From NCBI GenBank assembly GCA_022819945.1, contig JAJEGI010000108.1, positions 136,880-200,879 on the forward strand: DNA of 64,000 nt, read 5' to 3'. The stretch comes from Candidatus Poribacteria bacterium (GTDB taxonomy: Bacteria; Poribacteria; WGA-4E; WGA-3G). The notes under the pieces are model-generated. The model was given only the letters and a program-made list of their open reading frames with translations, had not been told where the DNA came from and did no database searches. The position numbers were made by a program, and so were the translations under genes. Shown here piece by piece: positions 1-64,000 of the stretch (positions are counted from its first letter, which is position 1; each line of letters starts with the position of its first letter).

Positions 1-78
1 CATGCAATGTTACATTGGTGCAACATTTTTCCCATAGAAATACGACACCGTCTTTCGCTGAGAAAACAGAGCTAACAT

Positions 79-107
79 TTGACATTACACCGCAAAAATG
101 GTATCAT
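79..107 (+). promoter_or_regulatory. sigma70-type promoter of the nuo operon
   Basis: TTGACA at 79-84 and TATCAT at 102-107 are separated by 17 bases. That is a perfect -35 box and a 5/6 -10 box. Transcription would start near 114, leaving a leader of about 155 bases before nuoD. The placement implies nuoD is the first gene of this transcript. Confidence 0.7.
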
Positions 108-271
108 ATATAGTGGTAAAGTCTAAAAATAGAAGGAAACGCGTAAGTCCTATCTAAAAAGAAACATAGCTTGGAACGAAGTGGAAAGCGGATTTAAGAG
201 ATGACCGTGAAAACTTGGATCCCGTTGTTTAACCGCAAGGTAAGTTAGAAAAACGTTGCAGCACCTACATT

Positions 272-1477
272 ATGGAAAGTACACAACAAACTGAAAGCAA
301 AATTATAGAACTAAAACCGTTCGCCGATGAGATGGTCGTGAATATGGGCCCTCAGCATCCAAGTACACACGGTGTGTTACGCTTGGAATTGAAATTGGAT
401 GGTGAGATCGTCCGGGAAGCAATTCCACACATCGGTTACCTGCATCGCTGTTTTGAGAAGCATTCCGAAAATCTCTCTTACCCCCAAATCATCCCGTTCA
501 CTGACCGAATGGATTACGTGGCGGCGATGAACCAGAATTGGGGATTTTGTCTCGCTGTTGAGAAGTTGTTGGCAGCGGATGAAAGCAAGGAATTCGAGGT
601 GCCGGAGCGAGCAGAATACTTGCGGGTACTTATCTGTGAACTAAACCGTATCGCCAGCCACCTCCTCTCTTTTGGAACCTATGGGATGGACCTCGGCGCA
701 GCTACCCCCTTCTTCTACTCCTTCCGGGATCGCGAACGGTTGCTTCTGCTTTTCGAGAAGGTCTGCGGGGCGCGCCTCACCTATAACTATATCCGTATTG
801 GCGGCGTATCTGAAATCATCCCTATGGAACCCGGTTCCATTGCCGAACAGAATTTCTTGGACGAGATTGAAGAATTTCTTGACTATTTTGAACCGATGAT
901 TGACGAATACAACGAACTCCTCACAAAAAACAGTATCTTCTGCGAGCGCACAATGGGAGTTGCTGTCATGTCCGCAGATATGGCACTGAGTTACGGGGCA
1001 ACCGGTCCAAATCTCCGCGGCTCCGGTGTGGATTGGGATCTTCGACGAGATGAACCTTATTCCATCTACGACAGATTTGACTTTGATGTACCTGTCGCTG
1101 TAGACATTCCAGAGATGGGAGCAGTTGTAGGTGACTGCTGGAGTCGATACAAAATCCGTATGGACGAGATGAAACAGTCTGTCCGAATTGTACGGCAGAT
1201 TTTAGCGGAAGGGCTGCCCGATGGTCCTGTGATGGCAGATTTGAAAGCCGTCCGTCCGCCGCAAGGTGAGATCTATTTCCGCAGTGAAGCACCGCGCGGT
1301 GAACTCGGATTCTATATCGTCAGTGACGGCACGCCGAAGCCAGTACGTCTCAAAGGACGATCTCCGTGCTTCAGTGCTTTGAGCGCGCTTCAAGAACTTA
1401 GTCGCGGTTTGATGGTAGCGGATATTATCGCAATTATTGGAAGCATCGACATCGTGATGGGAGAAGTGGACCGATAA
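272..1477 (+). CDS. nuoD: NADH-quinone oxidoreductase subunit D (49 kDa subunit)
   Basis: The 401-residue protein is the quinone-site subunit of the peripheral arm of respiratory complex I. It shows the family motif MGPQHPSTHGVLRLEL near residue 25, HIGYLHRCFEK, PFTDRMDYVAAMNQNWGF, and the C-terminal GEVDR ending. These are hallmarks of the 49 kDa/NuoD family derived from [NiFe] hydrogenase large subunits. Length is normal for a stand-alone NuoD rather than a NuoCD fusion. The ATG at 272 has no strong Shine-Dalgarno. It is the first gene after the promoter at 79-107, so nuoA, nuoB and nuoC must lie elsewhere. The next gene begins 24 bases downstream. Confidence 0.97.
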   Translation: MESTQQTESKIIELKPFADEMVVNMGPQHPSTHGVLRLELKLDGEIVREAIPHIGYLHRCFEKHSENLSYPQIIPFTDRMDYVAAMNQNWGFCLAVEKLLAADESKEFEVPERAEYLRVLICELNRIASHLLSFGTYGMDLGAATPFFYSFRDRERLLLLFEKVCGARLTYNYIRIGGVSEIIPMEPGSIAEQNFLDEIEEFLDYFEPMIDEYNELLTKNSIFCERTMGVAVMSADMALSYGATGPNLRGSGVDWDLRRDEPYSIYDRFDFDVPVAVDIPEMGAVVGDCWSRYKIRMDEMKQSVRIVRQILAEGLPDGPVMADLKAVRPPQGEIYFRSEAPRGELGFYIVSDGTPKPVRLKGRSPCFSALSALQELSRGLMVADIIAIIGSIDIVMGEVDR

Positions 1478-1501
1478 ATACACTCGATATGGAGTTGAAC
1501 G

Positions 1502-1813
1502 ATGAAAATTACAACCCAGAAGCAGGTAAACGTCTTAGTCTGGTCCATCGGTTTAATGCTTTGGAGCTGCCTATTGATAGACTTTTTAACTGACTTTGAA
1601 ATTATATCTGCAATAACTGGCTTAGTTCTCATCGGTTCCTTATGTTTATTCTATGTAGTGCATCAGTCTGAACCGGGGCAGCAAGTGTTTTCACACTTGC
1701 CTCAGAAATTGCTACCCGAAAACAAATTTTTGAGATGGATCTTCCTGTTAGCAGGAGGTATAGTAACTGTAGACTGGATTTTGGAAATTGGCGAATTTTT
1801 GCTTGCCGGATAA
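1502..1813 (+). CDS. small membrane protein of unknown function inside the nuo operon
   Basis: This 103-residue protein is not recognised. It has about three hydrophobic segments: VLVWSIGLMLWSCLLIDFL, a segment around ISAITGLVLIGSLCLFYVV, and a C-terminal FLRWIFLLAGGIVTVDWIL. A short charged loop (KLLPENK) lies between the second and third. GGAGTTG a few bases before the ATG supports the start. It sits 24 bases after nuoD and 9 bases before nuoH on the same strand, so it is very likely co-transcribed. It resembles no standard complex I subunit that I know. An accessory or assembly role is only inference from position. Confidence 0.8.
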   Translation: MKITTQKQVNVLVWSIGLMLWSCLLIDFLTDFEIISAITGLVLIGSLCLFYVVHQSEPGQQVFSHLPQKLLPENKFLRWIFLLAGGIVTVDWILEIGEFLLAG

Positions 1814-1822
1814 GGAGATTGG

Positions 1823-3091
1823 ATGTCGGATTTTAGGGCGATGTTTGCAAGCCCAGATTTCAATGTATCTGAAGGGTTCTTCCCCAATATAAACCTACAA
1901 GAGAAACTTAATTGGGCAGAGGAATTTATACAGAACGTTTTAATTCCGAGATTGCCGGAAGCGGTCGCTGCACATTTCCCTGTAGAGTTAGGCACAGTGC
2001 TCGTCATGTTCGCATGTGCAGGTATTTTCGTCGGAGTTGTCCCGTTACTTCCGTTATTTCTGGTGCTCGCAGAACGAAAAGTCGCCGCCCGTTTTCAAAA
2101 TCGGACGGGTCCGATGCGTGTCGGACCGTGGGGTACACTTCAAACGTTAGCCGACGGTATAAAACTTATTTTCAAAGAGGATTTTATCCCACCACAGGGT
2201 GATAAACTCCTTTTCCTGCTTGCCCCTTATGTCATTTTCGCCTGCTCTTTCGCTGTCTTCGCCGCTATTCCGTTCGGTGATGGAATCCCCATCCCTGGCG
2301 ATTTTAATATCGGAATTTTCTACATCATGGCGATCTCCTCTGTGATTGTTATGGGCGTGATTATGGCAGGTTGGTCCTCAAACAGCAAATGGTCATTGTT
2401 GGGGGCTTTACGCTCCGCCGCCCAGATCGTTAGTTATGAAATCCCGCTCGGTCTCTCTATCCTGACTGTCGTTATGCTCGTGGAAAGTTTAAGCATGACA
2501 CAAATTGTGGAAAGCCAATCTAACGGCGTTTTCAGTTGGCTCATCTTCCGAACACCGTTTACCTTTATCGCATTCTTTATCTTCTTTATTTCTTCTATCG
2601 CAGAGGTAAACCGAACACCTTTTGATTTGCCGGAAGCCGAGTCTGAAATCGTCGCAGGATTTCATACTGAGTATAGTGGCATGCGGTTTGCACTCTTCTT
2701 TATCGCTGAATACGCGAATATGTTCGCCATCAGCGCAATCGCCGTGACACTCTTCCTCGGCGGTTGGGAAGGTGCTTTACCGGGGTACGATATTCTCGGA
2801 GGTTTCCCCGGTTTCGTTATCAAAACTCTCACACTCGTTTTCTTGATGATGTGGCTAAGATGGACACTACCGCGCTTAAGAGTAGATCAATTAATGAATC
2901 TCTGCTGGAAGTACTTCATCCCGATAGCTTTCTTTAACATTTTAGGCACAGGTATCTGGGGGCTTATTTTCCCCGAAGATACGCTTGTTAGCACTATTAT
3001 CAGTTGTGCCATTATCTATATTGGGCTTATTGTGGCATATACGATTGCTGGACGAACGCTCGCGCAAAAGCCGGAACCACAACCGAGTTAG
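1823..3091 (+). CDS. nuoH: NADH-quinone oxidoreductase subunit H
   Basis: NuoH joins the membrane arm of complex I to the peripheral arm and lines the quinone channel. The protein has LAERKVAARFQNRTGPMRVG, FKEDFIPP, SYEIPLGLSIL and NRTPFDLPEAESEIVAGFHT, all signature segments of the ND1/NuoH family, plus multiple transmembrane helices. At 422 residues it is longer than the usual 320-350. The extra length is mainly an N-terminal extension of about 60 mostly polar residues before the first helix, plus a short polar tail. GGAG precedes the ATG at 1823. Confidence 0.97.
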   Translation: MSDFRAMFASPDFNVSEGFFPNINLQEKLNWAEEFIQNVLIPRLPEAVAAHFPVELGTVLVMFACAGIFVGVVPLLPLFLVLAERKVAARFQNRTGPMRVGPWGTLQTLADGIKLIFKEDFIPPQGDKLLFLLAPYVIFACSFAVFAAIPFGDGIPIPGDFNIGIFYIMAISSVIVMGVIMAGWSSNSKWSLLGALRSAAQIVSYEIPLGLSILTVVMLVESLSMTQIVESQSNGVFSWLIFRTPFTFIAFFIFFISSIAEVNRTPFDLPEAESEIVAGFHTEYSGMRFALFFIAEYANMFAISAIAVTLFLGGWEGALPGYDILGGFPGFVIKTLTLVFLMMWLRWTLPRLRVDQLMNLCWKYFIPIAFFNILGTGIWGLIFPEDTLVSTIISCAIIYIGLIVAYTIAGRTLAQKPEPQPS

Positions 3092-3159
3092 GTTTAAACA
3101 AAACCGAGGTACGGATTGCCTACATAAGTTAGGATTCATTGTCAAATGGAGGTGAGATG

Positions 3160-3678
3160 ATGAATGCTGTCATGGGAATTTTGCGAAGCACGAAGCAGGA
3201 AAAAATCGCATGGGTTAGAAAACAATTACCTATCATTCTTATAATTTTGCTTATCACAGCGGACAACATGGTTACGCACAGTATCAGTGGGCACTGGGTG
3301 CCTATTTTGGGATTCGTTTTAGGAGCAAGTCTAATGTGCTTCGGTTTCTTCCAAGTATTTCCACTGTTCCGTGAAATAAGAATTAAGGAGGTAGCAGGAC
3401 GAGAAAAAATCGTATGGATCTGTGGACTTTCGCTATTAATCTCCGGAGGTGTGATCGTGGTTCTGAACAATTCAATAGCGTTGGTCTTTAACGTTCAGTG
3501 GCTGTATGCTTCGTGGGGATCTATCGTTTTCGGTTTAGGCTTGATATGTATCGGTTACTGGATGCCGACACTGTTCAGCGAACTATTCAAAGACGATCGT
3601 AAGTGGCAATTTATGGGGATCTTTTTCCACAGTCTACTGCTTGTCTCGGTAATCTTTAAATTTGGATTTGGCTGGTAA
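3160..3678 (+). CDS. membrane protein of unknown function inside the nuo operon
   Basis: The protein has about 172 residues and four or five hydrophobic segments, for example LPIILIILLITADNMV, WVPILGFVLGASLMCFGFF, IVWICGLSLLISGGVIVVL and a C-terminal IFFHSLLLVSVIFKFGFGW. I do not recognise the family. The start is set at 3160 because GGAGGT at 3148-3153 lies 6 bases upstream; an ATG at 3157 and a TTG at 3139 are in frame but fit worse. It lies between nuoH and nuoI, spaced 68 and 32 bases. Like the orphan gene between nuoD and nuoH, it may be a lineage-specific accessory of complex I. That is inference from position. Confidence 0.8.
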   Translation: MNAVMGILRSTKQEKIAWVRKQLPIILIILLITADNMVTHSISGHWVPILGFVLGASLMCFGFFQVFPLFREIRIKEVAGREKIVWICGLSLLISGGVIVVLNNSIALVFNVQWLYASWGSIVFGLGLICIGYWMPTLFSELFKDDRKWQFMGIFFHSLLLVSVIFKFGFGW

Positions 3679-3710
3679 GAGAAACTACAGATTCACAAGG
3701 AACATTTGTT

Positions 3711-4430
3711 ATGGATAGGTATTTACGAAACATCTACAGAGGCGTTTACACCGTACTCGTCGGAATGCGGGTGACAATCCGGCAGTTCTTTCAACCGAAT
3801 GTTACACATCAATACCCGTACGAACACGACTATGAAAGGAAGCGGAACGTCCGAGAGATTCCGAAGGGATATCGCGGGCAGCTCTATAACCGCACTGAAG
3901 ACTGTATCGGATGTAAAAAGTGCGAAATGATCTGTCCAGTCGATTGCATTATGATTGACGCGACTAAACTCCCGAAAGGTGAACAACTCTGGGATAGTAT
4001 GAACGTCGTTCATCTCAAGGACGGACGCGAAATCATCGGCATCATTGAAGGTGATGAGAAAAAGATAAAATCGGAAGATTCAATAACGCTCACGAATATC
4101 ACCTCTCGCCAAGGTACGCAGGAAGTCATAGATCGCCTTGAAGCATCAGGCGATGAGAATCGAACCCAGACCTTTTCAAGTGACGAAATATTACGGGTTG
4201 TTACGCGAAACCCTGTCGTTTTTTACCTTGACAAGTTCGATATCGATATGTCCCTGTGTATGTATTGTGGACTTTGTACCGAAGTCTGTCCGACAGAATG
4301 CCTCACAATGAAAGATACACTTGAAGGAATCGAGTACTCCAAATTCGATCGATCAGACCTCATCTTCAGTTTTGATAAGCAGGAGATGTATGGTAAAGGT
4401 AATACCGAAGAAGTGAATGCAGCGGATTAG
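3711..4430 (+). CDS. nuoI: NADH-quinone oxidoreductase subunit I with an inserted domain
   Basis: This is the ferredoxin-like subunit that carries electrons to the quinone-proximal cluster of complex I. Two 4Fe-4S motifs are visible: C65-x2-C68-x2-C71-x3-C75-P and C183-x2-C186-x2-C189-x3-C193-P. In typical NuoI the first cysteines of the two motifs are about 40 residues apart; here they are 118 apart. This leaves about 80 extra residues between the clusters, including VVHLKDGREIIGIIEGDEKK, which reads like a small beta-rich domain. The protein is 239 residues against a usual 160-180. The reading frame is open throughout and both flanks are conserved, so the insertion looks genuine rather than an error. 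Confidence 0.95.
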   Translation: MDRYLRNIYRGVYTVLVGMRVTIRQFFQPNVTHQYPYEHDYERKRNVREIPKGYRGQLYNRTEDCIGCKKCEMICPVDCIMIDATKLPKGEQLWDSMNVVHLKDGREIIGIIEGDEKKIKSEDSITLTNITSRQGTQEVIDRLEASGDENRTQTFSSDEILRVVTRNPVVFYLDKFDIDMSLCMYCGLCTEVCPTECLTMKDTLEGIEYSKFDRSDLIFSFDKQEMYGKGNTEEVNAAD

Positions 4431-4626
4431 CATGTTCATGACGCAGAAACCTGTGTGGAAAACTTAATTTCACCAAACAAGGTTTCCGTGCTTTGCCTGA
4501 CAACCGTAAAAAACTGAAAAATACTGGCAGGAATCAGCAGCACTGCAACAACGGCAGCAGTGCGGATTTGAGAAGAGGAGCTGCACGCCAAGTAACCTTG
4601 ACAATCGCTTGCGCCAGCTTAAAAAT

Positions 4627-5145
4627 ATGGAATTTGCGCTTAAAAACTTTATTTTTTACGGATTCGCGCTTATGACAGTCGCCTCGGCACTCCTTGTCGT
4701 CACAGTGCGAAACATCGTCCACGCGGCGTTTTCGTTGATGGTGACGCTCTTCGGTATCGCTGGGCTTTACGTCTTCTTACAGGCTGATTTCCTTGCCGCA
4801 ACACAAGTGATCGTCTACGTCGGCGGTATCCTTGTCCTCATCTTATTCGGTGTCATGATGACAAGCGGTCGCTTGGAGATGCGGATTCATATTGAACGTG
4901 GACAGTTGCTACTCGGTGGTGTTGTCTCCTTGGCACTTCTTACGCTGCTATTGACAGTTATCGCCAATACACCCGCGTGGAAAAATCTCACCGATGACGG
5001 CACAGAATTTCCACCAACAACCAAGCGTATTGGTGAACTGATCCTTGATGGACCGTTCCTCCTTCCGTTTGAGGTTGTCTCCGTACTGCTGTTAGTCGCG
5101 TTAATCGGAGCCGCCCTGATTTCCCGAAAGGAGGTTAGGGAGTAA
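4627..5145 (+). CDS. nuoJ: NADH-quinone oxidoreductase subunit J
   Basis: NuoJ/ND6-type membrane subunit of complex I, about 172 residues with five predicted helices. The segments NIVHAAFSLMVTLFGIAGLY and FLAATQVIVYVGGILVLILF are characteristic; the second contains the pi-bulge helix typical of this subunit. The start is taken at the ATG at 4627; an in-frame TTG at 4609 would add six residues. The gene follows a 196-base gap after nuoI in which I see no supportable gene. It ends one base before nuoK. Confidence 0.95.
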   Translation: MEFALKNFIFYGFALMTVASALLVVTVRNIVHAAFSLMVTLFGIAGLYVFLQADFLAATQVIVYVGGILVLILFGVMMTSGRLEMRIHIERGQLLLGGVVSLALLTLLLTVIANTPAWKNLTDDGTEFPPTTKRIGELILDGPFLLPFEVVSVLLLVALIGAALISRKEVRE

Positions 5146-5146
5146 A

Positions 5147-5455
5147 ATGACCTTACAACACTATCTCGTTATCAGTGCAATTCTGTTCACGTTCGGTATT
5201 TTCGCTGTCTTGACGCGTCGGAACGCCATCAGTATTTTGATGGGTATTGAACTTATTCTTAATTCGTGTAATCTGAACTTCGCCGCATTCTCGCGTTTTA
5301 TGACACCGCCAGAGGACATCAGCGGACAAATCATCGCAATTTTTGGGATTGTGCTTGCCGCAGCGGAAGCCGCCGTCTTTTTAGCGATTATCCTCGCTAT
5401 CTATCGTGAATTCGGTAGTATACGTCCAGACGAAGTAGATACTTTGAAAGGTTGA
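5147..5455 (+). CDS. nuoK: NADH-quinone oxidoreductase subunit K
   Basis: NuoK/ND4L, a 102-residue three-helix membrane subunit that forms part of the E-channel of complex I. The two conserved membrane glutamates are visible in MGIELILNSCNLNFAAF and in LAAAEAAVFLAII. The ATG lies immediately after the nuoJ stop, and nuoJ ends in GGAGGTTAGGGAG, which serves as its ribosome binding site. Length and composition are normal. Confidence 0.96.
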   Translation: MTLQHYLVISAILFTFGIFAVLTRRNAISILMGIELILNSCNLNFAAFSRFMTPPEDISGQIIAIFGIVLAAAEAAVFLAIILAIYREFGSIRPDEVDTLKG

Positions 5456-5460
5456 AATAG

Positions 5461-5553
5461 TTGTCAGTTATCAGTTATCAGTTAAAAAAGGGCTCTGAAG
5501 TCCCAAATCCGTCTTAACCAATAACCGAGAACTGATAACCGAAAACTAATAAT
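5461..5553. repeat. small inverted-repeat element between nuoK and nuoL
   Basis: Tandem TTATCAGTT units at 5468-5483 are answered by AACTGATAA at 5530-5538, with further imperfect pairing outside. The element can fold into a stem with a loop of about 50 bases. It breaks the otherwise tight nuo gene spacing with a 121-base gap. It may be a MITE-like palindrome or a processing site; the sequence alone does not decide. Confidence 0.55.
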
Positions 5554-5576
5554 AGGAAGGCTTAAACGTTAGAAAT

Positions 5577-7814
5577 ATGATTGTACCCCTAATAAGTATC
5601 ATCTTGCTTTGCCCTCTTGCAGCGTTTGCGGTTTTCGGGCTTTTCAGCTTGGCGAATCGGCGTTTCCCCCGACAGGACTATCTATCCACTGTGGCAATGC
5701 TTGCCGCACTCGTCTGTTCATTCTTGCTCTTGCGAGAGGTGGTCCCCACTCCAGAACCACACACTGTTAACTGGATATCACTCGGCGGTGTCACCTTCTC
5801 TATGGGCTTCTACTTGGACAGCGTCACGGTAATCATGCTGATTGTTGTCACACTTGTCAGCAGCCTCGTCCATATCTTTTCTATGGGCTACATGCACGGT
5901 GATCCGAGGTATCCACGATTCTTCGCTTACCTATCGCTCTTCTCCTTCTCAATGTTATTTCTGGTTGTGTCGGATAACCTGCTCGGTATCTATATCGGTT
6001 GGGAACTCGTCGGACTCTGCTCCTATCTACTCATCGGCTTCTGGTTTGAAAAGGACTCCGCTGCGAATGCATGTAAAAAAGCGTTCTTGACAACACGCGT
6101 CGGTGATGTCGGCATGTTCATCGGTATGATGATGCTCTTCACCAAATTTCAGACGCTCTCACTCTACGGAGAAGGCGGTATCTTTGCCCAGGCCGCTGCG
6201 CAATTAAGCACAGCCGATATGGTATGGCTCTCTATCGCAGGGGTACTCATCTTTTGCGGTGCCATTGGTAAATCCGCGCAGATGCCGCTCCATACATGGC
6301 TCCCCGATGCAATGGAAGGTCCCACACCCGTCAGTGCGCTGATTCATGCTGCCACAATGGTCGCCGCTGGTGTCTATCTCACGGCTCGGATGTTCCCGAT
6401 CTTGACAGAAACCTCGTCTCTGGTCATCGCATACGTCGGTGGTATCACGGCGATCATCGCCGCGACGATTGCTATCGTTCGGTTCGACATCAAGCGGGTC
6501 TTGGCATATTCCACAATCAGTCAATTGGGATACATGATGCTTGCGATTGGTGCTGGCAGTTATGTCGCTGGACTCTTTCACCTTACGACCCACGCCTTTT
6601 TCAAGGCACTGCTTTTCCTCGGTTCCGGTAGCGTCATTCACGCCTTCCACGCCATGCACGCACACGCGCATGATGATGAACACGAACACGCGCATGAACA
6701 CGAACACGGCGACCACGATGCCCCTGGACATGAACACGGTGAAGATTCTGATTCAGGACATATCCTCGGTTCTGAGATTCCGCCAGATCAGGATATGCGG
6801 AATATGGGCGGACTCCGCCGCAAAATGCCGATTACTTTTGTAACGATGCTCATCGCAACACTGTCTATCTCTGGCGTGCCGTTCATCTTTTCAGGATTCT
6901 GGAGTAAAGATAAAATTTTAGCTGGTGTGCTTGAACGAGCTATGGAATGGAACTCAGTACACCATTACTTGCTGTTCGTAATGACACTCCTTGCTGCTGG
7001 AATTACAGCGTTCTATATGTTCCGCCTGATTTTCATGACCTTTTTCGGTGAACCGCGCAATCAAGAGATGCACGAGATGGCACACGAATCTCCACTATCA
7101 ATGACGGTGCCGCTTATCGTCTTGGCAATACTGAGTTTTCCCGTCGTGAATACACTCTGGTTCAACAAAGACTATGTAAAACCACCACCACAACCCCATC
7201 TTCACGCGCCGCAACATGCATACCTTGCACCTGACAGTAAAACGGGTGGACAGAGCGTTGCCCTATCACTTTTTGGTGTTTCTGAGGCAGTGGCAGCGGA
7301 AGAAGAAGGTGGACACGATACACACGCCGACGACGGGCACCACGGACACGGTCCCGCACACACGATCGCAATGGTACTATCTATTATCGTCGCCGGGTCA
7401 GGTATATTCCTCTCATGGCTGTTCTACCATAGGCGAACTTTGTCTGCTGAATCCGTCGCAACGACCTTTCGACCCATTTACAACCTGTTCTGGCACAAAT
7501 ACTACTTCGATGAGTTTTATGACGGTGTGCTGGTCGCGCTGACGGTGTGGAAATCACGGCTTTTCGCGCAATTTGATGGTAGTGTCGTCGATGGAATTGT
7601 CAATGGTGTCGGAACGGTAACACGAGACATCCTCGCTGCCTTCGTAGGGATTTTCGATAACCGTGTGGTTGATGGTCTCGTCAACCGCGTCGCTCAGGTC
7701 ACGTGGGCAATCGGCGGAAAAGTCCGCCGAATTCAGACAGGCGCGATTCAGACGTATCTTTTCGTCGTGCTGGCAGGGATTGTGTTGTTAATCTTAATTT
7801 TCCGGGCGTTGTAG
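5577..7814 (+). CDS. nuoL: NADH-quinone oxidoreductase subunit L with histidine-rich insert
   Basis: Proton-pumping antiporter-like subunit of complex I. Signature segments include WELVGLCSYLLIGFWF, GKSAQMPLHTWLPDAMEGPT, SALIHAATMVAAGVYL and LTTHAFFKALLFLGSGSVIH. At 745 residues it is longer than the usual 610-660. One cause is an insert after HAFHAMH, about residues 362-395, with roughly a dozen His residues among Asp and Glu, ending before DMRNMGGLRRKMP. A second His-rich cytoplasm- or periplasm-exposed loop occurs near residues 575-600. The C-terminal lateral-helix region (FDGSVVDGIVNGVGTVTRD) is retained. Confidence 0.96.
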   Translation: MIVPLISIILLCPLAAFAVFGLFSLANRRFPRQDYLSTVAMLAALVCSFLLLREVVPTPEPHTVNWISLGGVTFSMGFYLDSVTVIMLIVVTLVSSLVHIFSMGYMHGDPRYPRFFAYLSLFSFSMLFLVVSDNLLGIYIGWELVGLCSYLLIGFWFEKDSAANACKKAFLTTRVGDVGMFIGMMMLFTKFQTLSLYGEGGIFAQAAAQLSTADMVWLSIAGVLIFCGAIGKSAQMPLHTWLPDAMEGPTPVSALIHAATMVAAGVYLTARMFPILTETSSLVIAYVGGITAIIAATIAIVRFDIKRVLAYSTISQLGYMMLAIGAGSYVAGLFHLTTHAFFKALLFLGSGSVIHAFHAMHAHAHDDEHEHAHEHEHGDHDAPGHEHGEDSDSGHILGSEIPPDQDMRNMGGLRRKMPITFVTMLIATLSISGVPFIFSGFWSKDKILAGVLERAMEWNSVHHYLLFVMTLLAAGITAFYMFRLIFMTFFGEPRNQEMHEMAHESPLSMTVPLIVLAILSFPVVNTLWFNKDYVKPPPQPHLHAPQHAYLAPDSKTGGQSVALSLFGVSEAVAAEEEGGHDTHADDGHHGHGPAHTIAMVLSIIVAGSGIFLSWLFYHRRTLSAESVATTFRPIYNLFWHKYYFDEFYDGVLVALTVWKSRLFAQFDGSVVDGIVNGVGTVTRDILAAFVGIFDNRVVDGLVNRVAQVTWAIGGKVRRIQTGAIQTYLFVVLAGIVLLILIFRAL

Positions 7815-7850
7815 CTGCCCTTTTGATGGGATAAGGAGGATTCCCACGAG

Positions 7851-9362
7851 ATGTTATTGTCCCTAATGATTTTTATCCCGTTACTCGGGATGGTTGCTGT
7901 TTTACTTCTGCCGCGTGAGTCGGAGGAACTTATTAAACGTGCTACGCTCCTCTTTACACTCATTCCACTCGCGCTTGCAGTGTACTTATTCATAGCCTAC
8001 GACCGATCAACTGCAGGAACACAGTACGTCGTTAACGTTCCTTGGATTGAAGCATTCAACATCCAATATCACATCGGTATTGATGGGCTTAGCGTGACAC
8101 TCCTGCTTCTCACAGCACTCTTAGGCCCGATCTGTGTTATCGCTTCGTGGCGAAACATTGAAAAGGGGATCAAGGCGTATATGGCTTTGTTCCTGCTGCT
8201 TGAGACAGGGATGCTCGGCTTCTTCGCGGCGTTAGATCTTTTCTTGTTCTATGTCTTCTTTGAACTCACGCTACTACCGATGTATTTCCTGATCGGTGTA
8301 TGGGGTGGACCGCGTCGCGAATACGCTGCTATTAAGTTCTTCCTCTATACCCTCTTCGGGAGTGTGTTAATGTTGGTCGCAATGATAGCCGTCTATCTCA
8401 ACAGCGGCGATCCGGGGGCGCGGACATTCGATATTCCGACACTCATTGCATTAGCCTCAACAGCAGGACACGCCCTTAACGATCTAAACTTCCAGATCTG
8501 GGTATTCCTCGGTTTCTTTATCGGATTTGCCGTTAAAGTCCCGATTTTTCCCTTCCACACCTGGCTCCCCGATGCACACGTCGAAGCACCGACTGCTATT
8601 AGTGTTATCCTTGCAGGTATCCTCTTAAAGATGGGAACTTACGGACTGGTGCGGATAAACATGGCAATGTTCCCGCAAGGGTTAGACCACTTTACGAACG
8701 GAGTAGGTTTCTGGGGCAATAGTCTCGCACTTCTTGGGTTTATCAATATCGTCTACGGTTCCTTCTGCGCATTGGCACAAACCGACTTTAAGAAATTGGT
8801 GGCGTATTCGAGTATTGGGCACATGGGATTCGTTATTTTAGGGCTTGCCGCTCGAAACGACAGCGGTATCACTGGTGCGATCCTCCAGATGTTTAACCAC
8901 GGTGTCATCAGTGCGATGCTCTTCCTACTCGTCGGCGTTCTCTACGATAGGGCACACCACCGTGAAATCAACGGTTTTGGCGGCTTGGGAAGTAGAATGC
9001 CAATCTATACAGGCATCACGACGCTCGCGTTTATGGCTTCTCTGGGACTACCCGGCTTGAGTGGATTCGTCGGAGAGGCACTCTCCCTACTCGGTGCTTA
9101 TGACAAATTCAAGATGCTGACCATCCTGTCTACAATCGGTATTGTCGTTGGGGCTGCATACTTCCTCTGGACACTGCAAAGGGTCTTCTTAGGGACACTT
9201 AACCCGAAATATGAAGAGCTCCCAGAAATCAATGGACGTGAAATTCTGACACTGGTGCCGCTCGGAATTCTAACCATCGTACTCGGTGTCTGGCCCAACT
9301 TCGCTATTGATATGTTCAGAGAATCGGTTACCAATCTCATAGATGTCCTGAACGCGATATAG
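7851..9362 (+). CDS. nuoM: NADH-quinone oxidoreductase subunit M
   Basis: Second antiporter-like membrane subunit of complex I, 503 residues. The key glutamate lies in FFELTLLPMYFLIGVWGG, and the channel lysine region is GFAVKVPIFPFHTWLPDAHV. KKLVAYSSIGHMGFVILG and MFNHGVISAMLFLLVGVLYD also match the family. AAGGAGG about 10 bases before the ATG supports the start. It lies 36 bases after nuoL and 20 bases before nuoN, consistent with one operon. Confidence 0.97.
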   Translation: MLLSLMIFIPLLGMVAVLLLPRESEELIKRATLLFTLIPLALAVYLFIAYDRSTAGTQYVVNVPWIEAFNIQYHIGIDGLSVTLLLLTALLGPICVIASWRNIEKGIKAYMALFLLLETGMLGFFAALDLFLFYVFFELTLLPMYFLIGVWGGPRREYAAIKFFLYTLFGSVLMLVAMIAVYLNSGDPGARTFDIPTLIALASTAGHALNDLNFQIWVFLGFFIGFAVKVPIFPFHTWLPDAHVEAPTAISVILAGILLKMGTYGLVRINMAMFPQGLDHFTNGVGFWGNSLALLGFINIVYGSFCALAQTDFKKLVAYSSIGHMGFVILGLAARNDSGITGAILQMFNHGVISAMLFLLVGVLYDRAHHREINGFGGLGSRMPIYTGITTLAFMASLGLPGLSGFVGEALSLLGAYDKFKMLTILSTIGIVVGAAYFLWTLQRVFLGTLNPKYEELPEINGREILTLVPLGILTIVLGVWPNFAIDMFRESVTNLIDVLNAI

Positions 9363-9382
9363 GAGGTTCAAGCAAAGAAAGT

Positions 9383-10873
9383 ATGCAACCCTTAAGCAAT
9401 ATTGAAAGCCTCCTCTATTTCAGTCCAGAAATTCTACTCGTAATTTTTGCTGCTGCCGTTATTATTCTTGATCTCGTGGTGAAAGATAGAGAGAGTGTCG
9501 CAGTTGCATATCTTTCCCTCGTAGGATGTCTCTGCACATTTGCCGCCGTCCTTTTCACCCACTTCTCTTTCGGCGATGAAGGGCCTGTCTCCCTCTTTCT
9601 GGGGATGATCCGACTCGACGTGTTTTCCAGTTTCTTCAAGGTTCTACTGCTGCTCGCAACTGCTGCTACGATTCTCTTTTCACTCCGTTCCGAGGAACTT
9701 GACGCACGTCTGAAAGGCGAATACTACGCACTCCTGTTAGCCATCACCTTCGGCATGTTCCTCATGGCATCGTCAACGAACCTCCTGATGATATTCATCT
9801 CACTGGAGACGGTAAGCCTCACCTCCTATATCCTCGCCGGGTTCTTGACACATAGTCCCCGTTCAAGTGAAGCCGCTTTCAAATACATCACCTATGGCGC
9901 AGTCGCATCTGGAACAATGCTTTTCGGACTTTCGCTCCTATTCGGAATGGCAGGGACAGGTGATCTGGCGCAAATCAGCGGGCGGCTCACGGAACTCCTC
10001 GCAGCTGGGGAGATCGCGCCACTTGCCGTGCTGATTGCAATAACTTTTGTTCTTGCAGGTGTCGGCTACAAAATAGCCTCTGTGCCGTTTCACATGTGGT
10101 CCCCCGATGTTTACGAAGGTGCTCCTATCCCGATAACCGCCTTTTTGTCTGTCGCTTCAAAATCCGCAGGGTTCGCCCTATTCATTAGGTTCTTCTACGC
10201 CGGGTTTGGCAGCACCGAACTGATGCAAGCCGTTGATTGGCCCTTTATGTTGGCTATCGTCTCCGCATTGACGATGACTGTCGGAAATCTTGCAGCGCTC
10301 CCTCAACAGAATGTGAAACGTCTATTAGCGTATTCAAGCATCGCACACGGTGGATATCTATTGATGGGCGGTGTCTTGCTTACCTCCCAAGGTGTCGGTG
10401 CGATTCTCTTCTACCTTGTCGTCTACCTCTTTATGAACTTGGGGGCATTTTATGTTGTTGTCCTCATCGCGAATGAAGTAGGTAGTGAAATGGTTGAAGG
10501 TTACCGCGGGCTCTCCTCACGCGCTCCCTTAGTTGCTTGGGCAATGGTTATTTTCCTCGTTTCTCTCGCGGGGATCCCGCCATTTGCCGGTTTCTTCGGA
10601 AAATGGATCCTCTTTACGGCTGTGCTTGAGCAAGGATATTACTGGCTCGCGTTGGTCGGCTTACTAAATAGTGTGGTCTCTCTCTATTACTATGCGCGCA
10701 TCGTCAAAGCGATGTTCTTTGAAGACGCTGGCGAGGAAACCACAAATGTCTCCTTTTCTACCGGCACTTTCGCGCTGTTGAGTGTATTTGTAATCCCTAC
10801 AATCTTCATCGGATTCATCAATATTTTCTATACCTTCTCCAATATCTCAGTCTCCGTAATCCCGATGCAGTAG
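9383..10873 (+). CDS. nuoN: NADH-quinone oxidoreductase subunit N
   Basis: Third antiporter-like subunit of complex I, 496 residues and many transmembrane helices. Recognisable parts are FISLETVSLTSYILAGF, YKIASVPFHMWSPDVYEGAP with the channel lysine, SKSAGFALFIRFFY, and VKRLLAYSSIAHGGYLLMGG. AGGAGG precedes the ATG at about the right distance. It is the last nuo gene. The next 75 bases contain the tRNA promoter and no clear terminator. Confidence 0.97.
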   Translation: MQPLSNIESLLYFSPEILLVIFAAAVIILDLVVKDRESVAVAYLSLVGCLCTFAAVLFTHFSFGDEGPVSLFLGMIRLDVFSSFFKVLLLLATAATILFSLRSEELDARLKGEYYALLLAITFGMFLMASSTNLLMIFISLETVSLTSYILAGFLTHSPRSSEAAFKYITYGAVASGTMLFGLSLLFGMAGTGDLAQISGRLTELLAAGEIAPLAVLIAITFVLAGVGYKIASVPFHMWSPDVYEGAPIPITAFLSVASKSAGFALFIRFFYAGFGSTELMQAVDWPFMLAIVSALTMTVGNLAALPQQNVKRLLAYSSIAHGGYLLMGGVLLTSQGVGAILFYLVVYLFMNLGAFYVVVLIANEVGSEMVEGYRGLSSRAPLVAWAMVIFLVSLAGIPPFAGFFGKWILFTAVLEQGYYWLALVGLLNSVVSLYYYARIVKAMFFEDAGEETTNVSFSTGTFALLSVFVIPTIFIGFINIFYTFSNISVSVIPMQ

Positions 10874-10886
10874 ATAATTGAAAAAA

Positions 10887-10915
10887 TTGACAAATACGAT
10901 TTTTTAAGATATACT
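10887..10915 (+). promoter_or_regulatory. strong promoter for the tRNA-Gln/tRNA-Glu unit
   Basis: TTGACA at 10887-10892 and TATACT at 10910-10915 have a 17-base spacer, close to sigma70 consensus. The predicted start near 10922 lies about 25 bases before tRNA-Gln. Confidence 0.75.
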
Positions 10916-10947
10916 TAAAATGTAGCGCACCTACAAATGCGCGTCAA

Positions 10948-11018
10948 TGCCCGGTCGTCTAATGGTAGGACGCATGGCTCTGGACCATGTAGTGAAGGTT
11001 CGAGTCCTTCCCGGGCAG
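10948..11018 (+). tRNA. tRNA-Gln (CTG)
   Basis: A full cloverleaf can be drawn. The acceptor pairs TGCCCGG with CCGGGCA. The D stem is GTCT/GGAC. The anticodon stem CATGG/CCATG encloses the loop CTCTGGA, giving anticodon CTG. The T arm is GAAGG-TTCGAGT-CCTTC. The U1-A72 pair is typical of glutamine tRNA. The CCA end is not encoded. Confidence 0.93.
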
Positions 11019-11043
11019 TTCTCTCTATTATTTCTATCAGTGT

Positions 11044-11115
11044 GCCGCTATCGTCTAGGGGTTAGGACGGGTGGTTCTCAGCCACCAAACCGGGGTTCGA
11101 ATCCCCGTAGCGGTA
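11044..11115 (+). tRNA. tRNA-Glu (CTC)
   Basis: The acceptor GCCGCTA pairs with TAGCGGT, with a G-U closing pair. The anticodon stem GGTGG/CCACC encloses TTCTCAG, giving anticodon CTC. The T arm is CGGGG-TTCGAAT-CCCCG. The TCGTCTAGGGGTTAGGAC D region is typical of tRNA-Glu. It lies 25 bases after tRNA-Gln and is probably co-transcribed. No CCA is encoded. Confidence 0.93.
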
Positions 11116-11130
11116 TCTCTTCACTTGTAA

Positions 11131-11155
11131 GGGCGGGCGTGCCTACTACCCGCCC
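11131..11155 (+). terminator. possible terminator after the tRNA pair
   Basis: GGGCGGG at 11131-11137 pairs with CCCGCCC at 11149-11155 around an 11-base loop. The following ATTGTCTTAAG has no good T-run, so this is a weak candidate or a plain hairpin. Confidence 0.4.
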
Positions 11156-11219
11156 ATTGTCTTAAGCGCGCGAATGTCTTCTGAGTAAAAAAAAGCATAT
11201 ACATTGGAGAAACACACGA

Positions 11220-13282
<2,063 letters not shown>

Positions 13283-13283
<1 letters not shown>

Positions 13284-14191
13284 TGTACTCACCTAACGGA
13301 ACACGGAAAAAAGCAATGGCACACACAAACGAAACAACAATTGACCTCGACTGGCACCCACTCTCAGAAGAAGAGATCCGTCACTTTGACGACAACGGCT
13401 ATCTCATCGTACGAAATGTACTGGACTCAGATACCATAGGCGGACTCATTGAGGCAAGCGACCGGCTCATAGCAAGCGACCGACGCGAGAATCGTCAACA
13501 AAATTTCGACAAATTATACGACAGTTTCCGAAATTCTGTCTCCATTGACGATGCCTTCATTCCGCTACTCACGCAGAAGACCATCCTCCCCGTTGTTGTC
13601 CAGCTGCTCGGCGCGCACTTGCAACTCATGACCTCACACCTGATATACAAACACCCGGATCCCGAAGGCACACCCGACACCACTCGCAGACCCGGTTGGC
13701 ACCGCGACTACGCCATGGCAACGACAACACACGGCAACAAGGTGCCACGCATCTTGCTAAAATGTGCCTACTACTTTACCGATCTGAGTGAACCCAATTC
13801 CGGCGTAACACTTGTCGCACCCGGCAGCAACCACCTCCTCGAACGGGTTCCCATACCAAAAGGACAGGCGGATCCCGAAGGCGCACTCGAAGCGAGTTTA
13901 CAACCCGGGGATTGCCTACTGTTTGAAAACCGGACTTTTCATGCAGGAGCCGCAAACTTAACTGACCAGATCCGTAAAGGGATAATGATCGGCTACGGTT
14001 ACCGGTGGTTGATGCCGATGGACTATCGGACACAGGAACAGGCGTTGTTAGATAAACTCACGCCACTTGAGCAGTATCTGGTGGGTGAACCCTTCACGAA
14101 AACGAAAGAATTCATTCCCAGTGGCAGTGAAAGTCCCCTCGCAGCGTGGTGTGAACAAAACGGCGCGCCAGCAGTGAGACCGGTTTCTTAG
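13283..14191 (+). CDS. phytanoyl-CoA dioxygenase family protein (PhyH)
   Basis: A 302-residue protein of the PhyH-type Fe(II)/2-oxoglutarate oxygenases. The metal triad is visible as HxD in RPGWHRDYAM and a distal His in FENRTFHAGAANL; the Arg about 10 residues later (TDQIRKGIMIGYGY) fits the 2-oxoglutarate site. A double-stranded beta-helix between them is expected from the family. The start at 13283 overlaps the upstream stop. An ATG at 13316 is an alternative that would remove 11 residues. The substrate cannot be read from sequence; family members hydroxylate lipids and many small molecules. Confidence 0.88.
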
Positions 14192-14244
14192 CTTATTTAC
14201 TGCTGCATCCAGTTTGAATTTTTGGACACCCTTGACTCGCGAAA

Positions 14245-14367
14245 TTTTCATAGCAAATTTCATAGCAGCTTCATAGCAACCTTTGATGAAAATCGCCTAA
14301 AACCCAATCGTGGTAAAGGTTTATAGCCTTACCAGAAACATATTGAATTCACATTTTGCTATGAAAA
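14245..14367 (+). repeat. 123-bp MITE-like element, family E, copy 1
   Basis: The ends are the inverted pair TTTTCATAGCAAA (14245-14257) and TTTGCTATGAAAA (14355-14367). The interior has further CATAGC copies and no ORF. A same-length copy lies in the opposite orientation at 52295-52417, and the two share interior blocks such as GAAAA-CGCC and AACCCA. The element occupies the non-coding gap between 14191 and 14571. Confidence 0.7.
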
Positions 14368-14422
14368 CTGTGAAACGCGTCGGTCTTATAGTCCATTTTG
14401 GAATTACTTGTACACCCGTAAC

Positions 14423-14560
14423 TGATTCTACTATAAAAATACTGCAGGGTTTTTGCTTGGGTATTTTTTCAGGGTTTTAAACCCCGCCTGCATTGCGTCG
14501 GATGTCCGTTATCATGGAAAAATGGGTCTGTCCTGTAATTATTGATTCTACTATAAAAAT
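14423..14560 (-). repeat. family A palindromic element flanked by 18-bp direct repeats
   Basis: On the minus strand, positions 14538 to 14441 read as a family A element: a degenerate end AGGACAGACCCA, then CCATGATAACGGACATCC, then GCAGGCGGGGTTTTAAAACC, then CCCAAGCAAAAACCCTGCAG. It is bracketed by the identical sequence TGATTCTACTATAAAAAT at 14423-14440 and 14543-14560. Such flanking repeats look like a target duplication. However, that sequence also resembles the ends of family B elements, so nesting is possible. Confidence 0.65.
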
Positions 14561-14570
14561 GGACAAAGCA

Positions 14571-15383
14571 CTACGTCGTCAATGTAACAACGTCCTGTTT
14601 GACAATCTCTTTTGTGTGATAGTGGTCCGCTTGCGAGATGAGTTCCAGCGTTTCCGGCGAGAGTCGTCCCCTCACCTCCTCAGATACGCGACTCTCGCCA
14701 CGGTGTTGGGGTCTGTAGCGTAAAGTCAGGACGCAACGATACCGATCCTTCGGTTTCCAAGGCAGCGCACCGTGTGTCAGGAGTTCAGAGATAATCACGA
14801 AATCCCCTGCCTTTGGCGTAATGTTAACAACCCCTTCTGGAATATCATCAGCATCTTCGATCTTTCCGTTGTTATAGAGGTGTTCAGGACGATCAAACAG
14901 AGTTTTGTGTGTACCCGGCACGACCAGCAACCCGCCATCTCCTGGATGAACGTCATACAAATACGGAAAAACGACAAAATCATCACAAAAGATGCGACCA
15001 TTTCGGACCTCATAACGATTGCAGTGCCACCCAAAATCTTCGCGTGCGCAATGCAAGCGCAGCCCTTCCGCCGACTCCAACACACCCGCCCGATCCGCAA
15101 TCATCGTTCCGCGAAAGAGTTGTGGTTTATCCCGCGTCAGCTCTTTGATGATGGGCCAAGTCGCTCGGTGCAGTGTGAGTGCTTCCAAAGGTTTCGCAAA
15201 GGCGAATCCATTTGGGAGGTTTTTATTGCTGGAGTCAAATCCGGGTGGGAGTTCTTCGGTAGGTGTGTTGATGTATTCATTTGCGGCTGCTTGCGCTGCT
15301 TTCAGTTCTTCGTCAGTTAGAGCATTCTTTAGGTGAAGGTATCCGGTAACATCAAACAGATACCGTTGTTCAGGGGACATCAT
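14571..15383 (-). CDS. phytanoyl-CoA dioxygenase family protein, variant motif
   Basis: 270 residues with PhyH-family features: DVTGYLHLKNALTDEELKAA at the N-terminus, DVHPGDGGLLVVPGTHK in the core, and DFVIISELLTHGALPWKPKD with the distal His, followed by an Arg-rich strand. The usual HxD iron motif is not obvious: the corresponding region reads FGWHCNRYEV, preceded by LRLHCAR. This resembles the LHGG-type subfamily rather than the WHxD type. Iron ligation should therefore be treated as uncertain. AAGGAG lies before the double ATG at 15383/15380. It is convergent with the PhyH gene ending at 14191. Confidence 0.82.
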   Translation of the reverse strand: MMSPEQRYLFDVTGYLHLKNALTDEELKAAQAAANEYINTPTEELPPGFDSSNKNLPNGFAFAKPLEALTLHRATWPIIKELTRDKPQLFRGTMIADRAGVLESAEGLRLHCAREDFGWHCNRYEVRNGRIFCDDFVVFPYLYDVHPGDGGLLVVPGTHKTLFDRPEHLYNNGKIEDADDIPEGVVNITPKAGDFVIISELLTHGALPWKPKDRYRCVLTLRYRPQHRGESRVSEEVRGRLSPETLELISQADHYHTKEIVKQDVVTLTT

Positions 15384-15452
15384 AATATGTTACTCCTTCA
15401 GGACTTGCCCATTCAAATGTAGGTTGGGTTGAACGTCGAGTGAAACCCAACA

Positions 15453-16718
15453 CTAAACCGATGCTTCCCACACGGGCCAGTCGCTCTTTTGTAGCTGCTT
15501 GAACAGCGTGTCAAACGCTTCACTACCATCGTCTTCCCATTCGTCAAGACGCGCACCGGGCGCATAAGATTCGTCTACACCCTGTTTCATGAGACGTTCC
15601 GCCTGTTGTAAGTTTCGGTAGTAGTGTTTTATGCCACCCGGCAAAGTGACAACAGAAATATGACGCTCCCATTGCGGCTCAGGTGTTTGAGAATACCGTT
15701 TAACAGCATCTTCATCTAACACGATGCCCAGACCATCACCTTCTGGCACCTGCATAAACCCACGCTGGACTTTGTGCGGCATAATAATCAAATCGTCTTC
15801 ATAAGCGTGACTTGCAGTGACACCCGGTAGCGTGGCAGTCGGCATCACGGCTCCCAGATGACACGCAAACGCCGCCGTAATACCCGTACCGACATACTGT
15901 AGCAGAATCGGCGTGTTCGCGGCGGCAAAAGCCCAACCCGATGCCAACGCACTTTTGATAGTCTCATGACTACATAACGCACCGTCAAAATCTCCTGCAC
16001 GGAGTCCGATCCAAGGACCCGAGGGCTGACGCGACGCACCTTCCCGGATAACGCCGACACCGTGCAGATAGAACGGAATCCGAATCTCTCGATGCAACCG
16101 CCGCCAACCCTCCACATCATACGCAAAAATCGGCTCTTCAAGCCCTTTAACAACGGGAATTTTTTCCAGTTCCCGCAAGATAGGCAGTGCCTTCTCAACG
16201 TTGATTAACGAACCGTTGAAATCGAATTCCACACGAAAGTCGGGAGGCGCGACCTCTTGAATCGCATTTGACTGCTCCACGACATCGTAGAAAGCGCGCG
16301 CCTTGCACTTCAGACCTCGGTACCCTCGCTCAGCAGCAACCTGAATCTCAGCAGCAGTGTCCTCAGGCGACATACACGGCATCCACCACCCCATCGCGAC
16401 CCACCGCCGAACCTGTTGTCCCATAAGTTTCCACGCTGGTAATCCGAGGTGTTTTCCCATGAGATCATAGCACGCCATATCAAGGTTAAAACGTCCTTCA
16501 CCCATGACGTGATCAAACGGGTTCGTGCCGAGATAGGGGTCCAACACGTCCTGATCAAACGGCGGTCCTGGATTTTCTCCGAGACCAATGAGACCAGTGT
16601 CGGTATAGAATTTGTAGACTGTGACCAACTCGGTCATTGCAAAATGGTAATATCTTTTACGAATCCGTTCCTCATAAGGCACACGCAACGGAATCGCTTC
16701 AATCTCGGTAATCTTCAT
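15453..16718 (-). CDS. mandelate racemase/muconate lactonizing family enzyme (enolase superfamily)
   Basis: A protein of about 421 residues with an enolase-superfamily layout: N-terminal capping domain MKITEIEAIPLRVPYEERIR, then a barrel with GYRGLKCKARAFYDV (KxK-type lysines), VEFDFNGS (metal Asp) and LEEPI (metal Glu). The C-terminal part, with ASHAYEDDLIIMPHKVQRGF and GDGLGIVLDEDAVKRY, is typical of sugar-acid dehydratases and related enzymes. The start is taken at ATG 16718; a TTG at 16733 is in frame. It lies upstream of the PhyH gene on the same strand, 69 bases apart, so the two may be co-transcribed. The substrate is not identifiable. Confidence 0.85.
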   Translation of the reverse strand: MKITEIEAIPLRVPYEERIRKRYYHFAMTELVTVYKFYTDTGLIGLGENPGPPFDQDVLDPYLGTNPFDHVMGEGRFNLDMACYDLMGKHLGLPAWKLMGQQVRRWVAMGWWMPCMSPEDTAAEIQVAAERGYRGLKCKARAFYDVVEQSNAIQEVAPPDFRVEFDFNGSLINVEKALPILRELEKIPVVKGLEEPIFAYDVEGWRRLHREIRIPFYLHGVGVIREGASRQPSGPWIGLRAGDFDGALCSHETIKSALASGWAFAAANTPILLQYVGTGITAAFACHLGAVMPTATLPGVTASHAYEDDLIIMPHKVQRGFMQVPEGDGLGIVLDEDAVKRYSQTPEPQWERHISVVTLPGGIKHYYRNLQQAERLMKQGVDESYAPGARLDEWEDDGSEAFDTLFKQLQKSDWPVWEASV

Positions 16719-16733
16719 GGAAAAATTAGGCAA

Positions 16734-17264
16734 GGTACCGGAGGGATTGCCTACCTCCTTGCATTCTCAGTTATCGTCTTTCGCTTTAGGTTGTTTTTAC
16801 TGTTTCTTCGTGTTCCTAAGTTATTCTATCAAAGCACCTGAAAAGAGTCAAACCCAAAGTGCTATGTGCTATGAGTGTTGAATTTCCATTGCGTCCAGCT
16901 TACGATAGAAACAATTGCCTACCCTGTAACTTTTTGCTGTAATGTGTGAGCTCGACTTAATCCCATGGATTAGGTTGAGAAAAACATAGAAAATTATGCA
17001 TGTTCGGCGCGGCAATCTTCCGATTTTCATGCCATTTAAAGCCCTGAGATACCAATAAATACCAGCACTTTATCAAGATAAGATATTTATATTAAACTCA
17101 TGTAAAAACCGTATAGTTTTTATTACTTTAAGCGTCTTTTACAAATTTTTCAGTTGACTTATAGTGCCAAATTTTATATCATTTAATCATCACGAGTCGG
17201 AACGATTTATATTGTTTTATCATTTAACTGGGTTTGTACCTGAGGTTTATGTTAAATTCAACTT
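16734..17264 (+). promoter_or_regulatory. AT-rich intergenic region with a promoter for the next gene
   Basis: A gene-free divergent spacer. TTGACT at 17154-17159 and TATCAT at 17177-17182, with a 17-base spacer, form a good sigma70 promoter reading right. The -10 hexamer is identical to that of the nuo promoter. I see no ORF or RNA gene in the rest. Confidence 0.6.
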
Positions 17265-17321
17265 ATGACCGTCCTGACAAATCACGAACCAGACTTCAAG
17301 TCCCACTGTCGCGGAGCAACG

Positions 17322-17936
17322 TTGAAAAATTGGTCAGGATTTCTCCAAGTTCTATTGTGTAATATCATGATCATCGGTTTCGTTGGGTGTGATTCGCCTA
17401 ACGCTAAGAAACAGCCCTATGAAACGCTTGTTTTTGAGGTTGATGAGAACCGACTTGAGCCTATGGTAACAGATACAACGCTCAGGATAAAAATGGCTGC
17501 ACCGAAAAATTGGAAGCAGATTGACGATTCAATACTTACGCAAGTGACCAACAAACTGGCCCCCCAACTCATGGAGGGACTCCAGATAGTGCCACGCTGG
17601 ATTTTTTTGAATGAAGGTTCGCAGGCGATGTGTGTTGTGTCAAAGTTAAATGGTGTGGAAATCGCACCAGACAAAACTTTATTGGAAACTCTCACAACTG
17701 CTTACCGAAACCAATTTCCAAACGCAACGGTTCAGCAGACAATTTTTATGAAAGATGCATTTCGCATCCATCAATTAATGGTTATCGCTACCGATTTCGT
17801 ACTCATCAAACTCATCTGCGACGCGCCAGAAACCCTCGTTTTTGAGGTTGACTATCGCGTTCCGAGAGATGTTTACCAAACGGAACTGCAAGCCATTGAA
17901 TCATCAATTGGTTCTATTAATCTAATCGGCAAATAA
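17322..17936 (+). CDS. putative lipoprotein of unknown function
   Basis: About 204 residues. I chose the TTG at 17322 because GGAG lies 6 bases before it and it yields a compact lipoprotein signal, MKNWSGFLQVLLCNIMIIGF then VGC-DSP. An ATG at 17265 would give an unusually long 30-residue n-region. After the lipobox there is a region reading like a small ligand or stress-protein domain (TTLRIKMAAPKNWKQIDDSI; YRNQFPNATVQQTIFMKD), but I do not recognise the family. It is predicted to be anchored to the membrane facing the periplasm. A small lipoprotein gene follows 42 bases later. Confidence 0.7.
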   Translation: MKNWSGFLQVLLCNIMIIGFVGCDSPNAKKQPYETLVFEVDENRLEPMVTDTTLRIKMAAPKNWKQIDDSILTQVTNKLAPQLMEGLQIVPRWIFLNEGSQAMCVVSKLNGVEIAPDKTLLETLTTAYRNQFPNATVQQTIFMKDAFRIHQLMVIATDFVLIKLICDAPETLVFEVDYRVPRDVYQTELQAIESSIGSINLIGK

Positions 17937-17978
17937 CGGTAGACGCGCTGTGGAAGCGCGCACCACAAGGAGGAATTT

Positions 17979-18272
17979 ATGTTTAGAAGATTTTCGGCTG
18001 CCTTCCTTATCGTAGCAATGTTGTTTGTTATTGGCTGCGCAGCACACGTCCATCAAGTCGGGAAAGGGGCGCAAGGTTCCAGTGTCACAGAAGCGCGGCA
18101 ATGGTATATTGTGTGGGGACTCGTCCCCATCAATAATGCTGATACAAACGCCATGGCAGGTGGAGCAGCCGATTACGAAATCACGACTTCAATTACGCCG
18201 GTCGACTTCATCATTAATGCAATTGGGAGTTATGTCACCATCCACGCCCGAACAGTGACCGTTCGGAAATAA
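17979..18272 (+). CDS. small lipoprotein resembling Bor/Iss
   Basis: A 97-residue protein with signal FLIVAMLFVIG and lipobox Cys (GCAAHVHQVG). The mature part, EARQWYIVWGLVPINNADTN then a Gly-Ala linker and FIINAIGSYVTIHARTVTV, has the pattern of Bor-type lipoproteins: an aromatic strand, a short helix with GG, and a terminal hydrophobic hairpin. The similarity is one of pattern and I hold it loosely. AAGGAGG precedes the ATG. Likely surface or periplasmic; role unknown. Confidence 0.7.
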   Translation: MFRRFSAAFLIVAMLFVIGCAAHVHQVGKGAQGSSVTEARQWYIVWGLVPINNADTNAMAGGAADYEITTSITPVDFIINAIGSYVTIHARTVTVRK

Positions 18273-18297
18273 CCGATAGTAGATTCCAAAAACCCTT

Positions 18298-18341
18298 GGG
18301 CAAAGCGGATGTCTTTTCACTTTTTGACACCGGCTTTGCCC
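18298..18341 (+). terminator. possible stem-loop terminator
   Basis: GGGCAAAGC at 18298-18306 pairs with GCTTTGCCC at 18333-18341 around a 26-base loop, 25 bases after the Bor-like gene. No T-run follows, so it may be a repeat rather than a true terminator. Confidence 0.35.
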
Positions 18342-18551
18342 TTCGCTTTAGATAACAACTAACCGCTAAGGGCGATTTTCTGTATCCATCCGTACTTCTA
18401 TCCGAGATCATGTATCAAAAGGACATTATCACACAACTTGCTTTTCCACCTAAGACATAGTACAATTAAAGTGAAAAATGGATGCCAGAAAGAAAAACGG
18501 AAAACTCAAGATAAGGACTTTTGATTCAACTGAAGGCGGAGGTTTAACACT

Positions 18552-19153
18552 ATGGCATTTAGCGACTTCAAAAAACTCTCTGAAGTTCAAGAACAATTTA
18601 GAATCAAATATATGACAAGTGACTTTTTAAGGTTGAGGTAGCAAATCCTCCGGAGCAATTTCTTCAAGAATTTAGGTTTACCATGCAAAATATCAACGTT
18701 TTTTCGTCTGAGGCATCACGTTGTGAGGCAATTATCTTTCCAATTTTAAGGGAAGTTTACAAGGCGTATGCTGATAACTATGCCCTCTGGATAAGGGAGC
18801 CGATCATCTATGATGAGACCCTGAGTGGCACGCCGGATTACCTTGTTGCTACGAAATCCGAATTGGGCACGACGGTTGTCGGCACGCCCTTGATAATGTT
18901 GGTTGAGGCGAAGAAAAACGATTTTGAACAAGGCTGGGGGCAATGCCTCGCGGAACTGGTAGCCGCGCAAAAAATCAATGATGCTCCAGATGTTCCGGTA
19001 TACGGTATTGTGAGCGATGGTGAACGATGGCAATTTGGGAAACTTGTTGACGACGGTTTCACCCAAAACAGAACAACCTTCAGCATAGATAATTTGCCAG
19101 TTCTTTTTGGAGCGATTAATGCTGTCTTTAAAGCGGCAAGTACGGCACAGTAA
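18552..19153 (+). pseudogene. frameshifted restriction-endonuclease-like gene
   Basis: The 5' part from ATG 18552 reads MAFSDFKKLSEVQEQFRIKY and stops at TAG 18639. The downstream frame continues the same product: from about 18626 it reads KVEVANPPEQFLQEF, then through the Met at 18683 to 19153. Joined, it matches the layout of a protein family common in cyanobacteria that starts with a SDF-xxL-x-x-V motif and carries a PD-(D/E)xK-like core. Here that core is TPDYLVATKSEL then IMLVEAKKNDFEQGWGQCLA. The frames shift by -1 at the run GACTTTTTAAGG (18621-18632). The simplest view is a single-base indel in the T run. A shorter product starting at Met 18683 (156 residues) may still be made. Confidence 0.65.
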
Positions 19154-19187
19154 CTTGTGCCTACTATGCTATTAAGGAGGGTCTCTC

Positions 19188-19493
19188 ATGACTGAGACGC
19201 TTGAAACATTAGCAAAGAGAGTAAATCAGCTAGAAAAAGTGGTTGCAGAGATGATGCTGCAACTCTCCCAGATCGTTAATACATCGAAGTCTGCGGATCC
19301 GAAGGTCCACAAGATAGCGGATAAGCAGAATGAGGCACAAGCTATCCAGAAAATGCGTGAACACCTCGGAATTGCTGATATAGAACTCATGCCACTTGAA
19401 GAACTTCGCAAGCGTATGGCACGCCACGGTATCCGCGCGGAGGATAACGAATTTAGCCGTGCAATTATTGAAGAACGTGAGAAAAATAAGTAA
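19188..19493 (+). CDS. small hypothetical protein with N-terminal coiled coil
   Basis: 101 residues. The first 30 form a heptad pattern (LAKRVNQLEKVVAEMMLQLS) suggesting a coiled coil. The C-terminal half reads KMREHLGIADIELMPLEELR then GIRAEDNEFSRAIIEE. I do not recognise it. AAGGAGGG lies before the ATG. It sits between the endonuclease-like pseudogene and hicB, so it is part of a small accessory patch. Confidence 0.75.
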   Translation: MTETLETLAKRVNQLEKVVAEMMLQLSQIVNTSKSADPKVHKIADKQNEAQAIQKMREHLGIADIELMPLEELRKRMARHGIRAEDNEFSRAIIEEREKNK

Positions 19494-19534
19494 GTATGTA
19501 TTATTTCTTTTCACCATCAAAAAGGAAATCCCAA

Positions 19535-19759
19535 ATGCAATCGTTCAAGATTATCGTTGAAAAACACAAGGAAGGTTATGTTGCCTATCCCCTCGGTCTT
19601 AAAGGTGTTGTCGTGGGGGAAGGAGATACCTACGAGGATGCTGTCGCTGACGCGACTTCTGCAATTGAATTCCACATTGAGACTTTTGGTACAGAAGCCT
19701 TTGAACTCGAAGAACCTGTTTTAGATGTCTTCATAACGGAAGCAGGGGTTGCTGTTTGA
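19535..19759 (+). CDS. hicB: HicB-family antitoxin
   Basis: A 74-residue protein with the partial RNase H fold pattern of HicB: FKIIVEKHKEGYVAYPLGLK, GVVVGEGDTYEDAVADATSA, then a C-terminal strand. The ATG at 19535 follows AAAGGAAAT; an ORF extension upstream to 19496 lacks support. The stop overlaps the start of hicA by one base (TGATG), the usual coupling for a toxin-antitoxin pair. No C-terminal DNA-binding domain is present, so it is the short form. It is expected to neutralise the HicA toxin. Confidence 0.8.
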   Translation: MQSFKIIVEKHKEGYVAYPLGLKGVVVGEGDTYEDAVADATSAIEFHIETFGTEAFELEEPVLDVFITEAGVAV

Positions 19760-19998
19760 TGCAACAGTTTCCGGTTGATGTGCGAAAAACTAAAGCAATT
19801 AGAACGTTGGAAAAGTTGGGCTTCCGTGTCGTGCGTGAAGGAAATCACATCTCAATGGTACGAGAGAATCCAGATGGAAGTCGAACTCCATTAACTATGC
19901 CGAATCATCGTCGTATTAAAGGGGCAACTTTACGCCGAATCTGCACTCAGTCTGGAATCTCCAGAACCGATTTTCTGGAGGCTTACGAACAAACGTAA
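19759..19998 (+). CDS. hicA: HicA-family toxin (mRNA interferase)
   Basis: A 79-residue protein of the double-stranded RNA-binding-like HicA fold. It has AIRTLEKLGFRVVREGNHI with the catalytic-type GNH, RENPDGSRTPLTMPNHRRI, and the C-terminal helix GATLRRICTQSGISRTDFLE. The typical HicA pattern G-S/N-H followed by the HP-type strand is intact, so the toxin looks functional. The gene order is hicB then hicA, the reverse of the E. coli hicAB order. It converges with the MDR dehydrogenase, 3 bases apart. Confidence 0.82.
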   Translation: MQQFPVDVRKTKAIRTLEKLGFRVVREGNHISMVRENPDGSRTPLTMPNHRRIKGATLRRICTQSGISRTDFLEAYEQT

Positions 19999-20001
19999 AC
20001 C

Positions 20002-21075
20002 TCACGGCACTAACTGCACCTTAATCGAATCCTTCCCGTGCTGAACCATCTCAAACCCTGTAAGATAGTCCTCCAACGGCAATTGATGCGTCACAATATG
20101 ACTCACATCAATTAAACCACGATGGATATAGTCAATCGCCAACGGATACGCATAGGGCCCCAAATGTGAACCGTGGATGTTCAACTCTTTCGTGTCGCCG
20201 ATGATTGTCCAATCCACAGTTACGGGTTCTCGCATCACGCTGAATTCAACAAAGGTACCTGCCTTCCGAATCATGTGCAGTCCTTGCTCAACCGCTTTCG
20301 GGTGCCCCGTCGCTTCAATATAGACATCACATCCGTAGCCTTCCGTCAAATCCAACACCTCTTGGACAGCATCCGTCTCCGACGGGTTAATCCCAATATC
20401 CGCGCCCAACTTTTTCGCCACCTCCAACCGCTTTGGCATCAAATCAACAGCAATCAGCACACCCGGATTCTTCAACTTCGCCGCGCCAATCATACCGAGC
20501 CCGAGCGTTCCGGCACCCGCGACCACGACAACATCACCAAACTCAATGTCGCCGCGTTGCACGGCGTGAATCGAGCAGGCGAGTGGTTCAATCATCGCTG
20601 CGTTCGCTATCGGAATGTCAGAAGGCACTTTGTAAACGAGCGAACGTGCTGGAAACTTCATATAGTCCGCCATGCCGCCGTTGACAACCGGTTGAAACCC
20701 GTAGATGTTGTGGACTTGACAGAGCCAATACTTCCCTGTTCGGCAGTACCGACATTCCCAACACGGAACGATCTGCTCCGCGATCGCGCGATCACCGGTT
20801 TCCAGTCCGTACTTCTCGCCTGCTCCTGGACCGAGTTCTACGACCTCACCGATGAATTCGTGCCCAGCGATCACCGGTGCTTCTACATACGGTTGACGGT
20901 GCTCGTCACCCCAGAAAAGCGGCGCGCCTGTATAGCACTTAATGTCGCTGGCGCAAACGCCGCAGGCATCCACCTTAATAACGACTTCACTGGGACCCGC
21001 CTCTGGCATCGGGACCTCTTCAAGGCGGTAATCGAAAGGTTCGCGACACATAATCGCGCGCATCGTTTCTGACAT
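20002..21075 (-). CDS. zinc-dependent MDR alcohol/polyol dehydrogenase
   Basis: 357-residue medium-chain dehydrogenase. The catalytic zinc region is DACGVCASDIKCY plus AGHEFIGEVVELG. The structural zinc lobe is complete, with four cysteines in CWECRYCRTGKYWLC. The nucleotide fold has VVVAGAGTLGLGMIGAAKL followed by an acidic residue (AVDLMPKR), which favours NAD. The family includes sorbitol, threonine and L-idonate dehydrogenases; the exact substrate is unclear. It is transcribed leftwards behind a family B repeat that occupies its upstream region. Confidence 0.88.
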   Translation of the reverse strand: MSETMRAIMCREPFDYRLEEVPMPEAGPSEVVIKVDACGVCASDIKCYTGAPLFWGDEHRQPYVEAPVIAGHEFIGEVVELGPGAGEKYGLETGDRAIAEQIVPCWECRYCRTGKYWLCQVHNIYGFQPVVNGGMADYMKFPARSLVYKVPSDIPIANAAMIEPLACSIHAVQRGDIEFGDVVVVAGAGTLGLGMIGAAKLKNPGVLIAVDLMPKRLEVAKKLGADIGINPSETDAVQEVLDLTEGYGCDVYIEATGHPKAVEQGLHMIRKAGTFVEFSVMREPVTVDWTIIGDTKELNIHGSHLGPYAYPLAIDYIHRGLIDVSHIVTHQLPLEDYLTGFEMVQHGKDSIKVQLVP

Positions 21076-21085
21076 TTTTTATTCT

Positions 21086-21208
21086 AAAACCTATAATTAA
21101 TTGGGCACACTCAAACAGTGTAAATGCCTATAACAGACATTCACACTGGCACAACCTAAAAGGTTATGCTACAAATATGTCTATTTATTTTCACGATTCA
21201 CTACAATA
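21086..21208. repeat. family B MITE-like element, copy 1
   Basis: From AAAACCTATAATTAATTGGG to CGATTCACTACAATAG this matches the element at 42138-42258 almost throughout, including CACTCAAACAGT, ACTGGCACAACCTAA and GTCTATTTATTTT. It contains inverted ACAGT/GTGCC-type internal pairs and no ORF. It lies in the upstream region of the MDR gene. Confidence 0.65.
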
Positions 21209-21275
21209 GGACCCTCTGTGTCGGTTCGGTTAGGAATGCACGTCGCATTTGGGTGAGTACACCGCAAAACCGAAC

Positions 21276-21803
21276 CTACCGAGGGATGAATCGGTTGTGG
21301 TGCAAGATGTGGTAGGCGGCGATGCCTAACGAAACATGGACGTTCAGTGATGCCCCCGCGCCGTACATCGGAAGGAAAACCACCATATCGCAGGCAGCAA
21401 GTGTTCGTTTCGTCACGCCGTGATCCTCATGCCCTACAATGAGACAGATTTTATCAGGGTAGTCCACCGCATCATAACGGACTGACTGCGCCGTAACCTC
21501 CAGGGCACAACTCATGTAACCGTCCGCTTTGAGCGATACGATTGCGTCTGCTGCTTGCTCTACATACCTCCACTTTACCCGTCGGTGCTTTCCTCGCGCG
21601 ACTTTGCGAACAAGTGGGTGGGGTGGTTGCGCACTGATACCTGTTAGAATGAGTTCGTTGACACGGCACGCATCCGCTATCCGAAAGGCAGAACCGACAT
21701 TAACGGGATCTTGCATGTCTTGTAGGACAAAAACCAGTTCTCTTTCTGGCGGTTCCGACTGTTTCAGAAAATCTTTGAGCGGTTTGCCACGTAGTTGTTT
21801 CAT
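21276..21803 (-). CDS. TrmH-family (SPOUT) RNA methyltransferase
   Basis: 175 residues, the size of the catalytic SPOUT domain alone. Motif 1 is NVGSAFRIADACRVNELILT. Motif 2 is ICLIVGHEDHGVTKRTLAAC, where most members have GxExxG. Motif 3 is FLPMYGAGASLNVHVSLGIA, close to the usual IPMxGxxxSLNVSVA. It would methylate a ribose 2'-OH in tRNA or rRNA. There is no N-terminal substrate-binding domain. It follows the aldo/keto reductase by 7 bases and is probably in one operon. Confidence 0.85.
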   Translation of the reverse strand: MKQLRGKPLKDFLKQSEPPERELVFVLQDMQDPVNVGSAFRIADACRVNELILTGISAQPPHPLVRKVARGKHRRVKWRYVEQAADAIVSLKADGYMSCALEVTAQSVRYDAVDYPDKICLIVGHEDHGVTKRTLAACDMVVFLPMYGAGASLNVHVSLGIAAYHILHHNRFIPR

Positions 21804-21810
21804 TCAACCC

Positions 21811-22587
21811 TTAAGCCGCCTTGCGTTGTATCAAACGCCGTCTCGCACTCGCTCGCGCCAGCCCAACATCTAAGGTGATATGATGGTAATCCGTCATACC
21901 GAGGTTAACCGCATGCGCCGTTTCGAGGTTGAAACCCCATTCAATCCATTCCGGTATATCTGCTTCTGGAACATCACCCGCAACAACAACCTTCATGATA
22001 CTGATACCCTTTCCGAGGTCATACGCGCGTTGGATATATTCCAGATGCTTGTCAAGGGAACCTCCTTCTAACATCTTACCTTCTTTGTTGGCAGTCGCAA
22101 GGATAACCTCAAGTTCTGGATGATCAATCACCGCGTCCATGACAGGCCCCGTGTAGATGTGCGTGGAGCAACCGATAACCCGGATTTTGCCAGCGGTTTT
22201 TGCTTCTCGGAACGCGTCTAACGCCCCTTCGCGTGATACTAAATCTTCGGGGGTGGAAATACCATGCAACAGCAAAACATCCAAATAATCCGTTTGCAGT
22301 TCCCGAAGCGAACGCGTGATGCTCGCCTTGGCACCCTCGTAATCTTTCGCGCCGGTCTTCGTCTGAATGACAACTTCGTCTCTGCTAATCTGTCGGACTG
22401 CGTCTCCGAGATGCGGTTGCGTCCCGTAACCTTCAGCGGTATCCCAGAAGGTAACGCCTTCGTCAAGTGCTTTCAACATCAGTTTGCTACCCGCTTCAAT
22501 GGTATCGCAGGTGTCCTTAATCCGTCCTGCCCCGAAGCAGAGTCGTGAGATCTCTAAACCCGTTTTTCCGTACGCTAAATATTCCAT
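21811..22587 (-). CDS. aldo/keto reductase family protein
   Basis: About 258 residues. The AKR barrel is indicated by YGKTGLEISRLCFGAGRI, the catalytic Asp and Tyr in FWDTAEGYG, a Lys in VVIQTKTGAKD, and the His in LDVLLLHGIS. This is the Asp-Tyr-Lys-His tetrad. The start at 22587 is preferred because GTGGAGG lies just before it; an ATG 18 bases upstream is also in frame. The physiological substrate is unknown. Confidence 0.87.
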   Translation of the reverse strand: MEYLAYGKTGLEISRLCFGAGRIKDTCDTIEAGSKLMLKALDEGVTFWDTAEGYGTQPHLGDAVRQISRDEVVIQTKTGAKDYEGAKASITRSLRELQTDYLDVLLLHGISTPEDLVSREGALDAFREAKTAGKIRVIGCSTHIYTGPVMDAVIDHPELEVILATANKEGKMLEGGSLDKHLEYIQRAYDLGKGISIMKVVVAGDVPEADIPEWIEWGFNLETAHAVNLGMTDYHHITLDVGLARASARRRLIQRKAA

Positions 22588-22774
22588 TATATCCTCCACA
22601 TCCAATCGTTGGCTTCTTCAGTAGATGCTTGTATGACGATGATTTTGTAAACTGGTTCAGATGTCCTTTGATATACTTTAACCGAATTTCGCCCAAAAAT
22701 GCAACCTTTTTTTCTTGGTAACAAATCAGTTTTCAGGTATTATAGTAAAATCTGCAATTATCTATACACCAACG

Positions 22775-22803
22775 CGCTGGCGAGGATACAATCCTCGCCA
22801 GCG
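22775..22803. repeat. perfect 13-bp hairpin in a divergent spacer
   Basis: CGCTGGCGAGGAT at 22775-22787 and ATCCTCGCCAGCG at 22791-22803 form a perfect stem around a 3-base loop. It lies in the 430-base spacer between the aldo/keto reductase and nagA. Neither neighbour ends here, so it is not an obvious terminator and is more likely a small palindromic repeat. I see no gene in the rest of the spacer. Confidence 0.7.
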
Positions 22804-23017
22804 GGGGTAGAGTTTTTTGTTCCCCGACAAACTGTAAACATATTTTCGGATTTTACGATATAAAGAAACCATCGGAAACCTTCAGTGTTCGGGGCAAAGG
22901 ACTTGGTTGGAAGGTTGTAAGGTTAGCACCCAACTTTCCATTCTGCCACCCAAAAATCTTCAATCTGCCGTTCCGTACTGAATACCGACTGTTAATGGCT
23001 GGCCGCCAGAAAAAAAT

Positions 23018-24163
23018 ATGAAATTCAGTGGACATACACTTTTCAATAACACACCTGTTGAAATCGCCATCGCCGACGATCGCGTTCAGTCAATTCGTGA
23101 GGTAGCCACAGCGGATACCAACGTCCAGATCGCGCCTGCTCCGATAGACATTCAGGTGAACGGCTTCGCAGGCTTTGATTTCAATGTTGCCACCGTTACA
23201 CCAGAGGATGTCTGTGCGATGGTGCGTGCGCTCTGGCGTGTCGGTACCGGTTTCTTGTGTCCAACAGTTGTGACCGGTTCTTTTGATGGGATATGCAATT
23301 CCATGCGTGCCATTGTAGCAGCATGCAAAGCAGACGCATTGGTTGCCCATTCCGTACTTGGGATCCATCTTGAAGGGCCCTATATCTCTGCTGAAGACGG
23401 ACCGCGCGGCGCACACCCATTGGAACACGTCAGAGACCCAGATTGGGCGGAATTTCAGCGGTGGCAGGACATCGCCGAAGGCGATATTTCCATTGTAACC
23501 CTTGCACCTGAAAAAAAGGATGCGATCCCGTTCATTGAAAAACTGGTTGCGAACGGAATTGTCGTCGCTTTAGGACACACGAACGCTTCAGCGGATGATA
23601 TCCGTGCAGCAATTGATGCCGGCGCGAAACTGTCTACACACCTCGGCAACGGTGCACACGCCTTAATCCGGCGGCATCCGAATTACATTTGGGAGCAACT
23701 CGGGGCCGATGAACTCTGGGCAAGTCTCATCGTCGATGGACATCATCTACCACCTTCTGTCGCCAAATCAATGATCCGTGCAAAGACACTTGATCGATGC
23801 ATTCTCGTTAGCGATGCGGTCGCGTTAGCAGGCATGGAACCGGGTATCTATCAGTTTGCGGGGAAATCTGTGGAGTTGACTGAGGATCGATGTGTCCACT
23901 TGGTCGGTACTGAGTATCTCGCCGGTTCCGCTATTGAATTGGCACGCGGTATCGAAAATAGTGTCCGATTCGCAGGCATCTCACTTAAAGACGCGGTATC
24001 ACTCGCGACGCTACAACCGATGTGTCTGCTCAACGCGAAAGCACAAGTAGAATCAGAAACAAACCTAATCCTCTTTGAGTGGGACACAGCACAATATGAA
24101 ATCAACCTGATAGCCACAATTGTCGGTGGCGAGTTAGTGTATCATGCGGAGACACCAGAATAA
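23018..24163 (+). CDS. nagA: N-acetylglucosamine-6-phosphate deacetylase-like amidohydrolase
   Basis: 381 residues. The amidohydrolase signature of NagA is seen in order: IDIQVNGFAGFDFN, GIHLEGPYIS with the metal Glu, VALGHTNASADDI with a His ligand, THLGNGAHALIRRHPN with a His ligand, VDGHHLP, and CILVSDAVALAG with the catalytic Asp. NagA removes acetate from GlcNAc-6-phosphate in amino-sugar catabolism. No kinase, PTS or nagB gene is adjacent, so a related N-acyl substrate is possible. A VOC protein and a PhyH protein follow on the same strand. Confidence 0.85.
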   Translation: MKFSGHTLFNNTPVEIAIADDRVQSIREVATADTNVQIAPAPIDIQVNGFAGFDFNVATVTPEDVCAMVRALWRVGTGFLCPTVVTGSFDGICNSMRAIVAACKADALVAHSVLGIHLEGPYISAEDGPRGAHPLEHVRDPDWAEFQRWQDIAEGDISIVTLAPEKKDAIPFIEKLVANGIVVALGHTNASADDIRAAIDAGAKLSTHLGNGAHALIRRHPNYIWEQLGADELWASLIVDGHHLPPSVAKSMIRAKTLDRCILVSDAVALAGMEPGIYQFAGKSVELTEDRCVHLVGTEYLAGSAIELARGIENSVRFAGISLKDAVSLATLQPMCLLNAKAQVESETNLILFEWDTAQYEINLIATIVGGELVYHAETPE

Positions 24164-24186
24164 CACAATATCGGGAGGGACACACA

Positions 24187-24573
24187 ATGCAAGACTATTA
24201 CGGCATTGGGGAGGTGTTCGTTAAAGTTTCAAACCTTGAACGGGCAGCCGAATTCTATCGAGATCTACTCGGCTTTGAAGTGATAGAACGGAACAATCGG
24301 CAGCTATATATCTATTTAGAAAACGGGCATCTTGTTCTCAAAGAGGCAGGGAGTCCTGGGCATGATGCCGGAGGTCCGATGCATTTCGCCTTTGTGACAA
24401 GCACCGAACGGATTAATCAACTCGCTGAACAATTCGCAGCCCTACCTTACCGTACTCGCGGACCTTTTGAGTTTGATGACCCGCGCGGCAAATGTCGTGC
24501 TTTTTTTATTTTTGATCCAGATGGAAATGAAATCGAGTTTAATGACCTCTACTGTCCAACCAACTCGACTTAG
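24187..24573 (+). CDS. VOC-superfamily (glyoxalase/bleomycin-resistance-type) protein
   Basis: 128 residues with the paired beta-alpha-beta-beta-beta pattern of the vicinal oxygen chelate superfamily: FVKVSNLERAAEFYRDLLGF at the start, a metal-ligand His in GPMHFAFVTS, and FIFDPDGNEIEFNDLY with the terminal metal Glu. GGGAGG precedes the ATG. It is co-directional with nagA (23 bases) and the PhyH gene (29 bases). The superfamily includes dioxygenases, isomerases and resistance proteins, so the reaction is not assignable. Confidence 0.88.
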   Translation: MQDYYGIGEVFVKVSNLERAAEFYRDLLGFEVIERNNRQLYIYLENGHLVLKEAGSPGHDAGGPMHFAFVTSTERINQLAEQFAALPYRTRGPFEFDDPRGKCRAFFIFDPDGNEIEFNDLYCPTNST

Positions 24574-24602
24574 GAATCACTATATATTGTGAGGGAACTA
24601 CA

Positions 24603-25397
24603 ATGCTAACCCCTTCAGAAATCGACGCGTTTGTTGAAAACGGTTATATCATCCGTAAAGGTGCGCTTTCCGAAACAGACATCCAAGCCTATCAGTATGC
24701 CGTTGATCGGATACTCCATAAGTGTCGCGTTGAAGGTTTACACGCTGATCACCTACGCTATATAGATGGTGAACGCGATGACATCTGGGGTGTCAATAAC
24801 ATTTTTCATCCGAGCATTCGTGAGCAGGCCCTTGTGAGTGCGCTTGCACATCCACAGATATTGGATGTTATCAAAGCACTTATTGGGGAAAGATTAAGAT
24901 ATCATCTCTGCACCCTTCTCGTCAGTTCTGAACAAAAACCGTATCACATCAACTGGCACCGAGATTCCGCACCAGATGGAGAAGTGCCGCTTGAAACGCT
25001 GAAGGGTCGGCTCAGGAACCACGTGCAACTCAACGGTGCCCTCTATGACGATGCGACGCTTTACATCGTACCCGGTAGCCATCGCCGCGAACTCACGGAC
25101 GCTGAACGCGCAGTCATACAGCAGACACCAAAAGCAGCGATGCCGAATCAACTTGTTGTCAAACTGAAAGCCGGTGACATCGTTTTTTATAATTCAAGTA
25201 TACTCCATAAAGGCTACAATATTGACGGATCAAAACGGCAAACGCTTCACTATGCGGTTCTCACCGCACCGCCGGAGAACGAACCTCCAAATCCAGAAAG
25301 TCCGACGAGTCAGGAATGGCTCAATGAACCCGATTTTCTGGGCAGTCTCCCTGACCAAATCAAACCGCTTTTTGATAATTGGTTAAAATACGGATAG
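24603..25397 (+). CDS. phytanoyl-CoA dioxygenase family protein (PhyH)
   Basis: 264 residues, with the canonical Fe(II)/2-oxoglutarate triad: HxD in INWHRDSAPDGE and the distal His in FYNSSILHKGYN, followed by the Arg in DGSKRQTLHYAVL. LYIVPGSHRREL is the usual core strand of the family. It is the third PhyH-type protein in this window. It ends the nagA-VOC-PhyH run and converges with a methyltransferase gene. The substrate is unknown. Confidence 0.88.
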   Translation: MLTPSEIDAFVENGYIIRKGALSETDIQAYQYAVDRILHKCRVEGLHADHLRYIDGERDDIWGVNNIFHPSIREQALVSALAHPQILDVIKALIGERLRYHLCTLLVSSEQKPYHINWHRDSAPDGEVPLETLKGRLRNHVQLNGALYDDATLYIVPGSHRRELTDAERAVIQQTPKAAMPNQLVVKLKAGDIVFYNSSILHKGYNIDGSKRQTLHYAVLTAPPENEPPNPESPTSQEWLNEPDFLGSLPDQIKPLFDNWLKYG

Positions 25398-25414
25398 CCA
25401 CGATGGGCAGAGCA

Positions 25415-26173
25415 CTAATCTTTGTGGCAGATCATCGCTGTGATCCAGCATAGCCGTTTGAGGAAAGGGAGGCATTTAAGGAGAGATGTATCAATCGCTT
25501 TGAACAGACGGAGGGACGCTCTATAAAGGGTCGGGATAGCGATACACTTTTGCCAGAACAGCGCACTCACCGCTGAGAGATGAAACTCTTGGTGTTCCAA
25601 CTTCTCAAATTCAGCACCGACGGTCTCAATATCTCGGACTGAGAAATAGCGCAATTTTCCCGAATATTTCAGAAACACTTTGCGATACAGCCATACCATC
25701 GGGTGATAACGCATATTTTCAATAAAAATCGCCTTACCACCCGGTTTGAGGACACGGTAACACTCTTTCGCGGTCTGTGCATGCTCTGTAAAAACTAATA
25801 CAGATTTGGAGATTATGAAATCGAAGGTATTGTCAGGAAATGCGAGGTGCATCGCATCCATCAACGCAAAGTCAACAGATTTGACAACGTTGTGTTCCGA
25901 TGCTCGTGTTTGTGCTTTAGTGAGTCGAAAAGGGAGCAGATCAATCCCGACAACAGAAGCACCCCGTTTCGCTAATAGTGTCGCAGTGCCGCCTGTGCCA
26001 GCACCTAATTCCAGCACCTTTTTTCCTTCCAAAGCCCCCATTTTCGGGAGAACATACTCGAAAACGGGGACGTAGAAGTCTTCCCACCAGAGCAAAAGAT
26101 CTGATTCAACACTATCGGAACGACCGGTAGGTCGCTGTCCTTTAGGTGTCAACATATTTTTCGATAACTGCAA
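25415..26173 (-). CDS. class I SAM-dependent methyltransferase
   Basis: 252 residues. Motif I is KVLELGAGTGGTATLLAKRG, followed by VVGIDLLPFRL (acidic residue for the SAM ribose), DFALMDAMHLAFPDNTFDF, and FTEHAQTAKECYRVLKPGGK. This is the UbiE/Methyltransf_11 pattern. The start is uncertain: TTG at 26173 or ATG at 26155. It lies 6 bases after the sugar isomerase gene and is probably the last gene of that operon. The methyl acceptor is unknown. Confidence 0.82.
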   Translation of the reverse strand: MQLSKNMLTPKGQRPTGRSDSVESDLLLWWEDFYVPVFEYVLPKMGALEGKKVLELGAGTGGTATLLAKRGASVVGIDLLPFRLTKAQTRASEHNVVKSVDFALMDAMHLAFPDNTFDFIISKSVLVFTEHAQTAKECYRVLKPGGKAIFIENMRYHPMVWLYRKVFLKYSGKLRYFSVRDIETVGAEFEKLEHQEFHLSAVSALFWQKCIAIPTLYRASLRLFKAIDTSLLKCLPFLKRLCWITAMICHKD

Positions 26174-26179
26174 GGAAAA

Positions 26180-26941
26180 TTAAGAAATTTTTCCCATCTT
26201 TCGTAGCGCGTCAATACAACGTTCAGCGCACTCAATCGGTGGGTAGGGATAACTCTCCTGCTCGACAATGTACCACTCGGTACCACCAACGGTCTCGCAG
26301 GCATGGAACACATCGTCCCAAGGGATCTCACCTTCGCCGATGAGTGCCTCATTATTCGTGCTGGCGTATTCTTTGATGTGTACCAGTTTCGATCTACCGG
26401 GATAGCGTTCAATAAACGATACTGGATCAGAACCCGCACGAAGTGTGTGCCCAATATCAATTTGCATCACGACATCGTCGCGGGTGTTACTGCCGAACGT
26501 ATCCCACGGAACCTTACCCTCCAATGTCTCAAATTCGACGGTGTGGTTATGGTAACCGGCAAACATCCCTTGATCGGCAATCTTTTCGGCGATGTCGTTA
26601 AAGATTTTCGCTGTGTTAAGCCATGCCTGCTGCGAATTGCGATATTCTTCGGATAACCCCGGCACAATAAGGTACGGGTTACCGAGCGTCTGGTTAAACG
26701 CAACCGTTTTAGCAAGTTCATCACCGAGGAGCGTGTTCAATCCGGTATGCGTCCCAGCAACTTTCAATCCGAGGTCATCACACATCCCGCGTAACTCTTC
26801 GGCAGTCCGGTCATAGTAACCTGCAAACTCAACGCCTTCATAGCCCATCTGTGCGACGGCTTGTAGGGTTAAAGATAAATCGCCCGCGCAATCGTCCCTA
26901 ACGGAATACAATTGTAATGCAATCGGAACTCTATTACTCAT
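26180..26941 (-). CDS. sugar phosphate isomerase/epimerase (xylose isomerase-like TIM barrel)
   Basis: 253 residues of the AP-endonuclease-2/xylose-isomerase-like barrel: ALQLYSVRDDCAGDLSLTLQ, GYEGVEFAGYY, AGYHNHTVEFE, MQIDIGHTLRAG and KLVHIKEYA. A catalytic Glu is likely in YIVEQESYPYPP. Relatives act on inosose, 3-keto sugars or hydroxypyruvate. Together with the Gfo/Idh/MocA oxidoreductase and MDR dehydrogenase just upstream it suggests oxidation and isomerisation of a sugar or polyol. Confidence 0.86.
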   Translation of the reverse strand: MSNRVPIALQLYSVRDDCAGDLSLTLQAVAQMGYEGVEFAGYYDRTAEELRGMCDDLGLKVAGTHTGLNTLLGDELAKTVAFNQTLGNPYLIVPGLSEEYRNSQQAWLNTAKIFNDIAEKIADQGMFAGYHNHTVEFETLEGKVPWDTFGSNTRDDVVMQIDIGHTLRAGSDPVSFIERYPGRSKLVHIKEYASTNNEALIGEGEIPWDDVFHACETVGGTEWYIVEQESYPYPPIECAERCIDALRKMGKIS

Positions 26942-26994
26942 TAAGTATCATTTCTCCACTGTTATAAGGCGGTTCTCAGCACCCGCATATTGAC

Positions 26995-28014
26995 TTAAGA
27001 CATCGGTAAATTGACGACCTGACCACTATCTGCTGATACTAAGCCTGCTTCAAGGATCTCTTGGGCATCCCGACTCACTTTGGGACTGCACAAGCCTTCA
27101 ACGGGCGCGCCAGTCTCTAAGCAGTGAATAAAGTATTCCGCTGCATTGCGCTGTCCTTCTGGCAGCTGATCGAGGGTTACCACTTCGGCATCCTTGCCTG
27201 CCGGATGCAGATGTACTTCGTTACCGCTTACCATCAACGCACCTTCAGTACCATAGACGACAGGATTCGGCGTAACGTAACCGACCTTTTGCGTCCAAGA
27301 CGCCTCTGTGATTCCGAAAGCGTTCCCGTATTTCATGACGATGACAGCGTTATCATCAGGGATCGGATAGTCTTTGACGAAAGTGCCGCGGAAAGCAGTG
27401 ACCTGTTCGGGGAGACCGAGGAGGTAAGCGCACATATCTGCACAATAGCAGCAATAATCCATCAACGCGCCGGCACCGTTTTTCTCTTCATCGTAGAGCC
27501 ATTCATAGAAATAGCGAGAGCATCCGATTTCCTTCGGTCCGTTGTGTGCTGAACGCCACTTAAAGTAGAACACATCACCGATAGCACCGTCTTGGATGAG
27601 ATTCATCGCTGTGTTAAGTGCTGGACTCCACGCCGTGGGCCAGTTCACCATCAGTAAAGTTTCGGCATTTTCTGCGGCAGCAAGCATTCGGTCCGCTTGC
27701 GAGAGACGCGCAGCCATCGGTTTCTCTGATACGACGTGGATGCCTTTTGCTGCTGCAGCTTCAACGATGTCGGCACCAGCGTTGTTCTCTGCTGATGCTT
27801 GGACGATGTCCAATTCCTCTTGCGCTATCATCTCTTGCCAAGAATTATATATGTTCTCAACACCGGTTTCGTTGCTAAATTGTGTACGTAATTCCGCATT
27901 GACATCGCCTGCCGCGACGATTTCAACGTTCGGATGCGCCTTCCAGTGACGAAGTTCACCCCAGACATGGTCATGCACGAGGGACGCGAAGCCAATGCGA
28001 TATGTTTTTGACAT
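26995..28014 (-). CDS. Gfo/Idh/MocA family oxidoreductase
   Basis: 339 residues. The N-terminal Rossmann fold reads RIGFASLVHDHVWGELRHWK and EIVAAGDVNAELR; the first part departs from the usual GxGxxG. The family motif EKP is present in HVVSEKPMAARLSQAD. The C-terminal sheet includes GALMDYCCYCADMCAYLLG, where the usual motif is GGGxLxDxGxHxxD. It would carry out NAD(P)-dependent oxidation of a sugar or cyclitol. It is flanked by an MDR dehydrogenase and a TIM-barrel isomerase on the same strand. Confidence 0.87.
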   Translation of the reverse strand: MSKTYRIGFASLVHDHVWGELRHWKAHPNVEIVAAGDVNAELRTQFSNETGVENIYNSWQEMIAQEELDIVQASAENNAGADIVEAAAAKGIHVVSEKPMAARLSQADRMLAAAENAETLLMVNWPTAWSPALNTAMNLIQDGAIGDVFYFKWRSAHNGPKEIGCSRYFYEWLYDEEKNGAGALMDYCCYCADMCAYLLGLPEQVTAFRGTFVKDYPIPDDNAVIVMKYGNAFGITEASWTQKVGYVTPNPVVYGTEGALMVSGNEVHLHPAGKDAEVVTLDQLPEGQRNAAEYFIHCLETGAPVEGLCSPKVSRDAQEILEAGLVSADSGQVVNLPMS

Positions 28015-28093
28015 CTAATAGTGCCTCCTATAAGCGCGCCAAATCAGCACGCAATGTGTGCGGTTAAAAAAGCGTGTTTACAATCGAATTTGT

Positions 28094-29146
28094 CTATTCT
28101 TCAGCCCGAACTGCTATTTTAATCGCTGTTTCACCTTTAATACGATAGCCACCGTCAAGTGCTTTAAAACCGTCTTCAACCTGTGAGAGTGGTAATTGGT
28201 GGCTAATCATGTCGGCAAAGGGCAATCCGCTCTGCTCAAGGAGGGGTAAACCTCGGACAAAGTGTTCGTAACTGCTTCCCCAGATAGCCTCAACGCGAAG
28301 ATTTTTTCGCATCAGCAACTGGTTGATATTGAAGTCAATTGACCCCATATCTACAAAGTGGCCGACCTCAACAAAGGTGCCGCTGCGTCGGGTGTAACCC
28401 AATCCTTCTGGTGTCGCGGGGAGAAAACCTGCGCATTCAAAGACAACGTCTGCCCCCTCGCCACGCGGCGTTTCCGCTTTTACAAGTTCTGTCCGCTCCT
28501 CAACAGCGGTGACTTCTTCAATATCAATCGTCACGTCCGCACCGAGCCGTTTCGCGAGTTCCAATCGTCCAGCGGGGCCGCCTACCATAATCACTTTTGC
28601 AGCACCGCTCAATTTCGCGCACGCAAGCGTTACGAGTCCAATAGCACCCGAACCTTGCACAACAATGGTATCACCGAGTTTGATTTCACCGCGCATTGCG
28701 GCATGAACACCGACAGTAAACGGTTCTGTGAGGACAGCGACCTCAGGCGAAGCGTCGGTTTTCATAAAACAGGTATTCGGATAGTTGAGATACATATAAT
28801 CCGCAAACCCGCCGCGAAAGTGTGGTGCTTCATCGGGATTCCACTGGAAACCGTAAGCCCCGTAGTTTGTTCCGGGTGCAAAGATAACCCGGTCGCCTTC
28901 TTTCACCGGTTTACCGACATAATCGGTTTCCACACCTTCACCGAGTGCTTCAATAATGCCGACATTTTCATGCCCCAACAAAACTTCTTGTTGGAAGCCG
29001 TTCTGCCAATTATGTAGGTCTGTTCCACAGATTCCTGCTAACTCTTGACGGAGCAGCACGGTGTTAGGTTCAGGTTCGGGAACCGGGTATTCACGAATCT
29101 CAAAATCCTTGCCGCATGCGACCACGGCTCTCCCTGTTCGACGCAT
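28094..29146 (-). CDS. MDR-family zinc-binding dehydrogenase lacking the structural zinc lobe
   Basis: 350 residues. Catalytic zinc ligands are visible in ELAGICGTDLHNW and LLGHENVGIIEALG. The NAD fold is IVVQGSGAIGLVTLACAKLS. The four-cysteine structural zinc lobe seen in the MDR at 20002 is absent here; the same region reads FAPGTNYGAYGFQW. It heads a probable four-gene operon with the Gfo/Idh/MocA, isomerase and methyltransferase genes. The substrate is unknown. Confidence 0.87.
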   Translation of the reverse strand: MRRTGRAVVACGKDFEIREYPVPEPEPNTVLLRQELAGICGTDLHNWQNGFQQEVLLGHENVGIIEALGEGVETDYVGKPVKEGDRVIFAPGTNYGAYGFQWNPDEAPHFRGGFADYMYLNYPNTCFMKTDASPEVAVLTEPFTVGVHAAMRGEIKLGDTIVVQGSGAIGLVTLACAKLSGAAKVIMVGGPAGRLELAKRLGADVTIDIEEVTAVEERTELVKAETPRGEGADVVFECAGFLPATPEGLGYTRRSGTFVEVGHFVDMGSIDFNINQLLMRKNLRVEAIWGSSYEHFVRGLPLLEQSGLPFADMISHQLPLSQVEDGFKALDGGYRIKGETAIKIAVRAEE

Positions 29147-29212
29147 ATCTATCTCCCCTTAGGTTGGTTTTGTTGAGGCGCGTTGCCTCAGCGCGCCTCT
29201 GTTGGATTACAT

Positions 29213-29497
29213 TCAGACGTATTTCCGCTTCTTCCTCGAGATAAACACAATCACGATAATAGCAATAATCACAATTGGCAACCAGAGCGCCTCAAAAATT
29301 TCCCAGAACAAGTTAAATCCGATCCAAAGCAGGACTTCAATCCCCACAATGCCTGCTGTTTTTCCCCACGGAAAATCTGCGCTGTACTGTTTTTTCAACC
29401 GATTCGCATACAGCCATGAAACCGCTAAAGTGCCAGCAATAACCAAAAAAAATAGGAGGTTGACAAGCCCTTGGATACCGTTCAAAATGCCTAACAT
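29213..29497 (-). CDS. small membrane protein of unknown function
   Basis: 94 residues with three hydrophobic segments (LVNLLFFLVIAGTLAVSWLY, VGIEVLLWIGFNLFW, LWLPIVIIAIIVIVFI) and a basic C-terminus SRKKRKYV. AAGGAGAG lies before the ATG at 29497. I do not recognise a family. It lies between FdhD and the MDR operon, 66 bases before the latter. Confidence 0.72.
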   Translation of the reverse strand: MLGILNGIQGLVNLLFFLVIAGTLAVSWLYANRLKKQYSADFPWGKTAGIVGIEVLLWIGFNLFWEIFEALWLPIVIIAIIVIVFISRKKRKYV

Positions 29498-29593
29498 AAG
29501 AATTTCTCTCCTTTTAAGTCTTATTTGCTATTATAGAGACATACACTCCGAAAAAGATAGCAAAAACTTGTCCACACACCTATCTTCGTTTTC

Positions 29594-30433
29594 TCACGAC
29601 TCGTTGCGAATCCGCTCTGGACAGCTATAGACGGCCATACGCTGCCCCCTCATAAAACCGATTAAGGTCAGGTTTCCTTCCGCTGCGAGGTCAACAGCCA
29701 GCGTAGACGCGGCAGAAACAGCAACGACAATCGGGATGCGAGCAAAGAGTGCCTTCTGGACAATCTCAAAACTGGCGCGCCCGCTCACCATCAAAATATG
29801 CCGTTCAAGTGGTGCCATGTCAGATAGTAACGCTTGCCCGATAACCTTATCAACAGCGTTGTGTCTGCCGATGTCCTCTCTGACTATCAGCAGCTTCCCT
29901 GTCTCATCAAACAACCCAGCGGCATGGAGACCACCTGTTCTTTCAAAAACGGATTGTGCTTTTCTTAACCGATCATTGAGTTCATAGAGGATTGCTTGGC
30001 TTGCACGGAACCCCGAATTCAGTGGTGCCACCTGCTGCCTAACAGATTCAATCGTCATCTTACCACAGAGCCCGCAACTCGTATTCGCGTGAAAATTGCG
30101 CTGCCATCCAGAGTGCGCGTCAAAATCCAATTCTTCCGTGAGTTGAACGTTGATGATGTTCTGGAATGATGATATACCAGCGTCTTGACTTTCAGAGACC
30201 TCTTCATTGCAGTACGCAATCACTTCAATATCATCACCGGAAGTTATGAGTCCCTCAGTATAAAGGAAACCCGCCGCGAGTTCAAAATCCTGTCCGGGTG
30301 TCCGCATCACAACGATTAAACTCTGTTGTCCGACCCGGATCTCAAGGGGTTCTTCGACAACCAATTCATCTTTAATTTTTGTAGGTTCGGCACCCGCCCA
30401 GCGCGTAATAAATTTTGTGGATGTCGGTTGCAT
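29594..30433 (-). CDS. fdhD: FdhD-type formate dehydrogenase accessory sulfurtransferase
   Basis: About 279 residues. FdhD passes sulfur from a cysteine desulfurase to the molybdenum cofactor of formate dehydrogenases. The active CxxC is present in NTSCGLCGKMTIES. Other family parts are EEPLEIRVG, DFELAAGFLYTEG, GGLHAAGLFD, VREDIGRHNAVDKVIG and LMVSGRASFEIVQKAL. The start is uncertain (ATG 30433, GTG 30454 or TTG 30460). No formate dehydrogenase gene is in the window, so its client must be encoded elsewhere. Confidence 0.93.
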   Translation of the reverse strand: MQPTSTKFITRWAGAEPTKIKDELVVEEPLEIRVGQQSLIVVMRTPGQDFELAAGFLYTEGLITSGDDIEVIAYCNEEVSESQDAGISSFQNIINVQLTEELDFDAHSGWQRNFHANTSCGLCGKMTIESVRQQVAPLNSGFRASQAILYELNDRLRKAQSVFERTGGLHAAGLFDETGKLLIVREDIGRHNAVDKVIGQALLSDMAPLERHILMVSGRASFEIVQKALFARIPIVVAVSAASTLAVDLAAEGNLTLIGFMRGQRMAVYSCPERIRNES

Positions 30434-30467
30434 GGTTTTTAAGTCCGTGTCCACTCGCAAATAGGTT

Positions 30468-32507
30468 TTATCGGATGTTCATAGCTGCTAAACCGTTGTT
30501 GGTTGCCATCCATATCCTGTCATTTGCCACGATGAGAGCCTGTATTATTAAGTCACCCGATACTATTTGAGGTGTTGTTGTATCTTCCCACGCGCCAGAA
30601 CGGGTGTGATGTGTGTAAAAAGAACTGTTTGTCGCTATCCACAACACCAAAGGAACGGGTGGTGCGGGCGGTTCGATTTCCAAGGCTTCTGTTTCGGGAG
30701 AAGGTTCAGATGTTAACGGATCCGGTGTTTCTACAGGGGGTTCTTCGTTCTCTTGCGGGACTATTGGCGTATTGTCCAAAATACCTCTGATGTAAATGTT
30801 CCTCAAGTCGTTCTCATCCTCTATGCCTATGTCAAGAGTCGTTGACTTTCCATTTCCACCATCCAAGTCGGCTCGAAAATAGCCGTTGGATTGTTCATTT
30901 GCATTGAACCATGTAAAAAGCAACTGCTCTTCTGCGGTATCAAATCTGATAACTGTCGTGCCTTCTCGGATCTCAGTAGAACGATAGGAATCCCATTCAT
31001 CGGTTTCCCTGTTGAAAGTTACGATGTCTCCATCTGCGGACGCGCCCCAAAGCGTCGTAGGTGTCAGCAACAAGGTTTCGATGTTATCTGCAGGAATGAA
31101 ACTTTGTCGTATATTGTAAATAAACAACGGATCAACCGTCCCTCGAACTTTACGGACAACTCCGTTATCGGTAGCAAACCAAATTTCCGAGGCATCCATC
31201 TTGATGTCCTTGACCCAAGCGGGGAATTCGTCAACTGGCAGGTAAGTCTGGATTTCGCCTGTTAACTTGTTGTAATGGATCGCGCCTTGGGAACGGGTGC
31301 CAACCCACACTTCTTCGGAACTTGCCGCAATGGCTCTCACATCTGGAATTTTTTCCGTAGCGTTGTTAATCAGCTGCGGTACGTCTGGAATCGGTATCCA
31401 GTTATTGAAAGCCGTCTCAAATAGCATCACGCCGTTCGGTGTACCCACCCATAACCGCGTGCCATGAGCAGTAATGGCTTGAATATGGTTTTCAGGGAGA
31501 TCATTTGCCTTCGTATAGACTGTCCATCGGGTCTGATCCAGGATTTGTTTTGCGCGCTCTCTCATTGCTTCATCTACGCTCATACCCTGAACTTGAGCGG
31601 CTTCATTTCCGGCTTCTGTCGTTTTACCCAATTTCAAGTTGACTTCAGCACGGATGAGGCGTGCTTCATAAACCCACTCGCTCACTGGATAACGCATAAT
31701 AAACCCTTGCAAAGTATAGAGTGCGGTTTCAAACTGACCGATTTCCGCTTGCAGTTTTCCGATGAGGAAAAACGCTTTTTCATGTGACGACATGCGCGGG
31801 TACTGCTGTCTCGCCGAGTCGAGAAGCGGCAATCCCTCATCATAATTTTTCAGTTGCTCAACAAGTAGGAATCCAGTGATATAACTTAACCCCGGTACAA
31901 ATTCGTGGTCAGGATAATACTCAAGAATCAATTGATAGTTATCTACGGCTTCAGCATAAGCCTCGTCAGCGAGGGCAGTATCCCCAAGTTCTCGAAAATG
32001 TGGGACCAAGTCAAAATTCGCTGCATCAAGGATCGCCACAGAACGGAACCGTTCCAATGCGTTTACGTTATCAGCATTTGCCTTGTAAAGTAAACCGAGT
32101 TGATAATGTGCAGCCGGATATCTCGGAAACTCCTCAAGCGCGGCTTCAAATCGTTGTTGCGCTAATTCAGTGAGTCCTAACTCCAGCAGCGTAAGCCCAT
32201 TGCGATAATACTTCGCAGCGGTTCGATCCGGTACATTTGTTATGTCCGATGTAAAACTAAGCGTATGCCCCATCAACGGGAGTTTTAAAATTTGTCCTCG
32301 GTATTCAATTTCAAAGTGTGTTTCAGTGCCACTGCGCCAAATACCGGTAAACCTATCGCCATTTTCGCTGTCAACGATGACATATTGCTGACTATAGGCA
32401 AAACTTTGGTAGAATAACAATCCGACTAACGCTGTCAATACAAACAAGAGGTGAGTTTTTTGTATTTTTTTTGTCCGTGCTTGTTTCATAAAATTTAGGT
32501 CCAACAT
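30468..32507 (-). CDS. secreted TPR plus beta-propeller protein
   Basis: 679 residues. The signal segment is LLFVLTALVGLLFYQSFAYS. Residues about 95-290 contain TPR-like helix pairs (LTLLELGLTELAQQRFEAAL, YPAAHYQLGLLYKANADN). A propeller of the two-component-regulator type follows: GTRLWVGTPNGVMLFE, EEVWVGTRSQGAIHYN and SEIWFATDNGVVRKV. A Pro/Glu-rich linker (about 595-635) leads to a last blade ending RIWMATNNGLAAMNIR. It is predicted periplasmic or outer-membrane associated. No kinase or DNA-binding domain is present, unlike hybrid two-component systems with such propellers. Its stop is close to the fdhD start. Confidence 0.82.
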   Translation of the reverse strand: MLDLNFMKQARTKKIQKTHLLFVLTALVGLLFYQSFAYSQQYVIVDSENGDRFTGIWRSGTETHFEIEYRGQILKLPLMGHTLSFTSDITNVPDRTAAKYYRNGLTLLELGLTELAQQRFEAALEEFPRYPAAHYQLGLLYKANADNVNALERFRSVAILDAANFDLVPHFRELGDTALADEAYAEAVDNYQLILEYYPDHEFVPGLSYITGFLLVEQLKNYDEGLPLLDSARQQYPRMSSHEKAFFLIGKLQAEIGQFETALYTLQGFIMRYPVSEWVYEARLIRAEVNLKLGKTTEAGNEAAQVQGMSVDEAMRERAKQILDQTRWTVYTKANDLPENHIQAITAHGTRLWVGTPNGVMLFETAFNNWIPIPDVPQLINNATEKIPDVRAIAASSEEVWVGTRSQGAIHYNKLTGEIQTYLPVDEFPAWVKDIKMDASEIWFATDNGVVRKVRGTVDPLFIYNIRQSFIPADNIETLLLTPTTLWGASADGDIVTFNRETDEWDSYRSTEIREGTTVIRFDTAEEQLLFTWFNANEQSNGYFRADLDGGNGKSTTLDIGIEDENDLRNIYIRGILDNTPIVPQENEEPPVETPDPLTSEPSPETEALEIEPPAPPVPLVLWIATNSSFYTHHTRSGAWEDTTTPQIVSGDLIIQALIVANDRIWMATNNGLAAMNIR

Positions 32508-32596
32508 AATTTACCTACAAAACGTGGGTTGATAGATATTGGGATTATAATACCAGAAACGTGGGGAAATGTCAAGAGCGTTTGGCGACTCCTTTC

Positions 32597-32625
32597 TTGA
32601 TACGAATGCCACTATAGGCTATAAT
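32597..32625 (+). promoter_or_regulatory. promoter implying a leaderless helicase mRNA
   Basis: TTGATA at 32597-32602 and TATAAT at 32620-32625 are 17 bases apart. The -10 box ends 7 bases before the ATG at 32633, so transcription should start at or next to the start codon. No Shine-Dalgarno fits in between. Confidence 0.7.
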
Positions 32626-32632
32626 ACTCATC

Positions 32633-35026
32633 ATGAACAAAACCGACCTCCCAATCACAGAATTAAAAGCAACATTTCACGACGCGATCGCGATGGGTCC
32701 AGTAGTAATTGTAGCACCGACTGGTAGCGGAAAATCGACACAAATTCCGCCTTGGTGTGCCGCGCTATCAGATGCACCGGTGCTTGTCGTCGAACCGAGG
32801 CGCGTCGCATGCCGTTCACTTGCCCGATGGGTGGCACAACAACACGACGAACCGCTCGGACGTTCTGTCGGCTATACCGTACGTTTTGAGGACGTGAGTT
32901 CCGATACTTTAACCCGTATCCGTTTTGTTACGCCGGGTGTCGCCTTACGATATGCAGCGGGACCAGAATTAGATCAGTATGGCACCATCATTTTGGACGA
33001 ATTCCACGAGCGGGGTGTAGAGACAGACCTCTTTCTCGCTATCTGCCGAAAGAAACGACGCGACGCGAAACTTATTATCATGTCTGCCACGATAGCAGCA
33101 CAACAACTGGCTCGGTTCATTGATGGACAGGTACTACGGGGAGAAGGTCGCGTCTATCCTGTTGCAATGAGATACCTTGGTGGCGCAGTGGTTCCTACAT
33201 TGCATAATTTAGTAGAACGCGTCAAAAAAGGGATTAATCGCGCCCTCAAAGAGACCGATGGGAATATCTTAGTGTTCCTACCAGGTAAAGGTGAAATTAA
33301 TGCGTGCCACGATGCCGTGCGTAAGCTGCGGCATATCGAGTTTATCCCCCTACACGGTAATTTACCACCCGATGCACAAGATAGAGCATTTGACAACACG
33401 CACTCCCAACGCCGCCGCGTTATTCTTGCGACCAACGTCGCTGAGACATCAATCACGCTTCCCGGTATCACCGCTGTCGTGGATACCGGTTTGGTCCGTC
33501 AACGTATCCACCAAAACCGCCGTATCGTCCTTGCGTTGTGTCCGATCTCGCAAGCTTCAGCCGAACAACGCCGCGGACGCGCAGGTCGCCTCGGACCGGG
33601 AACCTGCTATAGACTCTGGGAGGAACACGGTCAACTTGAGCAGGAAACCACACCAGAGATTCGGCGGGAAGATTTGACACAATTCGTGCTGACTGTCGCT
33701 GCAACCGGCTATTGTCCGCAAGATTTGACGTTCCTCGATGCACCGCCGAACTTCGCTGTGGAACGCGCACAAACCGCTTTGAAAAGTTGGGGCATTCTCT
33801 CCGATGATGGCACCCTCACGTCAGAAGGCGCGAAGATATGTGCTTTACCCATCAGTCCACTTCACGCTCGACTCTTGGTAAAAGCACCCTCTTCTCTCCG
33901 ACGCGACCTAATTGATTTGATTGCGACCTTGGAGCGTCCTGCCCCTTTATGGCAGCGCATTGACCGTGTGCCAGCTGAACAGCAAGACACGGTTCGCGAA
34001 GCGCGCCAAAAAGAACTTTTTCGCGATGGATGCGATGCTACAACAGCCATCCGAACGCTGCGACACGGCGACAACAAACAGCATTATCTCCATAAAACAG
34101 CCCTTGCCGAATGCCGCAGCATCGCGACGCAGTTGAGAGATTTCTTCAAACTACCGCCTGTAACGAAAGATAAAGCATCTGTACAACCCGATCGCAACGC
34201 ATTGATTGCTTACCTCTTACGCGAATGGGATACCTATGCTTACGTCCGGAGACGGAAAGGTAAGGGATGGGGAAATGGACAGGAAGAGGTCTTACTCGAT
34301 TCTGATTCTCTCCTACCGGAAGATCGGCAAGCCGCTTTAATCTTGGAGACCGTCGGTATCGCAAAAGGGACGCGCGTGCAATTGATGGGACGCACTGCCA
34401 TGCCTTGTTCTTTTGACGATCTGATCAACGCGCGGATTGGAACTTCTCAACTCACTGCGCCGAGACTGGAAGGCGAAGACATTGTGGCAGAGGTGGTAAC
34501 TGAATATGCAGGCCGCGAGATCGGACGCAGTCGCCGACCGCTGAGCGGCAATCTGCTGAGAGAGGCGTTGGCATCCCTTATCCTCTCTGGTTCCCTATTC
34601 TCGGAAGTCGGTGCGCAACTTACCCGCGCGATTGACGCTTGGATACTTCATTGCGCACTCAACCCTGATATGAATGCCTCCGAGACAACAGATTTAACGC
34701 CGCACAGATGGTTGGTTTCACGGCTTGATGTCTTGGGTGTAGCGGTCGCTGAGGACTGGCAACTCCTTTCGCCAGAGGATTTGGTCTTTACAGAGATAGA
34801 CGCTGACACTATTGCTGAAATTGAGGCGCGGTATCCGAAGGAATTTTCTGTCAACGGTGCGAAGTTCAGTGTCGAATATGACCCCACAGAAAAACTTGTT
34901 ACGTTGCGGTGGGCGCGCGGTGTCCGTCAACCGACGCTGAGTACAGTCCTACTGCCGCGCTGGAATAATTGGAAGGTGCAAGTTGACGTTCGGGGGCAGC
35001 TACGGACGGTGCGTCCTACTTCTTAA
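32633..35026 (+). CDS. hrpB: ATP-dependent DExH RNA helicase, HrpB-like
   Basis: 797 residues. Helicase motifs in order: Walker A APTGSGKSTQIPPW, VVEPRRVACRSLARW (Ia), IILDEFHERGVETDLFLA (DEFH box), MSATIAA (III), FLPGKGEINACHDAVRKL (IV), ATNVAETSITLPGITAVVDT (V) and QRRGRAGRLGPGTCYRLW (VI). The C-terminal half has the helicase-associated domain and the HrpB-type tail (PLSGNLLREALASLILSG; VLLPRWNNWKVQVDVRGQ). Length fits HrpB (about 800-850). Its role in bacteria is poorly defined, with RNA metabolism likely. The stop codon overlaps that of the convergent TolB-like gene. Confidence 0.92.
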   Translation: MNKTDLPITELKATFHDAIAMGPVVIVAPTGSGKSTQIPPWCAALSDAPVLVVEPRRVACRSLARWVAQQHDEPLGRSVGYTVRFEDVSSDTLTRIRFVTPGVALRYAAGPELDQYGTIILDEFHERGVETDLFLAICRKKRRDAKLIIMSATIAAQQLARFIDGQVLRGEGRVYPVAMRYLGGAVVPTLHNLVERVKKGINRALKETDGNILVFLPGKGEINACHDAVRKLRHIEFIPLHGNLPPDAQDRAFDNTHSQRRRVILATNVAETSITLPGITAVVDTGLVRQRIHQNRRIVLALCPISQASAEQRRGRAGRLGPGTCYRLWEEHGQLEQETTPEIRREDLTQFVLTVAATGYCPQDLTFLDAPPNFAVERAQTALKSWGILSDDGTLTSEGAKICALPISPLHARLLVKAPSSLRRDLIDLIATLERPAPLWQRIDRVPAEQQDTVREARQKELFRDGCDATTAIRTLRHGDNKQHYLHKTALAECRSIATQLRDFFKLPPVTKDKASVQPDRNALIAYLLREWDTYAYVRRRKGKGWGNGQEEVLLDSDSLLPEDRQAALILETVGIAKGTRVQLMGRTAMPCSFDDLINARIGTSQLTAPRLEGEDIVAEVVTEYAGREIGRSRRPLSGNLLREALASLILSGSLFSEVGAQLTRAIDAWILHCALNPDMNASETTDLTPHRWLVSRLDVLGVAVAEDWQLLSPEDLVFTEIDADTIAEIEARYPKEFSVNGAKFSVEYDPTEKLVTLRWARGVRQPTLSTVLLPRWNNWKVQVDVRGQLRTVRPTS

Positions 35027-35982
35027 TCTGCTTTGATTTTTCCCCACGTTGTTGTGAGTAGATGTGGTTCTGGGGCAATGGATAAGCTCTTGGGATCGAA
35101 CCAACTGGGTGTGATGTTCCGTCCGCGGTGTGTCAGCTGCGTTTTTCCACCTGTCTCTACATCAACGACAGCGATTTGACGGTCTCTCTCTACGGCTTCT
35201 TCCACATAAACAATTTTATCCCCATCGGGTGACCATGCAGGATAGTAGGCAAGGGGTACCCGTTCACTCACCTGTCTCAAGCGGCTTCCGTCTCGATTTG
35301 CCACGAAAATGGCTGATTTGTTACGTAGCCCCCATTTGGACCAGGTAAAGGCGAGTTTGTCCCCCTTCGGTGACCATGAGGGTGTGTGCATCCACGGTGA
35401 TTCCTTAGGCAGAAACGTGCGTATATCGCCGGAATCGAGTTTTACGATAAAGATCCGATACGTGCCACCTGCGTCTTTAGCAAAGGCTATCTCGTTTCCG
35501 TTTGCCGACCAGGAAGGATTACCACCATGCGATTCTGCCAATGCGACCTGCTTGACATCTTCGCCGTGTATCGTAGCCGTTTGGATGCTCCATTGCGGTG
35601 TTTCGGCATGAAAGGCTATCCGCTCGCCATCTGGGGACCGCGTCGATTCCACGCGACGTGCTGCCTTCCTAAAAACTCGCCGGACACGGCTACCGTCGGC
35701 ATCCATCACATAGAGATCTCTAAACCCGTCCCGATCGGAAGTGAAAAGAATTTGTTCTCCTGTTGGTGACCAAACAGGACTGTGATCTAATGCGTTATTT
35801 CGGGTCAGTCGTTCTTGCTGACTCCCATTGGGATTCATCAGGTAAATTTCCCAATTGCCATCTCGATTCGATGCGAATGCGATTTTGGCGGTTTTCGGTG
35901 CTTGTGCGTGAATCTGACCGGCATAGATGAACGCAAGGATCAAATTGAGGTAACAAAAAAGGAAAAGATTTTTGATTTTCAT
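35023..35982 (-). CDS. secreted TolB-like beta-propeller with conserved C-terminal tail, copy 2
   Basis: 319 residues: signal segment LFLFCYLNLILAFIYAGQIHA, then WD40-like/TolB-type (PD40) blades such as IAFASNRDGNWEIYLMNPNG, PVWSPTGEQILFTSDRDGF, NPSWSANGNEIAFAKDAG and PAWSPDGDKIVYVEEA. The propeller is predicted periplasmic or secreted. The protein ends LLTTTWGKIKAD. This tail recurs on the paralogue upstream and on the unrelated LamG protein ending at 53744. It lies 36 bases after the first copy and ends the operon, overlapping the HrpB stop by four bases. Confidence 0.87.
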   Translation of the reverse strand: MKIKNLFLFCYLNLILAFIYAGQIHAQAPKTAKIAFASNRDGNWEIYLMNPNGSQQERLTRNNALDHSPVWSPTGEQILFTSDRDGFRDLYVMDADGSRVRRVFRKAARRVESTRSPDGERIAFHAETPQWSIQTATIHGEDVKQVALAESHGGNPSWSANGNEIAFAKDAGGTYRIFIVKLDSGDIRTFLPKESPWMHTPSWSPKGDKLAFTWSKWGLRNKSAIFVANRDGSRLRQVSERVPLAYYPAWSPDGDKIVYVEEAVERDRQIAVVDVETGGKTQLTHRGRNITPSWFDPKSLSIAPEPHLLTTTWGKIKAD

Positions 35983-36018
35983 AAGATTTTTCTCTTGTAA
36001 TGTCGTGCTGATGGCAAA

Positions 36019-36996
36019 TTAGTCTCGTACTTTCATTTTTCCCCAGACTGTTGTTAACAGGTGGTGTTGTGGCGCGACAGGTAGATTGTTTGGATTGAAC
36101 CAAGCAGCGGTCATGTTTGAACCTTGGTGTGTCAACTGTTTTTTTGTGCCGGTACGTACATCAACGGTAAGGATCTGTAAATTATCATCGTCAGCACGTT
36201 CGCTATAAACAAGTCTATCGCCTTCGGGAGACCATGCAGCAGGACCAAGGGATACCCGTGAAGGCTTACCAATCTGTTTCAACCCTCTTTCATCGCGATC
36301 CACAACGAATAGAGCATTTCCATTCCCTAAACCCCACTTGAGCCAAGTAAAGGCGAGCCTGTCCCCTGACGGAGACCATGCTGGCGCGTACATCCACGGC
36401 GTTTCGTGGGACAGGAATGTTCGTACTCTATTGGAACTGAGTGTGAGAATACGAATACGGCGGGTGTCATCAATATCGTCAACAAAGGCTATCTCGTTTC
36501 CATCGGGAGACCAAGATGGGTTACCCCCTTGCTGAACCACTACGGCTACCTCTTCCACATCTGTCCCATGTATCGTAGCGGTTTGGATGTTCCATTCAGG
36601 CTTCCATTGCGGCTTCTTTGTATGAAACGCGATTTTTTCGCCATCCGGCGACCAAGTCGGTTCTATCCTAAGCGCCGACTCCTTAAAAACGCGCTGAACC
36701 TGGCTGCCGTCGGCATCCATCACATAGAGATCGTGACCACCATCTCGATCTGAGACAAACAGAATTTGCTCTCCATTCGGAGACCAGACGGGACTAAGGT
36801 CTCTCGCGCTATTTTGGGTTAACCGTTTTTGCTGACTCCCATCCGGGTTCATCAGGTAAATTTCCCAATTGCCGTCTCGATTCGATGCAAACGCGATTTT
36901 TGCGGTTGTTGGTGCTTGTGCCCAAATCTGCGGGACTGGACTCAATACCAATCCCAAACCGAGGGAGAAAAAAACAAAAAGGCGGATATTTTTCAT
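36019..36996 (-). CDS. secreted TolB-like beta-propeller with conserved C-terminal tail, copy 1
   Basis: 325 residues, a close paralogue of the next gene (shared IAFASNRDGNWEIYLMNP, VWSPNGEQILFVSDRDGGHD, RTFLSHETPWMYAPAWSPSG). The signal segment is LFVFFSLGLGLVLSPVPQIW. About six PD40 blades follow. The C-terminus is LLTTVWGKMKVRD. Unlike E. coli TolB it has no distinct N-terminal alpha/beta domain, and no pal or tolA is nearby, so it is not TolB itself. Its ATG overlaps the stop of the upstream lipoprotein gene (ATGA), showing coupling to the lipoprotein operon. Confidence 0.87.
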   Translation of the reverse strand: MKNIRLFVFFSLGLGLVLSPVPQIWAQAPTTAKIAFASNRDGNWEIYLMNPDGSQQKRLTQNSARDLSPVWSPNGEQILFVSDRDGGHDLYVMDADGSQVQRVFKESALRIEPTWSPDGEKIAFHTKKPQWKPEWNIQTATIHGTDVEEVAVVVQQGGNPSWSPDGNEIAFVDDIDDTRRIRILTLSSNRVRTFLSHETPWMYAPAWSPSGDRLAFTWLKWGLGNGNALFVVDRDERGLKQIGKPSRVSLGPAAWSPEGDRLVYSERADDDNLQILTVDVRTGTKKQLTHQGSNMTAAWFNPNNLPVAPQHHLLTTVWGKMKVRD

Positions 36997-37898
36997 TCTG
37001 ATTCAATCCTTTTGAAAGTGCATCTTAACCCGCCGGTTCGTATCCAACCTCTCGGTGTTAGCTGCATATCCCCGTAGAGCACTAAAGAGAGTGTATCCTC
37101 TGTCACCGTAATCCCTGGCATCGAAGATATTGTGCGCGATGTCGCCTTTAAAGCACCTTTTCGATTGAACTTTTGTGTCATCTCAACTCGCTTCTGTTTT
37201 TGCTTCGCGGTTATCTGTTTTATGGCTTCGGAACCGAAAAGGAATTCGAGCAATTCTGGTCCTGTCCGCTGATTAAAACGGATAAATGTGAGCGGATCGT
37301 CTCCGTATCGCTTCGTGGTGACATAACACTGCCCGGTGACGTTCGTACCGCGATTGCTACCGCTGTAATAGTAAGAACTCCGATCCTCTGAAAATTCGAG
37401 GACGAGATTTTTGCGGGTAGACGCAACAAGTGCCGCTTTCGCACCTAATATTTGTTGATTTGATTTCTCATCTGTAACCTCAATAGGTGGCAGGCGCGTC
37501 GCGCCTTCTCCCAATTCTGAGTTTTGTTCCTGATCTTCTTTTTCGTTCGATGCTGTTGCTTCTTGTTCAGGTGTATTAGGTGCTATTGCCTGTTCACCCG
37601 TACCACCTTTAGAAAGTCCTTCTATAGTAGTACCCAGTGAATCCATCATCTGTTGCGGCATCGACTTCGTCGGATTTGCGTAAACATTCCCCTCTTCCAC
37701 CTCTAACCCAACATACTGCCACTTACCGACGAGAAGATCCTTCACCGCCTGTTTAACGCTTTCTGGATTGTGCCGCTCGCGTACAGCGTCACGCATCGCG
37801 AGCAAACGCCGTCGCTCTTCCTGCGTCTCTTGCGGCGTAAAGATCGCACAACTCGTAAAAACCATCGCTATAATACTGAACATTGCTAACGTTTTCAT
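36993..37898 (-). CDS. lipoprotein of a three-member paralogous family, long form
   Basis: 301 residues with lipoprotein signal MKTLAMFSIIAMVFTSC. A charged helix follows (QETQEERRRLLAMRDAVRER), then the family block LLVGKWQYVGLEVEEGNV, a low-complexity linker rich in Gln, Glu and Asn (about residues 85-150), and a C-terminal beta-rich domain ending LTPRGWIRTGGLRCTFKRIE. Both the GKWxxxGLE block and the GWIxxGGxRCxF ending recur in the next two genes. I recognise no named family. AGGAGGAGAAT lies before the ATG. Confidence 0.8.
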   Translation of the reverse strand: MKTLAMFSIIAMVFTSCAIFTPQETQEERRRLLAMRDAVRERHNPESVKQAVKDLLVGKWQYVGLEVEEGNVYANPTKSMPQQMMDSLGTTIEGLSKGGTGEQAIAPNTPEQEATASNEKEDQEQNSELGEGATRLPPIEVTDEKSNQQILGAKAALVASTRKNLVLEFSEDRSSYYYSGSNRGTNVTGQCYVTTKRYGDDPLTFIRFNQRTGPELLEFLFGSEAIKQITAKQKQKRVEMTQKFNRKGALKATSRTISSMPGITVTEDTLSLVLYGDMQLTPRGWIRTGGLRCTFKRIESE

Positions 37899-37937
37899 CC
37901 CAATTCTCCTCCTTTATTCAAAACAAATTTAATCTTC

Positions 37938-38549
37938 TTATTTGATCTGTTTGAAGGAATACCTGATACCGTCGCTTTGGACCCACCCCGCAGGCGTCAG
38001 TCCCACACCGGCTCCCAACGTCAGGTGAAGTTGATTTTCCTGGACAGAAATTAAAACATTGGATGCTCCGGGCGGACCACTGAATATCTCCGCCGAACGA
38101 TCACTAAATAAAAACGCCCCAGGCGTAATGCCTGAACTCTGATCCATGCAAAGTTCGGGGTATAGAACCTCAGCGATCCGTTCAACGTAAATCGAGAATT
38201 CACCCGTAACCCTGATACTGCCGTTTTTACCTTCATAAAAACGGATGCCGTTCTGTTCAAAAAAGCGGATCGTCAGGTGCTTACGACTCAATTCATCAAG
38301 GGCAATAGTAGCACTCTCAATTTCATTACTCAAATCACTTGCTAAGACCTCTATACCAAGAAACTGCCATGTTCCGAGTATTTCTTGCTCAAGCGTGTCT
38401 TTCCGAATCCGCCTGTCGTTCTTTACCCGCGCTTCTTCGTATGCCGCGCGAAGTCGTTCCCGCTCGTTCTGCATCTGCTGGTATTCCGCTGAGGTACAAC
38501 CCGCAAAAACCGTCAGTATTATCAAACTAAAAGCAGTTAGTATTTTCAT
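37938..38549 (-). CDS. lipoprotein of a three-member paralogous family, short form
   Basis: 203 residues: signal MKILTAFSLIILTVFAGC, a coiled-coil stretch (YQQMQNERERLRAAYEEARV), the family block EILGTWQFLGIEVLASDL, and the ending LTPAGWVQSDGIRYSFKQIK. A middle part, ARKHLTIRFFEQN-like (actual: LSRKHLTIRFFEQNGIRFYE), resembles the equivalent LTLEFFKEKNIYHYRGK of its neighbour. Its ATG overlaps the stop of the upstream paralogue (ATGA). It is probably exposed in the periplasm or on the outer membrane. Function unknown. Confidence 0.8.
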   Translation of the reverse strand: MKILTAFSLIILTVFAGCTSAEYQQMQNERERLRAAYEEARVKNDRRIRKDTLEQEILGTWQFLGIEVLASDLSNEIESATIALDELSRKHLTIRFFEQNGIRFYEGKNGSIRVTGEFSIYVERIAEVLYPELCMDQSSGITPGAFLFSDRSAEIFSGPPGASNVLISVQENQLHLTLGAGVGLTPAGWVQSDGIRYSFKQIK

Positions 38550-39175
38550 TCCTCCACCCTCTCAAAATAACAACGCACGCCACCACTCTGTACCCAGCCA
38601 GCCGGACCTGATTGCATCTTACCGTGCATTGTAAGATACAGTCTGTCAGGCGTAACCGAGATACCAATATCCCGCGCTGTGCCGAATCCCGGTGCGCTCG
38701 ACAATCCAAGTGCTCTTCCATCTGCGCTTGCCGCGAAGAGGAGTTGCTCCATCTCTGGACCGGTGCGTCTAATGAATCGAATAAACGGGAACGGTTCATC
38801 GCCGTACCGAACAGTGATAACAGTAAATTGACCGAATACCTCTATCCCACCGCGCTTGCCTCGGTAATGGTAGATGTTTTTCTCCTTAAAGAATTCGAGT
38901 GTGAGATTTTGTAGTTCAAGGGCATAAAGTGCGGCTTTGGCTTCCGCAACCTCTTGGGTAACGTCGCTCTCCGCCATCTCAAGGCTCAGAAATTTCCACT
39001 TTCCGAGGAGTGTATCAGTGATACTGTTTTTTAGTTTCAGTTCACTGTTTTCTTCGCGGAGGTCTTCGTAATTTTTGAGCAGCTGATCGCGTTCCGCTTG
39101 CATTTTCTGGTATTCGGCACTCGTGCAGCCAATGAATATCAGAATGCAGATACCAAAGGTTACCAAGATTTTCAT
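38546..39175 (-). CDS. lipoprotein of a three-member paralogous family, first gene of operon
   Basis: 209 residues: signal MKILVTFGICILIFIGC, coiled coil (YQKMQAERDQLLKNYEDLRE), block LLGKWKFLSLEMAESDVTQE, then QNLTLEFFKEKNIYHYRGKR, FTVITVRYGDEPFPFIRFIR, and the ending GPAGWVQSGGVRCYFERVEE. The segment RYGDEPFPFIRFxxRTGPE also occurs in the long paralogue as RYGDDPLTFIRFNQRTGPE, so homology is firm. The tight ATGA overlaps and short gaps from here to 35023 indicate one leftward operon of three lipoproteins and two propellers. Confidence 0.8.
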   Translation of the reverse strand: MKILVTFGICILIFIGCTSAEYQKMQAERDQLLKNYEDLREENSELKLKNSITDTLLGKWKFLSLEMAESDVTQEVAEAKAALYALELQNLTLEFFKEKNIYHYRGKRGGIEVFGQFTVITVRYGDEPFPFIRFIRRTGPEMEQLLFAASADGRALGLSSAPGFGTARDIGISVTPDRLYLTMHGKMQSGPAGWVQSGGVRCYFERVEE

Positions 39176-39280
39176 AGGTATTTTCCTTGTTGGATGGATG
39201 TGCAGGGTGTCTACTCCGTGCTACAGTTGTATTATATCAGAACCTCTTATAAATGGCAAACCTCGAATTGGGGACGCGCT

Positions 39281-39454
39281 GCTGGCGGGGTTCTATGAAG
39301 ATTAATTTATTAATTCGGTAATTTTTGATCGAAGTCCGGTGCGGTTGCAAACCGTGAAGAAATCCGCAGAAACACCCAAGCAAAAACCCTGCGGGGCCTG
39401 GGGGAACATGGAATTACCGATTTATTTTCTTAAACTTCATTAAACCCCGCCAGC
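39281..39454. repeat. imperfect inverted repeat with 43-base arms enclosing a family D motif
   Basis: The left arm (39281-39323) runs from GCTGGCGGGGTT through ATGAAG to AATTCGGTAATT. The right arm (39412-39454) reads AATTACCGA through CTTCAT to AACCCCGCCAGC. Between them lies a family D-like core, GTCCGGTGCGGTTGCAAACC, and CCCAAGCAAAAACCCTGCGG. This fills much of the 430-base gap between the lipoprotein operon and the TonB receptor gene. No ORF is evident. Confidence 0.7.
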
Positions 39455-39605
39455 GAGGGGATGCGTTGGATGTGTAAAGTTTGTTTGCATAGCACGCCTC
39501 CGTCAGTACGGTATTTTTCTGTGATTTCAGTCATCGTGGTGAACTTATAGAAAAGGCGCGAGAGCGAACAAACTAACAGCCTATTCTACAAATTCGGGTT
39601 TGGAT

Positions 39606-42113
39606 TTAAAATTCGAGCGTTAGTCCGAAGTAGGGGATCCGAGGGAATTGGGGTGCGTCGAAGACATCACGTTCAATCTCAACCGCCTCGCCTTGAACCT
39701 CAAGTGTTGCCTCTTCAAAAATGAATTTTATAGTATTTTTGCGGTTGTATACATTCAGGATTTCAATGAACCCGCCTATTTTTATGCCTTTGACATTCCA
39801 TTTATAACTTATCCGGATATCTAATTTGTGGTAAGGTTCAAGTTCGGTACTTAATTGTTCGTCAGCACTCGCCAAAAGCGGGTTTAAGCCGCGCGTGACC
39901 GGGTCTTGAATCAGGGCGACAGCACTGATAGGCACCTCGGAAGTACCGCTTAAATACTGCCACTTCCCACCGATCTCGAAATTGGGGGTGAAAGTGTAGT
40001 TGGCGACGAGGCTAAGGATGTGCGTGTTATCAAATAGATAAGGTTGATAGGCATATAATATATGCTCGCGCCGCTCGGCGTGCGTATAGGCATACGAGAT
40101 CCAACCGAAAAACTTATCCGGAATCCGATGTCGCAGAAATGCCTCCGCTCCTACAACGTCCCCCATACCTTCATTGAGATAGTTTGGGAGCTCATCGAAT
40201 GGTGCGAGCGAAAGTGATCTTACTTCTGGTGCGAGCGAAAGTGATCGGACCTCTTCATCGCTCTCTTCATAGAGTGAAGCCAGTGAAGACTTGGTTACTA
40301 CTAATTTCTGAGCGTCTTTGAAATAGGTAGCGAACTTGAGTTCGGTGCGTGATGAGAGTTCGTGTTCAAGTTCCATAATATAGTGGCGTGTGAGGCTCGA
40401 TTTCAAACCACGGTTGCCGTCGTCCGCGAGCAACTGATACGGTAGCGGGCTCTGTTCATAGTGTCCATACGCGAAACGGAGGTTGGAACCACTGGGCAGC
40501 TGGAGACTCATGCTTCCGCGCGGTTGAATAGAGAGTTGCTCCGTCACATTCAGATAATCTAATCGCACGCCGAGTGCTACCGATAGGAATTCAAGTGGAT
40601 CGTATCGTCCTTGTAGGTATACTTCAGTCCGATAAAAATCGTGTCCGAACTCATCATGGATTTCTTCTACACCGCTTAATTCATAGTCTGGTCCAACATA
40701 AACCTCTTCACCTATAACCTCTCCATCCTCAATGATCGGTGTGACATTTGTTACATCTTCACCGCTCGTTTCATACTCTGGAAACCTGCCGTCTTCAAAA
40801 CTGTTTGCGGGACTAAATGAAAAGAGGAAACCGGGTTCAAGTTGAAAGGTAGGCGTGAGTTTATAGGATATATCCTCTCGTAGCGTGTAGACTGGCACTT
40901 TTACATTTACGTCGTAGTGGGCGTAGTCTACTTCGTCTAACACCCATTCGCCTTCAGGGGTCAGCGTGTAAGACTCGGAGACGAGGCCTTTAAAATTTAT
41001 GGTGAGGAAATTGAAGGCACGGGTGAGCGATAGATGTGAGGTCAGATTTTCAGTGAAGTCTGAACGGAGATGAATACCTTGCCCATTAAAACCGTTTTTG
41101 AATAAGGCAGAAGAGGGTGCTGCTTCTATCGCGTCAGCACCTTCTGGCTGCGTGTCTTCCACAATTTTAAAATGGTCGGTTGCAGCGAGTGCGTTGAGGG
41201 TGAGGTGATGTTTTTCACCGAACGGGCGGGCAAATTTGAGTTGATAATCTGAAAAGTAGGGAAATTGTTGTTCCTGTCCTGTCTGGGCTTCAATGATCGG
41301 TCCGGCGATGAGGTCTAAGTAGCTGCGTCGTCCCGAGACAGAAAAGTAGTTCTTATCACCGATTTTGGTTTCAAGCAACCCTTCAGAGTAGAGGATATTC
41401 AGGTTAAATTTTCCGCTGAATCGCTCATCAATGCTGTCGCGTGCGTGGATGTCAAGCACGGCTTGCGAGTCCAACCCGAATTCGGCACCGTAACCGCCTG
41501 CGTAGATGTCGATTTCTTCAATCGTTTCTGAACTGATGGTTGAAAGTAAACCGCCCCAATGAAACGGGTACCCGAGCGGCGTTCGATCGAGGTAATAAAG
41601 GTTGGAACCCGGTTCACTGCCACGGATGTAAAGCACGCCAAAATAATCGTTTGGAATCCCGATGCTTGGAAGCGTCGTCAATCCTTTGAGCGCGTCATTA
41701 GCAGCACCCGGAATGCGTAGGAGTTCGCTGCCGCGGATTTCGGTGCGACTGATGGTTGGCGGCAGACGTTTCCCTTCTACAACGATTGTTTCCAATTTTA
41801 CTGCTTCACCGAGGTAAATTTTGATTTCGGTGGTATCCCCGCTGCTAATCTCAACGGCGACCGCTGTGGGTGCCGTTTCAGTCGGATGGGTAACAACGAA
41901 AGTATATGTGCCTTCTGGGAGTTCCGTGAATTGAAAGCTGCCGTTTTCATCGGTTTTTTGGGTCTGTTTTGTTTCGGTAATTCGGACCTCTGCCCCAGCC
42001 AGAGGTCTCCCATTACTTCGCTGATAGACTGTTCCTTGGATGTCCCCTGTTTGAGATAGGACAGAAAAAGGCCCCATGAACACAAATAGAAAAGTAATCA
42101 ATTTTAATTTCAC
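39606..42113 (-). CDS. TonB-dependent receptor with N-terminal carboxypeptidase-regulatory-like domain
   Basis: About 835 residues. The GTG at 42113 is preferred because GAGGT lies upstream and it opens a proper signal peptide (LKLITFLFVFMGPFSVLS); the frame extends upstream to 42164 without support. Domains in order: CarboxypepD_reg-like (GDIQGTVYQRSNGRPLAGAE), plug domain (LKGLTTLPSIGIPNDYFGVL, YIRGSEPGSNLYYLDRTPLG), then a barrel ending in an aromatic residue (YFGLTLEF). It is an outer-membrane importer or ligand receptor; the substrate is unknown. An extracellular stretch contains the tandem repeat EVRSLSLAPEVRSLSLAP. No tonB or exbBD is nearby. Confidence 0.92.
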   Translation of the reverse strand: MKLKLITFLFVFMGPFSVLSQTGDIQGTVYQRSNGRPLAGAEVRITETKQTQKTDENGSFQFTELPEGTYTFVVTHPTETAPTAVAVEISSGDTTEIKIYLGEAVKLETIVVEGKRLPPTISRTEIRGSELLRIPGAANDALKGLTTLPSIGIPNDYFGVLYIRGSEPGSNLYYLDRTPLGYPFHWGGLLSTISSETIEEIDIYAGGYGAEFGLDSQAVLDIHARDSIDERFSGKFNLNILYSEGLLETKIGDKNYFSVSGRRSYLDLIAGPIIEAQTGQEQQFPYFSDYQLKFARPFGEKHHLTLNALAATDHFKIVEDTQPEGADAIEAAPSSALFKNGFNGQGIHLRSDFTENLTSHLSLTRAFNFLTINFKGLVSESYTLTPEGEWVLDEVDYAHYDVNVKVPVYTLREDISYKLTPTFQLEPGFLFSFSPANSFEDGRFPEYETSGEDVTNVTPIIEDGEVIGEEVYVGPDYELSGVEEIHDEFGHDFYRTEVYLQGRYDPLEFLSVALGVRLDYLNVTEQLSIQPRGSMSLQLPSGSNLRFAYGHYEQSPLPYQLLADDGNRGLKSSLTRHYIMELEHELSSRTELKFATYFKDAQKLVVTKSSLASLYEESDEEVRSLSLAPEVRSLSLAPFDELPNYLNEGMGDVVGAEAFLRHRIPDKFFGWISYAYTHAERREHILYAYQPYLFDNTHILSLVANYTFTPNFEIGGKWQYLSGTSEVPISAVALIQDPVTRGLNPLLASADEQLSTELEPYHKLDIRISYKWNVKGIKIGGFIEILNVYNRKNTIKFIFEEATLEVQGEAVEIERDVFDAPQFPRIPYFGLTLEF

Positions 42114-42137
42114 GTATTTTTTTGACCTCGGTTCATA

Positions 42138-42258
42138 GTAAAACCTATAATTACTTGGGCGCACTCAAACAGTCTGAGTGCCTATGACAGGCATTCAGAC
42201 TGGCACAGCCTAACAGGTTATGGGACAAAGATGTCTATTTATTTTTAGGATTCACTAT
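42138..42258. repeat. family B MITE-like element, copy 2
   Basis: Begins ATAGTAAAACCTATAATTAC and ends AGGATTCACTATAG; the two ends are imperfect inverted repeats (ATAGTaAAaCC against ATAGTGAATCC). The interior has CACTCAAACAGTCTGAGTGCC and ACTGGCACAGCCTAACAGG, matching the copy at 21086-21208. It sits just upstream of the TonB receptor start, overlapping its leader. Confidence 0.7.
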
Positions 42259-42340
42259 AGTATATTCACATAACGATTTAACGCAAATTTCAGATTTTTA
42301 GTTGACTTAAACAATCAATTTCTTCATTGCTGGGTCCGCA

Positions 42341-42380
42341 AAAAAGCCGAGCGTTCGGCTATCCGTTCGCTCGGCTTTTT
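42341..42380. terminator. strong bidirectional terminator hairpin
   Basis: AAAAAGCCGAGCG (42341-42353) pairs perfectly with CGCTCGGCTTTTT (42368-42380) around a 14-base loop, with A and T tracts at the ends. On the minus strand it would end the DUF1800-DUF1501-NHL transcript, whose last gene stops at 42548. Confidence 0.8.
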
Positions 42381-42407
42381 ACATTTCCGTATTCGCCTAA
42401 ATCTTAC

Positions 42408-42542
42408 AGGACTTACGCATTTTTCCATGATAAGGGACGTATGACGCTCTGCAGGCGGGGTTTTAAACCCTGAAGAAACACCGTTTTTGCTCGGGCATTT
42501 CTTCTAAGCAAAAACCCTGCAAGCAAGGGAGCTGCGTAAGCC
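42408..42542 (+). repeat. family A MITE-like element, long copy
   Basis: It opens with AGGACTTACGCA (42408-42419) and closes with TGCGTAAGCC (42533-42542), an inverted pair. The interior has CCATGATAAGGGACG, GCAGGCGGGGTTTTAAACCC, AAGCAAAAACCCTGC and GGGAGC. It lies against the 3' end of the NHL gene. No ORF. Confidence 0.7.
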
Positions 42543-42547
42543 GCATC

Positions 42548-43561
42548 TTATTCCTGATGTAGCGTAACGGATCTGCGGGGTGGACTAAATTCCTGCTCTG
42601 TCAAGGGTACCGCCTGTTTCTGATAGACCTGTACCCGATAGGATCCGAAGTCCGGTACGAACATCAACCCGTCATCACTGACTGCGACGGATTTTGGTTG
42701 GCGCAAGTATTTCTGTGGTTCGAGGTCTGCCATGTCTCGCATCCGATTCGGACTGGCGTTTGTCATCATATACGCCTGTGATACCTTCGATAGGGTGGCA
42801 TCGCCGAGGAATTTCTGTACATACCCACCTTCGGCGTTAAAGAGTTGTATGCGGTCGTTGCCTCGGTCAGCAATATAGACATCGCCGTGCAGGTCAATGT
42901 CAATCCCGGCGGGACGGTTGAATTCGCCGTTGCCGCTGCCGGATTTACCGAATGCGAAGAGAAATTCACCGTCGGCATTAAACTTCTGTACCCTGTCGTT
43001 TCGCCAATCCACAACGTAGACATCGCCGAGTTCATCTACAGCGACACCCCACGGCATGTTGAATTCGCCTTCACCGTCGCCATAACTGCCCCACCCGAAG
43101 AGGAACTTTCCATCTTTCGTGAACTTCTGCACCCGGTGGCTCAGACTGTCAACGACATAGAGGTTTTCCTCCGAATCGAAGGCGATCCCCGCGGGTCCGT
43201 TGAGTTGTCCGGGCTCGGTGCCGTGTTCTCCCCATGTCCCGATGTGTTCACCTTCGCTGTTAAAGGCGACAATCCGATGCAGGAATTCATCGGACACATA
43301 GAGGTTTTCTTCGCTGTCGGGGATAATCGTCACGGGCCATGTGAATTGACCATCGCCTTGTCCGTAGCCGCCCATTGTGCCGCGATCTTCGTCATCAACA
43401 GTATATTTGCGGATCATCGCGGTGCCGTCGCTCCGGCACATAATATAGATACGTCCCTCTTTTCCGATGGCGATGTCAATCGGAAAGTTTGTTGTCCGCC
43501 GCATGCTTAGGGTCTTGTGAAATGGAAACCCGGCACGCAGTAATCCATAAGGTCTGCCCAT
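42548..43561 (-). CDS. NHL-repeat beta-propeller protein
   Basis: 337 residues with clear NHL blades: LNGPAGIAFDSEENLYVVDS, HRVQKFTKDGKFLFGWGSYG, FNMPWGVAVDELGDVYVVDW, RVQKFNADGEFLFAFGKSG, and FNRPAGIDIDLHGDVYIADR, making about six blades. No signal peptide is seen at the start MGRPYGLLRAGFPFHKTLS. AGGAGGC precedes the ATG. It is the third gene of a leftward operon after DUF1800 and DUF1501 genes, 17 bases from the latter. NHL proteins often act as binding scaffolds or lyase-type enzymes; function here is unknown. Confidence 0.88.
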   Translation of the reverse strand: MGRPYGLLRAGFPFHKTLSMRRTTNFPIDIAIGKEGRIYIMCRSDGTAMIRKYTVDDEDRGTMGGYGQGDGQFTWPVTIIPDSEENLYVSDEFLHRIVAFNSEGEHIGTWGEHGTEPGQLNGPAGIAFDSEENLYVVDSLSHRVQKFTKDGKFLFGWGSYGDGEGEFNMPWGVAVDELGDVYVVDWRNDRVQKFNADGEFLFAFGKSGSGNGEFNRPAGIDIDLHGDVYIADRGNDRIQLFNAEGGYVQKFLGDATLSKVSQAYMMTNASPNRMRDMADLEPQKYLRQPKSVAVSDDGLMFVPDFGSYRVQVYQKQAVPLTEQEFSPPRRSVTLHQE

Positions 43562-43578
43562 AATATGCCTCCTGAGTC

Positions 43579-44718
43579 TTAGGAAAATGGATGAATCTGT
43601 TCAAAATTTCCGCCAACAATATGGGTCGGATCAACGCCCATCCACTGCTCTAAGAGTGTCCCGTATATCCCGCGAAAGTCAATGGTGTGCTCAAGGTCTT
43701 CACCGTGTACCCAGCGCGCAGGATCAAGGGAAGGATATTCTGAGTAGAGTCCACCTTTCACCCGATCACCAATGATGAACGCACCGCCGCCGGTACCGTG
43801 GTCTGTGCCGCTGGCGTTGTCTCGGATACGTCTGCCGAATTCTGTGAAAACGTACATGACGATTTCTTCGGAGGCGTTCTGGGCGCGCAAATCGGTGAAG
43901 AACGCTTGGATCGCCTCTGTCAAATCTTTCAGGAGGCGTGGGTGCGCAGGGACTTCGTTGGCGTGGTTGTCATATCCGCCGTGTTGTGTGTAAAAGACGC
44001 GTGTGCCGAGATCAGCGAGGTGGACGCGTGCGACATCGCGTAGGCTTTTGGCGATGGAACTTTGTGGGTATTCTACTTCAGAGGTATACATCTCCGGTGC
44101 CTTCTTAAGCTCGTCCGCGCCCTTAATCACATCTAATCCGGTTTGGCTGAGATAGTCCATCACAATGCCGGTACCAACCGTGGTGCTGTACATCTTCTTG
44201 AATACGTCAAGTGCCTTCGTGCGCTGTCCTTCATCGCCGATGCTGGTCATCAGTCCGTAGTTATCCAGATCGCCAACGGACGTAACAGGGATACCGGAGA
44301 GTGCACAGGCGCGCGGGAGTCCCTGCCCGAAACTGACGCACGTTAGAACATTCTGGCTTTGCGGGTCCAGTTCTCGGACGAGTCTGCCGACCCAACCTTC
44401 ATCGCCGATTTTCAGGGGTTCACAGGTGTGCCAGATGTCCATCGCTCGGAAATGCGAGCGGTTTGAATCCGGGTAGCCGATCCCCTGTACAACGGCGACA
44501 TCACCGGCATCAAACATTTCTTTAAGTGGGGCGGCGTGTGGGTTCCATCCCAATGTATCGTCTACCTCTAACGGTATGACATCTTCCGCTTTAATGCCGA
44601 CAACCGGACGGGAATCGTGGTAAATCCCGCTTGTGTAGGGGATGAGTGTGTTCATGAAGTCGTTGCCACCTGTGAGTTGTACAACGACGAGGACCGGGGC
44701 TTTTTTTGTAGTACTCAT
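43579..44718 (-). CDS. DUF1501 family protein
   Basis: 379 residues, with the DUF1501 pattern VLVVVQLTGGNDFMNTLIPY near the start, DVAVVQGIGYPDSNRSHFRA, VFYTQHGGYDNHANE and YVFTEFGRRIRDNASGTDHG (metal-type Asp and His residues of an alkaline-phosphatase/sulfatase-like fold), then GGAFIIGDRVKGGLYSEYPS. Many relatives carry a Tat signal, but none is visible here. It lies 38 bases after the DUF1800 gene, the standard partnership in several bacterial phyla. The enzymatic activity is unproven. Confidence 0.92.
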   Translation of the reverse strand: MSTTKKAPVLVVVQLTGGNDFMNTLIPYTSGIYHDSRPVVGIKAEDVIPLEVDDTLGWNPHAAPLKEMFDAGDVAVVQGIGYPDSNRSHFRAMDIWHTCEPLKIGDEGWVGRLVRELDPQSQNVLTCVSFGQGLPRACALSGIPVTSVGDLDNYGLMTSIGDEGQRTKALDVFKKMYSTTVGTGIVMDYLSQTGLDVIKGADELKKAPEMYTSEVEYPQSSIAKSLRDVARVHLADLGTRVFYTQHGGYDNHANEVPAHPRLLKDLTEAIQAFFTDLRAQNASEEIVMYVFTEFGRRIRDNASGTDHGTGGGAFIIGDRVKGGLYSEYPSLDPARWVHGEDLEHTIDFRGIYGTLLEQWMGVDPTHIVGGNFEQIHPFS

Positions 44719-44756
44719 GTCAACGTCTCCTATGTTCGGTCCAGTGCCACAAAAGG

Positions 44757-46145
44757 TTAGCCGAACTGATATTCTCTTGATGCCACAATTAACTGGAGCA
44801 TACTGACGAGCAGTGCTTGGTTCTCCTCCGCAGCGTCATCATCTTCAAAATTGATCTCACCGTTTGCCTCCGCAAATTCGGTTAAATACTGACGCGTGGT
44901 ATCTCCTATTAACAACGGGCCGGCAAACTCAAGGCAACTCTCCACAAATGCTTCTGGTGAGAGTGGGTTTCCGTTATCTTTCAGGCGTACAATGATGCTC
45001 TGAATGCCGGGTTTAGAAGCGTCACTGACTTCGCGAACAGCAAAGTTGACACGAGCGGTAAGCAACCCGCCGTCAATCCACTCTTTACCAGTGTGCCAGC
45101 CTTCTACAGTGGGCGGATCAAGCAGTTTCTGACCCATCAATTGCGTAGCACTCGCATATTGATTCATTCCGGGTTCTGGACCACTTTGGAACGTCCCTAT
45201 CAGTTTCAAAATACCTGTGGCGAGTTCTGTCGGACTTTTTACCTTCTTAAATTGGGCTTCTTTAAAGAAGTCGGCATTGAAGAGTATGCCCAGGACGTGC
45301 GATATATCTCCGTCGGACGCTATGAATGCGTTCGCAAGTGTCTCAATCGCGTCTGGATCTTGCGGGGGTGTCACATTCCATGACGGTACCTGCGGTTCAT
45401 CTGCGACAAAGAAATTGTAAAGGTGTCTGGAGATAAATCTGGCGCAAGCGGGTTGTTCGACGATGATGTTAATGATGTCATCACCGTTAAGATTCCCGGT
45501 ATGCCCCAAGAAGGTTTTTTCGCTGTTGTCATGTTCCTCTTCAACGAATAGGAAAGGCGGCGCGTAGTAACCGTGCGGATACAACGGAATCGGTTGTCCA
45601 AAGGTCCAACCCGTAAAGGCGAGCGCGCAGTTCTTGATGTCGTCTTCCGTGTAGTTACCTACACCGAGTGAAAAGAGTTCAAGGAGTTCTCTGCCGTAAT
45701 TTTCGTTGGGTTCACCTTTACGATTTTCGTTGTTGTCAAGCCAGAAGATCATCGCCGGATCTTTGGAGAGTTCAAGTAGAATGTCTCGCATCTTCCCCAT
45801 TCCGACGCGCCGAAGCATATCAATCTGGTTGGTGGATGCGAGGATATGCTGATTTTTGCCCAACCCCGTCGCGAAGACATGATGCCAGAAGAGTGCCATC
45901 TTCTCTTGCAGTGGGCATCTGCTGTTCAGCATCCGATAGATCCAAGTGCCGACATATCCGCCTTCACTACCGAAATAGCGTTCTAAAATGTCTTCATCAA
46001 TGGGGGTCCCGCGTTCAGGATGGACGAGGTCGTCAACTACGTTCTCGTAGCCTTTTTCGACGTAGGCTTCCAGTTCGGTGCGGGTTGTTCCAAACCCTGC
46101 GCGGCGCATGAGGTGCGCCATTAACGCAACATCGTTCTGTGACAT
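44757..46145 (-). CDS. DUF1800 family protein
   Basis: About 462 residues: AHLMRRAGFGTTRTELEAYV, LFWHHVFATGLGKNQHI, NENYGRELLELFSLGVGNYT, AFTGWTF, FLGHTGNLNGDDIINIIVEQ, ARFISRHLYNFFVADEP, and KLLDPPTVEGWHTGKEWID are all signature parts of DUF1800. The start at 46145 follows a perfect GGAGGTGAAC; the frame extends to 46232 without support. It is the first gene of the DUF1800-DUF1501-NHL operon behind the promoter at 46291-46318. The cassette is thought to act on extracellular substrates, but I know of no proven function. Confidence 0.92.
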   Translation of the reverse strand: MSQNDVALMAHLMRRAGFGTTRTELEAYVEKGYENVVDDLVHPERGTPIDEDILERYFGSEGGYVGTWIYRMLNSRCPLQEKMALFWHHVFATGLGKNQHILASTNQIDMLRRVGMGKMRDILLELSKDPAMIFWLDNNENRKGEPNENYGRELLELFSLGVGNYTEDDIKNCALAFTGWTFGQPIPLYPHGYYAPPFLFVEEEHDNSEKTFLGHTGNLNGDDIINIIVEQPACARFISRHLYNFFVADEPQVPSWNVTPPQDPDAIETLANAFIASDGDISHVLGILFNADFFKEAQFKKVKSPTELATGILKLIGTFQSGPEPGMNQYASATQLMGQKLLDPPTVEGWHTGKEWIDGGLLTARVNFAVREVSDASKPGIQSIIVRLKDNGNPLSPEAFVESCLEFAGPLLIGDTTRQYLTEFAEANGEINFEDDDAAEENQALLVSMLQLIVASREYQFG

Positions 46146-46290
46146 GTTCACCTCCGATGCGTTCACTGTGAGGGGAGTCCTCACGTTAGTAACTGTCAAT
46201 GGAATACCGTTTTCGGTTTCGGTTTTGTGCAAGCCTATAGCGGCTTGCCGGACAATGGATTGGGAGAAACCGATGTAAGATTGTATCTAT

Positions 46291-46318
46291 CTTATAATTA
46301 AAGTTAAAAAAATGTCAA
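46291..46318 (-). promoter_or_regulatory. promoter of the DUF1800-DUF1501-NHL operon
   Basis: On the minus strand TTGACA (46318-46313) and TATAAG (46296-46291) are 16 bases apart. The leader to the ATG at 46145 would be about 140 bases. Confidence 0.6.
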
Positions 46319-46480
46319 ATGTTTTGTTTTTTTGGGGCATTTAGTTTTGAGAAGTCTTGAGTTAGAAACGCGTATCATAGTCAATTTAGCGATTTTCATG
46401 GTATTTCGGGGGGCAACTTCTACACAGATGCCGTCGCTACGCGACTGAAGAGGTTTTTGAAGTCTTCAAGGTTTCTGCGT

Positions 46481-46634
46481 AGGATCCGGTTCGGTTAGGA
46501 AACCGAACCTACTGGTCCTGGGGGCAAAATACGGGCATTCAGACTGGCACAAGCTAACAACCTATGCTACAAAGAAACACAGGAAACTAACAGCCTATGC
46601 TACAGGGGTGAACTTATTTTCGGATTTTACTATG
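46481..46634. repeat. family D element followed by a family B fragment
   Basis: Family D here reads GGATCCGGTTCGGTTAGGAA then ACCGAACCTACTGGTCCTGG (46482-46526); TTCGGTT pairs with AACCGAA. From 46534 it passes into a partial family B copy (TTCAGACTGGCACAAGCTAA, then TATTTTCGGATTTTACTATG). It fills most of the gene-free stretch from 46319 to 46746 together with the motif at 46667-46700. Confidence 0.55.
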
Positions 46635-46666
46635 AAATCTGAACTTTTTTGATGTTTTTTAAAATT

Positions 46667-46700
46667 ATGCAAGGTTTTCGCGAAAAATTGTGTCTTTAAT
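46667..46700 (+). promoter_or_regulatory. conserved palindromic upstream motif, copy 1
   Basis: ATGCAAGG, TTTTCGCGAAAA and AAATTGTGTCTTTAAT recur in related form at 52561-52592, upstream of the LamG-ECF operon. TTTTCGCGAAAA is itself a perfect palindrome. The copy lies about 47 bases before the ATG at 46747. A shared promoter or operator is likely but not proven. Confidence 0.5.
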
Positions 46701-46746
46701 AACTAAAGATGTGAATTTGAAAAAAGTATTAGAGGTAGAGCAAATA

Positions 46747-47304
46747 ATGAACTATATGAATTACTCGCAACTCCTTGGTCGCACAGCCATTTTGATGATC
46801 GCGCTTTGTGTCGGGATCTATTTTTATGCCAAGTGGGATCTCCAACGTTTTGAGAAATCCCTCGGTGAACCGCCGGCACCTATTTCAGAAAAAATGGAAC
46901 CAACGGAAAACCTTGATGAACAGACAACTTTCGGAAAGACAGTGACATTTGAAACTACTGAGGGACCTCTGTTTGTGAAACAGGAAGCAGCAGAACCTCA
47001 GATAATCAACAAGGAAACAGCAGAAGCATCGCCTGATGAGTTTTCGGACTTCCTTGACGAACTTGGAGACGAGGCATTTGTTGCACTCCCTGAGAACCCA
47101 GATACAACAGCGGCTATAGATGAAACGTTTGTTGATGTTTTGCAGGAACGGCTGGGTAATTCTTGGAAGATATCGTCGATTGAGGGGTTGGATGCTATTG
47201 AGACGGTCGAGTGGATAGAGATAGACGGTGCCCGTCTTTCAGGCGACATAATTAATCTTGGGGACCTCGGCGACAATGTTATCATTGATGTCGTTATTGA
47301 ATAG
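46747..47304 (+). CDS. membrane-anchored acidic protein of unknown function
   Basis: About 185 residues. The start at ATG 46747 is supported by AGAGGTAGAG; the frame reaches back to 46690. One N-terminal transmembrane segment (TAILMIALCVGIYFYAKW) is followed by an acidic, Thr/Glu/Asp-rich low-complexity region, and a small C-terminal domain, VLQERLGNSWKISSIEGLDA then IDGARLSGDIINLGDLGDNV. I recognise no family. It lies 103 bases upstream of an ABC-2-type permease and shares an upstream motif with the LamG-ECF operon. Confidence 0.75.
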   Translation: MNYMNYSQLLGRTAILMIALCVGIYFYAKWDLQRFEKSLGEPPAPISEKMEPTENLDEQTTFGKTVTFETTEGPLFVKQEAAEPQIINKETAEASPDEFSDFLDELGDEAFVALPENPDTTAAIDETFVDVLQERLGNSWKISSIEGLDAIETVEWIEIDGARLSGDIINLGDLGDNVIIDVVIE

Positions 47305-47352
47305 GATCGTCGCTTGCTGCGTTTGTTTGGGGCCCTTTCAGCTTTAGTGATT

Positions 47353-47390
47353 TTAACCCCTAAATCCCCCTTATCAGGGGGACTTTGAGA
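47353..47390. repeat. family C hairpin repeat
   Basis: TTAACCCCTAAATCCCCCTT then ATCAGGGGGACTTTGAGA. TCCCCCTTATCAGGGGGA is a short hairpin, 6 bp with a 6-base loop. Near-identical copies occur in tandem at 52215-52286. Confidence 0.65.
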
Positions 47391-47407
47391 AGAATGAGGA
47401 TGTAGTC

Positions 47408-48877
47408 ATGTTAATGACGTTAATTCAGAAAGAGATTATGCATCATATTTTGAGTGCGCGGTTCGTCGCGCTTCTGTTGATGTGTGTCTTGCTCATACCG
47501 CTCAACTTGCATATCAATTACCATCATTATCTTAAACGCCAAATTGACTATCAAGAGCAAGAAACGCTCGAAGACGAAAATGCCCTGAAAGATGAAAACA
47601 GTGAGAAACCGGAGGGTATGAGCATTAAATTTAAACTGGCGAGAGATACGAATCTTGAAGTTTCCAAGGTGATTCTTAAACCGACCCCTTTAAGTGTGTT
47701 TGCGACGGGTTTAGAATCCGCGCTTCCGAGTTACCTCGGTATGACCCGCAACGGCATCACGCGGGGAGAAGCATCACTATCTACGGCACCGATCGCCTTT
47801 CTTTTAGGGCATCTCGACTTTGTGTTTGTCGTCAGCACCGTCTTTAGTCTACTGGCATTATTGTTTACGTTTGACGCCGTTGCAGGCGAAAGAGAAGCAG
47901 GAACACTTCGGATAACGCTCGCCAATGCGCTGCCCCGCGATATATTTTTGTGGAGCAAACTCATCGGTGGATACTTCGTCTTCATCCTTCCGTTCTTAAT
48001 GTCGGTCATCATCGGTTTACTCGTGCTCGTCTTGCAAGGCTTCCCCCTATCTGAGCCGGACATCTTTCTACGTATCCTCTGCCTTATCTTCGTCTCGCTG
48101 CTCTACATTTCGGTCTTTTTTGCGGTGGGGGCGGTGATCTCAATTTATTTTGACAGTTCCAAGACAGCACTCATCGTTGCATTTACTGTTTGGGTGTTCG
48201 TTGTCCTCATCTTACCGCGTGTCGGGTTTCTCGCGGCACAAATCGTCGCGCCGACTTCAACAGCAGAAAGCGTCTACAGGGAAAAAACAGCGAAGCGGGC
48301 AGAATTGCGGGCTGGACTTGACACGGAAAGAGGCAAAATGATGGGTGAAGTGTTATCTGAGATGCAGAAATCTAACCCCTCACAGGGCGGGACTGCCGTC
48401 TTTACAATAGGTCCGGGACACATGGAGAAAATGAATGAGAAGATGGCACCGCTTGAAGAAGAGGCTCGGTTAAAATACCGGGACCTCGCGACGCAACTCG
48501 ATAGACGTTATGAGCGAGAAAGAAAACACCAAGATACAATCGGCGTGAACTTTTCCCGAATCACACCTACGGCTTCTTTCATTTTTCTCGCGACGGATGC
48601 TACGCAAACCGGTCAGGCGAAAAAAAACACCTACTTTCAAACCGGAACTCGCTACTATGAAACGCTTGATACGGAAATATTCAGTAAAATATCAGAGGGC
48701 GGTTTTGGTCACCACGACATGGCGGAAATCCCGTCTACGATGCCGCCCCCACCGCTTGTAGAGCCGACTTTAGGCGAGACGCTCCAGCATGCCGCCTTGG
48801 ATTTACTGCTGCTCTGTTTCTTTGCGATTGTGCTAACAACCGTGGCGTTCCTGAAATTTTTTCGTATGGATATTTAA
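47408..48877 (+). CDS. ABC-2-type membrane permease (DUF3526-like)
   Basis: 489 residues with about six transmembrane segments: an N-terminal one (FVALLLMCVLLIPLNLHI), a large extracytoplasmic loop (about 45-125), then FVFVVSTVFSLLALLFTFDA, the family motif AGEREAGTLRITLANALPRD, KLIGGYFVFILPFLMSVIIG, further helices, a second large polar loop (about 290-450), and a final helix. This matches ABC-2 permeases of the GldF/DUF3526 type. No ABC ATPase gene is adjacent, so its ATPase is elsewhere. It is followed by a short secreted-peptide ORF and an ECF sigma fusion. Confidence 0.85.
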   Translation: MLMTLIQKEIMHHILSARFVALLLMCVLLIPLNLHINYHHYLKRQIDYQEQETLEDENALKDENSEKPEGMSIKFKLARDTNLEVSKVILKPTPLSVFATGLESALPSYLGMTRNGITRGEASLSTAPIAFLLGHLDFVFVVSTVFSLLALLFTFDAVAGEREAGTLRITLANALPRDIFLWSKLIGGYFVFILPFLMSVIIGLLVLVLQGFPLSEPDIFLRILCLIFVSLLYISVFFAVGAVISIYFDSSKTALIVAFTVWVFVVLILPRVGFLAAQIVAPTSTAESVYREKTAKRAELRAGLDTERGKMMGEVLSEMQKSNPSQGGTAVFTIGPGHMEKMNEKMAPLEEEARLKYRDLATQLDRRYERERKHQDTIGVNFSRITPTASFIFLATDATQTGQAKKNTYFQTGTRYYETLDTEIFSKISEGGFGHHDMAEIPSTMPPPPLVEPTLGETLQHAALDLLLLCFFAIVLTTVAFLKFFRMDI

Positions 48878-48999
48878 GAAGAAACGGTATGTTTATAGCA
48901 GCTGGAAAAACAGTGCCTATATTGCTATAATAACCTAAGTTACAAATCGGGGTTAGAAACCCCTCCTACAAGAATGATCGCACATAGGTAGGAACCTAC

Positions 49000-49161
49000 A
49001 TGAAATTGATAATTGTTGGACTGAGTGTTTTTCTGCTCTCCTTTTCTGTATGGGCTGGTAAGTTTTTAGAGAAATTTGATCACGGAGATTTAGAAGCGTG
49101 GCAAGAGTTGATGTGGCTTGATTCGGATATCGGGCAAACTTCTTGGGAAATGGAAAATTAA
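49000..49161 (+). CDS. short secreted ORF upstream of the first ECF sigma fusion, possibly a truncated gene
   Basis: A 53-residue ORF, MKLIIVGLSVFLLSFSVWA then GKFLEKFDHGDLEAWQELMW and ending WEMEN. It has a convincing signal peptide. The mature part looks like the first 30 residues of a secreted beta-sandwich domain (pattern F-D-H/N-G-D-L-x-x-W), cut short by a stop. GTAGGAACC lies before the ATG. It ends 16 bases before the sigma factor ATG and just before its GGAGG. It could be a truncated secreted protein or a coupled leader peptide. Confidence 0.6.
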   Translation: MKLIIVGLSVFLLSFSVWAGKFLEKFDHGDLEAWQELMWLDSDIGQTSWEMEN

Positions 49162-49177
49162 ATCATGGAGGATTCTG

Positions 49178-52111
49178 ATGGAAAGAGATGATGTTCAATT
49201 GATTCGTAGCACCTTGTTAGGTGATGACGCGGCATTCAACGCTTTGGTTAAAAAATACCAAAAGGGTGTTCATGCCCTGGCATGGCGGAAGATTGGCGAT
49301 TTTCACTATGCCGAAGAGATTACACAAGATACCTTCCTCCAAGTCTACAAAAAACTTGCGACACTTAAGAATCCGAATCAGTTTTCAGGATGGCTCTATG
49401 TGATCGCGAATCGGATTTGCCTGAATTGGCTGCGCAAGAAAAGACCTACGATACAATCTTTGGAGGGCACTTCTGCAGAAGAAACAGACGGGTTTTCCTA
49501 TAACCATTATGTATCAGAGCAGCGCGAGACAGAAGCCTCCGAACATCGCTATGAAATCGTCAAAAAACTGCTGGCAAGACTCCCAGAAAGTGAACGCACG
49601 GTCATGACACTCTACTATCTCAGCGAAATGCCAGCGAAGGAAATTGGTAAATTCCTTGGGGTGTCTGTGAAGACAGTGCATAGTCGACTCCACCGGGCAC
49701 GAAAACGCCTGGAAGATAAAGAAGAACTCCTAATTCAGGAGGCACTCAGTGGTATTCAATTATCTACCGACCTCACTGAAAACATCATGCGGCAAGTCTC
49801 TGACATGCAACCGACACCACCTCCGGTTGCGAAACCGCTGCTGCCGTGGGCGGCTTTTGGTGCAGCGACAGTTTTGATTATGCTATTGTTGGGTGCGAGC
49901 AATCAATATCTCGCCCGGTTTCAGCAGCCCTACAGTTTCGAGGCAAAATCTGAACCGACGATCGAAATCGTTGATGCACCTATCGTCCTTGATATCAACG
50001 CCAAACCGACGGTGCGGAATCAGGTTGGACGCGCCACTACGCCCGGTAAAAGCAGCAGTGCCGGTCTGCAAAGCACTGAGATCGCTTCAACATCTAATAC
50101 ACAGGACGATCTCACTAAGTTTTCTGCTTCACAGTGGAACCGGACAAATGGACCCTATGGCGGGACTGTCCGCGATATTTTCGTTACATCTGACAAAACC
50201 GTCTATGCAGCAGCACCAACAGGGATCTATAGACTCACACCGGACGCAACCGCGTGGACACTTATCAACACGAACGTCCGAAACGGCATGTATAGAACGC
50301 CAATGGCTGAACATGACAACGCCCTCTATATGGTTTCCACTGATCATATATTCACTTCAACCGATAATGGCGAGACGTGGCATATCCTTTGCTCCCGTCC
50401 AAAAGGACATCCTGTTGGACTCATTGTTATGGATGAAATACAAGGACGTAACTCAGATCCTCGTCCTGTCCTGTATCTCGCCCTGCAAGATAAAGGTATT
50501 TTTCGGTCTACGAATGCTGGTGTCCAATGGAATCTCCTAAAGAATGGATTAGCGGGCAAACATATTCATGCAATGGCTGCAATCGAAAACACAATGTTTG
50601 CTTCCACAAACGAAGGGCTTTACCGCCTTAATTCAGATGTTTGGCAACAATTGCAAGTGAATACGTCCGGACCCGTCTACTGGATAGCAGGTTTTGAGAA
50701 CAACCTGTATATAGAAGTCGGTCATGATTCTTTGCTACCAGAATCAGAATGGCTTGAATTTGAGCCAAAGCAACAGCATATAGAACAGTTAGTATTTCAG
50801 AGCGACATCCGGTCAAACAGAATTTTCCACTCAACAGACTTGGGAGCGTCGTGGACTGAGATAACACACAAGAATGAATCCGAGTTCATGAGTCCATCAC
50901 TTGGAGTGATGTTTCTGGCGGATACGGGTGAAACACTTTTACCACAGGGAATTGTGGCAGCTGAAAAAAATACTTTTTACAGAGCCAGTCCGTTGGGGAT
51001 CTACCGCACAACCGATGCCGGTAAATCATGGCATCCATTTATGAACGGGATAATAGGAACGGCAATACATGATCTCGTCGCAGTGAATGATACACTTTAC
51101 GTCAACACCGGTCGGGATTTTTTACAATCCGTTAACGGTGGTGAGACGTGGGAAACTGTTCGGATTGATGCCAATAATCAAACGCTTGAAACTATACAGA
51201 AAATATTTCCTTACTTTAATTTTGCTTCGCCGTTAGCGGTCGCTAACGACGTTCTCTATGGAGTCGCACCTGAAAAAGACTACCAGCAGCGCATTTCCCA
51301 ATTAGCTAAAGACGGTGTTATATCTGAATCTAAAAAGGACCACCTGCGCATTTTCCAGTTATCCATGACGGACAATGTACTTGTGCCAGTTCAGGGGGCT
51401 CCCACTTTTGAACGAGAATCTTTTTCGTTCGTTGAGCTGTGGACAGCGGATCATGTGCCTAATAACCAGAAAAAAGACGATAATTTGCTTAATACATCTA
51501 TCGGTATTAAATACGCGGAAATTGGCGGGTTTGCAGTGACTGGACAGACGTTCTATGCCGAGTGGAAGCGCAGACTTTTCAAGTGGAAACACGGCGATTC
51601 GGAATGGACAGATACTGGGTTAATAGATAACAGTGAACCTCTTAATGGATTTGATAGAGGCTTCAAGTTGGCAGTCTCAGGAGATACCGTCTATGTCGGT
51701 AAGCGGAACGGTAAACTCTTTCAATCGCTTGATGGCGGAAAGAGTTGGAAAAATATTACGCCAACCCTCCCGCTTCACTTTACCCGTTTCAAGCAGATAG
51801 CCTTTGCAGGTACAACGGTTTACGTCGCAACTGATAAAGGTGTTTTGAGTTCAGAAACGGGAGCGCATTGGCAGGTGCTAACCGATGGGATGGGCGCGCT
51901 CACCGTGATAAACCAATTCGCTGTCTATCACACGAGCGTTTATGGTGCCGATGATGCGGGTATCTATCGCTTGGATACTCGTGGCAAGTGGGAACAAGTT
52001 TCCGCAAGTGTTCCAGATAAAATTGTCTCTCTGGCCGTCAGTCACGATAGACTTTACATTGCTACACAACAACGCGGAATATTTCACATCCCGCTCGAAG
52101 CGCAGTTGTGA
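49178..52111 (+). CDS. ECF sigma factor fused via a transmembrane helix to an Asp-box (BNR) beta-propeller
   Basis: 977 residues from the ATG at 49178 (GGAGG 7 bases upstream). Sigma region 2 (about 5-90) contains AEEITQDTFLQVYKKLATLK and FSGWLYVIANRICLNWLRKK. Region 4 (about 130-185) contains LPESERTVMTLYYLSEMPAK and GVSVKTVHSRLHRARKRLED. A linker with ENIMRQVSDMQPTPPPVAKP leads to one transmembrane helix at about 222-240 (AAFGAATVLIMLLLGAS). About 700 residues of Asp-box propeller follow: FTSTDNGETWHIL, FRSTNAGVQWNLL, FHSTDLGASWTEI, YRTTDAGKSWHPF, LQSVNGGETWETV and FQSLDGGKSWKNI. Topology puts the sigma part in the cytoplasm and the propeller outside. A separate anti-sigma gene is not present. 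Confidence 0.9.
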   Translation: MERDDVQLIRSTLLGDDAAFNALVKKYQKGVHALAWRKIGDFHYAEEITQDTFLQVYKKLATLKNPNQFSGWLYVIANRICLNWLRKKRPTIQSLEGTSAEETDGFSYNHYVSEQRETEASEHRYEIVKKLLARLPESERTVMTLYYLSEMPAKEIGKFLGVSVKTVHSRLHRARKRLEDKEELLIQEALSGIQLSTDLTENIMRQVSDMQPTPPPVAKPLLPWAAFGAATVLIMLLLGASNQYLARFQQPYSFEAKSEPTIEIVDAPIVLDINAKPTVRNQVGRATTPGKSSSAGLQSTEIASTSNTQDDLTKFSASQWNRTNGPYGGTVRDIFVTSDKTVYAAAPTGIYRLTPDATAWTLINTNVRNGMYRTPMAEHDNALYMVSTDHIFTSTDNGETWHILCSRPKGHPVGLIVMDEIQGRNSDPRPVLYLALQDKGIFRSTNAGVQWNLLKNGLAGKHIHAMAAIENTMFASTNEGLYRLNSDVWQQLQVNTSGPVYWIAGFENNLYIEVGHDSLLPESEWLEFEPKQQHIEQLVFQSDIRSNRIFHSTDLGASWTEITHKNESEFMSPSLGVMFLADTGETLLPQGIVAAEKNTFYRASPLGIYRTTDAGKSWHPFMNGIIGTAIHDLVAVNDTLYVNTGRDFLQSVNGGETWETVRIDANNQTLETIQKIFPYFNFASPLAVANDVLYGVAPEKDYQQRISQLAKDGVISESKKDHLRIFQLSMTDNVLVPVQGAPTFERESFSFVELWTADHVPNNQKKDDNLLNTSIGIKYAEIGGFAVTGQTFYAEWKRRLFKWKHGDSEWTDTGLIDNSEPLNGFDRGFKLAVSGDTVYVGKRNGKLFQSLDGGKSWKNITPTLPLHFTRFKQIAFAGTTVYVATDKGVLSSETGAHWQVLTDGMGALTVINQFAVYHTSVYGADDAGIYRLDTRGKWEQVSASVPDKIVSLAVSHDRLYIATQQRGIFHIPLEAQL

Positions 52112-52214
52112 AGTTATCCGCTTAGGACCTGTGCAGAAAGCAGTAATTTCGTTGTTTTTAACCCCCTAAAGAATCAGAATCAGAATCAACGGTATGAATG
52201 CCTTATGAGCATTC

Positions 52215-52286
52215 GCCGCCCCTTATCAGGGGGACTTTGAGAGGGTTCTAACTCCCTAAATCCCCCTTATCAGGGGGACTTTGAGA
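52215..52286. repeat. tandem family C hairpin repeats
   Basis: Two copies of CCCTTATCAGGGGGACTTTG occur head to tail, at about 52220 and 52264, the second with the full CCTAAATCCCCC lead. Each can form the same TCCCCC/GGGGGA hairpin as at 47353-47390. They lie in the 739-base gap after the first ECF fusion. Confidence 0.65.
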
Positions 52287-52294
52287 TGGAACAG

Positions 52295-52417
52295 TTTTCA
52301 TAGCAAACTCGGAAAACTGTGAAATTTATGAAATGCCGTGAGTTCAATCCACAACTGGGTTCTGGGCGGTTTTCGTAGCAGGATCATTAACAGCTGCTAT
52401 GAAATTTGCTATGAAAT
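52295..52417 (-). repeat. 123-bp MITE-like element, family E, copy 2
   Basis: The same length as the copy at 14245-14367 but inverted. Ends TTTTCATAGCAAA (52295-52307) and TTTGCTATGAAAT (52405-52417). Shared interior blocks, read on the minus strand, include AAATTTCATAGCAGCT and GAACCCAGTTGTGG against AAACCCAATCGTGG. Confidence 0.7.
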
Positions 52418-52558
52418 TTTATACAGCCGATCGCGACTTCTTCGACGCTGTGTGACGTTAATGCTTAATATAATTCAATCATTATATATATAATAACATA
52501 TATAATGTAGAAAGGCAAATTTATTTTCAGAACTATTCAAATTTTTATTTTTTTCAAA

Positions 52559-52594
52559 TGATGCACAATTTTTTTTCAAAAATTGTGTCTTTAA
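52559..52594 (+). promoter_or_regulatory. conserved palindromic upstream motif, copy 2
   Basis: CACAATTTTT (52564-52573) and AAAAATTGTG (52578-52587) form a perfect 10-bp inverted repeat, followed by TCTTTAAT. The block AAAATTGTGTCTTTAAT is identical to that at 46684-46700. It lies about 260 bases before the LamG gene, with a family A element in between. A candidate regulatory site for the LamG-ECF operon. Confidence 0.5.
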
Positions 52595-52749
52595 TTATAA
52601 GAAACACGATAATACAACAACATTTTAAGAGATTGGATTGCCAAACGTTAAATAAGGGTAAACCCTGAAAGGACGTTGGACGTTGGGTATTTTGATGACC
52701 TGTGCACTGTTGGTTATCAAGGTCCTCAGCGGGTCAATCCAAAAGGAGC

Positions 52750-52838
52750 AGGACTTACGCATTTTTCCATGATAACGGACATCCTACGCTGCTGGCGTGG
52801 TTTCAAACCCCGCCAGCAGTGGGAGCTGCGTAAATCCT
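52750..52838 (+). repeat. family A MITE-like element, compact copy
   Basis: AGGACTTACGCA (52750-52761) and TGCGTAAATCCT (52827-52838) are near-perfect 12-bp terminal inverted repeats of an 89-bp element. The interior has CCATGATAACGGACATCC and a CTGCTGGCG/CGCCAGCAG inverted pair. It ends directly against the AAGGAG ribosome site of the LamG gene. Confidence 0.75.
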
Positions 52839-52850
52839 AAGGAGATAAAA

Positions 52851-53744
52851 ATGGGACACCGACAGATGTTTATATACCTCTTTTTGGTAGCACTGATGCC
52901 GCTGAGTGCTAAAGCATTCCCACCGGTTTCACCGGCAGGTGGCAACTATTTAGTCCTTGACGGGGTTGATGACTATGCTGTTTTGGATTTTGAAACCTTT
53001 GGTTATCTCTTACCGGATGGCACAGACGAATTTACCTTTGAAGCATGGATATATCTCACCGCACCGCCCGACAAAAAGGACACGACGGTATTGGTAATAC
53101 TCCATCAACAGGTGGATATGGTCATCGTGAATAATGAAGGTCAATTCAATGAACTGGCGAATGTGATAAATACCGATCCGCCGAAGGGGGACCTCGTCTT
53201 GCAAATGAATTCCTATCTTGATGGCAAGTTTGGTCGGACGTTGGCTTTCCCGATCTCGCTTGAGCTGAACCAGTGGTACCATATCGCTCATCAGGTAAAA
53301 GGGAATCAGGTAACGGCGATCGTCAATGATTTCGGGGGGACACATCAACACGGTCAACCGCTCGGCCATGATCGTGATCCTCGTAATTTGCGTCCAAAGG
53401 ACTTCGTGCTTGGCGGGTTTGGAGAGATAATTGTGATGCCTGGTCGTCCGCCAGCCAAAGCGTTTTTGGATTCCTTCACTGGCTATATTGATGAGGTTCG
53501 TATCTCAGCGGTGGCGCGTTACGATGTTGAGAAAAAGGGTTTCATGCCGCGCGGCAAGTTCAAAAACGACGCGAAGACGGTTGCATTGTGGCATTTTGAT
53601 GAACCCGGTGGCACACAGGAATTCTTAGATGCCTCGCGCAATGGACATCATCTGGCGGGTAAAAATGGCGCAAAGATTGGGAACGCGCTTGCTGTCAAAG
53701 TAGAAGAAAAACTCACCACAACATGGGGACGACTTAAACAATGA
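52851..53744 (+). CDS. secreted LamG/concanavalin A-like domain protein with conserved C-terminal tail
   Basis: 297 residues from ATG 52851 (AAGGAGATAAAA directly upstream; the frame extends to 52797). Signal peptide MGHRQMFIYLFLVALMPLSA. The LamG-type jelly roll is shown by LVLDGVDDYAVLDF, FTFEAWIYLTAPP, LELNQWYHIAHQVKGNQVTA, GYIDEVRISAVARYDVEKKG and TVALWHFDEPGGTQEFLDAS. The last residues KLTTTWGRLKQ repeat the tail of the TolB-like proteins at 35023 and 36019. Its stop overlaps the ATG of a small membrane ORF (ATGA), which is in turn followed by the second ECF fusion, suggesting one coupled operon. Confidence 0.85.
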   Translation: MGHRQMFIYLFLVALMPLSAKAFPPVSPAGGNYLVLDGVDDYAVLDFETFGYLLPDGTDEFTFEAWIYLTAPPDKKDTTVLVILHQQVDMVIVNNEGQFNELANVINTDPPKGDLVLQMNSYLDGKFGRTLAFPISLELNQWYHIAHQVKGNQVTAIVNDFGGTHQHGQPLGHDRDPRNLRPKDFVLGGFGEIIVMPGRPPAKAFLDSFTGYIDEVRISAVARYDVEKKGFMPRGKFKNDAKTVALWHFDEPGGTQEFLDASRNGHHLAGKNGAKIGNALAVKVEEKLTTTWGRLKQ

Positions 53745-53842
53745 AATCTGTAAAAAAGCTATCTATGGGCATTGTTGTTCTCATTCTCTTACTTATGCAA
53801 ATAGAATCCTTAAATCTGTTCGTGTATCATGGAGGGTTGTAA
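53741..53842 (+). CDS. 33-residue membrane peptide between the LamG and ECF genes
   Basis: The ATG overlaps the LamG stop (ATGA). The product is a short basic n-region (MKSVKKLS) and one hydrophobic segment (MGIVVLILLLMQ), ending GGL. The reading frame contains the GGAGGG ribosome site of the sigma gene and stops 2 bases before its GTG. It may be a coupling leader or the remnant of a secreted protein gene. The first ECF fusion also has a short signal-bearing ORF in the same place. Confidence 0.55.
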   Translation: MKSVKKLSMGIVVLILLLMQIESLNLFVYHGGL

Positions 53843-53844
53843 CA

Positions 53845-55731
53845 GTGGAAAACGATGCTCAACTGATTCGCAGAATTTTGTCAGGCGACGATGCGGCCTT
53901 CGATACTTTAGTCCAAAGGCACCAAAGGGGTGTCCACGCGCTTGCGTGGCGGAAGGTTAGCGACTTTCACTATGCCGAAGAAATTACGCAAGATACCTTT
54001 CTTCAAGCATACAAGAAGCTCTCAACACTCAAAAATCCGAATCAATTTGCAGGGTGGCTCTATGTCATCGCAAATCGACTTTGTATTAATTGGCTCCAAA
54101 GACACAAACCCGCGATGCAATCGCTGGAGGACACGCCTGTGGCAGAAATAGAAAAATCTTCTTATATCCATCATGCTTCGGAGCAGCGCGAAGTAGAAGG
54201 CAGCGAGCATCGTTATGCAATCGCCGAAAGACTTTTGTCCAAACTCCCAGAGAGCGAGCGTACAGTGATGACACTCCATTATCTGGGCGAAATGACAGCA
54301 AAAGAGATCAGTAAGTTCTTAGGTGTCTCCGTAAACACAATTACAAATCGACTTTGGCGGGCGCGAAAGCGTTTGCGAGAGGATCAAGAACTCATGGTTC
54401 AGGAGGTGCTCGGCGGTGTGCAGTTCCCCGCCAACCTCACCGAGAACATCATGCGACAGGTCGCTGACCTGAAACCGACACCGCCTCCGGTTGCGAAACC
54501 TCTGCTCCCGTGGAGTGCTTTTGGTGTGACGACCCTTCTGGTTGTCATGCTATTAGGTGCGACCAACCAATACCTCGTCCACTTTCAGAAACCGTATAGT
54601 TTCGAGGCAGTCGCCGAACCGACGGTTGAAATTGTTGATACCGCTATCCTTCTTGATATTGATTCAAAACCGGATCTGCGGAGCCAGGTCGGACGAGTGA
54701 CTTCCGCCGATAAAAACATCGGGGCAGGGCTGCAGGCCGCTGAAACGCCGCTTGTGTCCGATATCCAGCGGAATTCACCCGGGTCTACTCCGTTGCAGTG
54801 GACACGGAAAGCGGACATGCCAACCGCTCGAACGGGTTTTGCTACATCTGTCGTGAATGGAAAAGTGTTCGCGATTGGGGGTAACATACAGCTCAAAAGG
54901 GGCGAATTTGGGGATCTATCGGCTTCAACGGTAGAAATGTACGATCCTGAAACCGATACATGGGAACAAAAATCGGATATGCCGACAGCGCGGTCCGGTG
55001 TCTCTGTCTCAGTTGTGGATGGAAAAATCTACGCCATTGGTGGGACAAAAACAAAGATAATTCAGGCACCTCGCGGTTTCAGTTCCGAGAGTGAAGAACT
55101 CGCAACCGTAGAACGGTATGATCCGGTCACGGACACATGGATCCAGAAAGCGAATATGCCGACACCAAAGAAAACCATGACCTGTGTTGTGAACGGAAAA
55201 ATTTATGCTATTGGGGGGTGGTTAACGACGAAAGAAAAACCGCACTTAGAAACTGTGGAGGTATATGATCCAGGGACGGACACATGGGCAAAAGTCCAGA
55301 GTATGAACTGTGCGCGTTGTTCCGCAGCAATTAGTGTTGTGAACGGAGAAATCTATGCTATCGGTGGGCTCGGTTCGCCTCCTATTCAGGATCAGTCAGA
55401 TCTGTATCTTTCGAGCGTTGAAGTGTTCAATCCAAAAACGAATCAATGGCAGGAAAGAACAGAAATGCCTGCGCCGAAAGCGTCACACACAGCAAGCGTA
55501 ATTGATGGAAAAATCTATGTCATAGGTGGTTACTTTAAGGAAGATGGGGAATTTAAAAAACTTTCAACGATTGAAATCTACGATCCTGCAACTGAGCATT
55601 GGACGCAAGAGCCGGAGATGCCCATGGGTAAATGGGGACATAAAACTGAGGTGATAGATGGGCAAATCTACATTTTTGGCGGAGGTCCTGTTACGAGTGT
55701 CCAAGTTTACGACCCAAGAGGAACCCCTTAG
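53845..55731 (+). CDS. ECF sigma factor fused via a transmembrane helix to a six-bladed Kelch propeller
   Basis: 628 residues from GTG 53845 (GGAGGG upstream). The first 290 residues are a close paralogue of the fusion at 49178: FHYAEEITQDTFLQ, NPNQFAGWLYVIANRLCINW, LPESERTVMTLHYLGEMTAK, GVSVNTITNRLWRARKRL, ENIMRQVADLKPTPPPVAKP, and a transmembrane helix at about 222-240 (AFGVTTLLVVMLLGA). The extracytoplasmic part is different: six Kelch repeats of the form MPTAR-x6-SVVNGKVFAIGG (about residues 320-625), ending VQVYDPRGTP. Predicted topology has sigma inside and Kelch sensor outside. No separate anti-sigma gene is adjacent. Confidence 0.9.
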   Translation: MENDAQLIRRILSGDDAAFDTLVQRHQRGVHALAWRKVSDFHYAEEITQDTFLQAYKKLSTLKNPNQFAGWLYVIANRLCINWLQRHKPAMQSLEDTPVAEIEKSSYIHHASEQREVEGSEHRYAIAERLLSKLPESERTVMTLHYLGEMTAKEISKFLGVSVNTITNRLWRARKRLREDQELMVQEVLGGVQFPANLTENIMRQVADLKPTPPPVAKPLLPWSAFGVTTLLVVMLLGATNQYLVHFQKPYSFEAVAEPTVEIVDTAILLDIDSKPDLRSQVGRVTSADKNIGAGLQAAETPLVSDIQRNSPGSTPLQWTRKADMPTARTGFATSVVNGKVFAIGGNIQLKRGEFGDLSASTVEMYDPETDTWEQKSDMPTARSGVSVSVVDGKIYAIGGTKTKIIQAPRGFSSESEELATVERYDPVTDTWIQKANMPTPKKTMTCVVNGKIYAIGGWLTTKEKPHLETVEVYDPGTDTWAKVQSMNCARCSAAISVVNGEIYAIGGLGSPPIQDQSDLYLSSVEVFNPKTNQWQERTEMPAPKASHTASVIDGKIYVIGGYFKEDGEFKKLSTIEIYDPATEHWTQEPEMPMGKWGHKTEVIDGQIYIFGGGPVTSVQVYDPRGTP

Positions 55732-56130
55732 CGGGTTGACCTAAGTGGAAACGCGCAGATGCGTAAAAAAAGTCGGTAATTGAATTTCCAATATTCTTTT
55801 TTTTGGATGTGTCCCTTCTCGATTGGCGAGGTTCCTTGGGGAAAATACCCAAGCAAACACCTTGCCTTTTTCTTTTCCACTCAAGGTTACGCTCACTCAT
55901 CCCTTCTGTAGGAGCGAGTGTTTTTACTTGGGGTGTTTGATAGGGGTTTCTGCGGATTTCTTGTCGCTCGCGATCGTACCACCCGCGGATTACTGATAGC
56001 TTCCGTTTATACACCTATCACATTCCATTTTTCCTGCAAAAAATGTGGTGGTTATGATAGAATAGATGTAAATTGTGAACCCTGATGTGACGAGGTGCGT
56101 ACTTTAAGGTCGCACACAGATACCGAAATC
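55732..56130. other. gene-free spacer with repeat-like fragments
   Basis: No supportable gene. Fragments such as GAAAATACCCAAGCAAACAC and AGGGGTTTCTGCGGATTTCT resemble the internal arm of family A and D elements, suggesting a decayed copy. A run GGTGGTTATGATAGAATAGA near 56050 may hold a -10-like TATGAT for the next gene. Confidence 0.4.
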
Positions 56131-57210
56131 ATGAAAATTACTGACGTTAAAACTTACAACTTACGCTATCCACTTCTTGAACCCTTTGCGAATTCGCGGG
56201 GTTGGACGAACACACGGACTGCCGTTGTCGTTGAAATTTCCACAGATGCCGGGATTACGGGTTGGGGTGAAGGGATAAGTATTCCGTCCGCCTCGGCAAT
56301 CGAAACACATCTGATTGGACAATCGCCTTTTGAAACGGAACGGATCTGGGAGGCGATGCGCGGAAACATCGGTGCCTTGAGCGGGATTGACATCGCCTTG
56401 TGGGACATCATGGGTAAAGCATTTGATATGCCGATCTACCAACTCCTCGGTGGCGCGTTCCGGTTGAAGATTCCGGCTTACGCAAGCGGACTTTTCAAGA
56501 AAGACAAACCCGACATAACCGAAGCATTGATGGATGAGGCGAAAGGCTATGTTGATGCAGGGTTCCCTGCTGTGAAAATGAAGATCGGTTTCGGCGAGGC
56601 TTACGATGTGAAAAACGTTGCTGCAGTCCGACGCGCCATTGGCGATGACACGCTTTTCGCTGTCGATGCCAATTGTGGCTACGATGTCGGTACGGCAATT
56701 GACGTTGGGCAAAAGATATTAGACTGCGATCTCTTTTGGTATGAAGAACCGATTACCAGTGACGATGTGACGGGTTATCGTGAAATCCGCAACGCACTGA
56801 AGGTGAGAATCGCTGGCGGTGAGATGTTGCAAGGACGCTGGGCATTCCGCGATCTCATACAAGAACGCGGGTTGGATATTGTGCAACCGGATATAAGCAT
56901 CGCTGGTGGCTTCACGGAATGCCGAAAAATCGCGGCTATGGCGAGTGCAAACTATGTTCGGGTGTCGCCGCACATGTGGGGTGGTAGCATCCGTCTCGCA
57001 GCGACGCTGCACTGGCAAGCGACGCTTCCAGACGCGCCGCAGGCCCTCAACTCGATTCCTTCACTCTTGGAATTTGATATGACTGAAAATCGCCTCCGTA
57101 CGGCGTTGGCACGGCAACCGATACATGCTGTTGATGGGTGCGTTGATGTCCCAGAGGCACCCGGATTGGGAATTGAGATTGACCGAGATGTGTTGGAACA
57201 GTATGCGTGA
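56131..57210 (+). CDS. mandelate racemase/muconate lactonizing family enzyme (enolase superfamily)
   Basis: About 359 residues from ATG 56131; the frame extends to 56095 without a ribosome site. The capping domain is MKITDVKTYNLRYPLLEPFA. Barrel residues: KxK lysines in FPAVKMKIGFG, metal Asp in LFAVDANCGYD, metal Glu in WYEEPITSDD, third metal Glu in IAGGEMLQGRW, and general-acid region QPDISIAGGFTECR. HMWGGSIRLAA closes the barrel. This pattern fits sugar-acid dehydratases or racemases; the substrate is unknown. The DUF547 gene follows at once. Confidence 0.9.
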   Translation: MKITDVKTYNLRYPLLEPFANSRGWTNTRTAVVVEISTDAGITGWGEGISIPSASAIETHLIGQSPFETERIWEAMRGNIGALSGIDIALWDIMGKAFDMPIYQLLGGAFRLKIPAYASGLFKKDKPDITEALMDEAKGYVDAGFPAVKMKIGFGEAYDVKNVAAVRRAIGDDTLFAVDANCGYDVGTAIDVGQKILDCDLFWYEEPITSDDVTGYREIRNALKVRIAGGEMLQGRWAFRDLIQERGLDIVQPDISIAGGFTECRKIAAMASANYVRVSPHMWGGSIRLAATLHWQATLPDAPQALNSIPSLLEFDMTENRLRTALARQPIHAVDGCVDVPEAPGLGIEIDRDVLEQYA

Positions 57211-57226
57211 GTCCTATAGTAAAAAT

Positions 57227-58036
57227 ATGAAAAACCGAATTCTGATTGTATGCCTCTTGTTTCTATCTGTCGTCAGCGTGATTTTTCTTTACCACTTTCG
57301 CGTTGAAGCGGATTCCCGAATAGAGCAGCCGCCAAGCGAAGCACCTTTTTCGCATGAACTGTTTGATGAGGTTTTGCAGGAACATGTTGACGGAGACGGA
57401 CGGGTCAATTATGCCAAACTGAAGGCAAACCCTGGAAAATTAGAGGCGTATTTGGACCTGTTGGCTGTTGCCAACCCTACGGAACTGTCTTACAATGCAC
57501 AGCTGGTGTTTTGGGTTAACGCTTACAACGCGCTTGTCATTAAAGGGGTTATTGATCATTACCCGACAACGAGTGTCCGAAAAGTCAAATGGTTCAACGG
57601 GTTTTTCTCTCGGCTTAAGTTTCAGGTTGCGGGTAAAACTTATACGCTTAATCAGATTGAACACGGCATTATCCGCACAGAATTTGCGGATCCGCGCGTT
57701 CACTTTATCCTTGTATGCGCCTCGACGAGTTGCCCACCTTTGGAAAGTCGGGCGTTTTCCGCTGAAACAATTGAGGAACGCCTTGAGACCGCAACGTTTA
57801 ACTTCGTTCAAAATCCTGAACAGGTTAGGATTGACCGCGCGAAACGTCGTGTCTATCTCTCGAAAATTTTCAAGTGGTATGATGACGATTTTGAGATAGG
57901 CTATGAGGGTGTAGCAGACTTTCTTGCTGATTACTTGCCACCCGAAGATGCAGATTTTGTATTAGCAGAGGACATAAAATTTCACCACTTAGACTACGAC
58001 TGGACCCTGAACGATCAGAAAAATAAAAAATTGTGA
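57227..58036 (+). CDS. DUF547 family protein, membrane-anchored or secreted
   Basis: About 269 residues from ATG 57227, which opens a signal or anchor segment (ILIVCLLFLSVVSVIFLYHF). An ATG at 57203 overlapping the upstream stop is an alternative. DUF547 parts: FWVNAYNALVIKGVIDHYP, VAGKTYTLNQIEHGIIR, DPRVHFILVCASTSCPPLES with Cys and His typical of the family, and VYLSKIFKWYDDDF. The domain is predicted to be papain-like or otherwise catalytic in some reports, but no function is secure. Predicted extracytoplasmic. Confidence 0.9.
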   Translation: MKNRILIVCLLFLSVVSVIFLYHFRVEADSRIEQPPSEAPFSHELFDEVLQEHVDGDGRVNYAKLKANPGKLEAYLDLLAVANPTELSYNAQLVFWVNAYNALVIKGVIDHYPTTSVRKVKWFNGFFSRLKFQVAGKTYTLNQIEHGIIRTEFADPRVHFILVCASTSCPPLESRAFSAETIEERLETATFNFVQNPEQVRIDRAKRRVYLSKIFKWYDDDFEIGYEGVADFLADYLPPEDADFVLAEDIKFHHLDYDWTLNDQKNKKL

Positions 58037-58119
58037 AGTGTACTAAAGTCGATAAGGTTGAAAAGTTGTTGTAACTTTAAGGACACTTCTAAACTTTCTT
58101 TTAAGGAGAATCCGTGTTT

Positions 58120-59163
58120 ATGGTAAATACTGCCGTTATCGGCTACGGATATGCCGGACGTGCCTTTCATTCCTATCTCGTCAGCTTGGCAGATGGCTTG
58201 AACCTTTACGCCATCGCGACGCGGGATGCTGAACGCCGTGAGGCTGCACGTGAAGCATACCCAAACGCGCAAAACTACCAAACGATCGACGAAGTGATCT
58301 CAGATGATAGCGTTGATCTCGTCGTGTTAGCCACGCCACACGACACCCACGCCGAACTCGCAATCAAAGCGATGGATGCAGGCAAGCATGTCGTCACAGA
58401 TAAAATCATGGCGATGAACACCGAAGAAGCGGACGCAATGATCGCCGCGAGCCAACGAAACGATGTCCTGCTCAGTGTCTTTCATAACCGTAGATGGGAT
58501 TGGGATTATAACACGATCCGAAAGATTATTGATGAAGGTTTGCTCGGAACTCCGTATCTCTATCAAGTGGCGATTATGCGTTACGGCGCACCCGGTGGCT
58601 GGCGCGGGGTCAAAAGCCAGAGCGGCGGTATCCTCTACGACTGGCCCGCACACTTCGTTGATCAAGCATTGCAGCTTGTAACGGCACCCGTTGAATCTGT
58701 CTTCTGCGATATTCACTACAACACAAGATGGGACACGGATATCGGTAACTACGGCAATCTTATCATTAAGTTTGAGAACGATGTCCGGTATCAGATTGAG
58801 ATTAGCAACCTCTCGAAAGCGGAGAAACCGCGCTGGTATATCGTCGGGGATTTAGGTGGACTGATCAAACACGGACTCGACCCGCAGGAAGGACCGATGC
58901 GCGAGGGTAACATTGATGCCGCACAACAAGACCCGGAAAACTACGCCAGAGTCTGGACCGCGGTAGGTGGCGAGAACCGCGAACTTGTCGTCAAAAGCGT
59001 CCAGACGACATGGAAATCCTACTATCAGAACATCGCAGACGTGCTAAACAAAGCCGAAGAACTGGTTGTCAAACCTGAAGAGATCCGTAAAGTGATGCAG
59101 GTCTACGATGCTGCGATGCAGTCTGCAGAGACGGGTGAAACTGTGCGATTGTTCAGATTATAG
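58120..59163 (+). CDS. Gfo/Idh/MocA family oxidoreductase
   Basis: About 347 residues from ATG 58120 (AAGGAGAA 9 bases upstream; a GTG at 58114 is closer than ideal). NTAVIGYGYAGRAFHSYLV is the GxGxxG dinucleotide fold. The family motif appears as HVVTDKIMAMNTEEADAM, with DK in place of the usual EKP. The C-terminal half includes GGILYDWPAHFVDQALQLV, matching the GGGxLxDxGxH position. A sugar or cyclitol dehydrogenase is likely; the substrate is unknown. Confidence 0.88.
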   Translation: MVNTAVIGYGYAGRAFHSYLVSLADGLNLYAIATRDAERREAAREAYPNAQNYQTIDEVISDDSVDLVVLATPHDTHAELAIKAMDAGKHVVTDKIMAMNTEEADAMIAASQRNDVLLSVFHNRRWDWDYNTIRKIIDEGLLGTPYLYQVAIMRYGAPGGWRGVKSQSGGILYDWPAHFVDQALQLVTAPVESVFCDIHYNTRWDTDIGNYGNLIIKFENDVRYQIEISNLSKAEKPRWYIVGDLGGLIKHGLDPQEGPMREGNIDAAQQDPENYARVWTAVGGENRELVVKSVQTTWKSYYQNIADVLNKAEELVVKPEEIRKVMQVYDAAMQSAETGETVRLFRL

Positions 59164-59291
59164 ACAGTAGTGTTCAGTTCTTGGCAGAATTATGCTTCAG
59201 AATTCCGAAATTGGCGTAATAATAGGTATTCTAAACTGGCATTATACTTGCTAAGTATCACATAAACAACTTGTCAAGAGGGAGAGAAGAA

Positions 59292-60407
59292 ATGAAAATC
59301 AAAACACGACATGGATTCATACTGGTGCTATTCCTCATGTTGGTTTCCGTTGTGCAAAGCGGTATAACCGCGCATCACGAGACGGGCGCGTCGGAATATC
59401 ACGAACTCAACGCACAGGTTATCGCAAGTATTGATCAAGGGTTGGAATGGCTCAAGGGACAACAAGCTGAAGATGGGTTATTTGCCAAGCACCCGGGCGT
59501 AACAGCTCTTGTCCTCACCGCTTTTTTACGGCATCCGGAGAACAAATACCCGGAAGCAGAACATCCGTTTATACAAAAAGGACTTCAGCGGTTAGTTGCT
59601 TTGCAACAACCGAACGGTGCAATCTACGATGTTGAGATGCAACCCGCACTGCCGAATTACAATACCTCTATCTCTGTGATGGCTCTTTCCTCAACCGGCA
59701 ACCCGAAATATGACGAAGTTATTAAAAAGGCGCAAGGTTTTCTGAAAAACCTGCAAGTCACAGATGAAGAGAGCGTCTATTTTGGTGGGATCGGCTACGG
59801 TAGCCGTCAGGACGTGAAAGATTTGTCCAATCTGAACATCGCGATTCAGGCACTCAAAGAGAGCGGTTCCGACGATCAAGAAGTCTGGGACAAGGCGATT
59901 AAGTTTCTCGAACGCACGCAGAACCGGAGTGAGAGCAACGATCAATCATGGGCAGGCAACGATGGCGGTTTCATCTATTCGCCTGACGGTGAAAGCAAAG
60001 CCGGAACAGATACCGCAGGAAGTCCGCGCTCTTATGCCAGCATGACTTACGCCGGACTGTTGAGCTTCATCTACGCAAATGTTGATAAAAATGATGAACG
60101 CGTGCAAGCCGCTTTCAAGTGGATACAAGAGCATTTCACGCTTGAAGAGAACTACGGTATGGGTGCACAGGGTCTCTACTATAACTACCATACAATGGCG
60201 AAGGCGTTGCGGCTTTATGGTCAATCAACCTTTGTAGACGCGAAGGGTATCTCACACGATTGGTACCGAGAATTTGCTGAAAAAATGATTGAATTGCAGA
60301 AGCCAGACGGATTCTGGATAAATGAGAGCAGCCGCTGGATGGAAAGAGATCCGAACCTCGTAACCGCTTACGTGATTCTCGGTCTTAATACTGCTTATCC
60401 GAAATAG
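59292..60407 (+). CDS. secreted prenyltransferase/squalene-cyclase-type alpha-toroid protein
   Basis: About 371 residues from ATG 59292 (GGGAGAGAAG upstream). Signal segment FILVLFLMLVSVVQSGITA. Repeated alpha-hairpin units with QQ/PDG-type turns follow: GLEWLKGQQAEDGLF, GLQRLVALQQPNGAIY, AIKFLERTQNRSES, AFKWIQEHFTLEENYGMGAQ and MIELQKPDGFWI. This is the prenyltransferase/squalene oxidase repeat fold. The DxDD cyclase motif is not seen, so this is probably a binding or unknown-function secreted member rather than a triterpene cyclase. Confidence 0.85.
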   Translation: MKIKTRHGFILVLFLMLVSVVQSGITAHHETGASEYHELNAQVIASIDQGLEWLKGQQAEDGLFAKHPGVTALVLTAFLRHPENKYPEAEHPFIQKGLQRLVALQQPNGAIYDVEMQPALPNYNTSISVMALSSTGNPKYDEVIKKAQGFLKNLQVTDEESVYFGGIGYGSRQDVKDLSNLNIAIQALKESGSDDQEVWDKAIKFLERTQNRSESNDQSWAGNDGGFIYSPDGESKAGTDTAGSPRSYASMTYAGLLSFIYANVDKNDERVQAAFKWIQEHFTLEENYGMGAQGLYYNYHTMAKALRLYGQSTFVDAKGISHDWYREFAEKMIELQKPDGFWINESSRWMERDPNLVTAYVILGLNTAYPK

Positions 60408-60424
60408 GTTTTTCTAATCATATC

Positions 60425-60509
60425 TACCAGTCAATCAAAGACACACTGCAGGCGGGGTTTAAAACCCCGCCTGCAGCAGTAGGGTCAGCTATGTACCAGT
60501 CAATCAAAG
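60425..60509. repeat. family A core palindrome flanked by 16-bp direct repeats
   Basis: CTGCAGGCGGGGTTT (60446-60460) and AAACCCCGCCTGCAG (60462-60476) are a perfect 15-bp inverted repeat with a 1-base centre. The identical sequence TACCAGTCAATCAAAG lies on both sides (60425-60440 and 60494-60509), the right copy inside the start of the next gene. This looks like an insertion with target duplication. Confidence 0.75.
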
Positions 60510-61315
60510 TCTCCGCGATTTCGTTGAAACCTATTAAATGGGATAAAGCCTCCAACGCCGAAAAATTGGAGGCTTTCTTCGTTGAAGCCGCTAAGGATGC
60601 CCCCGCGTTAATTTTGGCGACCGAGGGTGTATTGGAAGGCTATGTCGTCATGGATGTCATTGAAGGTAGAGCCACGCCAGAGGCGATGCTTGACATCTCA
60701 GAGCCACTTGATGGTGATTATATCCAACGATTCCGTCGGCTTGCCCGCCAACTCAAGACCTGTCTCTGCTTCGGTTTCGCTGAAAGATGTGGGACCTCTG
60801 TTTACAATTCTGCTGTGTTTATTGATAGCAACGGTGAAATATGCGGCACCTATCACAAAACACAGTTCGCCGAAGGCACCCATCCATCGTGGAACTTTAA
60901 TTGTATCGGCGAGACGATTCGTGCGTTTGATACCCCTTTCGGACGTGCGGGTATTCTAATATGCAATGATCGCTGGAATCCGTTGATTGCGCGGACGCTG
61001 GTTTTAGATGGCGCGCAATTCTTGCTGATTCCCTCCTACGGCTCGAAAGGTAAGTCGCAGAATCAGACGGTTCTCGCGAGAGCGCGTGAAAACGGTGTGC
61101 CGATTGTAGAGGCAAACGTCGGTATGAACCTCATCATCAGTAAAGGCGAAATCGTCGCGTACAAATGGGGCAACGATCAGATTAGTACGGCAGACATTGA
61201 GATTCCGTATCCGCCTTCCACCGAGGCAGCGCGTCGCTCGGAGCAAGCGTATTTACAAGCGCAGGGTCCTGAGATGGCAGCGCGCTATCAGAAGACCGTT
61301 GACCGTTTGCGGTAG
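60491..61315 (+). CDS. carbon-nitrogen hydrolase (nitrilase superfamily)
   Basis: 274 residues. The Glu-Lys-Cys triad of the nitrilase superfamily is present: Glu in LILATEGVLEGY, Lys in GTYHKTQFAEGTHP, and Cys in AGILICNDRWNPL. The family adds amidases, carbamoylases and ureidopropionases, and the exact class is unclear. Residues 2-7 are encoded within one copy of the 16-bp direct repeat flanking a family A palindrome. No clear Shine-Dalgarno lies upstream, perhaps because of that insertion. Confidence 0.87.
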   Translation: MYQSIKVSAISLKPIKWDKASNAEKLEAFFVEAAKDAPALILATEGVLEGYVVMDVIEGRATPEAMLDISEPLDGDYIQRFRRLARQLKTCLCFGFAERCGTSVYNSAVFIDSNGEICGTYHKTQFAEGTHPSWNFNCIGETIRAFDTPFGRAGILICNDRWNPLIARTLVLDGAQFLLIPSYGSKGKSQNQTVLARARENGVPIVEANVGMNLIISKGEIVAYKWGNDQISTADIEIPYPPSTEAARRSEQAYLQAQGPEMAARYQKTVDRLR

Positions 61316-61350
61316 GATGGTGCGATCCCTTAAATACCACGGGGTTTGTG

Positions 61351-61436
61351 CCTAAGATCCGGTGCGGTTTCAAACCGCACCCTACCGGGTCTGGGGAAAA
61401 TAAGGAAATGCAGGCGGGGTTTAAAACCCCGCCTGC
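61351..61436. repeat. family D element joined to a family A core palindrome
   Basis: ATCCGGTGCGGTTTCAAACC then GCACCCTACCGGGTCTGGGG is a family D copy (GGTGCGGTTT pairs with AAACCGCACC). GCAGGCGGGGTTT (61410-61422) and AAACCCCGCCTGC (61424-61436) form a perfect 13-bp family A core. They fill the convergent gap before the WD40 gene and could act as a two-way terminator. Confidence 0.7.
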
Positions 61437-61457
61437 GATGGAGCTCAATAATTCACG

Positions 61458-63401
61458 CTACCTATAGGATGTTATATCCCATAAATAGATGACGCCGTCA
61501 GAACCGCCGCTTGCGAGCAGGCTGCTATCAGGCGAAAAGGCGAGAGATTGGATACCACGCTTGTGTCCAGTGAACGTTGCAATAGGTTTTCCGATCGCTA
61601 TATCCCATATCTGAACCGTCGGTTGCCGTCCACTCATACCGACAGCAATACGGGTTCCCTCCGGTGAAAACGCGAGACAGGTTACATTTACTGTACTGAG
61701 TGTAGCGATATCTTGCCAAGCTTTTGTGGATCGGATATCAGTTCTGCCGGCACTCGTCGCGAGAAGGGTGCCATCTGGTGAGAATGCTATGGCTTTGACT
61801 TCACTGAGATGTTTAAAGGTCGCAATATTTTCACCCGTTGTAACATCCCATACCTGAGCCGTTCTATCTTCAACACTATCCAGCGAGAAAAGGGTATAAG
61901 TGATACCATCTTGACCGTCCTGTTCCTCCCAATTGCGGCTCCCAGTACTCACCAGAAGGGTGCCATCCGGTGAGAAAGATAGTGCGCTAATGGGACCTAC
62001 ATGATAACCGGACAATGTCTGATGAAGTTCCCCGGATCCGACATCCCAGATTCTGACCTTTTTGTCTTTTCCGCCGGTCGCTAACAGTGTCGCATCGTCC
62101 GACACTTCAGCAGCTATAACACGTGTCTCATGCGGAAAGCGGGTGACAGTTTCCGCGTCCCAAAGTTTGACTGCCTTATCGGGCATGATGCTAATCCCAA
62201 GGGCGTCTCCTTCAGATGAGAGTGCCATGGTCTTCGTGTATCCACCCGTACTTGTGAGTGTTTTGACCTTCACTCCAGTTTCAATATCCCGTACGCTAAT
62301 TGTCCCGTCCCTGCCGAGACTGGTGAGGTATTTTCCGTCGGGTGAAAATTCGATATGTCCGCGCTCTGATGTATGTTGTGCGGGGGGTTTCCTCGCGTTT
62401 TTGCGAACCCACGCTTTCGTATCAGGCGTAAGCACGATAGGTGCCCCATTCTCAACCCGAAATACATAAACAACATCGTCGGAGAAGTACGCTGCGACAA
62501 GCGTGCTATCCGGTGAAAAAGCGATAGATTTAGCCGATTCTGCCTCGGTAACAGACCAACGCAGTTCTCCAAGTGCGATGCCCCACAATTTAATATCTCG
62601 ATCCTGATTGATACCCCCTGTTGCCAAAAGTTTACCGTCGGGTGAAAACGCGATGCAACGAATGCCGCCTTCATTATAAGATGTGGTGTAACCGCTCGGA
62701 AAGGTGACATCTTTATGGTAATCCGGGTGCGCAAAAGATCGGAGCTGCTTTCCAGTTTCAACGTCCCATAGCTTCGTGGTCGCGTCCATACCGGCTGTAG
62801 CCAAGTGTCTACCATCTGGCGAAAACAGGACGACTCGGACGGCATCTTCATGTTCAAATGTGAAACGGATTGCCTTATTCGCAACGTCCCATAATGTAGC
62901 ACTATTGTCCGAGCTGCCGACTGCTAAAAGTTTGCCATCGGGTGAGAATTCAACGGAGGTTACGGCACCGCTATGAAGAAAGATGGGGAGATCTGCTTCA
63001 ACGTTTTCAGTAAAAACGTTCCACACTGTTACGCTACCGTCCCTATATCCGATAGCGACTTGGGTACTATCGGGTGAAAAGGTAACTGCTGATGGGATAA
63101 GCTTACGTTCAGAGGTAAGCAACGACAAAAATTCATCGGTGTAAGCGGAATAGAGCCATACACCGACGCTGGATGCGACAGCCGTGAGACTTCCATCCGG
63201 TGACACTGCGACATGGGACCCACTGCCTCTGCCGAATCGCGCAACCGCATCGGGTGGTAAAGCGATCGTGGTTTCTTTGGGATAGGTATTTGCTAAAACT
63301 TTTGGATCTATCTCTATTGGTTTAGTTGGCTCTTTGTCGTCAGCTAAAACGATTGAATAGGCAAGGAGTAGTGTCAGAATTGATAGTATATATTTAGGCA
63401 T
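61458..63401 (-). CDS. secreted WD40-repeat protein
   Basis: 647 residues with signal peptide YILSILTLLLAYSIVLA. At least ten WD40-like blades follow, with endings such as GSVTVWNV, NSATLWDV, ATTKLWDV, RDIKLWGI, KAVKLWDA, KKVRIWDV, RTAQVWDV, PTVQIWDI and GVIYLWDI, each preceded by the FSPDG turn. The number suggests two propellers. It lacks the TTTWG tail seen on the TolB-like and LamG proteins. A periplasmic or surface scaffold is likely. The partner is unknown. Confidence 0.9.
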   Translation of the reverse strand: MPKYILSILTLLLAYSIVLADDKEPTKPIEIDPKVLANTYPKETTIALPPDAVARFGRGSGSHVAVSPDGSLTAVASSVGVWLYSAYTDEFLSLLTSERKLIPSAVTFSPDSTQVAIGYRDGSVTVWNVFTENVEADLPIFLHSGAVTSVEFSPDGKLLAVGSSDNSATLWDVANKAIRFTFEHEDAVRVVLFSPDGRHLATAGMDATTKLWDVETGKQLRSFAHPDYHKDVTFPSGYTTSYNEGGIRCIAFSPDGKLLATGGINQDRDIKLWGIALGELRWSVTEAESAKSIAFSPDSTLVAAYFSDDVVYVFRVENGAPIVLTPDTKAWVRKNARKPPAQHTSERGHIEFSPDGKYLTSLGRDGTISVRDIETGVKVKTLTSTGGYTKTMALSSEGDALGISIMPDKAVKLWDAETVTRFPHETRVIAAEVSDDATLLATGGKDKKVRIWDVGSGELHQTLSGYHVGPISALSFSPDGTLLVSTGSRNWEEQDGQDGITYTLFSLDSVEDRTAQVWDVTTGENIATFKHLSEVKAIAFSPDGTLLATSAGRTDIRSTKAWQDIATLSTVNVTCLAFSPEGTRIAVGMSGRQPTVQIWDIAIGKPIATFTGHKRGIQSLAFSPDSSLLASGGSDGVIYLWDITSYR

Positions 63402-63426
63402 CGGTGTGTTCCTTTTTGAACTTTAG

Positions 63427-63511
63427 CACTGCAGGCGGGGTTTTAAACCCTGAAGAAATACGCAGAAATACCCAAGCAAAACCCTGCAGCAGTGGGAGCT
63501 GCGTAAGTCCT
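63427..63511 (+). repeat. family A element, left end truncated
   Basis: Starts CACTGCAGGCGGGGTTTTAA, continues with TGAAGAAATACGC and CCCAAGCAAAACCCTGCAG, and ends GGGAGCTGCGTAAGTCCT (perfect right terminal repeat, 63500-63511). The left terminal repeat AGGACTTACGCA is missing. It lies upstream of the WD40 gene in a 391-base gap. Confidence 0.7.
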
Positions 63512-63621
63512 AAGTAATTATAAAGAGGTAGATTTTTAACAAAAAGGTTTAAAAATCAGTGCAATCACTGGTACTATTCTAACATACTTATAAAAAACAA
63601 GAAAAACCTTTCGGCTTTAGG

Positions 63622-63656
63622 CACTGCAGGCGGGGTTTTAAACCCCGCCTGCAGTG
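63622..63656. repeat. family A core palindrome
   Basis: CACTGCAGGCGGGGTTT (63622-63638) and AAACCCCGCCTGCAGTG (63640-63656) are a perfect 17-bp inverted repeat with a one-base centre. It is the second family A derivative in the gap before the permease gene. Confidence 0.75.
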
Positions 63657-63792
63657 GGCGATAGTCCTGTCTTTTGGCTTCATGTGAAACTTGTTTAAAC
63701 CTATTTCCGTTAATCCTGTCAAATATCCCCGTGTTCTTAATGACACATCAAAAGATACACCAATAGATACGCTAAAATACTTAGGAGGAAAT

Positions 63793-64000
63793 ATGCGTTT
63801 AGTTGAAGGGCTATCTATTGGGATCGCTGCGATTCGTGCGAACAAGATGCGTTCGTTACTGACGATGTTAGGCATTATCATCGGTATTGCGGCGGTCCTG
63901 GCAATGATAGCCATCGGTGATGGCGCGAAAGAAATTGTAATACAAGATGTACAAAAGTTAGGTGGTGCGACACGCATCACACTTTATCATACATCCTATA
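63793..64000 (+). CDS. MacB/FtsX-type ABC transporter permease, 5' end only
   Basis: The frame is open to the window edge (69 codons seen). AGGAGGAA lies 5 bases before the ATG. The N-terminus has the MacB_PCD pattern: GLSIGIAAIRANKMRSLLTM, LGIIIGIAAVLAMIAIGDGA, then the start of the periplasmic domain, VQKLGGATRITLYH. This is typical of tripartite macrolide/lipoprotein exporter permeases. The gene is cut by the window end, so an ATPase partner may follow. Confidence 0.88.
   Translation, partial: MRLVEGLSIGIAAIRANKMRSLLTMLGIIIGIAAVLAMIAIGDGAKEIVIQDVQKLGGATRITLYHTSY

Follow-up and report, generated by a model that had tools for sequence, protein, structure and literature searches.

A predicted Sm-like barrel between the two iron-sulfur motifs of NuoI in a Poribacterial complex I encoded without an NADH module

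The gene at positions 3711..4430 of a 64,000-nucleotide stretch of DNA from the sponge-associated Poribacteria (the whole stretch, hereafter the window) encodes the NuoI subunit of complex I with about 79 extra residues. It belongs to an operon encoding an 11-subunit complex I without the NADH module, and the extra residues are predicted to form a five-stranded Sm/YgdR-like barrel between the two cluster motifs. We see an even chance that this barrel serves, as an integral part of NuoI, to dock or clamp a soluble donor other than NADH; the anatomy of the insert is far surer than this role. The features of the gene are as follows.

3711..4430, + strand: nuoI with inserted barrel domain (ATG start, 239 aa, direct reading)
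3903..3938, + strand: first 4Fe-4S motif, residues 65-76, CIGCKKCEMICP (from sequence)
3981..4220, + strand: extra segment, about residues 91-170, putative tip of the inter-cluster hairpin, ends approximate
4002..4205, + strand: predicted Sm/YgdR-like barrel core, residues 98-165 (from predicted structures and structural matches)
4104..4166, + strand: barrel-internal loop of about 19-21 residues (132-152), low pLDDT (from models and alignment)
4257..4292, + strand: second 4Fe-4S motif, residues 183-194, CMYCGLCTEVCP (from sequence)

Both CxxCxxCxxxCP motifs of the NuoI/NdhI family are present (residues 65-76 and 183-194), with cysteines 65/68/71/75 in the first and 183/186/189/193 in the second, and none of the eight cluster cysteines varies across 23 aligned relatives. 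The first cysteines of the two motifs are 118 residues apart; the equivalent distance is 40 (63 to 103) in T. elongatus NdhI and 39, read off the alignment, in plant mitochondrial NDUFS8 (7ar7_I). When aligned to 7ar7_I, the query halves 15-90 and 175-234 match, and 84 query residues stand against 5 between them. A preliminary description of this DNA had called the gene NuoI, with first cysteines 118 residues apart instead of about 40 and an insert of about 80 residues. The name is borne out by the two Fe-S motifs, the position in the nuo operon and the Fe-S fold of the model, and comparison with the two solved relatives confirmed both the spacing and the size of the insert. The NCBIfam NuoI model TIGR01971 scored 86.1 bits in two separate stretches, under its cut-off of 113.05, because the insert splits the match, and automatic naming by this model would fail.

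The operon runs nuoA-B-C, nuoD, a 103-aa ORF, nuoH, a 179-aa ORF, nuoI, J, K, L, M and N.

L110 6236..7854: nuoA, nuoB and nuoC, just before the window start
272..1477, + strand: nuoD of the 11-subunit operon (PF00346)
1502..1813, + strand: 103-aa hydrophobic protein (by eye) in the nuoD-nuoH gap, no family match; in 11/58 loci, some loci stopping before this position
1823..3091, + strand: nuoH (PF00146)
3139..3678, + strand: 179-aa hydrophobic protein (by eye) in the nuoH-nuoI gap, TTG start uncertain, no family match above cut-off; in 8/58 loci, some again stopping before this position
4609..5145, + strand: nuoJ (PF00499)
5147..5455, + strand: nuoK (PF00420)
5577..7814, + strand: nuoL (PF00361 and PF00662, complex I chain 5 N-terminus)
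7851..9362, + strand: nuoM (PF00361; M assigned by position)
9383..10873, + strand: nuoN, final operon gene (PF00361; N assigned by position)

The 11-subunit gene set nuoABCDHIJKLMN is complete in this one operon. We found no nuoE, nuoF or nuoG in the operon of the window genome, nor in any of 58 genome-contig loci with flanks up to 6 kb. Across these loci nuoH lies upstream of nuoI in 58/58 and nuoJ downstream in 57/58; in one locus no nuo gene is visible after nuoI.

The insert is widespread in the phylum. All 58 loci carry it and all are from Poribacteria, with a motif spacing of 118 in 47, 117 in 3 and 99 in 8; having been searched with patterns from the insert-bearing protein (close relatives), they are not an unbiased sample. 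Spacings of 99, 100, 104 and 112 occur in further genomes of the phylum. The genome searches with insert profiles covered Poribacteria, and a profile of the barrel core (A4) recovered an insert-bearing NuoI from 70 of 81 searched genomes, spanning six families (another search of the phylum returned 84 genomes). Related nuoI genes, where the preliminary description had proposed to look for the same insert, do contain it. Insert-bearing assemblies include single-record chromosomes (OX639973, OX638352 and OY282374), which, together with the presence of the insert in 58/58 loci, rules out the assembly artefact that the same description had named as the way its reading might fail, and likewise a frameshift. 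Among genomes without an A4 match, NuoI of G034 is represented by residues 195-239 alone, preceding a contig end, and G051, G055, G060 and G061 also have no NuoD match at E 0.001. No A4 barrel match was obtained in five genomes of family f5 (G050, G054, G056, G057 and G058), nor in G006, where only an EFG-type NuoD was found. The last genome belongs to the same genus and is 93% complete; its EFG-less NuoD and insert NuoI were both not found, by true loss or an assembly gap.

Substitution rates indicate that the insert is under purifying selection: dN/dS is about 0.12, compared with 0.03 in the Fe-S body (from 123 of 1431 pairs among 54 sequences, pairs with pS up to 0.45). When the insert was cut out and a tree built from the Fe-S body alone (22 rows), the 15 rows that carry the insert grouped as one clade (97/95) and f5 fell outside; the root was set by distant paralogues and the tool issued a long-branch warning. 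The insert was probably gained once, in the ancestor of most of the group, though a loss in f5 is also possible.

AlphaFold2 applied to full-length NuoI gave a model of low confidence (pLDDT 57.5), with strands at residues 98-102, 107-113, 124-131, 153-156 and 160-165. The model of the isolated domain from a spacing-99 relative (L072, 33-row alignment) reached pLDDT 76.3 and shows five strands, the last two linked by a short helical turn. The segment VVHLKDGREIIGIIEGDEKK, which had been read as a compact beta domain, starts this predicted five-stranded barrel (isolated model pLDDT 76), in agreement with that reading. The loop at 132-152 is present in the spacing-117/118 forms and missing from the spacing-99 forms. 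When the isolated barrel was submitted to Foldseek, almost all of the best 50 rows were proteins of the YgdR, Hfq or Lsm type or small putative lipoproteins, with a best E of 0.009. The best VIA row was 7zs1 (Z 6.5, 65 residues, 4.7 A), and YgdR 3fif_B reached Z 6.0 over 54 residues at 2.3 A; a Z near 6 can mean merely a common arrangement. The five-stranded, strongly bent barrel of the Sm/Lsm/Hfq proteins is seen in the predicted structure. In the Sm/Lsm/Hfq fold an N-terminal helix precedes strand 1; this helix is absent here, residues 1-9 of the domain model being coil. Pfam and NCBIfam scans of the insert returned nothing above cut-off (DUF903 matched at E 0.15), and for this reason the name "Sm-like" rests on the predicted fold and not on sequence. 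A PDB sequence search with the insert profile gave chance-level Sm matches alone (6tfl E 0.85; 4xq3 E 0.43).

The Fe-S body appears intact in the model despite the insert. In the low-confidence full-length model it superposes on NdhI with VIA Z 11.2 over 90 residues at 2.5 A. The first five matches are all NdhI chains of photosynthetic complexes (Z 10.9-11.2, 87-90 residues, 2.2-2.6 A), in a near tie with plant mitochondrial complex I at rank 6 (Z 10.2), and two more such chains come only at ranks 32 (Z 9.5) and 41 (Z 9.2). NdhI is therefore not singled out by the structural comparison.

The window genome (G000) also holds genes for a second complex I, with nuoABCD at C3 (contig end) and E-F-G-H-J together with L, M and N at C38. 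Pfam supports the names E, F, G, H, J and L; NCBIfam matches fell under cut-off for NuoF (495.6 of 558.65) and NuoG (399.2 of 470.05), with the Pfam domains above theirs. A lone NuoI at C89, with a spacing of 48 and no insert, would by elimination serve the EFG-containing C38 complex. The single-contig genome G044 has two widely separated nuo operons. The insert NuoI is in the one without EFG (L135), and in the other (L142) EFG are clustered with A-D, H, J, K, L and M, with no NuoI in the 19 kb stretch. Family f5 (at least G050, G054, G056 and G057) has an EFG-less operon without nuoI (L137-L139, L143); the matching NuoI, of spacing 51, is encoded away from it, and in four of the five genomes (G054, G056, G057 and G058) lies 1.8-2.8 kb from a canonical NuoI.

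Several other NuoI copies and related frames were encountered. A canonical-type NuoI lies away from any nuo operon at L111 9731..10288 (- strand). The f5 genome G054 has two different NuoI genes 2.8 kb apart (L131 10065..13885, - strand); the frames between them are moaA-like and thiC-like (named by eye), and a donor gene is not among them. At L119 (G038:C13) an EFG-containing complex I operon has its own NuoI, more divergent than the others. The NuoG profile also matched frames of some 900 aa, each containing one in-frame TGA, at G000:C65:18372-20060 and at comparable positions in many relatives; these are perhaps, at a guess, selenocysteine formate dehydrogenases.

The location of the insert can be compared with photosynthetic complex I. 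Lys86, Lys89 and Lys91 of T. elongatus NdhI contact ferredoxin (PMC7021789, in the part available), and by residue numbering they fall between the two cluster motifs. The long NdhI hairpin extends into the cytoplasm with ferredoxin and NdhV bound to opposite sides, NdhV being joined to NdhS (PMC6992706, in part), and the SH3-like NdhS occupies a groove of NdhI (PMC7021789, in part). From the residue numbers it follows that the inter-motif stretch should be the described NdhI hairpin, and the Poribacterial barrel would take the place of its tip. The ferredoxin-contacting lysine triad of NdhI is not kept, this stretch being replaced by the insert. The concern, raised in the preliminary description, that an insertion here would fall in a tightly packed electron path loses its ground, because the hairpin projects into solvent in photosynthetic complex I, as described in the same partly available sources, and because the operon has no NuoEFG to cover NuoI. 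By analogy, the insert would be solvent-exposed in the Poribacterial complex.

In the reading that we prefer, a small barrel has been inserted into the hairpin between the Fe-S motifs of NuoI in an EFG-less complex I, at what in the ferredoxin-using photosynthetic complex is an exposed donor-docking element. The barrel would dock or clamp a soluble one-electron donor, ferredoxin being the first candidate, and would do within NuoI the job that the separate NdhS and NdhV do around the NdhI hairpin; electrons would then pass from the donor through N6a, N6b and N2 to quinone. We infer both the docking and the identity of the donor from the following evidence: the placement on a hairpin known for donor contact (PMC7021789 and PMC6992706, both in part); an EFG-less operon, together with a second NuoI of the same genome from which the insert is missing; the conservation of the insert under purifying selection (dN/dS 0.12); the predicted barrel fold, and the NdhI chains at the top of the structural matches to the whole model; and POR_N-family genes (2-oxoacid:ferredoxin oxidoreductase type) in 60/60 genomes, also found in 10/14 controls, which make a ferredoxin pool plausible.

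Several observations speak against donor docking. Acidic ferredoxin is usually recruited by basic patches (PMC6992706, in part), whereas the insert is mostly acidic like ferredoxin itself, with a median net charge of -6 (range -10 to +3 in 59 aligned segments with flanks), and the NdhI lysine triad is absent. Were ferredoxin the donor, it would have to be bound through other surfaces; the donor may also be a basic one. Family f5 combines an EFG-less operon with a 51-spacing NuoI that has no insert, which shows that a complex lacking EFG can do without the barrel. The genome has nuoEFG genes at another site, and their products might in principle work with both complexes. The likeness to NdhI is not specific given the further NdhI chains at ranks 32 and 41, and the full-length model, at its pLDDT of 57.5, does not fix the orientation of the barrel. 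No donor gene was seen by eye near nuoI among the ORFs of L110 or of window positions 1-12,000.

Among the alternatives, a structural or assembly role survives best, although we hold it to be somewhat unlikely. Here the barrel would brace the top of the peripheral arm, shield N6a where NuoG is missing, hold an accessory subunit or aid assembly, and would make no contact with a donor. Lineage-specific, surface-adding extensions are known in complex I; in E. coli a 94-residue NuoG loop and C-terminal tails merely add inter-subunit surface (PMC8357420, in part). The linkers of the insert are also better conserved than the barrel, as expected for a docked element: identity to the window is 87% in f1 rows and 59% in other rows for flank 83-97, 90% and 62% for flank 166-176, and 78% and 46% for barrel residues 98-165. 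On the other side, the barrel sits on the known donor-contact hairpin, and no accessory gene is constant beside nuoI, the 103-aa and 179-aa ORFs occurring in 11/58 and 8/58 loci.

The occurrence of the barrel in other proteins bears on whether it may be a tolerated passenger, that is, a transplantable in-frame insert kept in an exposed hairpin with no catalytic function.

L144 8552..9247 (G038:C21:58698-59246), + strand: predicted lipoprotein with in-frame NuoI-type barrel
L177 874..2427, - strand: f2 KDGS..G.I barrel-repeat protein
L178 1233..1862, - strand: f2 KDGS..G.I barrel-repeat protein
L179 1044..2597, - strand: f2 KDGS..G.I barrel-repeat protein
L180 1517..2167, + strand: f2 KDGS..G.I barrel-repeat protein

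The core profile gives a single strong match per genome except in G038, where a second lies in an unrelated predicted lipoprotein (A3 profile E 2.3e-9; the A4 match at E 4.7e-21 is circular, A4 including that sequence). Aligned with hhalign, the NuoI inserts alone matched the lipoprotein segment at a probability of 98%; the E-values of such pairwise hhalign comparisons have no database calibration. This copy of the domain has an LSM match at E 0.06. The G038 lipoprotein has 54 residues between 'IGKK' and 'RVFFSY', and orthologues at 29 other loci have 4 to 9; together they form a natural with/without pair. Weak profile matches (up to E 10) were inspected at five places and comprised four KDGS-repeat proteins and one unrelated 707-aa frame. 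The KDGS proteins, from f2 genomes G036 and G039, are secreted-looking, have one to five barrel repeats and are distant relatives of the insert. Their likeness lies in profile-profile similarity (hhalign probability 96%), and they differ in that the repeats, single or in tandem, follow a probable signal peptide (by eye), with no redox motif seen. L179 passes NCBIfam NF047433 (65.6 bits, cut-off 43), which the NuoI insert does not match, and has a match below cut-off (E 6e-7) to TIGR02603, a model of the CxxCH heme domain.

Palindromic in-frame elements of the RPE type place the same coding insert in-frame in unrelated genes and are present in many copies per genome. The Poribacterial domain resembles them in lying in-frame in unrelated genes (NuoI and one lipoprotein) and differs in copy number, with no more than two strong copies in any genome, for which reason we have for now rejected a spreading element. 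In the diheme cytochrome c Kustd1711 of the anammox bacterium Kuenenia (PDB 7zs0-7zs2), an acidic Hfq-like 'nose domain' is inserted in a cytochrome domain (PMC11791136, in part). It shares with the NuoI barrel its acidic character and its insertion in an electron-transfer domain, but the host is a cytochrome c and sequence identity to the NuoI barrel is 14%. As judged from models, several proteins, two or more of them redox proteins, appear to have acquired a small barrel in a hairpin or loop. These barrels may share an ancestor, and their distribution suggests a transplantable domain recurring in redox proteins.

The passenger reading gains from the in-frame lipoprotein copy missing from the orthologues at 29 other loci, from an insert evolving about 4x faster than the Fe-S body and from the variable presence of the barrel-internal loop. 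We nevertheless consider it clearly unlikely: the insert has been kept in 70/81 genomes across six families and in 58/58 loci (the latter a biased sample), its dN/dS of about 0.12 points to purifying selection, and the copy number gives no sign of spread. That the NuoEFG of the second operon form a shared NADH module docking on both complexes, with the barrel touching NuoG, is highly improbable: NuoEFG are present in the genome and E. coli provides a precedent in which NuoG contacts NuoI and extra elements widen the interface between both modules (PMC8357420, in part), but NuoEFG are clustered with the second complex (H, J, L, M and N in G000; A-D, H, J, K, L and M in G044), and the second NuoI, assigned to the EFG complex by elimination, has no insert.

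While 11-subunit complex I and Sm-like barrels are already known, a barrel between the N6a and N6b motifs of NuoI is apparently new; the literature searched (partial, mainly open-access) held no prior description of one. Its presence shows that the complex I core tolerates and keeps a domain insertion between these motifs. The insert is a marker by which the two types of complex I in the same organism can be told apart. Which donor supplies electrons to bacterial 11-subunit complex I has been described as an open question (PMC11238625, in part), and under donor docking a barrel on the first Fe-S subunit would be a natural bait for finding that donor.

Among known proteins, the YgdR/DUF903 lipoprotein domain, Hfq and Lsm share the predicted five-stranded barrel. 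The NuoI barrel differs from them in being inserted instead of free-standing and in giving no significant Pfam match; compared with Sm, Lsm and Hfq it is a single inserted copy of mostly negative net charge. Homology of the insert to NdhS is not supported: NdhS gave no Pfam match to it and was not among the best 50 structural rows for the barrel, where its absence is not probative. The 11-subunit complex I of Desulfitobacterium hafniense, compared by gene set and not by NuoI sequence, has the same genes without nuoE, F and G (PMC11238625, in part); the Poribacterial NuoI has an extra hairpin domain, and the Poribacterial genome additionally keeps an EFG-containing complex I. Photosynthetic NDH-1 likewise has no NADH module, two 4Fe-4S clusters in NdhI and a hairpin that serves as donor contact, and its separate small SH3-like barrel, NdhS, adjoins NdhI (PMC7021789 and PMC6992706, in part). 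In contrast, the Poribacterial barrel is part of NuoI itself and would lie on the hairpin, and the ferredoxin-contacting lysines are absent. By analogy, the barrel may be functionally equivalent to NdhS/NdhV. That a transplantable Sm-like barrel became the fused donor-docking subunit of an NADH-free complex I, independently of the NdhS/NdhV solution, we put forward tentatively, as possible but on balance doubtful.

Follow-up and report, generated by a model that had tools for sequence, protein, structure and literature searches.

The lipoprotein genes A, B and C of the window (the whole 64,000-nucleotide stretch of DNA analysed here, from a genome of Candidatus Poribacteria bacterium) belong to a real, new, lineage-specific protein family. 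On the reading that we prefer, and to which we would give about an even chance, they encode secreted lipoproteins whose calycin-like β-barrel likely binds small ligands at the outer membrane. A sequence-only reading of the same DNA had found "no recognized family" for the trio. That is right at the level of sequence; the fold is probably familiar. Because the predicted fold is a familiar one, A, B and C are to be thought of as a new branch of a known kind of binding protein rather than as a new machine: their array does not amount to a new type of system.

Three paralogous lipoproteins and their relatives

Gene A (38546-39175, minus strand, as are B and C) specifies a 209-aa lipoprotein with its lipobox Cys at position 17, a helix at approximately residues 20-56 and a predicted eight-stranded calycin-like domain at 57-209; B (37938-38549) and C (36993-37898) specify paralogues of 203 and 301 aa, respectively. 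The signals FIGC (A) and FAGC (B), each followed by Thr, and FTSC (C), followed by Ala, bear out the sequence-only reading's claim of three consecutive lipoprotein genes, and its claim of paralogy also holds: A is 39% identical to B (E 3.8e-37 in a search of the genome) and 42% identical to C, which places their kinship far beyond chance. There are no further copies in the host genome, where all five matches at E<=10 fall at this locus. The closest relative of gene A is 91% identical, and its nearest relatives are all from Poribacteria.

Some finer features of the trio need qualification. ATGA overlaps join A to B (38546-38549) and C to the propeller gene that follows it, TolB1 (36993-36996), but 39 nt separate B from C, so that the coupling proposed for the whole trio fails at one of its two junctions. 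The block written as LLG(K/T)W(K/Q)xLxLE is present in all three proteins, with real variation (LLGKWKFLSLE, ILGTWQFLGIE, LVGKWQYVGLE); the RYGD..RTGPE block is confined to A and C, just as had been noted. The GWxxxxGxRCxF ending is likewise present, except that the C-terminal block of B, GWVQSDGIRYSF, has Tyr where the RC motif has Cys. C also carries a low-complexity insertion of approximately 75 residues, placed between the first strand and the next helix, and an extra Cys (in GQC).

A six-frame protein search covered 85 genomes of the phylum. The family turns up in 46 of them, all within one taxonomic family: 37 of 38 genomes in the window's genus, 3 of 3 in two further genera, and 6 of the 18 in a fourth (g4). 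A 56-member profile run over the phylum added no more distant groups and nothing outside that taxonomic family. Members of the window's genus have arrays of two to six copies, with compositions (a few of them from loci cut by contig ends) that range from A-B or A-C to A-B2-C-C-B-C; 29 junctions in the arrays are at -4, that is, ATGA-coupled, and gene A heads all 31 arrays. A tree of 124 sequences splits into groups A, B, B2, C, C2 and D on mostly well supported branches, the support values being rough because the bootstrap had not fully settled. The lipobox pattern [LVIFT][ASTVG][GAS]C is matched in 114 members, with Thr, Ala or Gly at the next position (+2) in 111 of these; the ORFs that fall outside the pattern mostly have lipoboxes that depart from its residue set or position (CVGC, LSGC, IWAGC), and one is a fragment.

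The Cys content of the cropped barrel follows the groups: one (in RCxF) in A, where it is invariant, and likewise in B2, D and the g4 members; mostly none in B; and exactly two (GQC and RCxF) in the C group, in 36 of the 36 proteins in the tree. A family-wide disulfide, considered as a candidate, is ruled out by the single Cys of A, B2 and D; a lineage-specific disulfide in group C, which alone regularly has two, is possible on these sequences.

Is the family really uncatalogued? A, B and C, searched as single proteins and as profiles, have no sequence match in Pfam, NCBIfam or PDB, and no lipocalin-clan Pfam match is listed among the 56 and 48 members tested. What did come up was set aside: matches to DivIC (E 0.019), FtsL_broad (E 0.014) and SA0632 involve the helical N-terminus only and amount to coiled-coil-like or signal-peptide similarity, and PDB matches to alginate lyase and aggrecan are at chance level (E 0.4-1.3). 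The host does have a catalogued lipocalin of its own, a Lipocalin_4 protein (PF13648, found once in the host genome, at L101; Lipocalin_5 is confined to two genomes of the phylum). Like A, B and C it is a lipoprotein, has a GTW start and contains a largely β domain, but it lacks the sequence blocks of the new family, and hhalign against the Lipocalin_4 proteins of the phylum, albeit with a profile of only 3 sequences, gives a probability of 0.4%; kinship was not found. The proposal of a new lipoprotein family thus stands as far as Pfam and NCBIfam are concerned, and for a family confined to one family of Poribacteria, but not for the predicted fold, which has precedent. The sequence-only reading had conceded that a match to a lipocalin-like family would make the trio ordinary; there is no such match at the level of sequence, but the fold prediction comes close to "lipocalin-like".

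A predicted calycin-like barrel

AlphaFold2 models of full-length A (56 sequences; pLDDT 82.0, pTM 0.72) and of its barrel alone (48 sequences; pLDDT 82.7, pTM 0.82) agree with each other: eight strands in order, the first two of them separated by a helix. (In the model of A, helices span residues 2-42 and 45-56, and strands span 58-67, 92-98, 101-108, 111-124, 127-138, 170-174, 178-190 and 193-207.) The full-length model places a long helix after the lipid-bearing Cys, ahead of the domain. Structure prediction had been suggested at the outset as a check on the C-terminal domain, and the expectation that it would be β-rich is upheld (eight strands at pLDDT 82-83), with calycins as its Foldseek matches. 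In searches of PDB, every one of the 50 listed matches to the barrel model is a calycin of the FABP/CRBP type; for the full-length model the figure is 49 of 50, and the remaining match is a tardigrade SAHS protein. The Foldseek probabilities are 0.97-1.00, but E values of ~1e-3, TM scores of 0.3-0.5 and rmsd of 6-12 Å make this a general resemblance of fold rather than a close one.

The best-matching proteins themselves are only distantly comparable. FABP and CRBP are like A in predicted strand order and in the helix after the first strand, at 9-13% identity and TM ~0.5 or below; however, FABPs, which are cytosolic and come from animals, have ten strands and two lid helices, while A has eight predicted strands and one helix. 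Other counterparts are found among the bacterial calycin-fold lipoproteins, YxeF of B. subtilis and Blc of E. coli, which share with A, B and C secretion as a lipoprotein, a Gly-X-Trp close to where strand A begins and an Arg on the last strand; YxeF is also a small β-barrel without a C-terminal helix (PMC3367933), as is predicted for A, B and C. Conversely, A, B and C cannot be linked by sequence to any catalogued lipocalin family, and they add a helix of ~35 residues between lipid anchor and predicted barrel, a helix between strands 1 and 2, and an arrangement in tandem arrays of diverged copies.

Calycins may share no detectable sequence similarity with one another; their signature is a Gly-X-Trp on strand A together with a last strand that carries Arg or Lys (PMC3367933, PMC2954199). 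The new family has both. Calycins are further marked by a closed up-and-down barrel of eight antiparallel strands, a contact between the Trp and the Arg, and a short 3-10 helix as a cap; in the full-length model of A the helix at 45-56 comes ahead of strand A. G58 and W60 are kept by all aligned members, 56 of 56 in one alignment and 53 of 53 in another (these two alignments being the only ones that bear on invariance, since the larger, 124-row alignment was cropped on G.W), and strand A of the model starts at residue 58. Position 206, on the last strand (193-207), is Arg in 114 and Lys in 6 of the 124 rows (Arg or Lys in 120 of 124); position 201 is also Arg in 114 of 124, which leaves R206 and R201 as candidates for the stacking residue.

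Might the domain nevertheless have some other, mostly antiparallel β fold, with AlphaFold2 and Foldseek responding to a generic meander? TM scores below 0.5 to nearly all matches at the E values just cited, an alignment depth of only 48-56 related sequences, and the lack of any profile match to the lipocalin clan all allow it. That two separate models agree, that virtually every listed match is to one type of superfamily at high probability, and that the superfamily's own sequence signature is found at the expected places make it improbable. The calycin-like fold is a prediction with moderate support, and with the same moderate support the domain of A, B and C probably works like a calycin.

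Promoter and neighbors of the array

A σ70-type extended -10 promoter is predicted at 39231-39259 (minus strand; TTGCCA-17 nt-TATAAT, with TG-N before TATAAT), 84 nt ahead of A's ATG. It scores 11/12, and an extended -10 site of this form is unique in the 64-kb window, both strands considered. The strict form, TTGNNA-17-TATAAT, is found at 23 of 31 homologous loci, at 22 of them 60-99 nt before A and at the other (L036) 148 nt before A, owing to an insertion; three further loci retain the extended -10 without the strict form. Judged by its sequence, this promoter would make A the first gene of the array's own transcript.

The gene directly upstream of the array, here and in about 26 of 31 loci, encodes a TonB-dependent-receptor-like protein (39606-42164, minus strand) composed of CarboxypepD_reg, plug and barrel domains, for which a search of PDB sequences gives no match at E<=0.001. 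A single operon of receptor and lipoprotein genes was considered and set aside in favor of separate units: because the conserved promoter sits between receptor and A, the receptor gene is probably transcribed separately. The two genes are 430 nt apart in the window, as compared with ~90-110 nt in insertion-free relatives, because a dispersed inverted-repeat element (39281-39454; 43-nt arms, 81% complementary, flanking an 88-nt center; 69 full or partial matches in the host genome) has landed in the space that separates the receptor gene from A's promoter, leaving the promoter intact. Another locus (L055:5750-6010) has a different short element (TATAGTAAAACTT...GTTTCACTATA) that, by comparison with relatives, apparently lies inside the promoter of A, between its -35 and -10 elements.

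Farther upstream, and also on the minus strand, lie genes for an NHL propeller (42548-43561), a DUF1501 protein (43579-44718) and a DUF1800 protein (extending to 46.1 kb). This DUF1800-DUF1501-NHL cassette (42548-46145) is kept upstream of the receptor gene at most loci with enough sequence, at ~79-97% identity between species; DUF1800/DUF1501 pairs of unknown function occur in other bacteria (PMC5122149).

Downstream, the trio is followed, as the sequence-only reading had it, by two tailed TolB-like propellers: TolB1 (36019-36996; PF07676, E 1.5e-34) and TolB2 (35023-35982; PF07676, E 2.1e-34), both PD40 β-propellers encoded on the minus strand, 62% identical to each other, the former with a Sec-type signal peptide. 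They are not the TolB of the Tol-Pal system, which is full-length with an N-terminal domain: against TIGR02800 they score 204.4 and 178.5 bits, below the cut-off of 343.15, and they cover only the propeller half of that profile (best stretch within positions 243-402 of 418), with no match to its N-terminal domain. The gene beyond the propellers, on the opposite strand, encodes what we take, from sequence features, to be a HrpB-type helicase.

A survey of operon conservation, also suggested at the outset, shows A at the head of every array and finds a TolB-type propeller next after the array at 22 of the 25 loci with enough downstream sequence; the propellers are missing at L035, L058 and L061. 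This adjacency is modest evidence of cooperation, because PD40 propellers related to TolB1 and TolB2 are common in the host genome (36 matches, at many loci). Nor is the gene context universal: in g4 the single-copy member is preceded not by a receptor gene but by genes for ThuA, a mandelate-racemase-like enzyme (MR_MLE) and an unknown protein, although at one such locus (L089) a TolB1-like propeller is again next.

These facts bear directly on the envelope complex that the trio had been thought to form. In its most explicit version, A, B and C would join with the TolB propellers, by way of the lipoproteins' helices, in a structural or scaffolding hetero-oligomer, an accessory of the Tol-Pal kind with no small ligand. 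Co-directional and often ATGA-coupled genes, propellers that adjoin the array, and an amphipathic helix after the lipid anchor, with its weak coiled-coil-like matches to DivIC and FtsL_broad, speak for such a complex. Species differ in copy number, from 2 to 6, and the propellers can be missing, both of which argue against fixed stoichiometry; the single-copy members in g4 and the commonness of the propellers weigh further on the same side, and we regard the complex as rather unlikely.

The two propellers end with TTVWGKMK (TolB1) and TTTWGKIK (TolB2). Tails of this TTWGxIK type are found in the window at 35023-35055, 36019-36055 and 53718-53741 (the last on the plus strand), in each case at the extreme C-terminal end. 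A codon pattern for TTWGxIK has 23 matches in the host genome (L104-L126), as compared with none in a reversed control; in 22 of the 23 a stop is no more than 1-6 residues away, and nearly all the proteins concerned, propellers and other secreted proteins among them, have an apparent signal peptide, the exception (L126) being a 41-aa open stretch. Of 83 genomes across the phylum, 80 have the tail. An NCBIfam scan of TolB1 and TolB2 matched no tail model, and a brief literature search found no paper on the TTWGxIK tail. A 2014 study noted T9SS-type (TIGR04183) tails unaccompanied by the secretion genes (PMC3909097); TTWGxIK looks different from these, and its placement makes it look like a candidate C-terminal sorting or anchoring tag.

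What the barrels might do

The ligand-binding role that we prefer would work as follows. Cleavage by signal peptidase II would leave a lipidated Cys anchoring the ~35-residue helix that carries the small calycin-like β-barrel, predicted to consist of eight antiparallel strands in lipocalin order. The array's transcript would begin at its own near-consensus extended -10 promoter and would also cover one or two genes for secreted TolB-type propellers. By the +2 rule for lipoprotein sorting, which is an E. coli rule, the residue after the Cys, being Thr, Ala or Gly and not Asp, leads one to expect retention in the outer rather than the inner membrane. There, on the periplasmic or the surface side, each barrel would bind one small, probably hydrophobic ligand, and gene duplication would have provided different specificities in the diversified copies A, B, B2, C, C2 and D, with A as the constant core member. 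Gene order suggests that the lipoproteins may cooperate with the propellers and the receptor.

Small anchored barrels that multiply and diverge could be put to other uses. Some bacterial calycin-fold proteins inhibit enzymes, the metalloprotease inhibitor Inh being an example, and A, B and C might be calycin-type surface inhibitors aimed at lysozymes or proteases, whether from the sponge host or from competing organisms, with the paralogues directed at different enzymes. The lipoprotein anchor, the small barrel and the diversification of paralogues fit, as does the fact that the bacteria concerned are sponge-associated (PMC3909097). However, there is no match to known inhibitor families, conservation is concentrated on structural residues, and the context of receptor and propellers gives no hint of inhibition; inhibitors are, in our judgment, distinctly improbable.

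A bolder extension of the ligand-binding role would assemble the array, the TTWGxIK-tailed propellers and the TonB-dependent receptor into a surface capture-and-uptake apparatus of sponge-associated Poribacteria. Just as SusD-type lipoproteins serve SusC, A, B and C would present ligands to the receptor, with an unrelated fold, and the set of paralogues would decide what is taken up. We put this forward as a long shot.

Whatever their function, these are envelope lipoproteins of an uncatalogued, lineage-specific family in dominant, uncultivated sponge-associated bacteria, and fold prediction, residue signature and promoter together make the family testable. If the barrels do bind ligands, then arrays of two to six copies would record how close relatives diversify cell-surface binding.

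Two diverged, stand-alone A-like copies lie away from the array, at L093:8342-9031 and L094:9193-9882 (genomes G072 and G063). Of the two, the copy included in the tree sits on a long branch (1.06 changes per column); such copies are perhaps decaying or neofunctionalized.

Follow-up and report, generated by a model that had tools for sequence, protein, structure and literature searches.

Two sigma factor genes and their surroundings

The 64,000-nucleotide stretch of DNA analysed here (the window) belongs to a Ca. Poribacteria genome and includes two genes with intact open reading frames, preceded by SD-like sequences and starting with ATG or GTG, the latter following GGAGG in the gene for the Kelch protein. 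Their products share one layout, which consists of sigma regions 2 and 4, a short linker, a single transmembrane (TM) helix, ~60-80 disordered residues and a beta-propeller (Table 1). The presence of sigma2 and sigma4 without sigma1 or sigma3 (Pfam, TIGR02937) places both proteins among the ECF (group 4) sigma factors, and the nearest solved structures to the sigma domains are SigW, SigH and SigE (PDB). The two complete sigma regions and the single TM helix at a matching position, both proposed in a first-pass annotation of this DNA, were thus recovered. Every member of the family described below has a strongly hydrophobic TM segment, which argues against a soluble helix. Lys and Arg are commoner before the TM helix than after it (2.9 and 1.8 per 20 residues, respectively, in 115 proteins), and this agrees with an orientation in which the sigma domain lies inside the cell and the propeller outside.

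Table 1. Coordinates of the two sigma factor genes and associated features in the window.
Feature	Position	Strand	Basis or remark
Putative family-type ECF promoter, TTATGCAAGG-N15-GTGTCTTTA	46665-46698	+	Sequence motif; upstream of orf 46747-47304, ABC-2 permease and Asp-box sigma genes
Single-TM protein gene, predicted target	46747-47304	+	ATG at 46747 is the likelier start; the alternative GTG, at 46690, falls inside the promoter
ABC-2 type permease, predicted target	47408-48877	+	Pfam
Asp-box protein (ECF sigma - TM - twin Asp-box propeller), 977 aa	49178-52111	+	Pfam, TM prediction, structure model
Asp-box protein, sigma region 2, aa 23-89	49244-49444	+	Pfam
Asp-box protein, sigma region 4, aa 126-178	49553-49711	+	Pfam
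Asp-box protein, TM helix, aa 221-239	49838-49894	+	Hydrophobic segment
Asp-box protein, extracytoplasmic twin beta-propeller, aa ~320-977	50135-52108	+	Foldseek, GH74 two-propeller enzymes best
Putative family-type ECF promoter, TGATGCACAA-N16-GTGTCTTTA	52559-52593	+	Sequence motif; upstream of LamG and Kelch sigma genes
Secreted LamG-domain protein, predicted target	52851-53744	+	Pfam; ATG start at 52851
33-aa remnant of a signal peptide from a secreted Kelch gene	53741-53842	+	ATGA-coupled to the LamG stop, directly before the Kelch sigma gene
Kelch protein (ECF sigma - TM - Kelch propeller), 628 aa	53845-55731	+	Pfam, AlphaFold
Kelch protein, sigma region 2, aa 22-88	53908-54108	+	Pfam
Kelch protein, sigma region 4, aa 127-177	54223-54375	+	Pfam
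Kelch protein, TM helix, aa 220-238	54502-54558	+	Hydrophobic segment
Kelch protein, six-blade Kelch propeller, aa 328-625	54826-55719	+	Pfam, AlphaFold, PDB matches

Six Kelch stretches were detected by Pfam in the Kelch protein. In its AlphaFold model the sigma helices are confident, a linker helix (198-208) is moderately confident and the propeller is mostly at pLDDT 80-97 by block, whereas the juxtamembrane stretch 235-317 is of low confidence and presumably disordered. The modelled propeller matched KEAP1/KLHL-type and designed six-blade Kelch propellers in the PDB. The repeats of the Asp-box protein are of the Asp-box/Sortilin/YCF48 type (Pfam). Its model is weaker (mean pLDDT 67.6), and the best Foldseek matches were GH74 two-propeller enzymes, with the extracytoplasmic sensor domain of BT4673 also among the matches. 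The propellers named in the annotation are therefore present, the Asp-box one being a twin propeller as judged by the match of the structure model.

The genes adjoining the two sigma genes encode the ABC-2 permease, the LamG protein and an enolase-superfamily protein, and no anti-sigma gene was found beside them in the ORFs and Pfam assignments of the neighbours, as had been noted earlier. This differs from canonical sigma/anti-sigma pairs, of which the same genome supplies an internal control in six short sigma genes with a zf-HC2 anti-sigma gene downstream of each. The ABC-2 gene ends 300 bp before the Asp-box sigma gene. In relatives, secreted Kelch-only genes with signal peptides adjoin the Kelch sigma gene, and the family-type promoter motif also lies upstream of LamG genes (L037, L040, L043, L044 and L047). 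The motif is absent directly upstream of either window sigma gene; given the gene order, the two window promoters would drive the sigma genes through the genes that precede them.

A family with a conserved membrane anchor and exchanged ectodomains

The two window proteins belong to a set of ~33 paralogues in their own genome, where a search with the linker-TM region identified 35 places, 32 of them long enough to align. In every paralogue or orthologue that is long enough to reach that point, the TM helix falls at about residues 216-244. The sigma residues, a linker helix (LTENIMREI), the TM position and a juxtamembrane motif are conserved across the family. A profile of the linker, TM and juxtamembrane region gave at least 1,578 matches, a lower bound obtained by summing per-genome counts, in 68 of 85 Poribacteria genomes, with up to at least 51 matches in a single genome. 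Two genera had high counts; elsewhere in the order there were 0-3 matches per genome, and the other orders had none. Kelch orthologues were found in at least 17 other assemblies, and the relatives among the best 80 of 334 stretches were all from Poribacteria. Recurrence of the fusion in tens of genomes, in which frames of ~1,000 aa are open, excludes an assembly error that joined separate sigma and propeller genes.

The ectodomains encoded in the window's own genome comprise 18 Asp-box, 8-9 WD40, one Kelch and one LRR with a GHL15 glycosidase-like domain, together with one M16-like, 2-3 LolA/DUF2092-like (assigned by eye) and one that fell in no class. Placed on the tree of the sigma domains, seven sensor classes need 10 changes, as compared with a minimum of 6. 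Since well-supported branches force at least three changes for Asp-box and at least three for WD40, sensors have been swapped between copies. In one family member (L118:17076-17591 and 17616-19004) an in-frame TAA separates the sigma part from the TM-ectodomain part; an SD-like GGGAGG comes after the TAA, and the locus is either a pseudogene or a natural split. A truncated sigma gene is present in L200.

No Pfam match to zf-HC2, FecR or RsgI domains was obtained for the fused proteins, and profile comparison of the linker with the anti-sigma factors of the same genome revealed no likeness (hhalign probability 0.1%). RsgI carries an Asn-Pro autoproteolysis site; a conserved Asn-Pro is absent from the juxtamembrane stretch of the family, with NP in only 4 of 35 copies. 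The only conserved cysteine is Cys80 (31 of 32). When the linker-TM profile was compared with the PDB, the sole match was a Notch3 TM peptide (E 0.016), which was taken as generic TM similarity.

The genome also encodes other sigma fusions. At L144:2526-6773 (- strand; G000:C162) an ECF sigma factor is in frame with FtsZ and then the DNA polymerase III alpha subunit over 1,416 aa with no stop, and frames of about 1,350-1,760 aa occur in 10 of 12 other genomes of the genus that were searched; normal FtsZ and DnaE are also encoded by genes of their own. Sigma and FtsZ are also joined in a second, shorter protein of ~400 aa (L147:4278-5456, - strand), which is found in most relatives in the genus. 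In L146:7465-9189 (- strand), which has the family promoter upstream, a sigma domain is fused to the entire beta clamp of DNA polymerase III; there are also three separate DnaN-like genes. Further fusions that have no TM helix (L140, L141, L142, L143, L145, L147:2281-3975 and L121:10780-12459) have M61 peptidase, S9 peptidase, Asp-box, AhpC/TSA, WD40 and TPR-like partners. The joints of several of them resemble the SD and ATG of a downstream gene read in frame.

A two-part promoter motif upstream of family genes

A strict GAAC...GTC promoter search gave a background level only. A two-part motif upstream of most family genes, TTATGCAMC-N14-16-GCGTCACTA or -GTRTCTTTA, emerged from a looser AAC...[CG]GTC count and from inspection of the upstream sequences themselves. 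From its sequence, with an AAC-like -35 and a CGTC-like -10 element, it is identified as an ECF-type promoter. With a motif matrix, which was trained on the same upstream sequences that it scored, 27 of the 36 family genes in the genome reached 16-29 bits and the other nine ~6 or less. Shuffled sequences averaged 4.0 bits, with 13.2 bits at the 99th percentile and a highest score of 20.5. Because of this overlap between training and scored sets, more weight is given to the independent checks. Genome-wide, a fixed pattern had 25 matches and its reversed form 2; for a stricter pattern the numbers were 11 and 0. The motif was found upstream of none of seven canonical sigma genes, and in related genomes 32 of 82 family genes scored above the null.

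The form of the -10 element follows the sigma clade. GTRTC was found in five copies, all in the clade with an NPNQ-type sigma2.4, which contains both window proteins, while the remaining clades have GC[GA]TC or similar, with L125 as an intermediate exception. Such a match, seen at the level of sequence, is what self-recognition by each sigma factor would produce, although it represents a single evolutionary switch or a few, rather than many independent events. Given that the -10 subtype follows the clade and that ordinary sigma/anti-sigma pairs lack the motif, self- and cross-activation are predicted. The sharing of promoters by duplicated genes could partly be due to common descent.

Other loci that bear the motif, named by eye, encode a secreted WD40 protein, secreted proteins with carboxypeptidase-like domains and ABC transporter components. 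A STAS gene of the anti-anti-sigma type (L197; G000:C169), likewise named by eye, also lies behind a family-type promoter. The distant sigma clade of L144 and L145 (sigma-FtsZ clade) has a different ECF-like motif, TAAACC-N16-CCCTCTTA.

Possible modes of action and relation to known systems

One-polypeptide transmembrane signalling by a tethered sigma factor, as suggested in the first-pass annotation, remains the best reading of this anatomy. The family members are probably single-chain, membrane-tethered receptor sigma factors that are freed by regulated proteolysis and feed back on their own promoters. At rest, the sigma domain would be held at the membrane, away from the nucleoid. Binding of a ligand by the propeller, or damage to it, would cause a site-1 protease to cut the disordered juxtamembrane region, and RseP-type site-2 cleavage within the TM helix would then free the sigma factor. 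The released factor could act at TTATGCAMC...GCGTCA/GTGTCTTTA promoters of its own gene, of sister receptors and of envelope genes such as those for LamG and ABC-2, and positive feedback would amplify the response. Both the release and the ligand are inferred. Proteolysis is considered the most likely route because a single clear full-length homologue of the site-2 protease RseP (560 aa, HEFGH) is present in the genome and because IutY provides a tested precedent. A second M50-like frame is also present.

The main rival is that the sigma factor works while tethered, the ligand changing its conformation or clustering so that it recruits RNA polymerase to the membrane with no cleavage. ToxR/CadC-type one-component regulators, which act at the membrane without being cleaved, are the model for this. 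It would suit a linker in which no anti-sigma module is recognisable and whose proline-rich sequence, with a conserved KP..PW, could serve as a flexible tether; moreover, the single RseP is of a housekeeping kind that was found in every one of 14 control genomes. However, the disordered juxtamembrane stretch and the single TM helix agree with the RIP substrates described for IutY and for anti-sigma factors, and tethered activity is judged a distinctly less likely, though serious, possibility.

It is improbable that each gene yields two products, a sigma factor alone and a TM-propeller protein acting as its own anti-sigma-like receptor, through processing or through internal initiation at the Met of LTENIM, which would resemble ordinary sigma/receptor pairs. 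GAG precedes this Met in many copies, some of the soluble sigma fusions have an SD-like sequence and an ATG at the joint, and one family member is split by the in-frame TAA described above. However, the Met is replaced by G, R or L in several paralogues and the Thr and Glu codons vary freely, so that neither the Met nor the upstream SD codons are conserved. A separate receptor product from this start was therefore rejected, and LTENIM is regarded as kept for the protein and not as a start site. Least credible of all is the view that the fusions are decayed, with sigma cassettes duplicated before other genes and no role in signalling, since, despite the very many copies and the few that are truncated or split (L118, L200), the features listed above, from the sigma residues to the juxtamembrane motif, are kept across the family, the long frames are open in tens of genomes and the promoters are conserved.

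To bridge the membrane, an ECF sigma factor normally relies on a partner. In the proposed proteolytic scheme, as in any in which one chain holds both the membrane anchor and the external sensor, the same molecule could relay a signal from outside directly to genes. In this uncultured and largely sponge-associated phylum the receptor and the sigma factor form a single molecule, which recurs dozens of times per genome with interchangeable sensors. The broader picture, of lineage-wide one-component membrane receptors with a sigma output, multiplied to dozens per genome by ectodomain exchange, wired by a self-recognised promoter into a cross-activating network in Poribacteria and possibly active while tethered, is in our view evenly balanced between right and wrong. 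Direct tests are possible, of the freed sigma factor on TTATGCAMC-N16-GTGTCTTTA and of release by RseP, and the modular layout could be a simple chassis for engineered sensors.

In their large propeller-type extracytoplasmic sensors, the proteins resemble BT4673-type hybrid two-component systems (Foldseek), the output of which is a kinase with an AraC-type domain and not a sigma factor. The literature search found no paper on such sigma factors in Poribacteria, and a 2014 single-cell genome paper on the phylum, which reported that eukaryote-like repeats with TM helices, WD40 and LRR among them, are abundant, does not contain the word "sigma" in its text; the sigma-TM-ectodomain layout itself, however, has precedents in ECF52 and IutY. 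ECF52 (SCO4117 of Streptomyces coelicolor) likewise has, in one chain, a sigma factor, a TM helix, a Pro-rich segment and an extracytoplasmic carbohydrate-binding domain, and proteolytic release with positive autoregulation has been proposed for it (PMC5826349). It has been reported only in Actinobacteria and carries a zinc-finger anti-sigma domain ahead of its TM helix, whereas the Poribacteria family has none between sigma4 and the TM helix, carries propellers, LRR, LolA-like and other ectodomains, and reaches dozens of copies per genome in another phylum.

IutY (ECF243) of Pseudomonas putida is also a single chain in which sigma is joined via a TM helix to a periplasmic domain, and is freed by Prc and then RseP (PMC5411451, PMC8999054), of which the window's own genome encodes an RseP homologue. 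It differs in having a periplasmic cell-surface-signalling anti-sigma domain and an outer-membrane receptor; neither was found for the Poribacteria family, which gave no Pfam match to the FecR-like domain. ECF57 shares WD40-like C-terminal extensions (PMC8999054), and two conserved cysteines have been proposed to link its sigma2 and sigma4, in contrast to the lone Cys80 here. The RsgI/SigI systems of Clostridium thermocellum similarly consist of paralogous membrane sensors for various substrates, with RseP-dependent signalling to sigma (PMC12203970), but there the sensor and the sigma factor are separate proteins, and the RsgI domain and Asn-Pro site have no counterpart in the family. On sequence features, the nearest systems would be ECF52 and IutY in layout and ECF57 in WD40 extensions, with the anti-sigma modules and the Cys pair setting them apart. 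What is new here is the different phylum, the lack of an anti-sigma domain and the large expansion with swappable sensors, to which may be added the predicted ECF-type promoter upstream of three-quarters of the family genes in the window's own genome.
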